Below, one piece after another: positions 1 through 34,206 of a stretch of DNA of 34,206 bases. Where the stretch lies: contig RFGE01000274.1 of the NCBI GenBank assembly GCA_003696105.1, forward strand, positions 1 through 34,206, read 5' to 3'. The translations under genes were made by a program, and so were the position numbers. Position 1 is the stretch's first letter. Each line of letters begins with the position of its first letter. Below the pieces are notes generated by a model. The model was not told the origin of the DNA and made no database searches. It was given only the letters and a program-made list of their open reading frames with translations. The stretch comes from Deltaproteobacteria bacterium. GTDB lineage: Bacteria; Myxococcota_A; Polyangia; Haliangiales; J016.

Positions 1-821
1 CCGCCGCCGCGCCGACCGGGACCGCGAGCGCCGCCGCCGCGCCGACCGCCGGCGCGAGCGCCGCGCCGACCGCGGACGCGAGCGCCGCCGCCGCGGCCAC
101 CGCGCGGGGCGCGACCGCCGGCACCGCCCCCGCGCCGCCGGGTACGACCGCCGCCGACGCGCCGCTCACGAGCGCCGCCGCGCCGACCGGGAGCCCGCCG
201 GCCGGCCCCCCATGTGCGAACGCGTCGAACTCGGCCGCACCGCCCGCGCCCGCGCAGCCGCCCCGGCCGGTCCCCGCCAGCCGCGCGGGACGCCGCTGGC
301 TGATCGCCGGCGCCGCGGCCCTCCTGTTTGCCCTCGGCATGGCGACCGGCATCCTGATCGAACGCGCCGGTGGCTCGCGCCGCGTCGAGCCGGACCGCGC
401 CGCCCGCTCGGCGCGCGCGCTGCACGTCCCCTCCCGCCCGAACCCCGGCTTCGACCCGTTCGACCTGATGCTGCCCCGCCGGCGCGCCGCCAACCCGGAC
501 GACGCACCGCCGCCCGATGAGTTCGCGCACAAGGTCGCCGACGAGATGTGCGCCAAGCTGGCCGACTGTGCCGACGCGGATCCCTCCATCGAGATCCTGT
601 GCCGGACGGTCGCATCCGCGCTGCCGTCCGGCGATGTCGCCGCCAAGGTCGCCGACGGTACGTGCCGCTACAACGAAGCGTCGGCCGCGGCGTGTTTGGA
701 TGCGCTCGCGTCGTTCGACTGCGACGCCCCACAGCGCGGCCCGCTCGATCCGTTCGGCGCGATGTTGTCGGTCGACGCGATCTTTTCGTGCGTCGACGCG
801 CTGCGCTGCGTCGGCCCGTAA
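1..821 (+). CDS. C-terminal part of an Ala/Pro-linker, single-TM, Cys-rich protein (5' truncated)
   Basis: The frame with codons from base 3 is open from the window edge to the stop at 819-821, giving at least 272 residues; the start lies outside. The first ~95 residues are an Ala/Pro/Thr/Ser linker with degenerate repeats ending in Ala-Ser. A single hydrophobic helix follows (about residues 99-120, RRWLIAGAAALLFALGMATG), then a roughly 150-residue domain with eight spaced cysteines (for example MCAKLADC, CVDALRC), suggesting disulfides outside the cytoplasm. An unseen N-terminal cytoplasmic domain, a long linker, one helix and an exported domain is the layout of many membrane-anchored Ser/Thr kinases and zinc-ribbon proteins in Myxococcota, but no catalytic domain is visible, so no function is assigned. 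It converges on the next gene with 12 bp between stop codons. Confidence 0.65.
   Translation, partial: AAAPTGTASAAAAPTAGASAAPTADASAAAAATARGATAGTAPAPPGTTAADAPLTSAAAPTGSPPAGPPCANASNSAAPPAPAQPPRPVPASRAGRRWLIAGAAALLFALGMATGILIERAGGSRRVEPDRAARSARALHVPSRPNPGFDPFDLMLPRRRAANPDDAPPPDEFAHKVADEMCAKLADCADADPSIEILCRTVASALPSGDVAAKVADGTCRYNEASAAACLDALASFDCDAPQRGPLDPFGAMLSVDAIFSCVDALRCVGP
3..170 (+). repeat. Degenerate Ala-Pro-Thr-Ala-Ser coding repeat
   Basis: Units of 24-30 bp built around gcgagcgccgccgcgccgac recur at the window start, inside the linker of the truncated gene. The unit lengths are multiples of three, so the repeat encodes a low-complexity Ala/Pro/Thr spacer. It probably continues upstream of the window. 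Confidence 0.6.
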
Positions 822-833
822 CCGCCTTCGCGA

Positions 834-1220
834 TCACGCATCGCGCGACGTCGACCGCGCCTTGCCCGCGAGGACGCGCTCGGCTTCGCGCGTGAAGTCG
901 CCCGTGGTCATCTCCGCGAGCAGGGCGACCGTGTCGGCGAGCGTGTGCAGCGAGTGTTCGCACACCCGCACCGCCGCATCGCTGGCTTGCTCGGCCCACA
1001 GGCGGGCCGCGTCCGCGCCGGCGCGCGCGACCGACGCCAACGCGTCGAGCCCGAGAATGGATGCCTCCCCGGCGAGCGACCGGAGCTCGTCCGCGAGGCG
1101 GCGCGCGTTGTCCGCAGTGTGCGCCTTGACCAACTCCAGCCCGGCGTCGATGCGGCGCTGGGCCCCATCGATGAACCGCAGGCGGTACCGCGCACGCAAC
1201 TTCTCGAAGTCTTCCGCCAT
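834..1220 (-). CDS. HPt-like four-helix protein lacking the phospho-acceptor His
   Basis: A 128-residue, helix-rich, acidic/basic protein with no signal peptide. The segment ADELRSLAGEASILGLDALA lines up with the histidine phosphotransfer (HPt) signature AHxLKGxAxxLGL. Glycine, leucines and flanking helices are conserved, but the phospho-accepting His is Arg and the following Lys is Ala. It is probably a pseudo-HPt, which could bind a response-regulator or kinase surface without transferring phosphate. No kinase or response regulator is adjacent. ATG at 1220 is chosen. An in-frame GTG at 1229 is also possible, because a GAGGGG ribosome-binding-like element sits 4 nt before the GTG and 13 nt before the ATG. 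The HPt-family match is a reading from motif and length. Confidence 0.6.
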   Translation of the reverse strand: MAEDFEKLRARYRLRFIDGAQRRIDAGLELVKAHTADNARRLADELRSLAGEASILGLDALASVARAGADAARLWAEQASDAAVRVCEHSLHTLADTVALLAEMTTGDFTREAERVLAGKARSTSRDA

Positions 1221-1585
1221 GTGTGGCACATCACCCCTCGCCAGCGGGTCCCCGTCCGGCCCCGGCTCCTGCACCACCCCTGGCGTATGCGACTTTACCG
1301 AAGTTACGGCCTTGCTCCTACGCAATCTTCGCGCGGGCGCCTCGCCGCCGCCGCCTGTGGCCGCAACGTACCGGAATCGCGGAAGGACGTCGGCGGACGG
1401 CCGCGGCTCAATCCGGACGGCGGTGCGCCGCGCGGCACCTGCCCGCGCGAGGCCGACGCGCCCCGGCCTCCTCCCCGGCCGCCCCGGCCCCGGCCGCCCC
1501 GGCCCCGGCCGTCGCCGGCCCGCCGGCCCGCCGGCTCGCGGTCGGCTCGCATCGCGCGACGTCGCCTCGGCCAGCGGCCACCACG
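1221..1585. other. Non-coding GC-rich spacer with (ccccggcc)n-like tract
   Basis: This 365-bp stretch separates the HPt-like gene from the TlpA-barrel gene. A low-complexity run of ccggccgccccggccccgg-type repeats occupies about 1460-1520. The open frames here encode only Arg/Pro/Gly-rich sequence, so I call no gene. A relatively AT-rich patch at about 1285-1330 probably holds the promoter of the minus-strand HPt-like gene, but I find no convincing -35/-10 pair. Confidence 0.4.
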
Positions 1586-3556
1586 CTACCAGTTGACCAC
1601 CACGTCCACGCGCACCCCCTCGAACGGCGGCACGTCCCGGCACGTCCCCGACACGCACACGCGCCCGCCCGTGAGCCGGCCCGCGAACAGCCGCGCCTGG
1701 CCGCCCCGCGATAGATGTACGAGCAACTCTGCCGCCGGATAGTGCGCCGGCGTGCGCGCGTCCTCGGTCGAGTAGCCGTACAGCGCCGACAGCGTGCCGA
1801 CCCCGCGCCACGCCAGCCCGGCGACCGCGAGCCCGCGCACGAACGCCAGCCCGCTCCGCCTGTCCTCGCTGCGGTGGTTCCACTTGAACGTCGCCGCCCA
1901 CCGCGCCGCCAGCGGCACCGCCGCGTCCACGTCCACGTGCCACAGCGACAACTTGCGCTCGAGTCGGTCGGTCGCCAGGTTCATCGCGCGCTCGCGGCGG
2001 ATGCCCGCCGCGACCGACGCCGACGCGCCGCCGGAGAACTGGCGATCGACGCCCGCGTACGCGTGCACGGCCAGGTCGCGGTCGACCGGATCGGCGCCGT
2101 CCTCCGCGTAGCGATACGCCAATGCGTTGGCGAACGCCGTCACCGCATGCGGCAGCCGCACCTCCAGTCGCGCCCGCGCGCCGATCGCGTCGGCGTTGTT
2201 CGGCACCTCCTGGTCTTCGCGCTCGAGTGTCGGCGCCTCGTTGTACGCGAGCGCGACGCCCATCTGGTCGCGGCCGATGTCCCAGTGGCGATACGCCTTC
2301 GCGTCGACGAGCGCCGTCGTCCTGCCCACCGACCACTGCGCGGCCGCGTACGCCGCCCACGCGGTGACGCGCTGCCGCGCGCCGGCCGCCAGCTCGGTGC
2401 GCCGGCGCCCGGCCGCCACCTCGGCGGCCACCTGCACGCCCCCGCGCCGAAGGTCCGCCGACACGCCGCCGATCGTCCAGTCCATCTCGCCGCGCGACGA
2501 CGCGGGATCGTCGGGGTCCTCGAGGAACGGCGAGGCGTCGCGCGCGAGCACGTACAGCCCGTACGGCGCGATCGTCGCCGGGCCGACGTCGACCGCGACC
2601 TCCGCACCGCCGATCGCATCGCGCACATCGTCGACCACGCGCAAATCGATCGGGTCGAGGTTTTGCGGATTGGCGCGGCCCGCGATGGCGGTCGCGCGGA
2701 CCGGGCCGCCGCGCGCGTCGACCCGCGCGCCGCGCAGCGACGTGTCGACGCCGAGTGGATCGACCTTGCGCAGAGACAGCGACACCCCGTGGCCGAACGC
2801 CACGTAGTCGTCGCCCGCCAGCAGCCGCACCGGCCCGAAGTCGTACGCGACCGCGACGCGCTCGAGCCGCGCATCCGTGGCGCGCCCGTCGTCGGCCGCC
2901 GCGTCGTCGACGAGCGCGCCGTCGACGCGCGCGGTCGCCGATACGCGGCTCGCGCGCCCGCCGACCTCCACGCGGCCGATCCCCGCGACCAGCCGCGCAT
3001 CGGCCCCGGCCTGCTCGAACCGCGACTTCCGCCACACGCCGAGCGACTGGCTCGACCCGTAGATGGCCCGCGTGCGCCGGGCGGCCCGATCCGCCGCACC
3101 CGACAGCAGGTCGGCCACCGCGGCGTCGACCAACGCCTCGTCACCCGGTTCGTAGCCGGCGTGCGCGTAGACGACGCGGCCGCCGCCGTCGACGACCACC
3201 GTAAACGGCACGCTGCCGGTCGGGTTGTAGCGGGCCAGCAGATCGGACTCGTCGTCCACGACCCACGGCGCGGTCACCCCGTAGCGCGCGAGGAACGCCG
3301 GCACGTTCTGCGCCGTCGACGGCGCGTCCTCGGACACGAGCACCACGCGCAGGCCGCGCGACGCGTACGTCGCGTGCAGCCGTTGAATGTGCGGCAGCTC
3401 GACCCGGCAGGGCACGCACCACGTGGCGAAGAACGCGTACAGCGTCGCGCGCGGCGCAGGGTCCGCCGGCGCGTCGTCGCCGCCCGCGAACGCGGTCGCC
3501 GCGGCGACCGCCACGGCGCTGGCCGCGAGCGCGGCGGCGCTACGGCAGCAGCGCAT
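1586..3556 (-). CDS. TlpA-type thioredoxin domain fused to a predicted outer-membrane beta-barrel
   Basis: A 656-residue exported protein. Residues 1-24 form a signal peptide. Residues ~35-160 are a TlpA/ResA-like thioredoxin fold with active site W46-C-V-P-C50 and the cis-proline segment GSVPFTVVVDG. From ~165 to the end the sequence changes to alternating amphipathic beta strands with many Gly/Ala, Asp and aromatic residues and a C-terminal VDVVVNW, ending in an aromatic residue as outer-membrane barrels typically do. TlpA domains normally reduce periplasmic disulfides or cytochrome c maturation substrates; covalent linkage to a barrel would place the redox site at the inner face of the outer membrane. 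ATG at 3556 overlaps the 3' end of the upstream TlpA-like lipoprotein gene by 17 bp, so the two are probably co-translated. The barrel is inferred from strand pattern only. Confidence 0.75.
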   Translation of the reverse strand: MRCCRSAAALAASAVAVAAATAFAGGDDAPADPAPRATLYAFFATWCVPCRVELPHIQRLHATYASRGLRVVLVSEDAPSTAQNVPAFLARYGVTAPWVVDDESDLLARYNPTGSVPFTVVVDGGGRVVYAHAGYEPGDEALVDAAVADLLSGAADRAARRTRAIYGSSQSLGVWRKSRFEQAGADARLVAGIGRVEVGGRASRVSATARVDGALVDDAAADDGRATDARLERVAVAYDFGPVRLLAGDDYVAFGHGVSLSLRKVDPLGVDTSLRGARVDARGGPVRATAIAGRANPQNLDPIDLRVVDDVRDAIGGAEVAVDVGPATIAPYGLYVLARDASPFLEDPDDPASSRGEMDWTIGGVSADLRRGGVQVAAEVAAGRRRTELAAGARQRVTAWAAYAAAQWSVGRTTALVDAKAYRHWDIGRDQMGVALAYNEAPTLEREDQEVPNNADAIGARARLEVRLPHAVTAFANALAYRYAEDGADPVDRDLAVHAYAGVDRQFSGGASASVAAGIRRERAMNLATDRLERKLSLWHVDVDAAVPLAARWAATFKWNHRSEDRRSGLAFVRGLAVAGLAWRGVGTLSALYGYSTEDARTPAHYPAAELLVHLSRGGQARLFAGRLTGGRVCVSGTCRDVPPFEGVRVDVVVNW

Positions 3557-4175
3557 CGATCTGGTCCGGAAGTCCCTCGCCCGGCGTCCCGGTCTCCTTG
3601 AACACGATCTTGCCGGTCGCGTCGACCAGCAAGTTCAACGGCGTCTGCGCCTGGATCGAGTCGAACAGGGCTCGGGTGGTGAACAGCGGATCGACCGTCA
3701 CTGGAAAGCTGAGCGCGAAGCGCTGCTTCCACTCGCTGCAAAACAGCTTGGTCGCCGGTCGCGACTGCGCGTCCTCGAACAACACCTGCACTACGCGCAG
3801 ACCGCGCGCGCAGAATGCGCGAAACACGTCGGCGTCGAGCGTCTGACTCTCGGTGATGCACGGCTCGCACCAACCGGCCCCGATGCTCACGAGCGTCAAC
3901 TCGGCCTGCGACACGATGTCGTACAGCGACACCGGGTTGCCGTCGCAGTCGGTGATCGACGCGTCGAAGTCGGGCAAGTACTGGCCGACCTCGCCGCCGT
4001 AGTCGCCGGTCGGCGGCGACCACGCCGGATCGCGCGGGCCGAGCGCGCACTCGGGCGGCGGTTCGAGCGCGGCCGGATCGGCGTCGGCGGCCGGCGGTGC
4101 GTCGGCGCCACCGCACGCGGCGACCGCGGCGGCGACTGCGAGACCTGCTGCGCGAAAGAACGATGGCGTGTGCAT
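3540..4175 (-). CDS. TlpA-like thioredoxin-fold lipoprotein (WCEPC)
   Basis: A 211-residue lipoprotein starting at ATG 4175, chosen because it yields a clean lipoprotein signal (MHTPSFFRAAGLAVAAAVAAC, lipobox Cys21) and has an AGGG element 4 nt upstream. After an Ala/Pro/Asp-rich tether, residues ~65-211 form a thioredoxin fold. The active site is W102-C-E-P-C106, and the cis-Pro region is QTPLNLLVDATG. Cys44, Cys78, Cys122 and Cys145 are extra. The N-terminal YLPDFDASITDCDGNPVSLYD follows the usual redoxin entry strand pattern. The family reduces or isomerises extracytoplasmic disulfides, often as partner of a copper or cytochrome c system, but no such genes are next to it. It leads a two-gene operon with the TlpA-barrel fusion, so two thioredoxin domains with different anchors are produced together. 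Confidence 0.8.
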   Translation of the reverse strand: MHTPSFFRAAGLAVAAAVAACGGADAPPAADADPAALEPPPECALGPRDPAWSPPTGDYGGEVGQYLPDFDASITDCDGNPVSLYDIVSQAELTLVSIGAGWCEPCITESQTLDADVFRAFCARGLRVVQVLFEDAQSRPATKLFCSEWKQRFALSFPVTVDPLFTTRALFDSIQAQTPLNLLVDATGKIVFKETGTPGEGLPDQIDALLP

Positions 4176-4287
4176 GAGACCCTGGCTCGTCCATACAACG
4201 GTCTCGGCTCGCCGGCCGTTCCATCGTGGACGACCGGCGCTCACTTCCCGTGACCGTTCCTACCAGATGCACGCGCCGCCGCCGGCG

Positions 4288-4704
4288 TTACGCCCCGCGA
4301 GGCGCGCCGGCGAAGTCGACTTTGAGCCGGTCCGGAATGCGCACCGGCCGGCCCGAGTCGAACGACACGAACGCCCACAACGTGCTGGCTCGCGCCGCCT
4401 CGACGTCGCCGGCGCGGATCGACGTGCGGCGGATCGACGACGCTCCCCGCCACGCATCCACCCACGTCGCCAGTTGCACCCGGTCGCCCGCCCTCACCGG
4501 CCGCAGATAGTCGATCTCGTGCCTGCGCACGACCCACACGGCGCCCAGTCGGCGGTACGCGTCGTGCGTCCAGCCGACCGCGTCCGAGTGCGCGCGCGCC
4601 ACGTCCAGCACCCAGCGCACGTACACGAGATTGGAGATGTGGCCGAGTTCGTCCACGTCGGACGGATCGGCGATGAGGTCGAGCGCGTAGACCGGAGACT
4701 CCAC
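4288..4704 (-). CDS. Acyl-CoA thioesterase, 4HBT/YbgC-FadM hot-dog family
   Basis: A 138-residue single hot-dog domain. The N-terminal segment DVDELGHISNLVYVRW matches the D-x-D-x-x-G-H-[VI]-x-N-x-x-Y signature of 4-hydroxybenzoyl-CoA thioesterase-like enzymes. The acidic residue is at position 16-18 and Gly-His at 21-22. The later segment RHEIDYLRPVRAGDRVQLAT is the characteristic central strand. Such enzymes hydrolyse acyl-CoA thioesters in the cytoplasm; the chain length cannot be judged here. The start is a GTG at 4704. A TAGGCT hexamer lies 6 nt before it and there is no Shine-Dalgarno sequence, so the mRNA may be leaderless. It lies 57 bp downstream of mutS2 on the same strand. Confidence 0.85.
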   Translation of the reverse strand: MESPVYALDLIADPSDVDELGHISNLVYVRWVLDVARAHSDAVGWTHDAYRRLGAVWVVRRHEIDYLRPVRAGDRVQLATWVDAWRGASSIRRTSIRAGDVEAARASTLWAFVSFDSGRPVRIPDRLKVDFAGAPRGA

Positions 4705-4710
4705 CCGCGA

Positions 4711-4716
4711 AGCCTA
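4711..4716 (-). promoter_or_regulatory. -10-like TAGGCT, 6 nt before the thioesterase GTG
   Basis: TAGGCT fits TANNNT and is separated from the start codon by tcgcgg, so transcription would begin at or next to the start codon. No good -35 was found. Confidence 0.4.
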
Positions 4717-4761
4717 AAGACGATGGCGCCGGTACGCCACCGGCCGCGCGCGCCGAGCGGC

Positions 4762-7170
4762 CTACGTCCGCAAGAAACACACCGTGACGCCGTCGCCTCC
4801 GTCCTGCAGGTCGCCGGGACGCCAGCGCGCCACCACCGGGTGCGCGCCGACCTCGCGGCGCACCGCGTCGCGCAGCGCGCCGGTGCCGTGGCCGTGGACG
4901 ACGAACACCACGTCGCGCTCCGCGAGGATGCAGTCGTCGAGGAACCGCTCGAGGCGGGCGAGCGCGTCGTCGACCCGCTCGCCGCGCAGGTCGAGCGTGT
5001 TGTCCACGGTGCGAGCGGGCGCCTGGTCGTCGGCGCGGTCGGCCCAGTCCGGCGCGCGCTCGCGGCGGACGCGCGTCCGCGGCGGCGCGTCCGTGCGGCG
5101 GCGGCGCGCCGGCGGCGCCAAGCGCACGGCGTCGACCGGCACGGTCATCCGCGCGCTGCCGACGCGCACGACCAGCTTGCCTCCGCGCGGCGGGTCCACG
5201 ACCTGCGCGGCCGCCCCGCCGAACGTCGTGACGACGACGTGCGTCCCGGGCCGCAGCTCGGCCGCGTCGGGCGGCGCGCCGCTGGCCGCCGGCGGCGCCG
5301 GCGCGGCCGCCCGCACCGCGCGGGCCAGCGCGTCGACCTGCGCCGCGGCGCCATCCGCGCCGTCCGGGTCGCGGCGCACGCGGCGCCGCACGGCGTCGAG
5401 TTCCGCGCGCGCGCGGCGCAGCGCGTCGACCGCCTCGCCGTGCGCGCCCTCGGCGATCCGCCGCAACCGCGCCTCGGCGTCCGCGCGAGCGGCCGCGGCG
5501 GCGCGCCGGTCCGCGTCCGCCTCGGCGCGCAGCCGGTCGACCTGCTCGCGCTCGCGATCCAGCGCGGCGCGCGCGGCCTGCGCCTCGGCGAGCAGCGCCT
5601 CGACCGTCCCGCGGCCCTCGCCGAGCAACGCCTCGGCGCGCGCCACCACCTCCTCTGGCAGGCCGAACCGGCGCGCCACGTGCAGCGCCCCCGACGACCC
5701 CGGCGCGCCGAGGTGCAGCCGAAACGTCGGCTCGAGCCGGTCGAGATCGAAACCGACCGCCGCGTTGACGAAGCGCGCGTCCCGCGCCGCGAGCGCCTTG
5801 AGCGGCTCGAAGTGGGTCGTCACGACCGCGCGCGCGCCGCGTTCCACCATCGCTTCGAGCACGGCCTGCGCGAGCGCTGCGCCCTGCTCCGGCGCCGTCC
5901 CCGCCGCCACCTCGTCGATCAGAAACAGCGCGTCCGGCCCGGCGTCGGCGAGCATGTCGCGCAAGTGGACGACGTGCGCGCTGAACGTCGACAGGTCGCG
6001 CTCGAGGCTCTGGTCGTCGCCGATGTCGCTGTGGATCGCGCGCAGCCACGGCACGCGGCTGCCCGCCGCCGCCGCGATCGGCAGCCCGGCGCGCGCCATG
6101 ACCGCGGCCAGTCCGATCGTCTTGAGCGCAACGGTCTTGCCGCCGGCGTTCGGCCCCGAGATCACCACGGCGCGGCCCGGCTCCACGCGGAGGTCGTTGG
6201 CGACGCACGGTCGCCCGGCCAGCACCATCAGCGGGTGGCGCGCCGCGCGCAGCTCGAGCGCGCCCCCGCCGGCGAGGTCCGGCGCGTGCGCGTCGAGGTC
6301 GTCCGCGAGCCGTGCCGCCGCGTCCAGCACGTCGACCCAGCACGCCCGGTCGACGGCGTCGCGGATCGCCGCGGCGTCCTCGCGCACGTAGCCGGACAGC
6401 TCCGCGAGGATGCGCCGCTCCTCCGCGGCGATCTCGTCCCGCGCCACGACCAACCGGTTGTTGAGGTCGACGAGGACCTCCGGCTCGACGTACAGCGTCG
6501 CGCCGGTTTGCGACGTGCCGTGTACGATGCCGCGCAACCGCGACGGTGCGTCGCTGCGCACCGGCACGACATAGCGATCCTCGCGCTGCGTGTAGTACCG
6601 ATCCTGCAGGTCGGCCGCGGCGCGCGGATCGTCGAACAGCCGCTTGATGCGCGCGACGATCCGCTCGTGCAGCGCCGCGTGGCGCCGGCGCAGGTCCGCC
6701 AGGCGCGGGCTGGCGTGGTCCGCGAGTCGCCCGTCCGGCTCGAACGCGTCGAGGATCGGGCCGGCGACGTCGTGCGACCGGTCAGCGATCGCGGCGGCGA
6801 GTTCCGCGACGCCGGGCGCGACCTCGCGGCGGTCGACGAGGTGACGCCGGAGCCGCGCGCACCCGCGGACCGCCTCGGCGACCGCGATCAGCTCCGGCGG
6901 ATCGAGCACGCCTCCCTTGTCAGTGCGCGCCACCAGCGGCCCGACGTCGCAGATCCCCGCGAACGGCGGCGGCTCGCCGCCGGCGCGCAGCTGGCGCAGC
7001 TCCTCGATCCAGTGCATGCGCTGCGTTGCCTCGCCCGCGTCGCGGCACGGCGCCAGCGCGCGCGCCCGCGCGGCGCCGGGCTCGGTGTGACACCGCGCGG
7101 CGAGCGCGTCGACGAGCGCGGGCCAGCCGAGATCGGCGAGCGTCTTGTCCGGGACGAGCGGGTCGGCCAT
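4762..7170 (-). CDS. mutS2: MutS2: Smr-domain MutS-family ATPase
   Basis: An 802-residue protein, about the usual MutS2 length. It lacks the N-terminal mismatch-recognition domain of MutS. A clamp/lever core (residues ~1-320) leads to the ATPase: Walker A GPNAGGKT near residue 337, Walker B ALFLIDEVAAGT, and the signature region STFSAHVVHLRDML. A long Ala/Arg/Glu coiled coil (about 520-610) follows. The C-terminal ~80 residues are an Smr nuclease domain with LDLRG and HGHGTGALR. MutS2 proteins suppress recombination or, as shown in Bacillus, split collided ribosomes; the sequence does not tell which applies here. The start MADPLVPDKTL at 7170 is chosen because the domain begins immediately after it. 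The upstream lipoprotein gene is divergent. The gene is intact. Confidence 0.95.
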   Translation of the reverse strand: MADPLVPDKTLADLGWPALVDALAARCHTEPGAARARALAPCRDAGEATQRMHWIEELRQLRAGGEPPPFAGICDVGPLVARTDKGGVLDPPELIAVAEAVRGCARLRRHLVDRREVAPGVAELAAAIADRSHDVAGPILDAFEPDGRLADHASPRLADLRRRHAALHERIVARIKRLFDDPRAAADLQDRYYTQREDRYVVPVRSDAPSRLRGIVHGTSQTGATLYVEPEVLVDLNNRLVVARDEIAAEERRILAELSGYVREDAAAIRDAVDRACWVDVLDAAARLADDLDAHAPDLAGGGALELRAARHPLMVLAGRPCVANDLRVEPGRAVVISGPNAGGKTVALKTIGLAAVMARAGLPIAAAAGSRVPWLRAIHSDIGDDQSLERDLSTFSAHVVHLRDMLADAGPDALFLIDEVAAGTAPEQGAALAQAVLEAMVERGARAVVTTHFEPLKALAARDARFVNAAVGFDLDRLEPTFRLHLGAPGSSGALHVARRFGLPEEVVARAEALLGEGRGTVEALLAEAQAARAALDREREQVDRLRAEADADRRAAAAARADAEARLRRIAEGAHGEAVDALRRARAELDAVRRRVRRDPDGADGAAAQVDALARAVRAAAPAPPAASGAPPDAAELRPGTHVVVTTFGGAAAQVVDPPRGGKLVVRVGSARMTVPVDAVRLAPPARRRRTDAPPRTRVRRERAPDWADRADDQAPARTVDNTLDLRGERVDDALARLERFLDDCILAERDVVFVVHGHGTGALRDAVRREVGAHPVVARWRPGDLQDGGDGVTVCFLRT

Positions 7171-7183
7171 CGCGAGGTTCGCC

Positions 7184-7189
7184 ACTATA
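7184..7189 (-). promoter_or_regulatory. -10-like TATAGT upstream of mutS2
   Basis: TATAGT lies 13 nt before the mutS2 ATG in the 114-bp divergent spacer. Transcription from it would leave a leader of only a few nucleotides. No Shine-Dalgarno sequence is evident. Confidence 0.4.
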
Positions 7190-7271
7190 CTCGCGGCGCC
7201 GCGGCCCCGCGCTGCCGCCGGACGCCACCGCGTCGGCCGCGGCCGGCGTCGCCGCCGCCGTCCAATGGCGG

Positions 7272-7277
7272 TATAAC
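7272..7277 (+). promoter_or_regulatory. -10-like TATAAC, 7 nt before the lipoprotein ATG
   Basis: TATAAC is followed by ccgcggc and then ATG 7285, leaving no space for a ribosome binding site. It lies in the same divergent spacer as the mutS2 -10-like element. Confidence 0.45.
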
Positions 7278-7284
7278 CCGCGGC

Positions 7285-7722
7285 ATGGTCCACCGCATCG
7301 CCGCTGCCGCCGTCGCCTGTCTCGCCCTCACCCTGTCCGCGTGCGGCTCGAAGGACGACCGCGCGCCCGCGGCCGGCGCCGAAACCGCGCCCGCGCCCCA
7401 GGCCGAGCCGGCGCGACCGCCCGTACAGATGAAGACCCGGGTGCTCCAGGTGGCCGACCCGGCCAAGGCCGCCGTGAAGGCCGCTCCGGCCGCAGCCGCC
7501 CCCGACCCGGCGGAGGCCGCCGCGCCGTCGCCGCTGGTCGGCAAGGTGCGCGCGCTGAAGGACCGGGCGTGCGCGTGCAAGGACAAGGCGTGCGCCGGCC
7601 GCGTCCAGGACGAGGTGGGCAAGGTCATGGGCGAACTCGGCGACGTGCCGGCGGCCGATCGCAAGGCGGTCGGCGATGCGATGCAGGCGCTGCAGCAGTG
7701 CATCGCAGCCGCGCAAAAGTAG
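7285..7722 (+). CDS. Small lipoprotein with C-x-C-x4-C helical domain
   Basis: A 145-residue lipoprotein. The signal ends in LTLSAC (lipobox Cys near residue 18), followed by an Ala/Pro/Lys-rich spacer of ~70 residues. The C-terminal ~60 residues are a compact helical domain holding CACKDKAC and a last Cys in QQCIAAAQK, so two disulfides are possible. Comparable small Cys-containing lipoproteins are common in Myxococcota, but I know no biochemical function. ATG 7285 is used because it gives the lipoprotein signal. The open frame continues far upstream on this strand, but that part is antisense to mutS2 and Arg-rich, so I do not count it as coding. It is convergent with the CAF16-like ATPase gene. 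Confidence 0.8.
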   Translation: MVHRIAAAAVACLALTLSACGSKDDRAPAAGAETAPAPQAEPARPPVQMKTRVLQVADPAKAAVKAAPAAAAPDPAEAAAPSPLVGKVRALKDRACACKDKACAGRVQDEVGKVMGELGDVPAADRKAVGDAMQALQQCIAAAQK

Positions 7723-7768
7723 CGGGCGAGCGCTCCGACCGCGCCGCGCGGCCGCACGCGCGCCGCCG

Positions 7769-8524
7769 TCATTCCGCGCGCAACCAATCGAGCACGACGC
7801 CGACCAGCGGCGCCGGCGTGCCCGCCGCTCGCGCCGCGCGCAGCTCGTCGATCGACTCCATCGGCGCAAACCGCGCCACCCGCCCGGCCCGCACGTACGC
7901 CAGATGCGTCGCCCACGCTTCGAGCCCGTCGAAGATGTGCGTCGCGTACAGGATCGCCGTGCCGTGCCGCTCGCTCTCCTCGCGCAGGAACGCGAGCAGG
8001 TCGTAGCGCGCCACCACGTCGAGATCCGTCGTCACCTCGTCGAGCAACAGCACGCGCGACGGCCGCAGCAGGCCGAGCAGCACCTGCACGCGGCGGCGCT
8101 GGCCGTCCGACACCCGGTGCATCCGCCAGTCGACGTCGACCCCCAGCACGCGGATCAGTCGATCGCGGCGGTCCGGGTCCACGCCGAGCACGCCGTCGAC
8201 GAGCGCGCCGACGCGCACGTCCTCGCGAAACGCGAACGGTCCGCCGAGCAGTTCGACCTCGTCGGCCAGCGACGTGTCGTCGAACGCCGGCCGGCCGAGC
8301 ACGCGGACGGCCTCCGCGTCGACCATGTGTTTGCCGGCGACGACCCGCAGCAACGTGGTCTTGCCCGCGCCGTTGGCGCCGACGATCAGAACGCGCCAGC
8401 CCGGCTGCACGGCGAGCGTCGCGTCGCGCAACGCCAGCTCGCCGCCCGGTCCGTAGCGAAACGACAGGCCGCACACGTCCACGGCCGGCGCACCGCCGTC
8501 GTCCCGCGTCGTCGTCCGCGTCAT
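7769..8524 (-). CDS. CAF16-like soluble ABC ATPase
   Basis: A 251-residue stand-alone ABC ATPase without membrane segments. Walker A is GANGAGKT (49-56), and the GKHMVDAEAVRVLGR segment matches the family. The signature is unusual: RMHRVSDGQRRRVQ, with VSDGQ replacing LSGGQ (138-142). Walker B is RVLLLDEV, the D-loop TTDLDVVAR, and the H-loop YATHIFDGLEAW (His196). These stretches resemble the CAF16/ABCI class known from the yeast CCR4-NOT-associated protein and plant ABCI proteins much more than bacterial importer ATPases. Its cellular role in bacteria is not established. ATG 8524 is preferred because AGGA stands 7 nt upstream; an in-frame ATG at 8545 would add seven residues. It follows the aldo/keto reductase gene by about 30 bp, probably as an operon. 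Confidence 0.88.
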   Translation of the reverse strand: MTRTTTRDDGGAPAVDVCGLSFRYGPGGELALRDATLAVQPGWRVLIVGANGAGKTTLLRVVAGKHMVDAEAVRVLGRPAFDDTSLADEVELLGGPFAFREDVRVGALVDGVLGVDPDRRDRLIRVLGVDVDWRMHRVSDGQRRRVQVLLGLLRPSRVLLLDEVTTDLDVVARYDLLAFLREESERHGTAILYATHIFDGLEAWATHLAYVRAGRVARFAPMESIDELRAARAAGTPAPLVGVVLDWLRAE

Positions 8525-8553
8525 CGCGCGATCCTGGTCCCGCATGCCGCCAC

Positions 8554-9546
8554 CTACCGCGCCCCGTAGTTGTGCTCGGTGCGCTCCTCGTTGCGGTCCG
8601 TCGCCGGCGGCGGCTCCGGCGACAGCGCCGACAGCCGCGCCCGCAGCTCCGGCGTCATGTCGATGTCCGCCGCGCGCAGACACACGTCGAGTTGCTCCAG
8701 GTTGCGCGCACCGATGAGCGGCGCGGTGACCGCCGGGTGGGCGGCTACCCACGCGATCGCGAGCGCCGCCGGCGGCTCACCGATCTCGCGGGCGATCGCG
8801 CACAGCGCATCGGCGATGTCGTAGTTCGACCGCTCGCCATAGCGGGTGGCGTACATCGCATTGTCGACCAGCCGGCCCGCGGACGGCCGCCGCGTCGCCC
8901 CGTACTTGCCCGACAGCAGCCCGCCGCCGAGTGGGCTGTACGGCAGACAGCCCAACCGCTCGGCCGCGCACAGCGGCAGGATCTCGACCTCGGCCTGGCG
9001 CTTGACGAGGTTGTACATCGGCTGCACGCACGCCACCCTGGCCCAGCCGTGCCGCTCCGCCACGCCGAGCGCGCGCGCGATCTGCCACGCGGCAAAGTTG
9101 CTCACCGCGGGATACAGGATCTTTCCTTGTTGCACCAGCAACTCGAGGCCGCGCAGCGTGTCCTCAAGATCGGTGTAGTCGTCGAACCGGTGCAAGAAAT
9201 AAATGTCGATGCGGTCGGTGTTCAGCCGGCGCAAGCTCGCCTCGGCGGCGCGGACGATGTGGTACCGCGAGCTACCGCGCGCGTTGCCGTCGGCTCCGGT
9301 CGGGAAATACACCTTCGACGTGATCACCACCTCGTCCCGGCAACCGGCGATCAGGCGGCCGAGGATCTCCTCGGACCGGCCGCCGGCGTAGACGTCGGCG
9401 CAGTCGAACAGGTTGATCCCCGCGTCGCGCGCGCGGGCAAACAGCGCCCGCGACATCTCCTCGTCGGCGTCTCCGCCAAACGACATGGTGCCCATCGCCA
9501 GCCGCGACACGCGCACGCCGGTGGTCCCGAGAAACACGCTGTCCAT
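8554..9546 (-). CDS. Aldo/keto reductase
   Basis: A 330-residue TIM-barrel oxidoreductase. The catalytic tetrad is in place: Asp48 in FDCADVYAG, Tyr53, Lys78 in VITSKVYFP, and His119 in DIYFLHRFDD. The C-terminal PLIGARNLEQLD is the NADP(H) phosphate-binding region typical of the YhdN/YajO-like AKR branch. Substrate is unknown; these enzymes usually reduce aldehydes or ketones with NADPH in the cytoplasm. The start at 9546 gives MDSVFLGTTGVRVSRLAMGT, the standard AKR opening. The sequence TAAGGT 7 nt upstream can be read either as a -10 for a leaderless mRNA or as an AAGG ribosome binding site. The CAF16-like ATPase gene follows directly. Confidence 0.93.
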   Translation of the reverse strand: MDSVFLGTTGVRVSRLAMGTMSFGGDADEEMSRALFARARDAGINLFDCADVYAGGRSEEILGRLIAGCRDEVVITSKVYFPTGADGNARGSSRYHIVRAAEASLRRLNTDRIDIYFLHRFDDYTDLEDTLRGLELLVQQGKILYPAVSNFAAWQIARALGVAERHGWARVACVQPMYNLVKRQAEVEILPLCAAERLGCLPYSPLGGGLLSGKYGATRRPSAGRLVDNAMYATRYGERSNYDIADALCAIAREIGEPPAALAIAWVAAHPAVTAPLIGARNLEQLDVCLRAADIDMTPELRARLSALSPEPPPATDRNEERTEHNYGAR

Positions 9547-9553
9547 GCGGCGG

Positions 9554-9559
9554 ACCTTA
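9554..9559 (-). promoter_or_regulatory. TAAGGT, 7 nt before the aldo/keto reductase ATG (-10 or RBS)
   Basis: TAAGGT is followed by ccgccgc and the start codon. It fits TANNNT at leaderless spacing, but its AAGG core would also serve as a Shine-Dalgarno element, so the call is ambiguous. Confidence 0.35.
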
Positions 9560-9691
9560 CCGCACGCGGCGCGCGACCCGCGCGAGGTTCGCGCAGGAAC
9601 TGCGCGCGCGTCGTGCGATGACGAAGGGATTGCGCCGCGAGATCCCGGCCGGTCGATACCTCGCCAGCGGGCGTCGCCGGCACAGTCGGTG

Positions 9692-9697
9692 CATACT
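9692..9697 (+). promoter_or_regulatory. -10-like CATACT upstream of the beta-CASP gene
   Basis: CATACT lies 9 nt before ATG 9707. The leader would be two or three nucleotides, and no ribosome binding site is seen. Confidence 0.35.
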
Positions 9698-9706
9698 GCG
9701 CCCGTC

Positions 9707-11074
9707 ATGCGCCCTCGCCTTCACTTCCTCGGCGCCACCGACACGGTGACCGGCTCGCGCTACCTGCTCGAAACCGGACGCGCGCGTGTCCTGATCGACT
9801 GTGGGCTGTTTCAGGGCTACAAGAAGCTGCGCGTGCGCAACTGGGCGCGCCCGCCATTCGACCCGGCGACCGTCGACGCCGTGGTTCTCACGCACGCGCA
9901 CATCGATCATTCGGGCTACCTGCCGCGCCTGTGCGCGCTCGGCTACCGCGGTCCGGTGTATTGCACCGCCGGCACGCGCGAACTGTTGCACATCCTGCTA
10001 CCCGACGCCGGCCACTTGCAAGAGGAGGACGCGCGGCGGGCGAATCGCCATGGCTACACGCGCCATCGTCCGGCCGAGCCGCTGTACACCCGCGCCGACG
10101 CGGAAGCGAGTCTGGCCCAGCTGCGCGCCGTGCCCTTCGACACCGCCGTCGACGTCGCCGACGGCGTCACCGCGCGGCTGTCGCGGGCCGGTCACATCGT
10201 CGGGTCGGCGTGCGTGGCGATCACCGCCGGTGGCATTACGGTGACGTTTTCGGGGGACGTCGGCCGCCCTGACGACCCGATCATGCGGCGGCCGGCGCCG
10301 CTGCGACCGACGGACTACCTCGTCGTCGAATCGACCTACGGAGACCGGCGCCATCCGCGCGAAGACGTGTACGCCGCAGTCGCCCGTGTCGTCACCGGCG
10401 CCGCCGAGCGGCGAGGCGTCGTGGTCATCCCGTCGTTCGCCGTCGGCCGCACCCAACACGTGTTGCACATCGTCGCCGAGCTGCGCGCGGCCGGGCGCAT
10501 CCCGCAGGTGCCGGTGTTCCTCGACAGTCCGATGGCGATCGACGCGACCGAGCTGTTTTGTCGCCACGCCGACGATCACCGGCTGTCGGAGGCGCAATGC
10601 CGCGCGTTGTGCGGCGTCGCGCGGTTCGCGCACACTCCGGACCAATCGAAGGCGATCGACGCGCACGGCGGCCCGATGGTGATCGTGTCCGCGAGCGGGA
10701 TGGCCACCGGTGGGCGCGTACTACACCACCTCGCCCGCTTCCTGCCGGACGAACGCAATACCGTCCTGCTCGTCGGCTTCCAGGCGGCGGGCACGCGCGG
10801 CCGGGCGCTCGCCGACGGCGCCGACGAGGTGAAGATTCACGGCCGCTACGTGCCGGTGCGGGCGCGGGTCGAGCAGATCCACGCGCTCTCCGCGCACGCC
10901 GACTACGCCGAACTGCTCGCCTGGCTGCGGGGCGCGCGGTTGCGCCCGCGCCGCGCGTTCGTCACCCACGGTGAGCCGGCCGCGGCCGATGCGTTTCGGC
11001 GGCGGCTGCGCGACGCGTTCGGCTGGGACGCGGTCACCCCCGACTATCGAGACGTCTACACGCTCGGCGGTTGA
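9707..11074 (+). CDS. Metallo-beta-lactamase/beta-CASP RNase-like protein
   Basis: A 455-residue protein opening with the beta-lactamase-fold entry RPRLHFLGATDTVTGSRYLL. The metal-binding motif THAHIDHSGYLP has His63, His65, Asp67 and His68. Further ligands and beta-CASP motifs follow in order: SRAGHIVGSA, FSGDVGR, VVIPSFAVGRTQ, SASGMATGGRVLHHL and HALSAHADY near the C-terminus. This is the full set expected of the CPSF73/YSH1-like family of RNA 5'-3' exo/endonucleases; DNA-active members also exist. The cytoplasmic target is unknown. It starts at ATG 9707, because upstream in-frame sequence is antisense to the reductase gene. It converges on the NRAMP-like gene, and both stop codons sit inside one long inverted repeat. 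Confidence 0.93.
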   Translation: MRPRLHFLGATDTVTGSRYLLETGRARVLIDCGLFQGYKKLRVRNWARPPFDPATVDAVVLTHAHIDHSGYLPRLCALGYRGPVYCTAGTRELLHILLPDAGHLQEEDARRANRHGYTRHRPAEPLYTRADAEASLAQLRAVPFDTAVDVADGVTARLSRAGHIVGSACVAITAGGITVTFSGDVGRPDDPIMRRPAPLRPTDYLVVESTYGDRRHPREDVYAAVARVVTGAAERRGVVVIPSFAVGRTQHVLHIVAELRAAGRIPQVPVFLDSPMAIDATELFCRHADDHRLSEAQCRALCGVARFAHTPDQSKAIDAHGGPMVIVSASGMATGGRVLHHLARFLPDERNTVLLVGFQAAGTRGRALADGADEVKIHGRYVPVRARVEQIHALSAHADYAELLAWLRGARLRPRRAFVTHGEPAAADAFRRRLRDAFGWDAVTPDYRDVYTLGG

Positions 11075-11123
11075 CGGCGCTCGCCCGGATCGGCCGAGCG
11101 GCAGCGCCGGTCAACCGCCGAGC
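11062..11123. terminator. Bidirectional terminator: inverted repeat containing both stop codons
   Basis: The arms at 11062-11081 and 11103-11123 are complementary over 20 bp with one bulged G. The inner segments CGCTCG and CGAGCG can extend the stem. Both convergent genes end within the arms, each as Leu-Gly-Gly-stop. There is no T tract. Confidence 0.6.
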
Positions 11124-12328
11124 CACCGGCGAATCGCCAGCCACGCGAAGAACGCGAGCGTCGCGGCGAGCGCGGCGGTCGAGGCCGGGCCATTGCGCGC
11201 GCCGCGTCCGATCCACGCCGCGCGTCCGCAGAGCACCAGCAGCCCGAGCGCGAGCAGCGGGACGAACGCGGCGCCCACGGTCGCGTACAGCTTCTGCATC
11301 GCGCGAAAACCGCCGACGAGCCCGAGCGCCGGCACGGTCGCGATCGCGACGGCGTACGCGCGGTACGCGCGCGACCGGTCGTCCGGCGGATCGGCGCGCC
11401 CGGCCAGCAGCCGCACGACGTCGGCAAACAGGTACGGCACCGCCTGCCACACGCCGAGCAGGCTGCTGAAGACCGCACCGAACGCGCCGGCCAGAAACAG
11501 CCAGCGTCCGGCCGGCCCGAGCGCGCGGCCGAGCGCGTCGCCGAGCGCGACCACCAGCGCGGCGCCGCGGCCGTCGACGTGAACCGCGCTGCCGACGACG
11601 ACCATCGCGGCGCCGAACAGCGCGGTCGCGGCGTAACCGACGCCGAGGTCGACGCGGCACGTGGGCAGCGCGTCGAGCCCGGCGCGCCCCTCCTCGCGGA
11701 TCCAGTAGCCGTAGCACAGAATGGTCACGGTGCCGCCGACGCCGCCGATGAGCGCGACGGTCCAGCCGAGCGCGCCGCTCTGCAGCACGGCGGCGCTCGG
11801 CACGAGCCCGCGGGCGACGGCGGCGGTCCCCGGCCACACCAACCCGGCGGTGACGACGACGGTGACGAACATGGCCGCGATGCACGCGCTCATCACCCGC
11901 GCGAACAGCGTGTAGCCGCCGGCGCGTACCAGCGCGTAGCCGGCGGCGCTCGCGGCGAGTCCGAACGCCACTTTGCCGTCGGACGCGCGGTCGAACGCGG
12001 GGATCATCGCGTGCAGGGCCGCGCCGCACGCCGACATCAGCGCCGCGCCGACGAAGAAGCTCCACAGCGCGAAGTAGGCGAGGAACGCGGCGAGCGCGCC
12101 GCGGCCGAGCCGGCGCGCGACCCCCTCGAGGAACGTCTCGCCGGTCGCGAGCTGCCACCGTGCCAGCCCCTCGTTGAGCGCGAACTTCATCGCAGCGCCG
12201 ACCGCGACGGCCCACACGACCGCCACGCCGAGCCGGTCGCCGGCGAACGCCGCGGTCGCGAGATCGCCGGCGCCGACGCCGGTCGCGGCGACGAGCAGCC
12301 CGGGACCGATCGCGCGGAGCACACGCAT
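11111..12328 (-). CDS. NRAMP-related transporter without canonical metal-site motifs
   Basis: A 405-residue integral membrane protein with about 11 predicted helices. It follows the NRAMP layout: [20 protein letters not shown] in TM1, then [17 protein letters not shown], which matches the TM2 region of the family. The canonical TM1 Asp-Pro-Gly-Asn is replaced by Gly-Ala-Gly-Asp. TM6 has [15 protein letters not shown] and no Met-Pro-His. It therefore belongs to a divergent NRAMP-like branch whose substrate may not be Mn2+ or Fe2+, and in which proton coupling cannot be assumed. It is divergent from yqeY with only 26 bp between start codons. No metal-responsive operator is recognisable. Confidence 0.85.
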
Positions 12329-12338
12329 CGCGCCGGCA

Positions 12339-12348
12339 ATGCTATACC
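12339..12348. promoter_or_regulatory. Overlapping divergent -10 elements (NRAMP-like / yqeY)
   Basis: The sequence atgctatacc reads TATACC on the plus strand (12343-12348), 6 nt before the yqeY ATG. It also reads TAGCAT or TATAGC on the minus strand, 10-12 nt before the NRAMP-like ATG. With a 26-bp spacer, each -35 would lie in the other gene's coding sequence. Confidence 0.4.
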
Positions 12349-12354
12349 CGGGCC

Positions 12355-12813
12355 ATGTCCATCGAGCAGCAGCTTCGCGACGATCTCACCGCCGCCATCA
12401 AGGCGCGCGACACGGCCCGCGCCAACTGCATTCGCATGGTGAACACCAAGGTCATGGAGCGGCGCACGGCCAAGGGGTTTCGCGGGGAGGTCGACGACGC
12501 GCTGTACCTGGACGTGATCGGCCAGTACGTCAAGTCGCTGCAAAAGGCGATCGACCAGTTTCGCGCCGCCGGCGACAAGGGCGCGCAAAACGCGGCCGAG
12601 CTACAGGCCGAGGTCGACTACCTCGCCAAGTACCTGCCGCAGCCGATGTCGGAGGACGAGCTGCGCGCGGCGGTGCGCGAGGCGATCGCCGCCGTCGGCG
12701 CCACCGACGCGAAGATGGCCGGCCGCGTCGTCGGTGCCGTCATGAAGGCGCACAAGGGCCGGGTCGACGCGGCCGACGTCAAGCGCATCGCGGAGGAAGA
12801 ACTCGGCGGCTGA
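12355..12813 (+). CDS. yqeY: YqeY/GatB-like domain protein
   Basis: A 152-residue helical protein covering the whole YqeY family. The start [18 protein letters not shown], the middle [12 protein letters not shown], and [21 protein letters not shown] are family hallmarks, as is the end [30 protein letters not shown]. The fold matches the tRNA-binding tail of the GatB amidotransferase subunit. The family is often linked to translation or tRNA, but its exact role is unknown. The ATG at 12355 has no ribosome binding site, only TATACC 6 nt upstream. The 3' end, including the stop codon, is echoed in the tandem repeat that follows. Confidence 0.93.
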
Positions 12814-12930
12814 CGCCGGCCGACCGGCTCGCCCTCGGCGGCGGACGCCAGGCGCCCGGCTCGCCCTCGGCGGCGGACGCTAAGCGCCCGGCTCGCCGTG
12901 CGCGGCGGACGCCGGCCGACCGGCTCGCTC
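12807..12930 (+). repeat. 32-bp tandem repeat after yqeY
   Basis: Three full 32-bp units begin at 12826, 12858 and 12890, with a partial unit at 12922. They share ggctcgcc and gcggcggacgc blocks. The yqeY 3' end (ggcggctgacgccggccgac, 12807 onward) is itself a degenerate copy. The period is not a multiple of three, so the array is non-coding. The units are contiguous without spacers, so it is not a CRISPR array. Confidence 0.75.
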
Positions 12931-13017
12931 CCGCCCCGCCGCTGGCGCAGCGTGCCCCGCCGTGCCCACACCGGCCGCCGCGCTCGCCGAGCCGTCCTGC
13001 CGCAGCGCGGCATTCCC

Positions 13018-13047
13018 TTGCGACGCGCCGGCAAAATCCAGTAAACT
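13018..13047 (+). promoter_or_regulatory. Sigma-70-like promoter of the sigma factor gene
   Basis: TTGCGA (13018-13023) and TAAACT (13042-13047) are 18 bp apart in an unusually AT-rich patch. This gives an untranslated leader of roughly 170 nt before ATG 13225. Unlike most starts in the window, this gene also has a GGAG ribosome binding site 5 nt upstream. I see no recognisable riboswitch in the leader. Confidence 0.5.
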
Positions 13048-13224
13048 AGGATTCCTTGCCCTGAGGGCCAGCCGTCCCCCTTGCACGCCGGCGGCCGCGT
13101 GCACACGTTGGTACGTGACCGGCGTCTGCGCCAACCCACCCCCTCGTAACCCGACGGAGCGTCGGGGCATCCAATCGATGGCGGCACACGAGTTACCGGC
13201 GGCGCGGCGCCGAGCGGAGCGATC

Positions 13225-14490
13225 ATGAACGAAATCGACGACATCACTTTGGATCTGGAACTCGACAGCGCCCCGCCGGCGGCGGCGAAGGCCGATCCGT
13301 CGGATGCCGACGGCGCCATGTCGAAGTACTTCCGCGACATTTCGGAACACCGCGTGCTCACGCCCGAGGAGGAGACGGCGCTGGCGCAGGATATCGAGGC
13401 CCTCGAAATCGAGGTGTGGAAGCGCCTGTTTTCGTACGGGCCGGTCGCGCGCTACCTGGCCGCCCGCCTCGAGCGCGACCTCGAGGAGCCGCCGGTGCGC
13501 GCCCTGCGCGCGCTCGCCCGCGCGGCGGCCCGCGCCGGCTCGCGCCCCAACAAGCAGGCGCGCGCGGCGCTCGAGCGCGCCGCGGATCGCGCGGCACGGG
13601 CGGTTCGCCCGCTCGATCTCGACAAGGACCTGCTCAAAGCGGTGATGGCCGACCTCGAGCGGCACGCGGAGCGCGGCGCGAAGGCCGGCGACATCCCCGT
13701 GTCGGGCGCCAGTCGCACCTACCAGCGCTACGTCGCCTACGTGCGCCAGGCGGCCGATGCCGCGGCCAGCGCGCGCGAGGCGTTCGTCCGCGCCAACCTG
13801 CGGCTCGTCATCAGCATCGCGCGCCGCTACGCGAAGGGGCCGATGAGCCTCGCGGACCTCATCCAGGAGGGCAACCTCGGCCTTCTCAAGGCGGTCGATC
13901 GGTTCGATCACCGGCGCGGCTTCCGGTTTTCGACCTACGCGAGCTGGTGGATCCGCCACGCCGTCGGCCGCGCGCTCGCCGACCGCGGTCGCGAGGTGCG
14001 CGTGCCGGTCCACATGGTGGACGCCGGCTACCGGCTCAAGAAAGCGCGCCGCGAACTGCTCGCCAAGCTCGGCCGGGATCCGACCGAGAAGGAGCTGGCC
14101 GACGCGGTGGACATGCCGGTCGCCAAGCTGCGCCAGATGAGCACGCTGCTGCTCGGCCACCCGGTGTCGATGAACCAGCCGGTCGGTGGCGACGACGAGC
14201 GCTCGCTGATCGACGTGTTCCAGGACCCGGCCGCCGAGGAGTCCACGCCGGACGAGCAGATCGACAAGGAGACCATCTCGCGCGCGCTGCGCGAGGTGAT
14301 GCTCGACCTGTCGTCAATCGAAACCGACGTCGTGCGCCGCCGATTCGGTCTCGACGGCGAGCGCGAGCACACCCTGCAGGAGATCGCCGACGAGTACCAG
14401 CGGTCGCGCGAGCGCATCCGCCAGATCCAGGCCGGCGCGCTCCGCAAGATGCGGGTGGCGCTGTCGCGGCGCAACATCCGCGCGGCGTAG
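13225..14490 (+). CDS. RNA polymerase sigma-70 family factor (RpoD/RpoH-like)
   Basis: A 421-residue sigma factor. Region 1.2 is MSKYFRDISEHRVLTPEEE (about residues 32-50). A charged, Ala/Arg-rich non-conserved insert spans ~65-160. Region 2 has ANLRLVISIARRYAKG, LADLIQEGNLGLLKAVDRFD and FSTYASWWIRHAV, covering core binding and -10 recognition. Region 3 and the helix-turn-helix of region 4 follow (HTLQEIADEYQRSRERIRQI, near 385-405). No region 1.1 is present, which fits a group 2 or heat-shock-type factor better than the housekeeping one. The VPVHM motif after region 2.4 is also seen in both classes. It has its own promoter and a long leader, so separate regulation is likely. It converges with the fetB-like gene across 63 bp of GC-rich DNA. 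Confidence 0.93.
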   Translation: MNEIDDITLDLELDSAPPAAAKADPSDADGAMSKYFRDISEHRVLTPEEETALAQDIEALEIEVWKRLFSYGPVARYLAARLERDLEEPPVRALRALARAAARAGSRPNKQARAALERAADRAARAVRPLDLDKDLLKAVMADLERHAERGAKAGDIPVSGASRTYQRYVAYVRQAADAAASAREAFVRANLRLVISIARRYAKGPMSLADLIQEGNLGLLKAVDRFDHRRGFRFSTYASWWIRHAVGRALADRGREVRVPVHMVDAGYRLKKARRELLAKLGRDPTEKELADAVDMPVAKLRQMSTLLLGHPVSMNQPVGGDDERSLIDVFQDPAAEESTPDEQIDKETISRALREVMLDLSSIETDVVRRRFGLDGEREHTLQEIADEYQRSRERIRQIQAGALRKMRVALSRRNIRAA

Positions 14491-14553
14491 GCGGCGTGCG
14501 GCGGCCGGCGCGCGCCGCGGGCGGCCGGCGTCGCCGCGCCGCGCGCCCGCGCG

Positions 14554-15345
14554 TCACGGTGCGCCGAGCGCGTCGCGGCGCAGCTGCCACGCGCGCGTAA
14601 AGAACCGCCCGTACAGCAGGGCGCCGATCAGCACCGCGGCCCACGTCGTCGCCGCCGCGAGCATGAACATCACGACGATCTGGTAGCGCGCAGCCATCGA
14701 CGGATCGGCGCCCGCGACCATCTGGCCGGTCATCATGCCCGGGATCGACACCAGACCGACCGTGAGCATCGAATTAATCGTCGGAATGAGCGCCGCGCGC
14801 AGGGCCGCGCGCAACGCGGGCGCCACCGCCTGCCGCGGCGCCGCCGCGAGCGCGAGCCGCTCCTCGATCTCGTCGGCGCGCGCGGCGATCTCGGACTGCA
14901 GGCGTTCGGCCGCGAGCGCCGCCGCGTTCATCGCGTTGCCGACGATCATCCCGGCCAACGGCAGAAAGTAGCGCGGCGCCCACCAGGGATCGGCGCGCAC
15001 GATCAGCGCGGTCACGGCGAACGTGGTCGCGCCGCACGACACCGCGAGCGCCACCGCCGCCGAGCCGAGCAGTCCGGGGATCGGGCGAGCGACGCGGTGC
15101 GCGGCCGTCCACGTCGCCGCGGTCAACATCACGCCGAACGCGAGCGCGACCCAGCCGAACTCGGCGCGCGCGAAGATCCAGACGAGGACGTAGCCGACGA
15201 CCGACAGCTGCGCGACGGTGCGCGTCGCCGCCCACGCCAGATCGCGCTCGAGACCGAGGCGAAACGTGCGGACCGCGCCGAGCCCCACGACGACCAGCAG
15301 CGCGGCCGCCGCGAGCTGGCCGACGCCGATCGGCTGCGGTCCCAC
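14554..15345 (-). CDS. fetB: FetB-like iron export ABC permease (UPF0014)
   Basis: A 263-residue membrane protein, close to the E. coli FetB length (about 259). It has several hydrophobic helices and the family stretches LAGMIVGNAMNAAALAAERL and SIPGMMTGQMVAGADPSMAARYQIVVMFML. With FetA it forms an ABC exporter proposed in E. coli to export iron under oxidative stress. The GTG start at 15345 shares its G with the TAG stop of fetA (TAGTG), so translation is probably coupled. The symbol is given by family; the transported substrate here is inferred. Confidence 0.88.
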   Translation of the reverse strand: MGPQPIGVGQLAAAALLVVVGLGAVRTFRLGLERDLAWAATRTVAQLSVVGYVLVWIFARAEFGWVALAFGVMLTAATWTAAHRVARPIPGLLGSAAVALAVSCGATTFAVTALIVRADPWWAPRYFLPLAGMIVGNAMNAAALAAERLQSEIAARADEIEERLALAAAPRQAVAPALRAALRAALIPTINSMLTVGLVSIPGMMTGQMVAGADPSMAARYQIVVMFMLAAATTWAAVLIGALLYGRFFTRAWQLRRDALGAP

Positions 15346-16142
15346 TACGAATCCCCCGCGAGCAGGGCGCGCAGCCGGGCGCCACCGGCGGACTCGAGAA
15401 CGGCGGCGGTGTCTCCGGCGAGCGCCACACCACCGCCGTCGACCAGCAGGAGCTGGCCGCCGAGCGCGCGCACGTCCGCCAGCCGGTGCGTGACGACCAC
15501 GAGCGCGGCACCGCGCGTGCGCCGCCACTGGTCGAGGCGCGCGAGCAACGCGGCGGCCGACGCGCCGTCGAGGCCGGAGGTCGGCTCGTCCAGCGCGAGC
15601 ACGCGCGGGTCGAGGACGAGCGCCCGCGCGATGGCCACGCGCGTGCGCTCGCCGCCGGACAGCACGGACACGGGCCGAGCGAGCAGCTCGTCCGCGACGC
15701 CCGCGATCCGGGCGGCGTCGCGCGCTCGCGCCGCGGCGTCGCCGGCCGCCACGACGCCGAGCCGCGCCGGCAGCGCGAGCTGATCGCGCGCGGTGCCCTC
15801 GGACAACACCGGCCGCTGCGGCACCCAGCCGACCGCTCGCCGCAGCGCGCGCGGCGGCCAGTCGGCGATCGGCCGGCCGAGCACGGACACGTGGCCGGCG
15901 GCGGGTTCGTCCAGCCGGTTGAGCAGGCGCAACAGCCGCGACTTGCCCGACCCCGACGGGCCGACGATCACGCCGACCCCGCCTGCCGGCACCCGCCACG
16001 TGACGCCGGCGACGACCGGTGCGCCAGCGGGGCCGGCCGCGGCGCCGCGCAGTTCGACCGCGGCCGGCGACGGCGCGCTTGCAGCGGCGGGGGCGTCGGA
16101 TCTATCTTCGTGCCGTGGTGTCCCCACTCCGATGGCAGTCAT
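15345..16142 (-). CDS. fetA: FetA-like ABC ATPase
   Basis: About 265 residues. Walker A is GPSGSGKS, Q-loop VPQRPVLSEG, signature LSGGERTRVAIARAL, Walker B RVLALDEPTSGLD, and H-loop VTHRLADV. The position directly before a fetB-type permease identifies it as the exporter ATPase. The N-terminal 35 residues are an unconserved Ala/Pro/Asp tail, and the start is uncertain: ATG 16142 is used here, and GTG 16127 is an alternative. Either start lies inside the 5' end of the divergent metzincin gene (start 16115), so the two coding regions overlap head to head by 13-28 bp. Confidence 0.88.
   Translation of the reverse strand: MTAIGVGTPRHEDRSDAPAAASAPSPAAVELRGAAAGPAGAPVVAGVTWRVPAGGVGVIVGPSGSGKSRLLRLLNRLDEPAAGHVSVLGRPIADWPPRALRRAVGWVPQRPVLSEGTARDQLALPARLGVVAAGDAAARARDAARIAGVADELLARPVSVLSGGERTRVAIARALVLDPRVLALDEPTSGLDGASAAALLARLDQWRRTRGAALVVVTHRLADVRALGGQLLLVDGGGVALAGDTAAVLESAGGARLRALLAGDS
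16103..16108 (+). promoter_or_regulatory. -10-like TATCTT, 6 nt before the metzincin GTG
   Basis: TATCTT is followed by cgtgcc and GTG 16115. The element lies inside the fetA coding sequence, downstream of the fetA start. Confidence 0.4.
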
Positions 16143-17989
16143 CCTGGCAGTCCCGCGCGCGCGTGGCAATCGCCGCGACCGCGATCCTCGCGGCGAGCGC
16201 GACGACCGCGTGCATATCGACGCCCGCGTGGCGCGGTACCTCCGCGCAGGTCGCCGCGCTGCGGCCGGCGGCCATCGGCCCGGAGCCCGGCCCGGCGCCC
16301 GCGCGCGCGCGCACGCTCACGGTGCGCGTCTACGCCGACGACGACTATCGCGCACAGGTCATGCACTGGCGCCGGCAGTTTCGCGCGCTCGTGCGCGACG
16401 TCAACGCGCCGCTGGCCCAGGCCTACCAGGTGCGGCTGGAGATCGTCGCGATGCGGCCGTGGTCCCACGACGGCGACACCGATCTGTATGCGCTGGTCAA
16501 CCAACTCGCGGACACCGACCCTGGCGACGACGTGGACTGGGTGGTCGGGTTGGTGTCCCATCTCGACCGCGCGACACCGTCGTTTCACCGCATCGGTGCG
16601 GCCCATCTCGCATCGCGCCACATCGTGCTTCGCGGAATGAACGACATCGCCGAGCGCGCCTTCCTCAAGGAAGTCGCCGGCGGACTCATCTGGGCGGAGG
16701 ACGAGGAACTCTATCGCGCGCGCAAACGACACAAGGAACGCGCGGTGTTCCTGCACGAATGGGCGCACTCGCTCGGGGCCCTGCACCACGCGGCGCCCGA
16801 GGACCTGATGAGCCCGAGCTACAGCCACCGAGCCGCCTGGTTCTCGCCGGAAAACGACGCGATCATTCGGGCGGCGCTGCCGTTTCGCGGCGAGCCGCGC
16901 ACGGCCGAGCGACGGCAGGCCGAGCGCGACGCGATCCGGGCGGCGGTGGCACGCCACGAGCGCGCGTTCGCCCGCGCGGAGCTGGCGCAGTTGCGAGCCG
17001 TCCTCGACGCGCCGCGCGCCCCGCGCTTGCGCCTGTCGGCGCGCGTGCCGCCGCCGGTGCGCGCGCGCGTCGCGCGCGCCGCGCGCCTGGCCGCGGCCGG
17101 GAACTACCGGGCGGTGTACGACGAAATCCTGCCGCTGACCGAGGCGCTCGACGACGAACCGGAGGTGTTCGCGCTCGCGTGCACGGCGGCGGTGCGCGTG
17201 ACCGGCGCGGCGGCGCCCGCCCCGACCGTGTGCCGGCGCGCCGCCGAACTCGTGACGGACGACGCGTCGCCCCTGCTGGAACTCGCCGGCGCGCACGCGC
17301 GCGCGGGCGATCGGGCGGCGGCGCTCGACCTCGCGCGGCAGGCACACGCGCGGCTGGCTTCCACCGCGGCCGCCGACGAGGCCGGCTGGCGCGCGCTGGC
17401 CACGTTGTACCAGCATCTTTCTGTGTACACATGGCTCGACGACGCGCTGGCGCACTTGCCGGACCGAGACGACGTACGCGAAGCGCGCGCGGCGGCGACG
17501 CGCACGCGCCACGTGATCGGCCTACCGGCCGACGCGGCGGCGCTCGGCATCCCGCCGGCGGACGAGGGCGAATATGCACGCGCCGTGCAGACCGCGCTCG
17601 CGCACGTGTACGCGGGGCGGATCGACGACGCGACCGCCGCGATCGCCGAGTTGCGCCGGCGGTGGCCGAACGCGCCGGGCCACCTGATCGCGCAGTGCGA
17701 TCTGGACGTGCGCGCGGGGCGGGCCGCCGCGGCGGCGCGCGCGTGCCGCGGCGCGCTCGCGCGGTGGGACGGCGCGGTGTGGGCGCACTACCTGCTCGGC
17801 ACGCTGGCGGCACAGCGGCGTCAGTGGGCGCGCGCGCGGCGCCACCTGCAGCGCGCGATCGCGATCGAGCCGAACCTCGAGGCGGCCTGGCGGCTGCGCG
17901 CGCAGGTGTGCCGGCGCGCGGGCGACGACGCCGCGCTGGCCGAGCTGCGGGCGGCGTTCCGCGCGCGGTTCGGCCGGGAGCTGCGGTGA
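16115..17989 (+). CDS. Metzincin-like zinc protease lipoprotein with TPR tail
   Basis: A 624-residue predicted lipoprotein. The N-terminus from GTG 16115 gives a hydrophobic segment ending ILAASATTAC, with a lipobox Cys. Residues ~65-240 contain H214-E-W-A-H218-S-L-G221-A-L-H224, an exact H-E-x-x-H-x-x-G-x-x-H zinc site. Ten residues on, LMSPSYSH supplies a Met-turn candidate. These two features define metzincins (matrixin, astacin, archaemetzincin groups); the subgroup is unclear. From ~330 on, the chain is Ala/Arg-rich helical hairpins resembling TPR repeats, ending with RRHLQRAIAIEPNLEAAWRL. A surface-tethered protease with a protein-binding tail is the likely picture. GTG 16118 is an equally possible start. 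The target protein is unknown. Confidence 0.75.
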   Translation: MVSPLRWQSSWQSRARVAIAATAILAASATTACISTPAWRGTSAQVAALRPAAIGPEPGPAPARARTLTVRVYADDDYRAQVMHWRRQFRALVRDVNAPLAQAYQVRLEIVAMRPWSHDGDTDLYALVNQLADTDPGDDVDWVVGLVSHLDRATPSFHRIGAAHLASRHIVLRGMNDIAERAFLKEVAGGLIWAEDEELYRARKRHKERAVFLHEWAHSLGALHHAAPEDLMSPSYSHRAAWFSPENDAIIRAALPFRGEPRTAERRQAERDAIRAAVARHERAFARAELAQLRAVLDAPRAPRLRLSARVPPPVRARVARAARLAAAGNYRAVYDEILPLTEALDDEPEVFALACTAAVRVTGAAAPAPTVCRRAAELVTDDASPLLELAGAHARAGDRAAALDLARQAHARLASTAAADEAGWRALATLYQHLSVYTWLDDALAHLPDRDDVREARAAATRTRHVIGLPADAAALGIPPADEGEYARAVQTALAHVYAGRIDDATAAIAELRRRWPNAPGHLIAQCDLDVRAGRAAAAARACRGALARWDGAVWAHYLLGTLAAQRRQWARARRHLQRAIAIEPNLEAAWRLRAQVCRRAGDDAALAELRAAFRARFGRELR

Positions 17990-18014
17990 TCCGTCGCGGC
18001 GCCGGCGAACGGCG

Positions 18015-18163
18015 CGCGAACGCCGGCGCGCCGTCGACCGCCGGCGCGCCGGTCAGCGCGCGCCGAGCACGCGCCGTCGCGGCGCCGAGCACCGGCGCGC
18101 CGGTCAGCGCGCGCCGAGCACGCGCCGCACGAACGCCGACGCGCCGTCGAGCGCCGGCGCGCC
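18015..18163 (-). repeat. Duplicated 3' end of the hydrolase gene
   Basis: An exact 36-bp repeat lies at 18041-18076 and 18092-18127. The second copy holds the real stop codon of the hydrolase gene, and the first carries the same stop (18053-18055) 51 bp further on. The adjoining coding stretch 18131-18163 is also echoed, with two mismatches, at 18018-18050. The spacer is therefore built from copies of the gene's own end. Confidence 0.75.
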
Positions 18164-18811
18164 AATCTCGTGGCCGCCCGGGAACGCCACCCACTCGACG
18201 GGCACGCCCGCGTCGCGCAATGCGTCGCGCAGCGCCTCGGCGCCGGCAAACGGCAACAGCGGGTCGTGTTCGCCGTGGCTCTGGAACACGGGCAACCCGG
18301 CGCGCGCCGGCATGCGCGGGGTCCACTCGCGCGCCGCCAACAGGTTGCCGGACAGGACGACGAGGCCGGCGAACGGGCGATCGGTGTGCAGCGCGACGTC
18401 GACCGACAGCATCGCGCCCTGCGAGAACCCGCCGAGCACGGTGCGTTCGGGCGGAATCCCCAGGTCGGCCTGCATCGCGTCGAGCGCCTCGACGACCGCC
18501 GCGCGCGCGTCGGCCAATCCCTCGGGGACCTCGTCGGCCAGCGCCCGCGGCTGGCCGGCGGCCAGCGCCCGCTCGACCGCGGCGAGATCGATCATCCACC
18601 ACGCGCGCGCGTTGCCGAGCGCATACGGCGGCGGCAGTTCGAGCGGCGCCTCCGGGAAGGCAAACACGGTGCCGGGCGGCGCGTCGACCAGCGGAGCGAG
18701 CGGCACGAGGTCGTCGCCCGGCGCGCCGAAGCCGTGCAGCAACACGACGAGCGCGTCGCCCCCGTCCCCCTCGCGGTGGACCTGCAGCGGCCCGTAGCGG
18801 TGCATCGTCAT
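18104..18811 (-). CDS. Alpha/beta-hydrolase, phospholipase/carboxylesterase family
   Basis: A 235-residue cytoplasmic hydrolase. The oxyanion-hole strand LVVLLHGFGAPGDDL, the nucleophile elbow GGFSQGAML (Ser130), the acid GEHDPLLPF (Asp183) and the base FPGGHEI (His214) are all present and in order. That is the complete triad of the carboxylesterase 2 (acyl-protein thioesterase-like) family. The segment NARAWWMIDLAAVER resembles the Trp-rich lid region of family members. The natural ester is unknown. ATG 18811 (MTMHRYG) is used; ATG 18805 is the alternative. TACAGT lies 7 nt upstream without a ribosome binding site. Confidence 0.9.
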   Translation of the reverse strand: MTMHRYGPLQVHREGDGGDALVVLLHGFGAPGDDLVPLAPLVDAPPGTVFAFPEAPLELPPPYALGNARAWWMIDLAAVERALAAGQPRALADEVPEGLADARAAVVEALDAMQADLGIPPERTVLGGFSQGAMLSVDVALHTDRPFAGLVVLSGNLLAAREWTPRMPARAGLPVFQSHGEHDPLLPFAGAEALRDALRDAGVPVEWVAFPGGHEIGAPALDGASAFVRRVLGAR

Positions 18812-18818
18812 CGCCGGC

Positions 18819-18824
18819 ACTGTA
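18819..18824 (-). promoter_or_regulatory. -10-like TACAGT, 7 nt before the hydrolase ATG
   Basis: TACAGT fits TANNNT and is followed by gccggcg and ATG 18811, the leaderless arrangement. Confidence 0.4.
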
Positions 18825-18932
18825 TCGCGAAACGGAGACGCCGGTCCCGCCGCGCCGCGGGCGGACTCCGTCCCGACGGCCGCGCCGCGCGGCAGGCGGC
18901 GCACGCCCGCGCTGCGACCGCGCCGTGGCGAC

Positions 18933-18950
18933 TGCAAACCGCCGGTTGCA
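18933..18950. promoter_or_regulatory. 18-bp imperfect palindrome, possible operator
   Basis: TGCAAaCCGcCGGTTGCA has 8-bp arms interrupted by one extra A, in the 221-bp divergent spacer between the hydrolase and the LuxR-type regulator. Its position, about 80 bp before the regulator start, would suit an operator, but no binding protein is known. Confidence 0.3.
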
Positions 18951-19032
18951 CTCCGACGCCCCAGTTCGGTCGCCGCGACCGTCACATCCCGCGGACTTGC
19001 GGCGGGCACGCGTGTTGCTTTTGTTTCGCCCG

Positions 19033-19572
19033 ATGCGGCAGTACGTCTCCTGGCCCGTCGAGGTGCTCGACGCGTTCGATCACGCGGTCGCCGTCGTCGA
19101 CGCACGCGACACCATCGTCTACGCAAACCCGGCCGCGCGGCGGCTGTTGGCGGGCGCCGCCCCCGGCATCCCGGTGGCCCAGTCGCCGCCGGCGGCGGCG
19201 ATCGTCGCGCGCGCGCGCTCTGCCGCCGCCGTGCGCGAGACCGACATCGAAGTGACCACTGCCGAGGGCGTCGCATGGCGCGGATGTGCGTGGCCGGTCA
19301 ACGGCGGCGCCGTCGCGTTCGCGGTACGCGCGCAGCGCGCCGTCGATCGCCGCGAGGCGCTTCAGCACGCGCTCGGCCTGCACCGGCGCGACGCGCAGCT
19401 CGCGCTCGACGTGACCGACGGACGCGCGAACAAGGACATCGCCGCCGACCTCGGCGTTCCGCTCGGCACCGTCGCGACGCGGCTGTCTCGGCTGTACCGC
19501 CGCGTCGGGGTCACCAACCGCGCCGAACTGGCGGCGCTGGTGACGCGAACGCTGGACCGCGCGCGCGCGTGA
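19033..19572 (+). CDS. PAS-like / LuxR-type HTH transcriptional regulator
   Basis: A 179-residue protein. Residues ~5-110 resemble a PAS sensor (VLDAFDHAVAVVDARDTIVYANPAARRLL). The C-terminal ~55 residues are a LuxR/GerE-type helix-turn-helix: ALDVTDGRANKDIAADLGVP followed by the recognition helix GTVATRLSRLYRRVGV and NRAELAALV. No receiver domain is present, so input is probably a small ligand or redox/light cofactor in the PAS fold, which is inference. ATG 19033 begins MRQYVSWPVEVLD. A GTG at 19012 is also in frame, and neither has a good ribosome binding site. It converges with the selenoprotein gene across a tandem repeat containing its stop codon. Confidence 0.78.
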   Translation: MRQYVSWPVEVLDAFDHAVAVVDARDTIVYANPAARRLLAGAAPGIPVAQSPPAAAIVARARSAAAVRETDIEVTTAEGVAWRGCAWPVNGGAVAFAVRAQRAVDRREALQHALGLHRRDAQLALDVTDGRANKDIAADLGVPLGTVATRLSRLYRRVGVTNRAELAALVTRTLDRARA

Positions 19573-19745
19573 CGGCGGCGCGCGGCGCTCGCGCCTCGCC
19601 GCGTTCGCGCGCATCGCGACCGCGCGCGCGCGTGACGGCTACGCGCGGCGCTCGCCCGTCGCTGCGTTCGCGCGCATCGCGACCGCGCGCGCGTGACGGC
19701 TACGCGCGGCGCTCGCCCGTCGCTGCGTTCGCGCGCACCGCGGCG
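19556..19745. repeat. 61-63-bp tandem repeat spanning two convergent gene ends
   Basis: Three copies marked by gtgacgg begin at 19569, 19632 and 19693, with spacings of 63 and 61 bp. The first carries the stop of the LuxR-type gene and the third the last codons and stop of the selenoprotein gene. The second and third copies are nearly identical; the first diverges. Confidence 0.75.
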
Positions 19746-20482
19746 GTGGCGCGCGCGATCAGCTCCGACGCCGGCGGGCGATCGTCGATTCGCTCCGAGC
19801 GGTACACCATCCGAACGCGCCCGTCCGCGCCGACGACCAGGGTGGCCGGCATCGGGATGTCGCCCGGACGCGCGCCGGCGAACACGCGGTCGTACCAGGG
19901 CGCGCCGCGCTCGTCGCGCAGCCCGAGCGCGTCGAGCGCCGCACCGGTCGGGTCCGACAGAAACCGCACGCGTCCACCGAGCCGGCGCTGGAGCGCGACT
20001 TGATCGGCGCTCGGCTCGTTGCTCAGCGCGTAGACCTGCAGTCCCGCACTGCGCAACGCGTCGGCGTGGCGTTCCAGCTCGCCGAGCTGGGCGACGCAAA
20101 ACGGTCACCACTTGCCGCGGTACAGCACGAGCACGAACGGTCCCTCGGCCGCGAGTTGGTCCGACGACACGCGCGTCCCGTCGGTGGTCGCCACGTCGAA
20201 GGCCGGCAGCGGCTCGCCGACGCGAGCGCGAGTGCGGTCGGGAAGGCGCGACAGCATCGCCCGCGTCGCGGCGAACCACGCGGTGCACCATCCGAGCGCG
20301 GCGTACAGCACCCAGCGCGGCTCGCCGGCGATCGCGACCGACGCGACCGCGATCGCGGTCCCCGCGACCACCGCCGCGTCGTGGCCCCGCGTCGTGAACG
20401 CGGCGCGCCCGACGGCCAGGCGCGCCACGTAATCGACGCCGGCGCCCACCGCGAGTGCGACGCCCAGGTACGCGCTCACCAT
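19700..20482 (-). CDS. Membrane-anchored selenocysteine peroxiredoxin-like protein (in-frame UGA)
   Basis: A 260-residue protein if UGA at 20105-20107 is read as selenocysteine 126. Residues 1-80 hold about three hydrophobic helices (MVSAYLGVALAVGAGVDY; DAAVVAGTAIAVASVAIAG; WVLYAALGWCTAWFAATRAM). The redoxin domain follows: VGEPLPAFDVATTDGTRVSS, then FVLVLYRGKW-U-PFC, where AhpC/TSA-like relatives have WCPxC. The frame continues without change into QLGELERHADALRSAGLQVY and typical redoxin strands to residue 260. Peroxiredoxin-like U-x-x-C selenoproteins are known in bacteria. A SECIS-like hairpin begins 7 nt after the UGA. Sec126/Cys129 would reduce peroxides or disulfides beside the membrane. 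Ordinary gene callers would break this gene in two. The genome must encode SelA, SelB, SelC and SelD for this to work; none is in the window. Confidence 0.88.
20069..20097 (-). promoter_or_regulatory. Bacterial SECIS-like hairpin after the UGA codon
   Basis: Read on the minus strand, a perfect 7-bp stem CCAGCTC/GAGCTGG (20074-20090) is capped by a GGC loop (20081-20083). A second 4-bp stem GCGT/ACGC closes below a small internal loop. The loop begins 22 nt after the UGA and starts with G, which meets the general bacterial SECIS model (G early in the apical loop, about 16-37 nt from the UGA). SelB would bind it to deliver Sec-tRNA. Confidence 0.75.
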
Positions 20483-20488
20483 ACGCGC

Positions 20489-20518
20489 AGTATACGGCCG
20501 CGAACCGGACGCTCCCAA
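20489..20518 (-). promoter_or_regulatory. Promoter of the selenoprotein gene, 6 nt before its ATG
   Basis: TTGGGA (20513-20518) and TATACT (20489-20494) are 18 bp apart. The -10 ends 6 nt before ATG 20482, so transcription would begin at about the A of the start codon. Confidence 0.55.
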
Positions 20519-20687
20519 ACAGGCCGTTTTGCACAGCGACTGGCTGCGGTCGCCACCGTCGGGGATCGCCGGCGGACGCCCTCCTGCCTTCGGCACCGTA
20601 TGGGAGGAAGCGCCCTCGTGCGCTGCGGGCGTGCGGCGCCCCCCGGCCGCTCGCGACCTCGCCGGCGCGCCCGCGCGCAACGGCGCG

Positions 20688-22172
20688 CTAGCGAAGTCGC
20701 ACGTCGAGCGAAAACGGCGTGAACGGCCCGTCGAGCAAGCCGGACGCGATCGGTGCGCCGCCGGCGTCAGGCGCCCACGTCTGGCCGTCGAACCGGGCTG
20801 CGAACAACCGCCCCTCATCGTCGGACGCGACGACCAGCGCCACGGCGCCGCCCGGCAGCACCGCCAGGTCGAACGATCTCGGCCGCCCGATCGCGGACAG
20901 CGGCACGGAGCCCGCCGTCCAGCCGAGATCGACCGGCGACCAGGTCGCGTAGCCCAGTTCGCCGGATGCGTCGTCCGGGTAGACCGCGACCGCCACGCCA
21001 GCCGCCGGCAAAAACGCCAGCTCCCCCGGGAAATCTCCCTGCGCCGTGTCGTCGACGTCGGCGATCTGCGAGTCGATCTCGACCGCGTCCACCAGCGATG
21101 CCCCCGTCCACATCGCGACGCCGAGCCGTTCGATGCCGTCGCCGAGGTCGTACAGGCCGAGCGCGATCAGATCGCTCGCCGGGTCGGACGCGAGGTCGAC
21201 GAAGTGCGGCGTTCCCAGAGGAACCGTGCCGAGGGTCAACTCCGGCGACCAGAACCGGTGCGTGGCATCCCACACGCGATAAAAAAACCCGCCCGCCCCT
21301 TCGCGGCCCCACGCGACCAGCACGTCGCCGGACAGCGACTCGAACGCGACGTCGAACGCGCGGTTGTGAACGATGCGGGATTGCGGGTTCACCTTGAGGC
21401 GATCTTCGAGGCGCACCGCCGTCGCCAGGTCCCAGTCGTCGCCGGTCCACACGATCACCGCGAGTTCGTCGCGGTCATCGGCGTACACGAGCGCGATCTC
21501 GTCCGAGTCGGGCCGCGGTTCGAGTTCGACCCAACGCACCGCACCGCGGTTGATGTCCGGCAGCGGCCCTCCGCCGCCGTCGTTGACCGGCAGGCGGCGC
21601 TCCGCCGACCACTGTCCTGCGGTCCACACGCGGTACGCCGGCGTCGACGTGCCGACGCCGTAGACGGCGAGCGCGTCGCCCGACGCCTCGAACTCGAGGT
21701 CGAAGCCGCGCGTCGCCGACGACACGCCGAGCCCGTGGACGACGGCCCAGTCGGCGGCCCACTGCCCGCCGGCGTACGACGCGACGCCGGTCGCCAGCCC
21801 GCTGGCCGTCTGGGCGACGGTCATCGTTTTCTCGGCGCCGGTGCCCGACGGGTCGATGCGGTGGACGATCCACGGCACGCGGCCGCCGAACGGTCCCAGC
21901 GCGGGCTCCGCGAACCACGCCTCGGCCGCGTTCGCGAACCGTTGATTCTGCAGCTTATTGGACGCCCCTACGGCGTACACGACGCGGGCGTCGCCGTCGG
22001 CCAGCGGAGGCGGCGGTGGCGGCGCGTCCGGCGCCGTGTCCGCCGCGTCGTCCGGCGGTCGCGCATCGGGCGCCGCGCCTCCGTCCCCGGCCGCCGTCCC
22101 CCCGGAATCGAATCGACAGCCCGGTGCGCACAGCGCGCCGACACACGCGACCGCGGCAACCGTCCGATGCAC
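20688..22172 (-). CDS. Large secreted lipoprotein, probable beta-propeller, function unknown
   Basis: A 494-residue exported protein from GTG 22172. The N-terminal signal MHRTVAAVACVGALCAPGC ends in a plausible lipobox Cys, and a Gly/Ala/Pro/Asp tether of ~40 residues follows. The remainder alternates beta strands and turns with recurring Trp-containing blocks such as YRVWTAGQWSAERRLP, IVWTGDDWDLATAV, YRVWDATHRFWSPEL and VAMWTGASLVDAVE. This periodicity of roughly 50-60 residues fits a beta-propeller on the cell surface. No catalytic motif is visible. TAGCCT lies 6 nt before the start. The 205 bp downstream, before the selenoprotein gene, hold only that gene's promoter. Confidence 0.75.
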   Translation of the reverse strand: MHRTVAAVACVGALCAPGCRFDSGGTAAGDGGAAPDARPPDDAADTAPDAPPPPPPLADGDARVVYAVGASNKLQNQRFANAAEAWFAEPALGPFGGRVPWIVHRIDPSGTGAEKTMTVAQTASGLATGVASYAGGQWAADWAVVHGLGVSSATRGFDLEFEASGDALAVYGVGTSTPAYRVWTAGQWSAERRLPVNDGGGGPLPDINRGAVRWVELEPRPDSDEIALVYADDRDELAVIVWTGDDWDLATAVRLEDRLKVNPQSRIVHNRAFDVAFESLSGDVLVAWGREGAGGFFYRVWDATHRFWSPELTLGTVPLGTPHFVDLASDPASDLIALGLYDLGDGIERLGVAMWTGASLVDAVEIDSQIADVDDTAQGDFPGELAFLPAAGVAVAVYPDDASGELGYATWSPVDLGWTAGSVPLSAIGRPRSFDLAVLPGGAVALVVASDDEGRLFAARFDGQTWAPDAGGAPIASGLLDGPFTPFSLDVRLR

Positions 22173-22178
22173 GTCGTC

Positions 22179-22184
22179 AGGCTA
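22179..22184 (-). promoter_or_regulatory. -10-like TAGCCT, 6 nt before the lipoprotein GTG
   Basis: TAGCCT fits TANNNT and is followed by gacgac and GTG 22172. No ribosome binding site lies between them. Confidence 0.4.
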
Positions 22185-22257
22185 TCCCGGTGCCGCACCT
22201 CCGGTCAAAGGCGCACCGCGCGCCGGCCTCGCGCGCCGCAGGTCTCGCCGCGCGACG

Positions 22258-22263
22258 TATGAT
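22258..22263 (+). promoter_or_regulatory. -10-like TATGAT upstream of the PfkB kinase
   Basis: TATGAT lies 10 nt before ATG 22274. The in-frame ATG at 22259 falls inside this hexamer, which argues for 22274 as the true start. Confidence 0.4.
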
Positions 22264-22273
22264 CGCGGTCGCC

Positions 22274-23128
22274 ATGGGACTGCGCCGGCCTCGCCCGATC
22301 GTCGTCTGCTGGGGCGAGCTGCTGTGGGACCTGTTGCCCGACGGCCCGCGGCTGGGAGGCGCGCCCGCCAATGCGGCCTACCACGCCGCCGTCCTCGGCG
22401 ACCGGGCGATCCTCGTGTCGCGGGTCGGCCGCGATCCGCTCGGAGACGCGGCGATCGCCGCGCTCGCGCGCGCCGGCGTGGACGTAGACTGCATCCAGCG
22501 CGACGACCTGCCCACGGGCCAGGTCGACGTGGCGCTCGACGATGGCGAGCCCCGGTTTGCCGTGCGCGCGCCCGCGGCGTGGGACCGCATCGCGGTCGAC
22601 GCGGCCGTGCGGCGGGCGCTCGCGCGGGCGGACGCGTTCGTGTTCGGTACGCTCGGCCGGCGCACCGCCGCCGCGACGGCGGCCCTGTGGCGCGCACTCG
22701 ACGCGCTGCCCGCCGGGTGTCTGCGCGCGTGCGACGCCAACCTGCGGCCGCCGTTCGACGACCTGACCGCCGCCCGCCAGTGCGTGGCGCGCGCGGACGT
22801 CGTCAAGGTCGACGCGGCTGAGGCCGCGCGGCTCGGCATCGTCGGCCCGCTGCCCGGCAAGGTCGTCGCGATCACGCGCGGCGGCGCGACCGCCACCCTG
22901 TGGGCGAACGGCCGCCGCCACGACGCGGTCCCGCCGCGCATCGACCCGAGCCGCGGCGATCGCATCGGCGCCGGCGACGCGTACACCGCCGCGCTCGTCC
23001 ACAACCTGCTGCGCGGCCGGCCGCCGGCCGCCGCGCACGCCCGCGCCGTCGCGTACGCCGCCCACGTGGCCGCGTTGCCCGGCGGCATGCCGCCGATGCC
23101 GCCGGAAGCCGTCGCGGCCGCACGCTGA
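22274..23128 (+). CDS. PfkB-family carbohydrate kinase (fructokinase-like)
   Basis: A 284-residue cytoplasmic sugar kinase. The N-terminal PIVVCWGELLWDLLPDGPRLGGAP leads into the sugar-binding signature LGGAPANAAYHAAVLGD. Central CDANLRPPFDD matches the fructokinase-type D-x-N-L-R motif. The C-terminal GDRIGAGDAYTAALVHNLL carries the GAGD anion hole and catalytic Asp. These place it nearest the fructokinase branch, but specificity cannot be fixed from motifs. It is slightly shorter than most members (about 300-320) because of a shortened lid. It lies 63 bp upstream of the CitE-like aldolase gene, which has its own -10-like element. Confidence 0.9.
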   Translation: MGLRRPRPIVVCWGELLWDLLPDGPRLGGAPANAAYHAAVLGDRAILVSRVGRDPLGDAAIAALARAGVDVDCIQRDDLPTGQVDVALDDGEPRFAVRAPAAWDRIAVDAAVRRALARADAFVFGTLGRRTAAATAALWRALDALPAGCLRACDANLRPPFDDLTAARQCVARADVVKVDAAEAARLGIVGPLPGKVVAITRGGATATLWANGRRHDAVPPRIDPSRGDRIGAGDAYTAALVHNLLRGRPPAAAHARAVAYAAHVAALPGGMPPMPPEAVAAAR

Positions 23129-23179
23129 TCGGCGCCCGCGAACGTTGCGAGCGACTGCCGCCGCGCCCGCCCGCGGTGG

Positions 23180-23185
23180 TATGAA
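23180..23185 (+). promoter_or_regulatory. -10-like TATGAA, 6 nt before the CitE-like ATG
   Basis: TATGAA is followed by cccggc and ATG 23192. The last base deviates from TANNNT. Confidence 0.35.
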
Positions 23186-23191
23186 CCCGGC

Positions 23192-24493
23192 ATGGTTTCG
23201 ACGATCCCACACGATGCGTTTGCACGTCTCACGGCCCGGCTGTCCGCCGCGCAGCACGCGCACGGCGCGCACTACCGCGGCGACGCGGGCGCACGACAGC
23301 CCGTCCACACGGTCTACGGCGGCGCGCACCTGTTTCGCGCCGACACTGCCGCGAAGCTCGGCCGTCTCGCGCTGCAGGCGCTCGACGCGCACGCACCGGA
23401 TGCGCCGACGCTGATGGCGGCAATGGGGGTCGAACTCGCTCCCGAGTTGGCCGACACGGTGTACCGGCGGGTGCGCGCGAAGCTGGAGCGCGAGCCGGTC
23501 GAGGACTTCCGCATCGACTTCGAAGACGGCTACGGCAACCGGCCCGACGACGAGGAGGACGCGTGCGCGATCGCGGCGGCCGAACAGGTCGCCGCCGGGA
23601 TGGCCGCCGGCTCGCTGCCGCCATTTTGTGGCATCCGCATCAAACCGCTGTCCGAGGAACTCGGCGCCCGCGGACTGCGCACGCTCGACCTGTTTCTCAC
23701 CACGCTTGCCGGCGCGACCGGCGGCCGTCTGCCGGCGGGGTTTGCCGTCACGTTACCCAAGATCGTTTCGCCCGCACAGGTTGCGGTGCTCGTCGACGCA
23801 TTCGAGTTGATCGAGGAACGGCTCGGAATGCAACCCGGTGCGCTGCGCCTCGAGCTCATGATCGAAACCACTCAGGCGATCGTGGGGCCGGACGGCGCGT
23901 GCGCCTTGCCTCGGCTGCTGGCCGCCACCCGCGGCCGCTGCGTCGCCGCGCATTTCGGTACCTACGACTACACGGCGAGTTGCAACATCACCGCCGCCCA
24001 CCAACACATGCGCCACCCCGCGTGCGACTTCGCGCGCCACATGATGCAGGTCGCCTTCGCGGGCACCGGTATCTGGCTGTCCGACGGCGCGACCAACATC
24101 ATGCCGATCGGCGATCGCGCCAGCGTCCATGCCGCGTGGCGCCTGCACGCCGCCGACATTCGCCACTCGCTCGTGCACGGGTTCTACCAGGGGTGGGATC
24201 TGCACCCGGCGCAGTTGCCCACCCGCTACGCCGCAGTGTACGCATTTTTCCTCGAGGCGCTGCCGGCGGCGAGCGAGCGGTTGGCGAACTTCATCGCAAA
24301 AGCGGCGCAGGCCACGGTCGTAGGCGACGTGTTCGACGACGCGGCGACCGGCCAGGGGCTGCTGAACTTCTTCTTGCGCGGCGTGAGCTGCGGGGCGATC
24401 ACCGAGCAGGAGGCGACGGCGACCGGCATTACCCTAGACGAGCTGCGCAGTCGATCGTTCGTCACGATCTTGAACAACCGGCGGGGCGCGTGA
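23192..24493 (+). CDS. CitE/HpcH-like aldolase or lyase family protein (DUF6986-like)
   Basis: A 433-residue TIM-barrel protein of the citrate lyase beta/malate synthase-like superfamily. The acidic stretch EDFRIDFEDGYGNRPDDEED (near 110-129) resembles a metal-binding acidic loop. The superfamily arginine is in FCGIRIKPLSEE, and LRLELMIETTQAI carries the catalytic Glu strand. The central HFGTYDYTASCNITAAHQHM contains the HFGxYD motif. The C-terminal half includes SLVHGFYQGWDLHPAQLPTRY. It is longer than CitE (about 300) and I place it with the uncharacterised DUF6986 type; that name is from memory, not a search. It stands next to the urate locus, where glyoxylate is the expected end product, so an aldolase acting on glyoxylate is an attractive but unproven idea. 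The stop overlaps the next start (TGATG). Confidence 0.75.
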   Translation: MVSTIPHDAFARLTARLSAAQHAHGAHYRGDAGARQPVHTVYGGAHLFRADTAAKLGRLALQALDAHAPDAPTLMAAMGVELAPELADTVYRRVRAKLEREPVEDFRIDFEDGYGNRPDDEEDACAIAAAEQVAAGMAAGSLPPFCGIRIKPLSEELGARGLRTLDLFLTTLAGATGGRLPAGFAVTLPKIVSPAQVAVLVDAFELIEERLGMQPGALRLELMIETTQAIVGPDGACALPRLLAATRGRCVAAHFGTYDYTASCNITAAHQHMRHPACDFARHMMQVAFAGTGIWLSDGATNIMPIGDRASVHAAWRLHAADIRHSLVHGFYQGWDLHPAQLPTRYAAVYAFFLEALPAASERLANFIAKAAQATVVGDVFDDAATGQGLLNFFLRGVSCGAITEQEATATGITLDELRSRSFVTILNNRRGA

Positions 24494-25065
24494 TGGCGAC
24501 GCGGGTCCGCGGGGCGGTGGTCGCCACGATCGCGGTGGTGGCCGGCGCCGCAGCCCCGCCGCCAGCGCGCGCCAGCGAACCGGTCGTCGCGTTTGCCGGC
24601 GCGTCGGCGGGCGTCGCTGCCGGCGCCGGCGATGTCAGCGACCACGGCGACGTCACGGCGGTGCTGGCGTTTCGCGGCGGTGCAATGTGGACACCGCGCG
24701 TCGCCGTGTACGCGGAGGGATGGATGCGCGTGTGCGTCGACGATCGCGCGCTCGGTGCGGGCGTGCGGACGTGGCCGGTCGACGGCATCGGCCTGTGGGT
24801 CGGAGGCGGTGTCGGCGTCGCGCGGCGATCGGTGTCCGAGACCGGCGCGTGCTTTCCGGACGCGTTCAAGCGAAGTACCGGTGGATGGGCGACGGCGCAG
24901 GTCGGCGTCGAGCTGCTCCGCCGGACGCACTACGCGGTCGACGTGTCGCTACGCCTCAACGCCTCCTACTACCCGGAGGCCTACCGGCGGTTCATCGACG
25001 ACGAGCCCGCACGCGGCGTGACGACCGGCAGCGCCGCTATCGAGCTGGGCATCAGCCTGTACTGA
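24493..25065 (+). CDS. Small exported outer-membrane-like protein, function unknown
   Basis: A 190-residue protein with a Sec signal peptide (VVATIAVVAGAAAPPPARASE, cleavage near residue 28). The mature part is about 160 residues of alternating beta strands such as VAVYAEGWMRVC, GIGLWVGGGVGVARRS and GWATAQVGVELL. It ends ELGISLY with a terminal aromatic, suggesting a small 8-strand beta-barrel. Two Cys pairs may be oxidised. It is co-translated with the CitE-like gene through a one-base TGATG overlap, which suggests a linked function, perhaps passage of a small metabolite, though nothing in the sequence proves this. It is convergent with uraH across 180 bp in which I see no gene. Confidence 0.65.
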   Translation: MATRVRGAVVATIAVVAGAAAPPPARASEPVVAFAGASAGVAAGAGDVSDHGDVTAVLAFRGGAMWTPRVAVYAEGWMRVCVDDRALGAGVRTWPVDGIGLWVGGGVGVARRSVSETGACFPDAFKRSTGGWATAQVGVELLRRTHYAVDVSLRLNASYYPEAYRRFIDDEPARGVTTGSAAIELGISLY

Positions 25066-25245
25066 CCGGGCGCAGCGCGCCGACCTCCGCCTCGGCCGTG
25101 GCGGTCGATGCACGGCGACGGCGCGCTGACCTCGGCGTCCGTGGCTGCCGCGGTGTCTCTCGCGATCGCGTCGACGGAAATGCGCCACAGCGACCGCGCG
25201 ATGCGCGCGCCACGCGCACGTCGCGATTCGGCATCGCGCGGCGCG

Positions 25246-25578
25246 CTAACTGCCGCGGTAGGTCGCGTAGCCGAACGGGCTCAGCAACAGCGGCACGTGG
25301 TAGTGAGCGTCGCCGTCGCGAACGTCGATGACGACGTCGACGTACGGGTAGAAGCCGCGCGTTCCGGTGGCTGCGAAGTACGAGCCGGTGTCGAACCGCA
25401 GCCGGTACACGCCGGGTTCGATCCCGTCGGTCAACCGCGCGATCCGGCCGTCGGAGTCGGTGGTCGCGCTGCCGCGCGGGACGAATGCGTCGCCGTCGCG
25501 CATCTCGAGCGCAACCGGCACCCCGGCTGCCGGCCGGCCGCGCGCAGTGTCCAGGACGTGCGTGCTGATCGTGGTCAT
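25246..25578 (-). CDS. uraH: 5-hydroxyisourate hydrolase (transthyretin-like)
   Basis: A 110-residue protein. The family triad positions are present: His7 in TISTHVLDTARG, Arg45 in DGRI, and His92/His94 in DAHYHVPLLLSPFGY. The C-terminal Y-R-G-S tetrapeptide distinguishes HIU hydrolases from transthyretin. The enzyme opens 5-hydroxyisourate, the product of urate oxidation, to OHCU. It has no signal peptide, so it acts in the cytoplasm. It is the last gene of a four-gene operon, with its ATG overlapping the uraD stop (ATGA). The length is standard. Confidence 0.95.
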   Translation of the reverse strand: MTTISTHVLDTARGRPAAGVPVALEMRDGDAFVPRGSATTDSDGRIARLTDGIEPGVYRLRFDTGSYFAATGTRGFYPYVDVVIDVRDGDAHYHVPLLLSPFGYATYRGS

Positions 25579-26039
25579 CGCGATGCCTCCTTCAGGGCGC
25601 GGGCAAGCCGCAACCGCGTGATCTGAAGCTGCTCCGCGGCCGCGATGCGCAGTTCCGTAGCGCGGTCGTTGTCGATCCGCGCGCGGAGCGCCGCGAGCAT
25701 CTCGCCGGCCGTCTTGCCGGTCGCGCAGATGAGGAACACGAAGCCGAACCGGCGTTCGTACGCGCGGTTGCCCTCGGCAAGCGCGGCGAGCGTGTCGGCG
25801 TCCGCGCCGCGCACGCCGGCCTGCTCGCGCGCCGACGCGCCGGACGCGGTGCGGTCGCCGATGCGCGGATGCGCGGCGAACGCCTCGAGCCAGTCGTCCG
25901 GGCCGAGTTCGCGCCACACCGCATCGGCCGCCGCGAGCGCCGCATCGGCGTCGGCAAACGGTTGTGCGGCCAACATTCCAGCGACCCAGCGCGACGCCGC
26001 GCAGCATTGTCGCAGTGCCGTCTCGGACAGTTCGATCAC
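25575..26039 (-). CDS. uraD: OHCU decarboxylase
   Basis: A 154-residue helical protein with the signature AFAAHPRIGDR (catalytic His57), preceded by LGPDDWLEAF. The conserved NRAYERRFGFVFLICATGKTA segment follows. It decarboxylates 2-oxo-4-hydroxy-4-carboxy-5-ureidoimidazoline to S-allantoin. The start is a GTG at 26039 overlapping the alc stop (GTGA), and its stop overlaps the uraH ATG, so translation is coupled on both sides. UraD and UraH work in sequence immediately after urate oxidase. Confidence 0.95.
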   Translation of the reverse strand: MIELSETALRQCCAASRWVAGMLAAQPFADADAALAAADAVWRELGPDDWLEAFAAHPRIGDRTASGASAREQAGVRGADADTLAALAEGNRAYERRFGFVFLICATGKTAGEMLAALRARIDNDRATELRIAAAEQLQITRLRLARALKEASR

Positions 26040-26971
26040 GTCGCACGCCTCCCGTATAGCCGCAGCCGCGCGACGCCGCCGTCCGGATAAATGTTGAGCC
26101 TCGCGCGCACCGCCACCGGTCCCGGCGCGAGCGGCAACTCGTGCAGCCGATCCGGCGACAGCGGCGTACGCGGCAACACCTCGTGCCAGCTTCCCCCCGC
26201 GTCCTCGACTTCGAGAGAGCACGCTGCGGGCGCGTTGCCCTTGAAGTGTTGCGTGTCGACCACCGCGCGCACGAGGTGGCCTGGGGCACCGAGCCGGACG
26301 ATCGCCCAGTCGTGCCCCGGTCCCCGCCGGCGCCGCGTCTCCCAGCCGTCTCCCATGTGGGTCGCGTCGCCGGGCAGGATCAGGTTGTGGCGCGAACCGA
26401 AGTGCATGTCGCTGCACGCTTCGACGACACCGCCAAAGGCGATCGACGCCAGATCGCACTCGGCCGGAGCACGCTGCCAGTCTGGCACCACGCGGCCGTG
26501 CACGCGCAGGCGCGCAACGCCGCCGTCGGGATAGATGTTGAGTCGCACGTGGGTCACGCGGCCGGCAGCGCCGACGACAAACCGATTGCGAGCGTCCCCG
26601 CACAGCGGCGACCGCGGGACGGCTTCGACCCAATCGCCGCCCGCGTCCGCGTCGCGCACGTCGATCGAGCACGCCTCGGGATAGTTGCCGGTGAAGTGCG
26701 CCGTGTCGACCACGATGCCTTCGACGACGCCGGGCAATCCGAGGCGCACGACGCACCAATCGTGACCGGGCTGTCGGCGCCGCCGCGTCTCCCAGCCGTC
26801 CATCCATTTCCCGCGGTCCGTGTAGCGATCCGGGTCGAACACCGGTGCCGCTGCGCGCACGAGGTTGGCCATCGGCGCGAAGAACTCGTCGTTGCAGTCG
26901 ACCGCGCGGCCGCCGAGTCGTTCGTTGGCCAGATCGACCGCATCGGTGAAGTCGAAGTCGGATGTGGTCAT
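26036..26971 (-). CDS. alc: Allantoicase
   Basis: A 311-residue protein made of two homologous jelly-roll repeats. Both carry a WETRRRRxPGHDW block (GWETRRRRQPGHDWCVVRLG; GWETRRRRGPGHDWAIVRLG), a VVDTxHFxGNxPxACS block and an RLNIYPDGGVARLRxxG block. The N-terminus has LANERLGGRAVDCNDEFFAP, typical of the family. It cleaves allantoate to ureidoglycolate and urea in the cytoplasm. The start overlaps the allB stop by 4 bp (ATGA). It is slightly shorter than fungal allantoicases but complete. Confidence 0.96.
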   Translation of the reverse strand: MTTSDFDFTDAVDLANERLGGRAVDCNDEFFAPMANLVRAAAPVFDPDRYTDRGKWMDGWETRRRRQPGHDWCVVRLGLPGVVEGIVVDTAHFTGNYPEACSIDVRDADAGGDWVEAVPRSPLCGDARNRFVVGAAGRVTHVRLNIYPDGGVARLRVHGRVVPDWQRAPAECDLASIAFGGVVEACSDMHFGSRHNLILPGDATHMGDGWETRRRRGPGHDWAIVRLGAPGHLVRAVVDTQHFKGNAPAACSLEVEDAGGSWHEVLPRTPLSPDRLHELPLAPGPVAVRARLNIYPDGGVARLRLYGRRAT

Positions 26972-28326
26972 GACGCCGCCAGCAATTGCCCCGCGGGTTT
27001 CCCGCAGTGCCGTCCGTCGCGGTATATCGCGACGCCGCGCAAGTAGGTAGTCCGAACCGCGCCGTGCAGGGTGTCGCCGTCGTACGGCGTAACCGGGTTG
27101 CGGTGGTGCAGCCGCGTCGCGTCGACGGTCCACGCGACGTCCGGGTCCCACACCACGAGATCCGCGTCGCACCCCACCGCGATGCGCCCCTTGCGCGCCG
27201 ACAGCCCCGCGAGCCGGGCCGGCGCGACGGACAGCCACTGCGCGAGCCGCTCGACGCCGAACCCGCGGCGCCGCGCCTCGGTCCACGTCACCGCCAGGCC
27301 AAGTTGCAGCGACGCGATCCCGCCCCACGCGTCGGCGAAACTGCCGCTGCCGCGGCGCTTGAGGTCGGGCGTACACGGCGAGTGGTCGGTGACGACCATG
27401 TCGAGCACACCCGCGGCCAGCGCCTCCCACAGCCGCTCGCGGTGATGCGCCTCGCGGATCGGCGGCGCGCACTTGAACGCGGTCGCGCCGTCCGGGATCG
27501 CCTCGGCACAAAACCGAAGGTAGTGCGGACACGTCTCGGCCGTCACGGCGAGCCCGTCGTCTCTCGCGCGCGACAGCGCGTCCAACGATCCGGCCGACGC
27601 GTGATGGACGATGTGCACGGCCGCACCCGTGTCGCGGGCCAGCCGAATCATGAGATCGACGGCGCGATCTTCGGCCTCCGGCGGCCGCGACGCAAGGTAG
27701 GTCGCATAGCGGCGCGCGTCGCCGCGCAGCGCCCCCGCTGCCGCGGCGATCGCGTCCGGGTGCTCGGCGTGGACGAGCAGCGGCCGGCCGAGGTCGCGCA
27801 GGCGCGCGAGTGCGGGCCGCAGGTCGGCGTCGCCGACGTGCGGAAACTCGTCGACGCCCGACGGCACGAGGAAACACTTGTAGCCGAGCACGCCGCCGCG
27901 CGCGAGCGGCTCCAGGTCGTCGAGGTTGCCCGGCACCACGCCGCCCCACAGGCCAACGTCGACCCAGCACTGGCCGGCCGCCGCGGCGCGCTTGCTCGCG
28001 AGCGCATCCGCTGTCGTCGTCGGCGGGATGGAATTGAGCGGCATGTCGACGATCGTCGTGACCCCGCCGGCGGCCGCGGCGCGCGTGGCGGCAGCGAATC
28101 CTTCCCACGCCGCGCGGCCCGGTTCGTTGACGTGGACGTGCGTATCGACGAGACCGGGTGACACGACCGCGTCGCCGGCGTCGTCGATCGGGCAACCGGC
28201 GGGCACGTCTGCGTACCCCGCGATCGCGACGATGCGACCGCCCGCGACGTGAATGGACGCGGGGGCCGGCGCGCCGGTGCCGGCGACGACGCGCGTGGAC
28301 CGGATGACGAGATCGGGTGCGACCAT
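26968..28326 (-). CDS. allB: Allantoinase
   Basis: A 452-residue amidohydrolase of the cyclic amidase group. Metal ligands can be read: His63/His65 in VDTHVHVNEPG, carbamylated Lys150 in LGYKCFLVPSG, and His residues in LVHAEH and IVHHAS. The Asp is in VTDHSPCTPDLK. The PLNSIPPTT segment is characteristic of allantoinase rather than dihydroorotase or hydantoinase. It hydrolyses allantoin to allantoate. The start MVAPDLVIRSTR at 28326 is chosen because the domain begins there and TATGCT lies just upstream. It is the first gene of the allB-alc-uraD-uraH operon and is divergent from the puuD-like gene. Confidence 0.95.
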   Translation of the reverse strand: MVAPDLVIRSTRVVAGTGAPAPASIHVAGGRIVAIAGYADVPAGCPIDDAGDAVVSPGLVDTHVHVNEPGRAAWEGFAAATRAAAAGGVTTIVDMPLNSIPPTTTADALASKRAAAAGQCWVDVGLWGGVVPGNLDDLEPLARGGVLGYKCFLVPSGVDEFPHVGDADLRPALARLRDLGRPLLVHAEHPDAIAAAAGALRGDARRYATYLASRPPEAEDRAVDLMIRLARDTGAAVHIVHHASAGSLDALSRARDDGLAVTAETCPHYLRFCAEAIPDGATAFKCAPPIREAHHRERLWEALAAGVLDMVVTDHSPCTPDLKRRGSGSFADAWGGIASLQLGLAVTWTEARRRGFGVERLAQWLSVAPARLAGLSARKGRIAVGCDADLVVWDPDVAWTVDATRLHHRNPVTPYDGDTLHGAVRTTYLRGVAIYRDGRHCGKPAGQLLAAS

Positions 28327-28328
28327 GC

Positions 28329-28341
28329 GCTCGCGAGCATA
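28329..28341. promoter_or_regulatory. allB -10-like TATGCT overlapped by a 10-bp palindrome
   Basis: On the minus strand TATGCT (28336-28341) ends 9 nt before the allB ATG. The perfect palindrome GCTCGCGAGC (28329-28338) overlaps it and is placed where a repressor could block initiation. It lies in the 135-bp spacer shared with the puuD-like gene. No regulator gene is nearby. Confidence 0.35.
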
Positions 28342-28461
28342 GCGCCGCTTTGCACGAGTTGCGCACGCGCGGCGCCGGCGACCCGCGAGGCGACGGTCGG
28401 CGGCCGCGCGTCGTGCCGTTTTGCGGTACGCTGGCGCGGCGCGCACGCGCGCCGTTCCGTC

Positions 28462-30129
28462 ATGGACCCGACACTTCACGAGTGGATCAGCCTGGCGCTA
28501 CGGTGGATGCACGTGATCGCGGCGATCACGTGGATCGGCCACGCGCTGTTCTTCAACTGGCTCGACGCGATGCTCGAGCGCTCCGACAAAGACGGGGTCG
28601 AGGGCGACCTGTGGATGGTCCACAGCGGCGGCTTCTACCTGGTCGAGAAGCTGCCGAAGGTGCCGCCGGCCATGTTGTCGCGCATGCACTGGTTCAAGTT
28701 CGAGGCCCTGTTGACGTGGGTATTCGGCTTCGGCCTCCTCGGCGTCGTCTATTACATGGGCGGCGCCGCGCTGACGGTCGATCCCGCGGTGGCCGATCTC
28801 AGCGCAGGCGCGGCGACCGCGATCGGCATGGGCACATTGATCGGGGGATGGCTGGTCTACGACCTGTTGTGGATCTCGCCGCTGGCGCAGCGGCCGCGGG
28901 CGGCGGCCACCGTGTCGTTCGCGCTGCTGATCGCCGTCGCGTACGGGCTCACCCACGTGTTCAGCGGGAGGGCCGCGTTCCTTCACGTCGGCGCGCTGAT
29001 GGGCACGATCATGGTCGCCAACGTATGGATGCGGATCATCCCGGCCCAGCGGCAGCTCGTAGCGGCGACGCGCGCCGGCGAGGAGCCGGACCGGACGCTT
29101 GCGGCGCGAGCCAAGAATCGTTCCCGGCACAACAACTACATGACCTACCCGGTCGTGTTCGCGATGATCAGCAGTCACTACTTTCACACGTTCGGTGCGC
29201 GCAACGCATGGCTCGTATTCGCCGCATTGTTCGTCGCCAGCGCCGGCATTCGCCACCTGATGAACTTGCGCGGCCGGTTCAGCGCGCCGGCCGCCGCCGT
29301 CGCCGCGGCCGCCGCCGTCGCGGCGATTGTGCTGACGATGCCGGAGTCCGAGCCAACCGGCCGCGCGGATACGGCTGCCGCGCGCCTCGCCCCCGCCGGC
29401 GCGCCCGCTGCACGCTCGGCGGCGCCGTCGCCGGCCACGACCGGCCCGCCCGCCGCACACGACACCGCACCGGCCGCTGCCGGCGCAGTCGGGCGCGGCG
29501 CCGGCAGCATCCGCGGTGTCGTCACGTATTCCGGCCCGTTGCCGCCGCCCCGCGAGCTGACCCTCGCGCCCGGCTGCCAGGCGGGCCACGGCGGCCGCGT
29601 GTCGCTGCAGACCGTGCGCGCGACCGACGGCAAGCTGGCCGGCGCCGCGGTGTGGCTGGCCGGCACACCGCCCGGCCCGATCCCGCCGCCACCGAATGCG
29701 AGTGTCGAAATCGACCAAGCCGGTTGCATGTACACGCCGCGCGTCGCGACGGCGCAGGTCGGACAGCCGATCACGTTCATCAACAGCGATCCGCTGCTGC
29801 ACAACGTCCATGCGTTCGCGGGCGACGACACCGTGTTCAACCGCGCGATGCCGGCCCGCGGTATGCGCATGGCGCAAACACTGGACGAACCCGGGATTGT
29901 CCACGTCAAGTGCGACGTGCACCCGTGGATGAGCGCCTACGTGGTCGTGACGGAACACCCGTGGCACGCCGTCACGGACGACGCCGGGACGTTCGCGCTC
30001 ACCGGCGTCCCGGCCGGCCGTTACACGCTACGCGTGTGGCACGAAACGCTCGGCGAGCGCACGGCCGAGGTCACGGTCGCCGCCGGACAGACCGCCCATG
30101 TCACCGTGGCGTTCGACGCCCCACCGTAG
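28462..30129 (+). CDS. puuD: PuuD-type membrane urate oxidase fused to a cupredoxin-like domain
   Basis: A 555-residue protein. Residues 1-~290 are a multi-helix membrane domain matching urate hydroxylase PuuD: ISLALRWMHVIAAITWIGHA, VHSGGFYLVEKL, WFKFEALLTWVFGF, YGLTHVFSGRAAFLHVGAL, MVANVWMRIIPAQR and RHNNYMTYPVVFAMISSHY. Known PuuD proteins end in a cytochrome c domain, but no C-x-x-C-H occurs anywhere here. After an Ala/Pro linker (~300-345) comes a beta domain (about 347-500). Its His447, Cys484, His487 and Met490 have the C-x2-H-x2-M spacing of a type 1 copper site such as amicyanin. A regulatory-type beta module follows (TDDAGTFALTGVPAGRYTLRVWHE). Urate is oxidised to 5-hydroxyisourate. 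Copper as electron acceptor is inference. It is divergent from the allB operon that consumes the product. Confidence 0.9.
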   Translation: MDPTLHEWISLALRWMHVIAAITWIGHALFFNWLDAMLERSDKDGVEGDLWMVHSGGFYLVEKLPKVPPAMLSRMHWFKFEALLTWVFGFGLLGVVYYMGGAALTVDPAVADLSAGAATAIGMGTLIGGWLVYDLLWISPLAQRPRAAATVSFALLIAVAYGLTHVFSGRAAFLHVGALMGTIMVANVWMRIIPAQRQLVAATRAGEEPDRTLAARAKNRSRHNNYMTYPVVFAMISSHYFHTFGARNAWLVFAALFVASAGIRHLMNLRGRFSAPAAAVAAAAAVAAIVLTMPESEPTGRADTAAARLAPAGAPAARSAAPSPATTGPPAAHDTAPAAAGAVGRGAGSIRGVVTYSGPLPPPRELTLAPGCQAGHGGRVSLQTVRATDGKLAGAAVWLAGTPPGPIPPPPNASVEIDQAGCMYTPRVATAQVGQPITFINSDPLLHNVHAFAGDDTVFNRAMPARGMRMAQTLDEPGIVHVKCDVHPWMSAYVVVTEHPWHAVTDDAGTFALTGVPAGRYTLRVWHETLGERTAEVTVAAGQTAHVTVAFDAPP

Positions 30130-30141
30130 CGCGGTGGGGCG
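30117..30141 (+). terminator. Hairpin over the puuD stop codon
   Basis: A perfect 10-bp stem CGCCCCACCG/CGGTGGGGCG encloses a 5-nt loop that begins with the TAG stop codon. No T tract follows. Confidence 0.5.
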
Positions 30142-30149
30142 CCACCATC

Positions 30150-30202
30150 GGGCGGGCTCGCACCGGCGGCGTGCGAGGGTCGCGCTCCTGGGAAGCCCGC
30201 CC
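30150..30202. terminator. Nested hairpin between convergent genes
   Basis: The outer arms GGGCGGG (30150-30156) and CCCGCCC (30196-30202) enclose an inner 7-bp stem CTCGCAC/GTGCGAG with a 7-nt loop. It sits between puuD and the next convergent lipoprotein gene and reads as a hairpin in both directions. Confidence 0.5.
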
Positions 30203-30204
30203 GC

Positions 30205-30768
30205 TCAATCGGCCTGCGGCGCGTCCGCGTCGTCGACCGGCGACGTGACCTCGAAGAACACGCCCTCGCCGAACATCATGTAGCCGTATGCGTTTCCGAA
30301 CGCAGCGCAGGACTGTGCGCGCGCCGCGTCGACCCGGCGCATCTGCTCCTCGGTCGGCCACTTGTTGTGGTCGAGCGTCGCGCGGCAGTTATTGGCCAAC
30401 TCCCCCTCGCGGTGGAGCGTGAGCGCCGCGTCGCGCATCATCTCGATCCACGGCTCCTTTGCCGCCGGGTTCGCGGCGAGCTGCGGATCGGTCTGGAAAT
30501 ACAGCGTCGCCATCACGTTCCAGAACGCCTTGTCGTCGATACATTCGATCAACCGCCGGTAGTTGGCCTCGCAAAACGCCTGCACGCGGTCGCGCGGCGG
30601 CGCCGGGACGACGGGTTGCGGCGCGACGGACACCGGCTCCGGCGCGACCGCGGCGTCGGCCGGGGCCGCCGCGCGTTGGGAAGCGGGCCGATGGCCGTCG
30701 GCGTCCCGCCGATCGCACGCCGCCGAACACGCGAACACGAACGCCGTCGCAACGATCCTGATCGTCAT
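30205..30768 (-). CDS. Lipoprotein with helical Cys-containing domain, function unknown
   Basis: A 187-residue lipoprotein. The signal MTIRIVATAFVFACSAAC ends in lipobox Cys18, followed by an Ala/Pro/Val tether of ~45 residues. The C-terminal ~125 residues are helical and contain AFCEANYRRLIECIDDKAFW, NNCRATLDHNKWPTEEQM and SCAAFGNAYGYMMFGEGVFF, with four Cys that could form two disulfides. No family is recognised. ATG 30768 is preceded by a good GGAGAGGAG ribosome binding site and overlaps the stop of the upstream repeat-protein gene by 4 bp, so the two are translated together. Confidence 0.75.
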   Translation of the reverse strand: MTIRIVATAFVFACSAACDRRDADGHRPASQRAAAPADAAVAPEPVSVAPQPVVPAPPRDRVQAFCEANYRRLIECIDDKAFWNVMATLYFQTDPQLAANPAAKEPWIEMMRDAALTLHREGELANNCRATLDHNKWPTEEQMRRVDAARAQSCAAFGNAYGYMMFGEGVFFEVTSPVDDADAPQAD

Positions 30769-33308
30769 GGCTCCTCTCCGCCACCGCCGCGGCGAACCAC
30801 GACGACGACCTCGGTGACGCGGCCGGGCGCGACCGCGACGGGGTCCGGGTGCGCAAACCAGGTCGGTCGCCCCGCAGCTTCGTTTTCCTCTACCGTGCCG
30901 ACGCGATACACCCACAACCGGTAGCGGCCCACCGGCAGCGCCGGGAACGAGAACAGGCCGCCGGCCTCCGTTTTCACGACCGCCACCGGCGGCATGTCGT
31001 CCGGACTCGCCGCGGCCACGTCGGTCACGGCTACGGCGCGCTGGTCCACGGGCTGGCCCGGATCGACGAGCGCGCCGCTGATGCCGCCCGTGGCCGCCTC
31101 GGCCAGCCGCACCTCGACGGTCGTCTGCGCCTCACCGACATCGATCCAATCGGATGCCGCATCGTCCGTCGACGCCTTGACCCGCAGCGGCACGCCGGCT
31201 GCGAGCGTCGGCAGCGCGAACCGTCCGTCCGCGTCCGACTCGAGTGTGGACACTCGGCCGCGCACGGCGACCGACACGCGCGCCTTCGCAACCGGTCGAC
31301 CGTCGGCGTCGACCACGACTCCTGAACGGGCAATGCCGCGACGGACGACGATGTCGCCAAGGTCGACGTCGCGCCCGTCCACCTCGAACGGCTCCTCGAT
31401 GTACGTATCCTCGATGCCCGGCCCGGTCACGCGCAACCGGTAGCGGCCGTCCGGCACGCGCGCGAGCACGAACCGGCCGTCGGGTGCGACGAACCACTTC
31501 GGCGGCGGGAACATCTCCGGGGCATTCTTCAAATGCCCCAGCGCGAGACTCACGCCGAACTCGCGCACCGGCGAACCGCCGCGCAACACGACCCGCCCCC
31601 GCACGGCGGTGAGCTTCGGCAGCACGATCGTGGCGTCGTCCCCAGGAAACACCGGCCGCACCTGCGCGGTCCCGTAGGTGGGACTCGTCGACGTCGGCAT
31701 CGCGCGGCTCGCGATCAATCGATACGCACCGGGCGGCAACGCCGCGATCGAAAAGCGACCGTCGGCGTCGGCCCTGACCGCCCCTTTCGCGCGCAGCATC
31801 GCCCACCGCGGCGGCACCTCGCCGGGCGCGAGCGACTCGACGACGTCGGGAGCGTCGTAACCGTCTTCGTCGACGAGATGATCAGGCCGATAGGCGACGG
31901 TGGCGTACGGCACCGGGCTGCCGTCCGGCTCCGCGACGGTCCCGGCGATGCGCCCCGCATTCACCAGTGCGACGTGCACCCCGGCGACGACCGGTGTGGA
32001 GGTCAGGTCGACGTCCACCAGGTCGCTCGACGCGTCATCGGTCCACGCATACACGGCCACCGGTACCCGGTCGACGCCGGAAAACGCAAACCGACCCGCG
32101 TCGTCGGTGCGCGCGCGAAACCGAAAGTTCTGCTCGAACATGGGCTCCAGTTCCATGTCGCGTTGCGTGACGACAACCGTGGCAGCGGCGACCGGCGCTC
32201 CATCCGCGTCCACCACGACTCCCTCGATGCGGCCGCCGTCTTCCAGTTGGATGACCACCTCGGGCGGCGGCCGGCCGCGGAGCGCGGTGACTCCGCAGCG
32301 TTCACCCATCTGGTAGCCGGGCGCCGTGGCGGTGACGCAGCCGGTCCCCTCGGCCGCGGTGAGCTCGAAGCGGCCCATCGCGTCGGTGGTCACGGCATCC
32401 ACTCGGCCGGCGCGCAAAAACGGAGACGTGACGCCGTCGGGCAGCGGCACCTGGCGCCGCGGGTCGAACGCGACCAACGCGCCCTGCACCGGCGCGCCGG
32501 CGGCGGTGACCACGCGGCCGGCCAGCCGCGCGCCTGGCGCGATCGCGACCCGCGCCCGCCACGTCCGGTTCGGGTGCGCCGCGGCGACGAGGTGCTCGTA
32601 CGCCGGCACGTACCCGGGCGCGCGGACGCGAACCGCATGGTTCGCGGTCGCCGTGACGCCGCGAAACGTCGCGACCCCGTCGGCGCCGGTCGTCTCCTCG
32701 CGCGACACGTCCGCGTCGCCGAACTCCGGGTCGCCCGCCCACAGGCCGACGCTCGCGCCGGCGACGGGCGCCGCCGTGTCGGCGTCGACCACCTCGATCT
32801 CGACGCGCGCACCGGGAACGAGCACCAGCACCGCCTCCGGCGCGCCCGGCGCGGCGCGGTGAGCGATCGTCGGCGACACGTCGTCGCCGTCGGTCGCCTC
32901 GAGTTGATACGTGCCGGTGAGCAGGCGTTCGAACGCGAACCGCCCGTCGGCGCCGGCGGTGCGAACGCGATCCTCCGGCTGCGGCGCCGCCGCGGCGTAG
33001 GGGCGCCCGACCAGGTGCACCGTCGCACCGGGTACCGGCTCGCCGGTGGGACGAATGACGCGTCCGCGGAGTGGCGCGTACGCCGCGGCCGGGATCGCGC
33101 GGACCACCGGGCCGCGGCGCCGGGCGGCCGCCCGCGGCACGCGCGGTGCAGCGCCCACCGCGTCGTTGCGGCCGCCGGCCGCCGGGTCGCGCACGCCGGC
33201 ATCCCCGGCGCTGCGCCACCACAGCGCGAGCGCCGCCGCGAGCGCAATGGCCGCGGCCGCGACCCACCGCCGCGGCGCACCGCGCCGGTTCGCGGGTTCG
33301 TCAGGCAC
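30765..33308 (-). CDS. Carboxypeptidase-regulatory-like repeat protein, membrane anchored
   Basis: An 847-residue protein. An N-terminal hydrophobic anchor at ~15-31 (VAAAAIALAAALALWW) is followed by about eight prealbumin-like beta modules of 80-100 residues. Each runs from G-x-V-x-x-x-G-x-P-V-x-x-A-x-V through a D-x-x-G-R-F sequence, for example DADGRFSIAALPPGAYRLIA, SDADGRFALPTLAAGVPLRV and APDGRFVLARVPDGRYRL. Such CarboxypepD_reg/transthyretin-like repeats build elongated surface or periplasmic stalks. No peptidase or TonB-barrel domain is attached. The GTG start at 33308 is preceded by TATACT at 6 nt. The small lipoprotein gene follows with a 4-bp overlap, suggesting a complex of the two. 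Confidence 0.85.
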   Translation of the reverse strand: MPDEPANRRGAPRRWVAAAAIALAAALALWWRSAGDAGVRDPAAGGRNDAVGAAPRVPRAAARRRGPVVRAIPAAAYAPLRGRVIRPTGEPVPGATVHLVGRPYAAAAPQPEDRVRTAGADGRFAFERLLTGTYQLEATDGDDVSPTIAHRAAPGAPEAVLVLVPGARVEIEVVDADTAAPVAGASVGLWAGDPEFGDADVSREETTGADGVATFRGVTATANHAVRVRAPGYVPAYEHLVAAAHPNRTWRARVAIAPGARLAGRVVTAAGAPVQGALVAFDPRRQVPLPDGVTSPFLRAGRVDAVTTDAMGRFELTAAEGTGCVTATAPGYQMGERCGVTALRGRPPPEVVIQLEDGGRIEGVVVDADGAPVAAATVVVTQRDMELEPMFEQNFRFRARTDDAGRFAFSGVDRVPVAVYAWTDDASSDLVDVDLTSTPVVAGVHVALVNAGRIAGTVAEPDGSPVPYATVAYRPDHLVDEDGYDAPDVVESLAPGEVPPRWAMLRAKGAVRADADGRFSIAALPPGAYRLIASRAMPTSTSPTYGTAQVRPVFPGDDATIVLPKLTAVRGRVVLRGGSPVREFGVSLALGHLKNAPEMFPPPKWFVAPDGRFVLARVPDGRYRLRVTGPGIEDTYIEEPFEVDGRDVDLGDIVVRRGIARSGVVVDADGRPVAKARVSVAVRGRVSTLESDADGRFALPTLAAGVPLRVKASTDDAASDWIDVGEAQTTVEVRLAEAATGGISGALVDPGQPVDQRAVAVTDVAAASPDDMPPVAVVKTEAGGLFSFPALPVGRYRLWVYRVGTVEENEAAGRPTWFAHPDPVAVAPGRVTEVVVVVRRGGGGEEP

Positions 33309-33314
33309 AGCGTC

Positions 33315-33320
33315 AGTATA
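33315..33320 (-). promoter_or_regulatory. -10-like TATACT, 6 nt before the repeat-protein GTG
   Basis: TATACT is followed by gacgct and GTG 33308, almost the same arrangement as at the selenoprotein gene. It directly follows the terminator hairpin of the upstream gene, so any -35 would lie in the hairpin stem. Confidence 0.5.
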
Positions 33321-33326
33321 GAAGCA

Positions 33327-33358
33327 GCGCGGCGGGCCCGGATGCGAGCCCGCCGCGC
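33327..33358 (-). terminator. Strong hairpin terminator of the Cys-rich secreted protein gene
   Basis: A perfect 11-bp stem GCGCGGCGGGC/GCCCGCCGCGC with a 10-nt loop begins 25 bp after the stop codon. On the minus strand it is followed by tgcttctatact, moderately T-rich. Confidence 0.65.
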
Positions 33359-33383
33359 CGGAATCGTTGGCGGCCGTGGTGCG

Positions 33384-33755
33384 CTACCGCAGCCGCTTGC
33401 TGAACCAGTCGGTCACGCCGGTCCATCCGGAACGAATCGTGTCGCCGATCGACTGCTTGGCGCGGCCGTACCAGCACGAGCCCCAGTCCACCAGCGCGGG
33501 TCCGAGCCTGCTCATCGCCGCGCTGGAGAACATCCCGTATACGCGGGTGTAGTAGTCGTGGGTCACGCACGCCGACGTGTGCCCGCAGCGCCACCACGCG
33601 CAGTCGTAGCCGCAATCGCCGTAGCAGCCGGTGCTGAAGGTGTGGTCCTCGCCGGGAGTGGACCCACTGCCGATGGTCTGTGTGGCCAAAGCTGGCCCCG
33701 CGGTCATTCCGAGTGCGAGCAACGCGGCGGTGAGTGCGGCAACGATGTGTTTCAT
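33384..33755 (-). CDS. Small secreted Cys-rich protein with a C-x-x-H-D motif (PLA2-like candidate)
   Basis: A 123-residue protein with a clear Sec signal peptide (MKHIVAALTAALLALGMTAG, cleavage near residue 25). The mature ~98 residues contain six Cys (44, 48, 52, 57, 63, 94), enough for three disulfides. The segment CYGDCGYDC leads to SACVTHDYYTRVYG. C63-V-T-H66-D67 has the C-x-x-H-D form of the secreted phospholipase A2 catalytic helix, in which His and the next Asp form the dyad. The Ca2+-loop glycines are only loosely matched (GCYGDCG), so this is a hypothesis, not an assignment. It has a classical GGAGGA ribosome binding site 5 nt before ATG 33755, unlike the leaderless-type starts nearby, and its own terminator. 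Confidence 0.7.
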   Translation of the reverse strand: MKHIVAALTAALLALGMTAGPALATQTIGSGSTPGEDHTFSTGCYGDCGYDCAWWRCGHTSACVTHDYYTRVYGMFSSAAMSRLGPALVDWGSCWYGRAKQSIGDTIRSGWTGVTDWFSKRLR

Positions 33756-33934
33756 GAAGTTCCTCCCCCGTAGTCGGCGCCGTGATTGGCGTGTGCCGCG
33801 TTACCGAAAGCACAGAGCATACCGGCCCGTAACTACTCAAAATACGTGTAACGCCACGGGTTCACCGCCCAAAACAGTCCAAAGGCTAGACGTTTAATGC
33901 CCAATGATTGCACATCTCGCGTGCTGACGATCGG
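33756..33934. other. AT-rich intergenic spacer
   Basis: About 180 bp that are clearly less GC-rich than the rest of the window (for example ctactcaaaatacgtg near 33835). I see no gene. It presumably holds the promoter of the minus-strand Cys-rich protein gene; TATGCT on that strand (near 33815) is a -10 candidate but has no good -35. Confidence 0.35.
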
Positions 33935-34206
33935 TCACCGCGATGCCGGACCGCCGTTGGACAGCCACGCGTCGCAGGCCCTCACGGCCAGTTCGTCGGT
34001 GGCCCTATGGCCATCGCCGGACGTCACCGGTGCGGCGGCGTGCGGCGGCATCGCTCGCTGCCACGCGTCGGCATCCGGCTCCGGCCGGCGGCTGCGATCT
34101 CCGCGAGCGCCGCGCGCCAAAACGCCTCGTCCCGGGCAGGGTGCGCCAGCCGGCGTCCTGCGGCCGGCGCCTCCCGTCGCCGTCGCCACCCGTGCGCAGT
34201 CGCCCG
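33935..34206 (-). pseudogene. 3' end of an unidentified gene, possibly frameshifted
   Basis: The minus-strand frame ending at 33935 looks coding in its last ~50 codons (PEPDADAWQRAMPPHAA, then VRACDAWLSNGGPASR), with G/C third positions and a tail like the ends of some cytochrome c-type or Cys-containing exported proteins. Upstream of about 34085 the better codon bias moves to another frame, which reads AHPARDEAFWRAALAEIAAAG. A frameshift, real or from sequencing, would join the two. The 5' part is outside the window. Only a tentative call is possible. Confidence 0.3.

Follow-up and report, generated by a model that had tools for sequence, protein, structure and literature searches.

The window analyzed here, a stretch of 34,206 nucleotides from the genome of a Deltaproteobacteria bacterium (GTDB lineage Myxococcota_A; Polyangia; Haliangiales; J016; assembly GCA_003696105.1, contig RFGE01000274.1), encodes a protein which its membrane domain and its context assign to the PuuD family, and which lacks the cytochrome c hallmark published for this family. 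According to Doniselli et al. (2015; PMC4562309), the CxxCH motif is strictly kept in every PuuD sequence; the window protein carries a predicted type 1 copper cupredoxin domain instead, and this copper-tailed PuuD is a new variant with respect to the published CxxCH-invariant proteins. No earlier report of a copper-type PuuD was found in the literature covered, most subscription papers and all preprints lying outside it. Based on the sequences and on a structural model, it is probable that this enzyme is a respiratory, copper-wired PuuD, in which the electrons taken from urate would pass via the type 1 copper to the respiratory chain.

Architecture of the protein and its predicted copper site

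The ORF is intact, and its translation agrees with the first-pass annotation. In a Pfam search of the translated ORF, the Urate_ox_N domain (PF06181) matched residues 4-291 with 338.5 bits (E 5e-101; cut-off 26.9 bits), the match spanning 2-291 of 295. The window protein has retained 34 of the 38 columns showing at least 95% conservation in 89 cytochrome-type PuuDs, H17, H54, H223, and H239 among them, which bears out the PuuD-type N-terminal membrane half proposed in the first-pass annotation; judging from these residues, nothing in the catalytic half looks degenerate. The characterized PuuD and the window protein have in common a membrane domain of eight helices, conserved His/Arg/Asn positions, a purine gene neighborhood and, as predicted in the latter case, a periplasmic C-terminal redox domain located behind a variable linker, whereas the redox domain itself is a CxxCH cytochrome c in the former (Doniselli et al., 2015; PMC4562309). 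The topology predicted for PuuD is N-out/C-out with eight helices (PMC4562309), and the loop charges also indicate an outside C-terminus in the window protein. When the membrane domain was modeled alone, no significant match was obtained with any solved structure (best E 0.17), so that no structural relative from which its redox cofactor might be named was found among the solved structures.

Table 1. Positions in the window of the fusion gene, its parts, and the neighboring purine genes.
Feature	Position	Strand	Remarks
uraH, 5-hydroxyisourate (HIU) hydrolase	25246..25578	-	NCBIfam TIGR02962, above cut-off
uraD, OHCU decarboxylase	25575..26039	-	NCBIfam TIGR03180, above cut-off
alc, allantoicase	26036..26971	-	NCBIfam TIGR02961, above cut-off
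allB, allantoinase	26968..28326	-	divergent from puuD; NCBIfam TIGR03178, above cut-off
divergent intergenic region allB/puuD	28327..28461	.	putative site of both promoters
puuD-cupredoxin fusion gene	28462..30129	+	555 aa; ATG at 28462, stop at 30127-30129
PuuD/DUF989 membrane domain (Urate_ox_N), residues 4-291	28471..29334	+	8 predicted helices
flexible linker, Ala/Pro-rich, residues 293-346	29338..29499	+	pLDDT <50 at 297-337; sequence
cupredoxin/CarboxypepD_reg module, residues 347-553	29500..30120	+	homolog of a widespread stand-alone protein
cupredoxin core, residues 411-497	29692..29952	+	amicyanin alignment
His447, predicted type 1 copper ligand	29800..29802	+	amicyanin His position in HNVH
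Cys484-x2-His487-x2-Met490, predicted type 1 copper ligands	29911..29931	+	amicyanin loop spacing
CarboxypepD_reg-like beta module, residues 490-550	29929..30111	+	Pfam match

The absence of a cytochrome c, which had also been noted at first reading, was found to hold: a sequence scan identified no CxxCH motif downstream of the membrane domain, and no cytochrome c match to the protein was obtained in Pfam or among the PDB sequences. The regulatory-type beta module described in the C-terminal part corresponds to a CarboxypepD_reg match in Pfam (E 4e-11). An artefact in the form of a chimeric contig or a frameshift was ruled out, the same architecture being intact at 22 further loci. The fusion gene, the product of which terminates in a CarboxypepD_reg-like module, is adjoined by a gene (30768-33308, - strand) encoding a protein of 847 aa in which CarboxypepD_reg is repeated about six times.

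Residues 447, 484, 487, and 490 of the window protein are H, C, H, and M, respectively. In a phmmer search against the PDB sequences, amicyanins and other cupredoxins matched the region of residues ~411-496, with these four residues placed under the amicyanin ligands. The Pfam Copper-bind domain (PF00127, residues 414-496) gave a weak match of 17.4 bits, below the gathering cut-off of 21.2, and the amicyanin equivalog TIGR02657 (NCBIfam) gave 26.4 bits, far below the curated cut-off of 110.2. The structure prediction called for in the first-pass annotation was performed with AlphaFold2 on 62 homologous rows, and yielded a model with a mean pLDDT of 85 in which the C-terminal domain (~95) adopts a confident cupredoxin fold resembling solved blue-copper proteins, while the linker is disordered at residues 297-337. 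The best 50 PDB matches obtained with Foldseek all have a cupredoxin fold (amicyanin, plastocyanin, pseudoazurin, CuA domains, and NirK), and amicyanin 1aaj superimposes on the model of the copper domain with a TMt of 0.70 and an rmsd of 2.3. At the level of sequence and model, it was thus confirmed that the C-terminal domain is a cupredoxin with a canonical, amicyanin-spaced predicted type 1 copper site. The fold, the ligand set and the C-x2-H-x2-M spacing are those of amicyanin and related blue copper proteins, but the domain differs from amicyanin in its additional CarboxypepD_reg-like strands, its tether to a membrane enzyme and its score below the equivalog cut-off: its predicted fold and ligands place it among the type 1 copper proteins, but not as an amicyanin ortholog.

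The four ligands are kept in all the 97 modules aligned: 22/22 fused, 3/3 split, and 72/72 others, the latter comprising 20 modules adjacent to a DUF989 gene, two from the same genome as the window, and 50 stand-alone ones (the Acidobacteriota fusion L291 is a later find, and lies outside the count of 22). The set of four ligands noticed at first reading was therefore found to be invariant in these modules. The fused modules show an overall identity of only ~44% among copies, with intact ligands, and this conservation appears from the alignment to be more than chance. One of the paralogs from the same genome, L176, has one residue more in the ligand loop (CDAGHTWM). Elsewhere in this genome (contig C63, L178:1414-3723), a protoporphyrinogen-oxidase-like frame runs into a decayed cupredoxin/CarboxypepD_reg module from which the Cys-His-Met copper loop is missing. 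The existence of such a decayed relative is what might be said for an unused copper site in a domain playing only a structural role; this is extremely improbable, as the four ligands have remained intact in the window protein and in every aligned fused copy despite their low overall identity.

Purine neighborhood and proposed electron path

The four purine-pathway neighbors named in the first-pass annotation, uraH, uraD, alc, and allB, each scored above the corresponding NCBIfam cut-off. The genome, which is 98% complete, carries a single Urate_ox_N protein: a second PuuD, the existence of which had been seen as a possible challenge to the first reading, was sought and no such protein, of the cytochrome type in particular, was found, and neither was a soluble uricase. 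A gene encoding a DUF6986 protein (malate-synthase-like TIM barrel, PF22484, E 4e-186) is located near the purine cluster (23192-24493, + strand). DUF6986 genes occur repeatedly beside PuuD in many loci, directly downstream of it in L301, for example, and this recurrence suggests that DUF6986 may act at a later step of purine or glyoxylate metabolism.

In A. fabrum, PuuD is required for urate use and does not raise catalase; urate oxidation without H2O2 has been indicated in this case, and the electrons are thought to be routed from a urate site on the cytoplasmic side to the periplasmic cytochrome c (Doniselli et al., 2015; PMC4562309). In the copper-wired enzyme proposed here, the DUF989 membrane domain would likewise work on the cytoplasmic side, oxidizing urate to 5-hydroxyisourate, an activity known in the case of the cytochrome-type PuuD, and UraH and then UraD would take over this product on the same side. 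The electrons would traverse the membrane domain via some cofactor and reach the tethered periplasmic type 1 copper, which would cycle from Cu2+ to Cu+ at H447/C484/H487/M490 in replacement of the usual heme c, and would then hand them on singly, either to a cytochrome c or straight to a heme-copper oxidase. With a heme-copper oxidase as the end point, oxygen would be reduced to water, so that no H2O2 would be made.

Two COX1 genes encoding heme-copper oxidases are present in the host genome. A paralog of the copper module (L177/L260), which is a predicted lipoprotein, has its gene flanked by ctaA and a gene for a cytochrome c, and this location may be taken as a supporting hint in favor of the respiratory route. 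Three Cytochrom_C_asm matches (cytochrome c assembly genes) were also identified in the genome: the bacterium is presumably able to make heme c, a lack of which did not impose the use of copper, and the loss of cytochrome c maturation was ruled out as the cause of the swap. In the case of the amicyanin of methylotrophs, the electrons pass from a dehydrogenase to amicyanin and then to cytochrome c.

Distribution and origin of the DUF989-cupredoxin fusions

The architecture was searched for by scanning the GTDB species genomes and by performing PF06181 searches on Myxococcota (379 genomes), Planctomycetota (294), and Acidobacteriota (297). This mapping of its spread, which the first-pass annotation had recommended, yielded 23 distinct DUF989-cupredoxin fusions, including that of the window, in these three phyla. 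At least one of the allB, alc, uraD, and uraH genes occurs near 19 of the 23 fusions, within the DNA stretch examined at each locus. The full-length PuuDs in the loci read consist of 77 cytochrome-type, nine copper-fused, and three with an adjacent copper gene in Myxococcota, three cytochrome-type and six copper-fused in Planctomycetota, and one copper-fused and 13 bare in Acidobacteriota. The motif WMVHxGGFY was considered as a marker of purine linkage and was dropped, since most of the cytochrome-type PuuDs fail the pattern and many of these are still located in purine clusters.

Other arrangements of the two parts were also observed. In the planctomycete locus L221, which contains a complete purine cluster, the cupredoxin precedes DUF989 in the protein, and this reverse-order fusion is the only case which, taken alone, requires a second arrangement. 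In a Byssovorax MAG (L053/L151), PuuD and the cupredoxin are encoded by separate divergent genes, again in a complete purine cluster, and the split copper protein has a lipobox-like signal. In L156 and L157, which are divergent, a copper gene is also adjacent to that of PuuD, and no purine genes are located nearby. The reverse-order fusion and the split pair are hard to explain unless both parts work together.

In the tree of modules, the window copper module groups with the stand-alone paralog L176 from its own genome (SH-aLRT 96), apart from the main fused clade, which suggests that the window copper domain may have had a separate, local origin; the relatives of the window from the same order carry cytochrome-type PuuDs (L131, L137-L139, and L143). 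The trees suggest that the fusion may have arisen several times independently. A single clade comprising all the fused and split copper modules was not rejected by the AU test (p 0.125), nor was the separation of the membrane domains into one copper and one cytochrome side (p 0.89), the higher score in the latter comparison being that of the tree constrained to these two sides. Since neither single clade was rejected, multiple origins are no more than suggested.

PuuD and DUF989 proteins lacking a tethered redox domain

Full-length PuuDs in which the C-terminal redox domain is missing were identified in Acidobacteriota (L292-L303 and L049; L293:6578-7408, for example). In 10 of these 13 cases, uraH/uraD/alc/allB genes are present in the locus, and the few kb surrounding most of them show no obvious gene for a cytochrome c or a cupredoxin. 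The presence of bare PuuDs in intact purine clusters indicates that the family has no strict need of a tethered redox domain. The window protein might therefore be a true urate oxidase passing its electrons to a quinone or a diffusible partner, with the copper domain as an accessory used for docking, for copper storage or as a minor bypass, since DUF989 is evidently able to work with a partner in trans, or with none, in the full Acidobacteriota clusters. We consider this unlikely, because the copper domain sits at the place occupied by the cytochrome c domain in other PuuDs, and the copper ligands never vary in modules which occur in two orders of fusion as well as in split neighbors.

Shorter DUF989 proteins (mostly frames of ~210-350 aa) are encoded outside purine clusters, often with an adjacent cupredoxin-module gene. 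Such pairs were found in Planctomycetota (L196, L200, L203-L205, L209, L211-L216, and L184) and Omnitrophota (L058, L086, L090, L095, and L098); adjacency to a cupredoxin was ruled out as a general trait of DUF989, as it was observed in none of the 20 short Myxococcota DUF989 loci. Because this same cupredoxin neighbor occurs outside purine clusters, one might argue that the window protein acts on a different substrate and that the urate step is carried out by another enzyme, such as an FAD-type HpxO/HpyO. This is very unlikely in a protein which has retained nearly all the conserved PuuD positions, the gene of which is adjoined by uraH/uraD/alc/allB, in a genome having neither a uricase nor a second PuuD.

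The cytochrome, copper (fused or split), and bare forms, along with the short DUF989 proteins paired with a cupredoxin, make the redox partner look modular. A broader proposal, which we put forward only tentatively, is that DUF989 may be a general membrane oxidase core with a plug-in acceptor, which could be a cytochrome c, a type 1 copper protein attached to either terminus or supplied by an adjacent gene, or an untethered partner; the pairing of DUF989 with a cupredoxin would then possibly be as old as the cytochrome form or older, and in Planctomycetota and Omnitrophota it would also serve oxidations of substrates other than urate. The copper-type PuuDs point to a family of DUF989-copper pairs, the substrate of which may be other than urate.

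The copper module itself is homologous, over residues ~345-555 and with 35-46% identity, to stand-alone cupredoxin/CarboxypepD_reg proteins of Omnitrophota, Acidobacteriota, Myxococcota, and others. These proteins have all four ligands, but they are separate, whereas the window copy is fused to PuuD. Plastocyanin and cytochrome c6 are copper and heme proteins filling a single electron-carrier slot; they are separate carriers swapped by regulation, whereas in PuuD a domain is replaced within an enzyme family. The recurrence of this heme-versus-copper difference within one family amounts to a natural experiment on the electron transfer of a membrane urate oxidase, and the copper PuuD would connect the degradation of purines with respiration and with the supply of copper. 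The soluble, probably colored copper domain could serve as a reporter making the electron path of PuuD directly measurable. Likely urate oxidases are missed by CxxCH-based annotation. Among the Myxococcota PuuDs, L013, L125, and L160-L162 carry a pair of CxxCH motifs downstream of the membrane domain, which may correspond to diheme tails.
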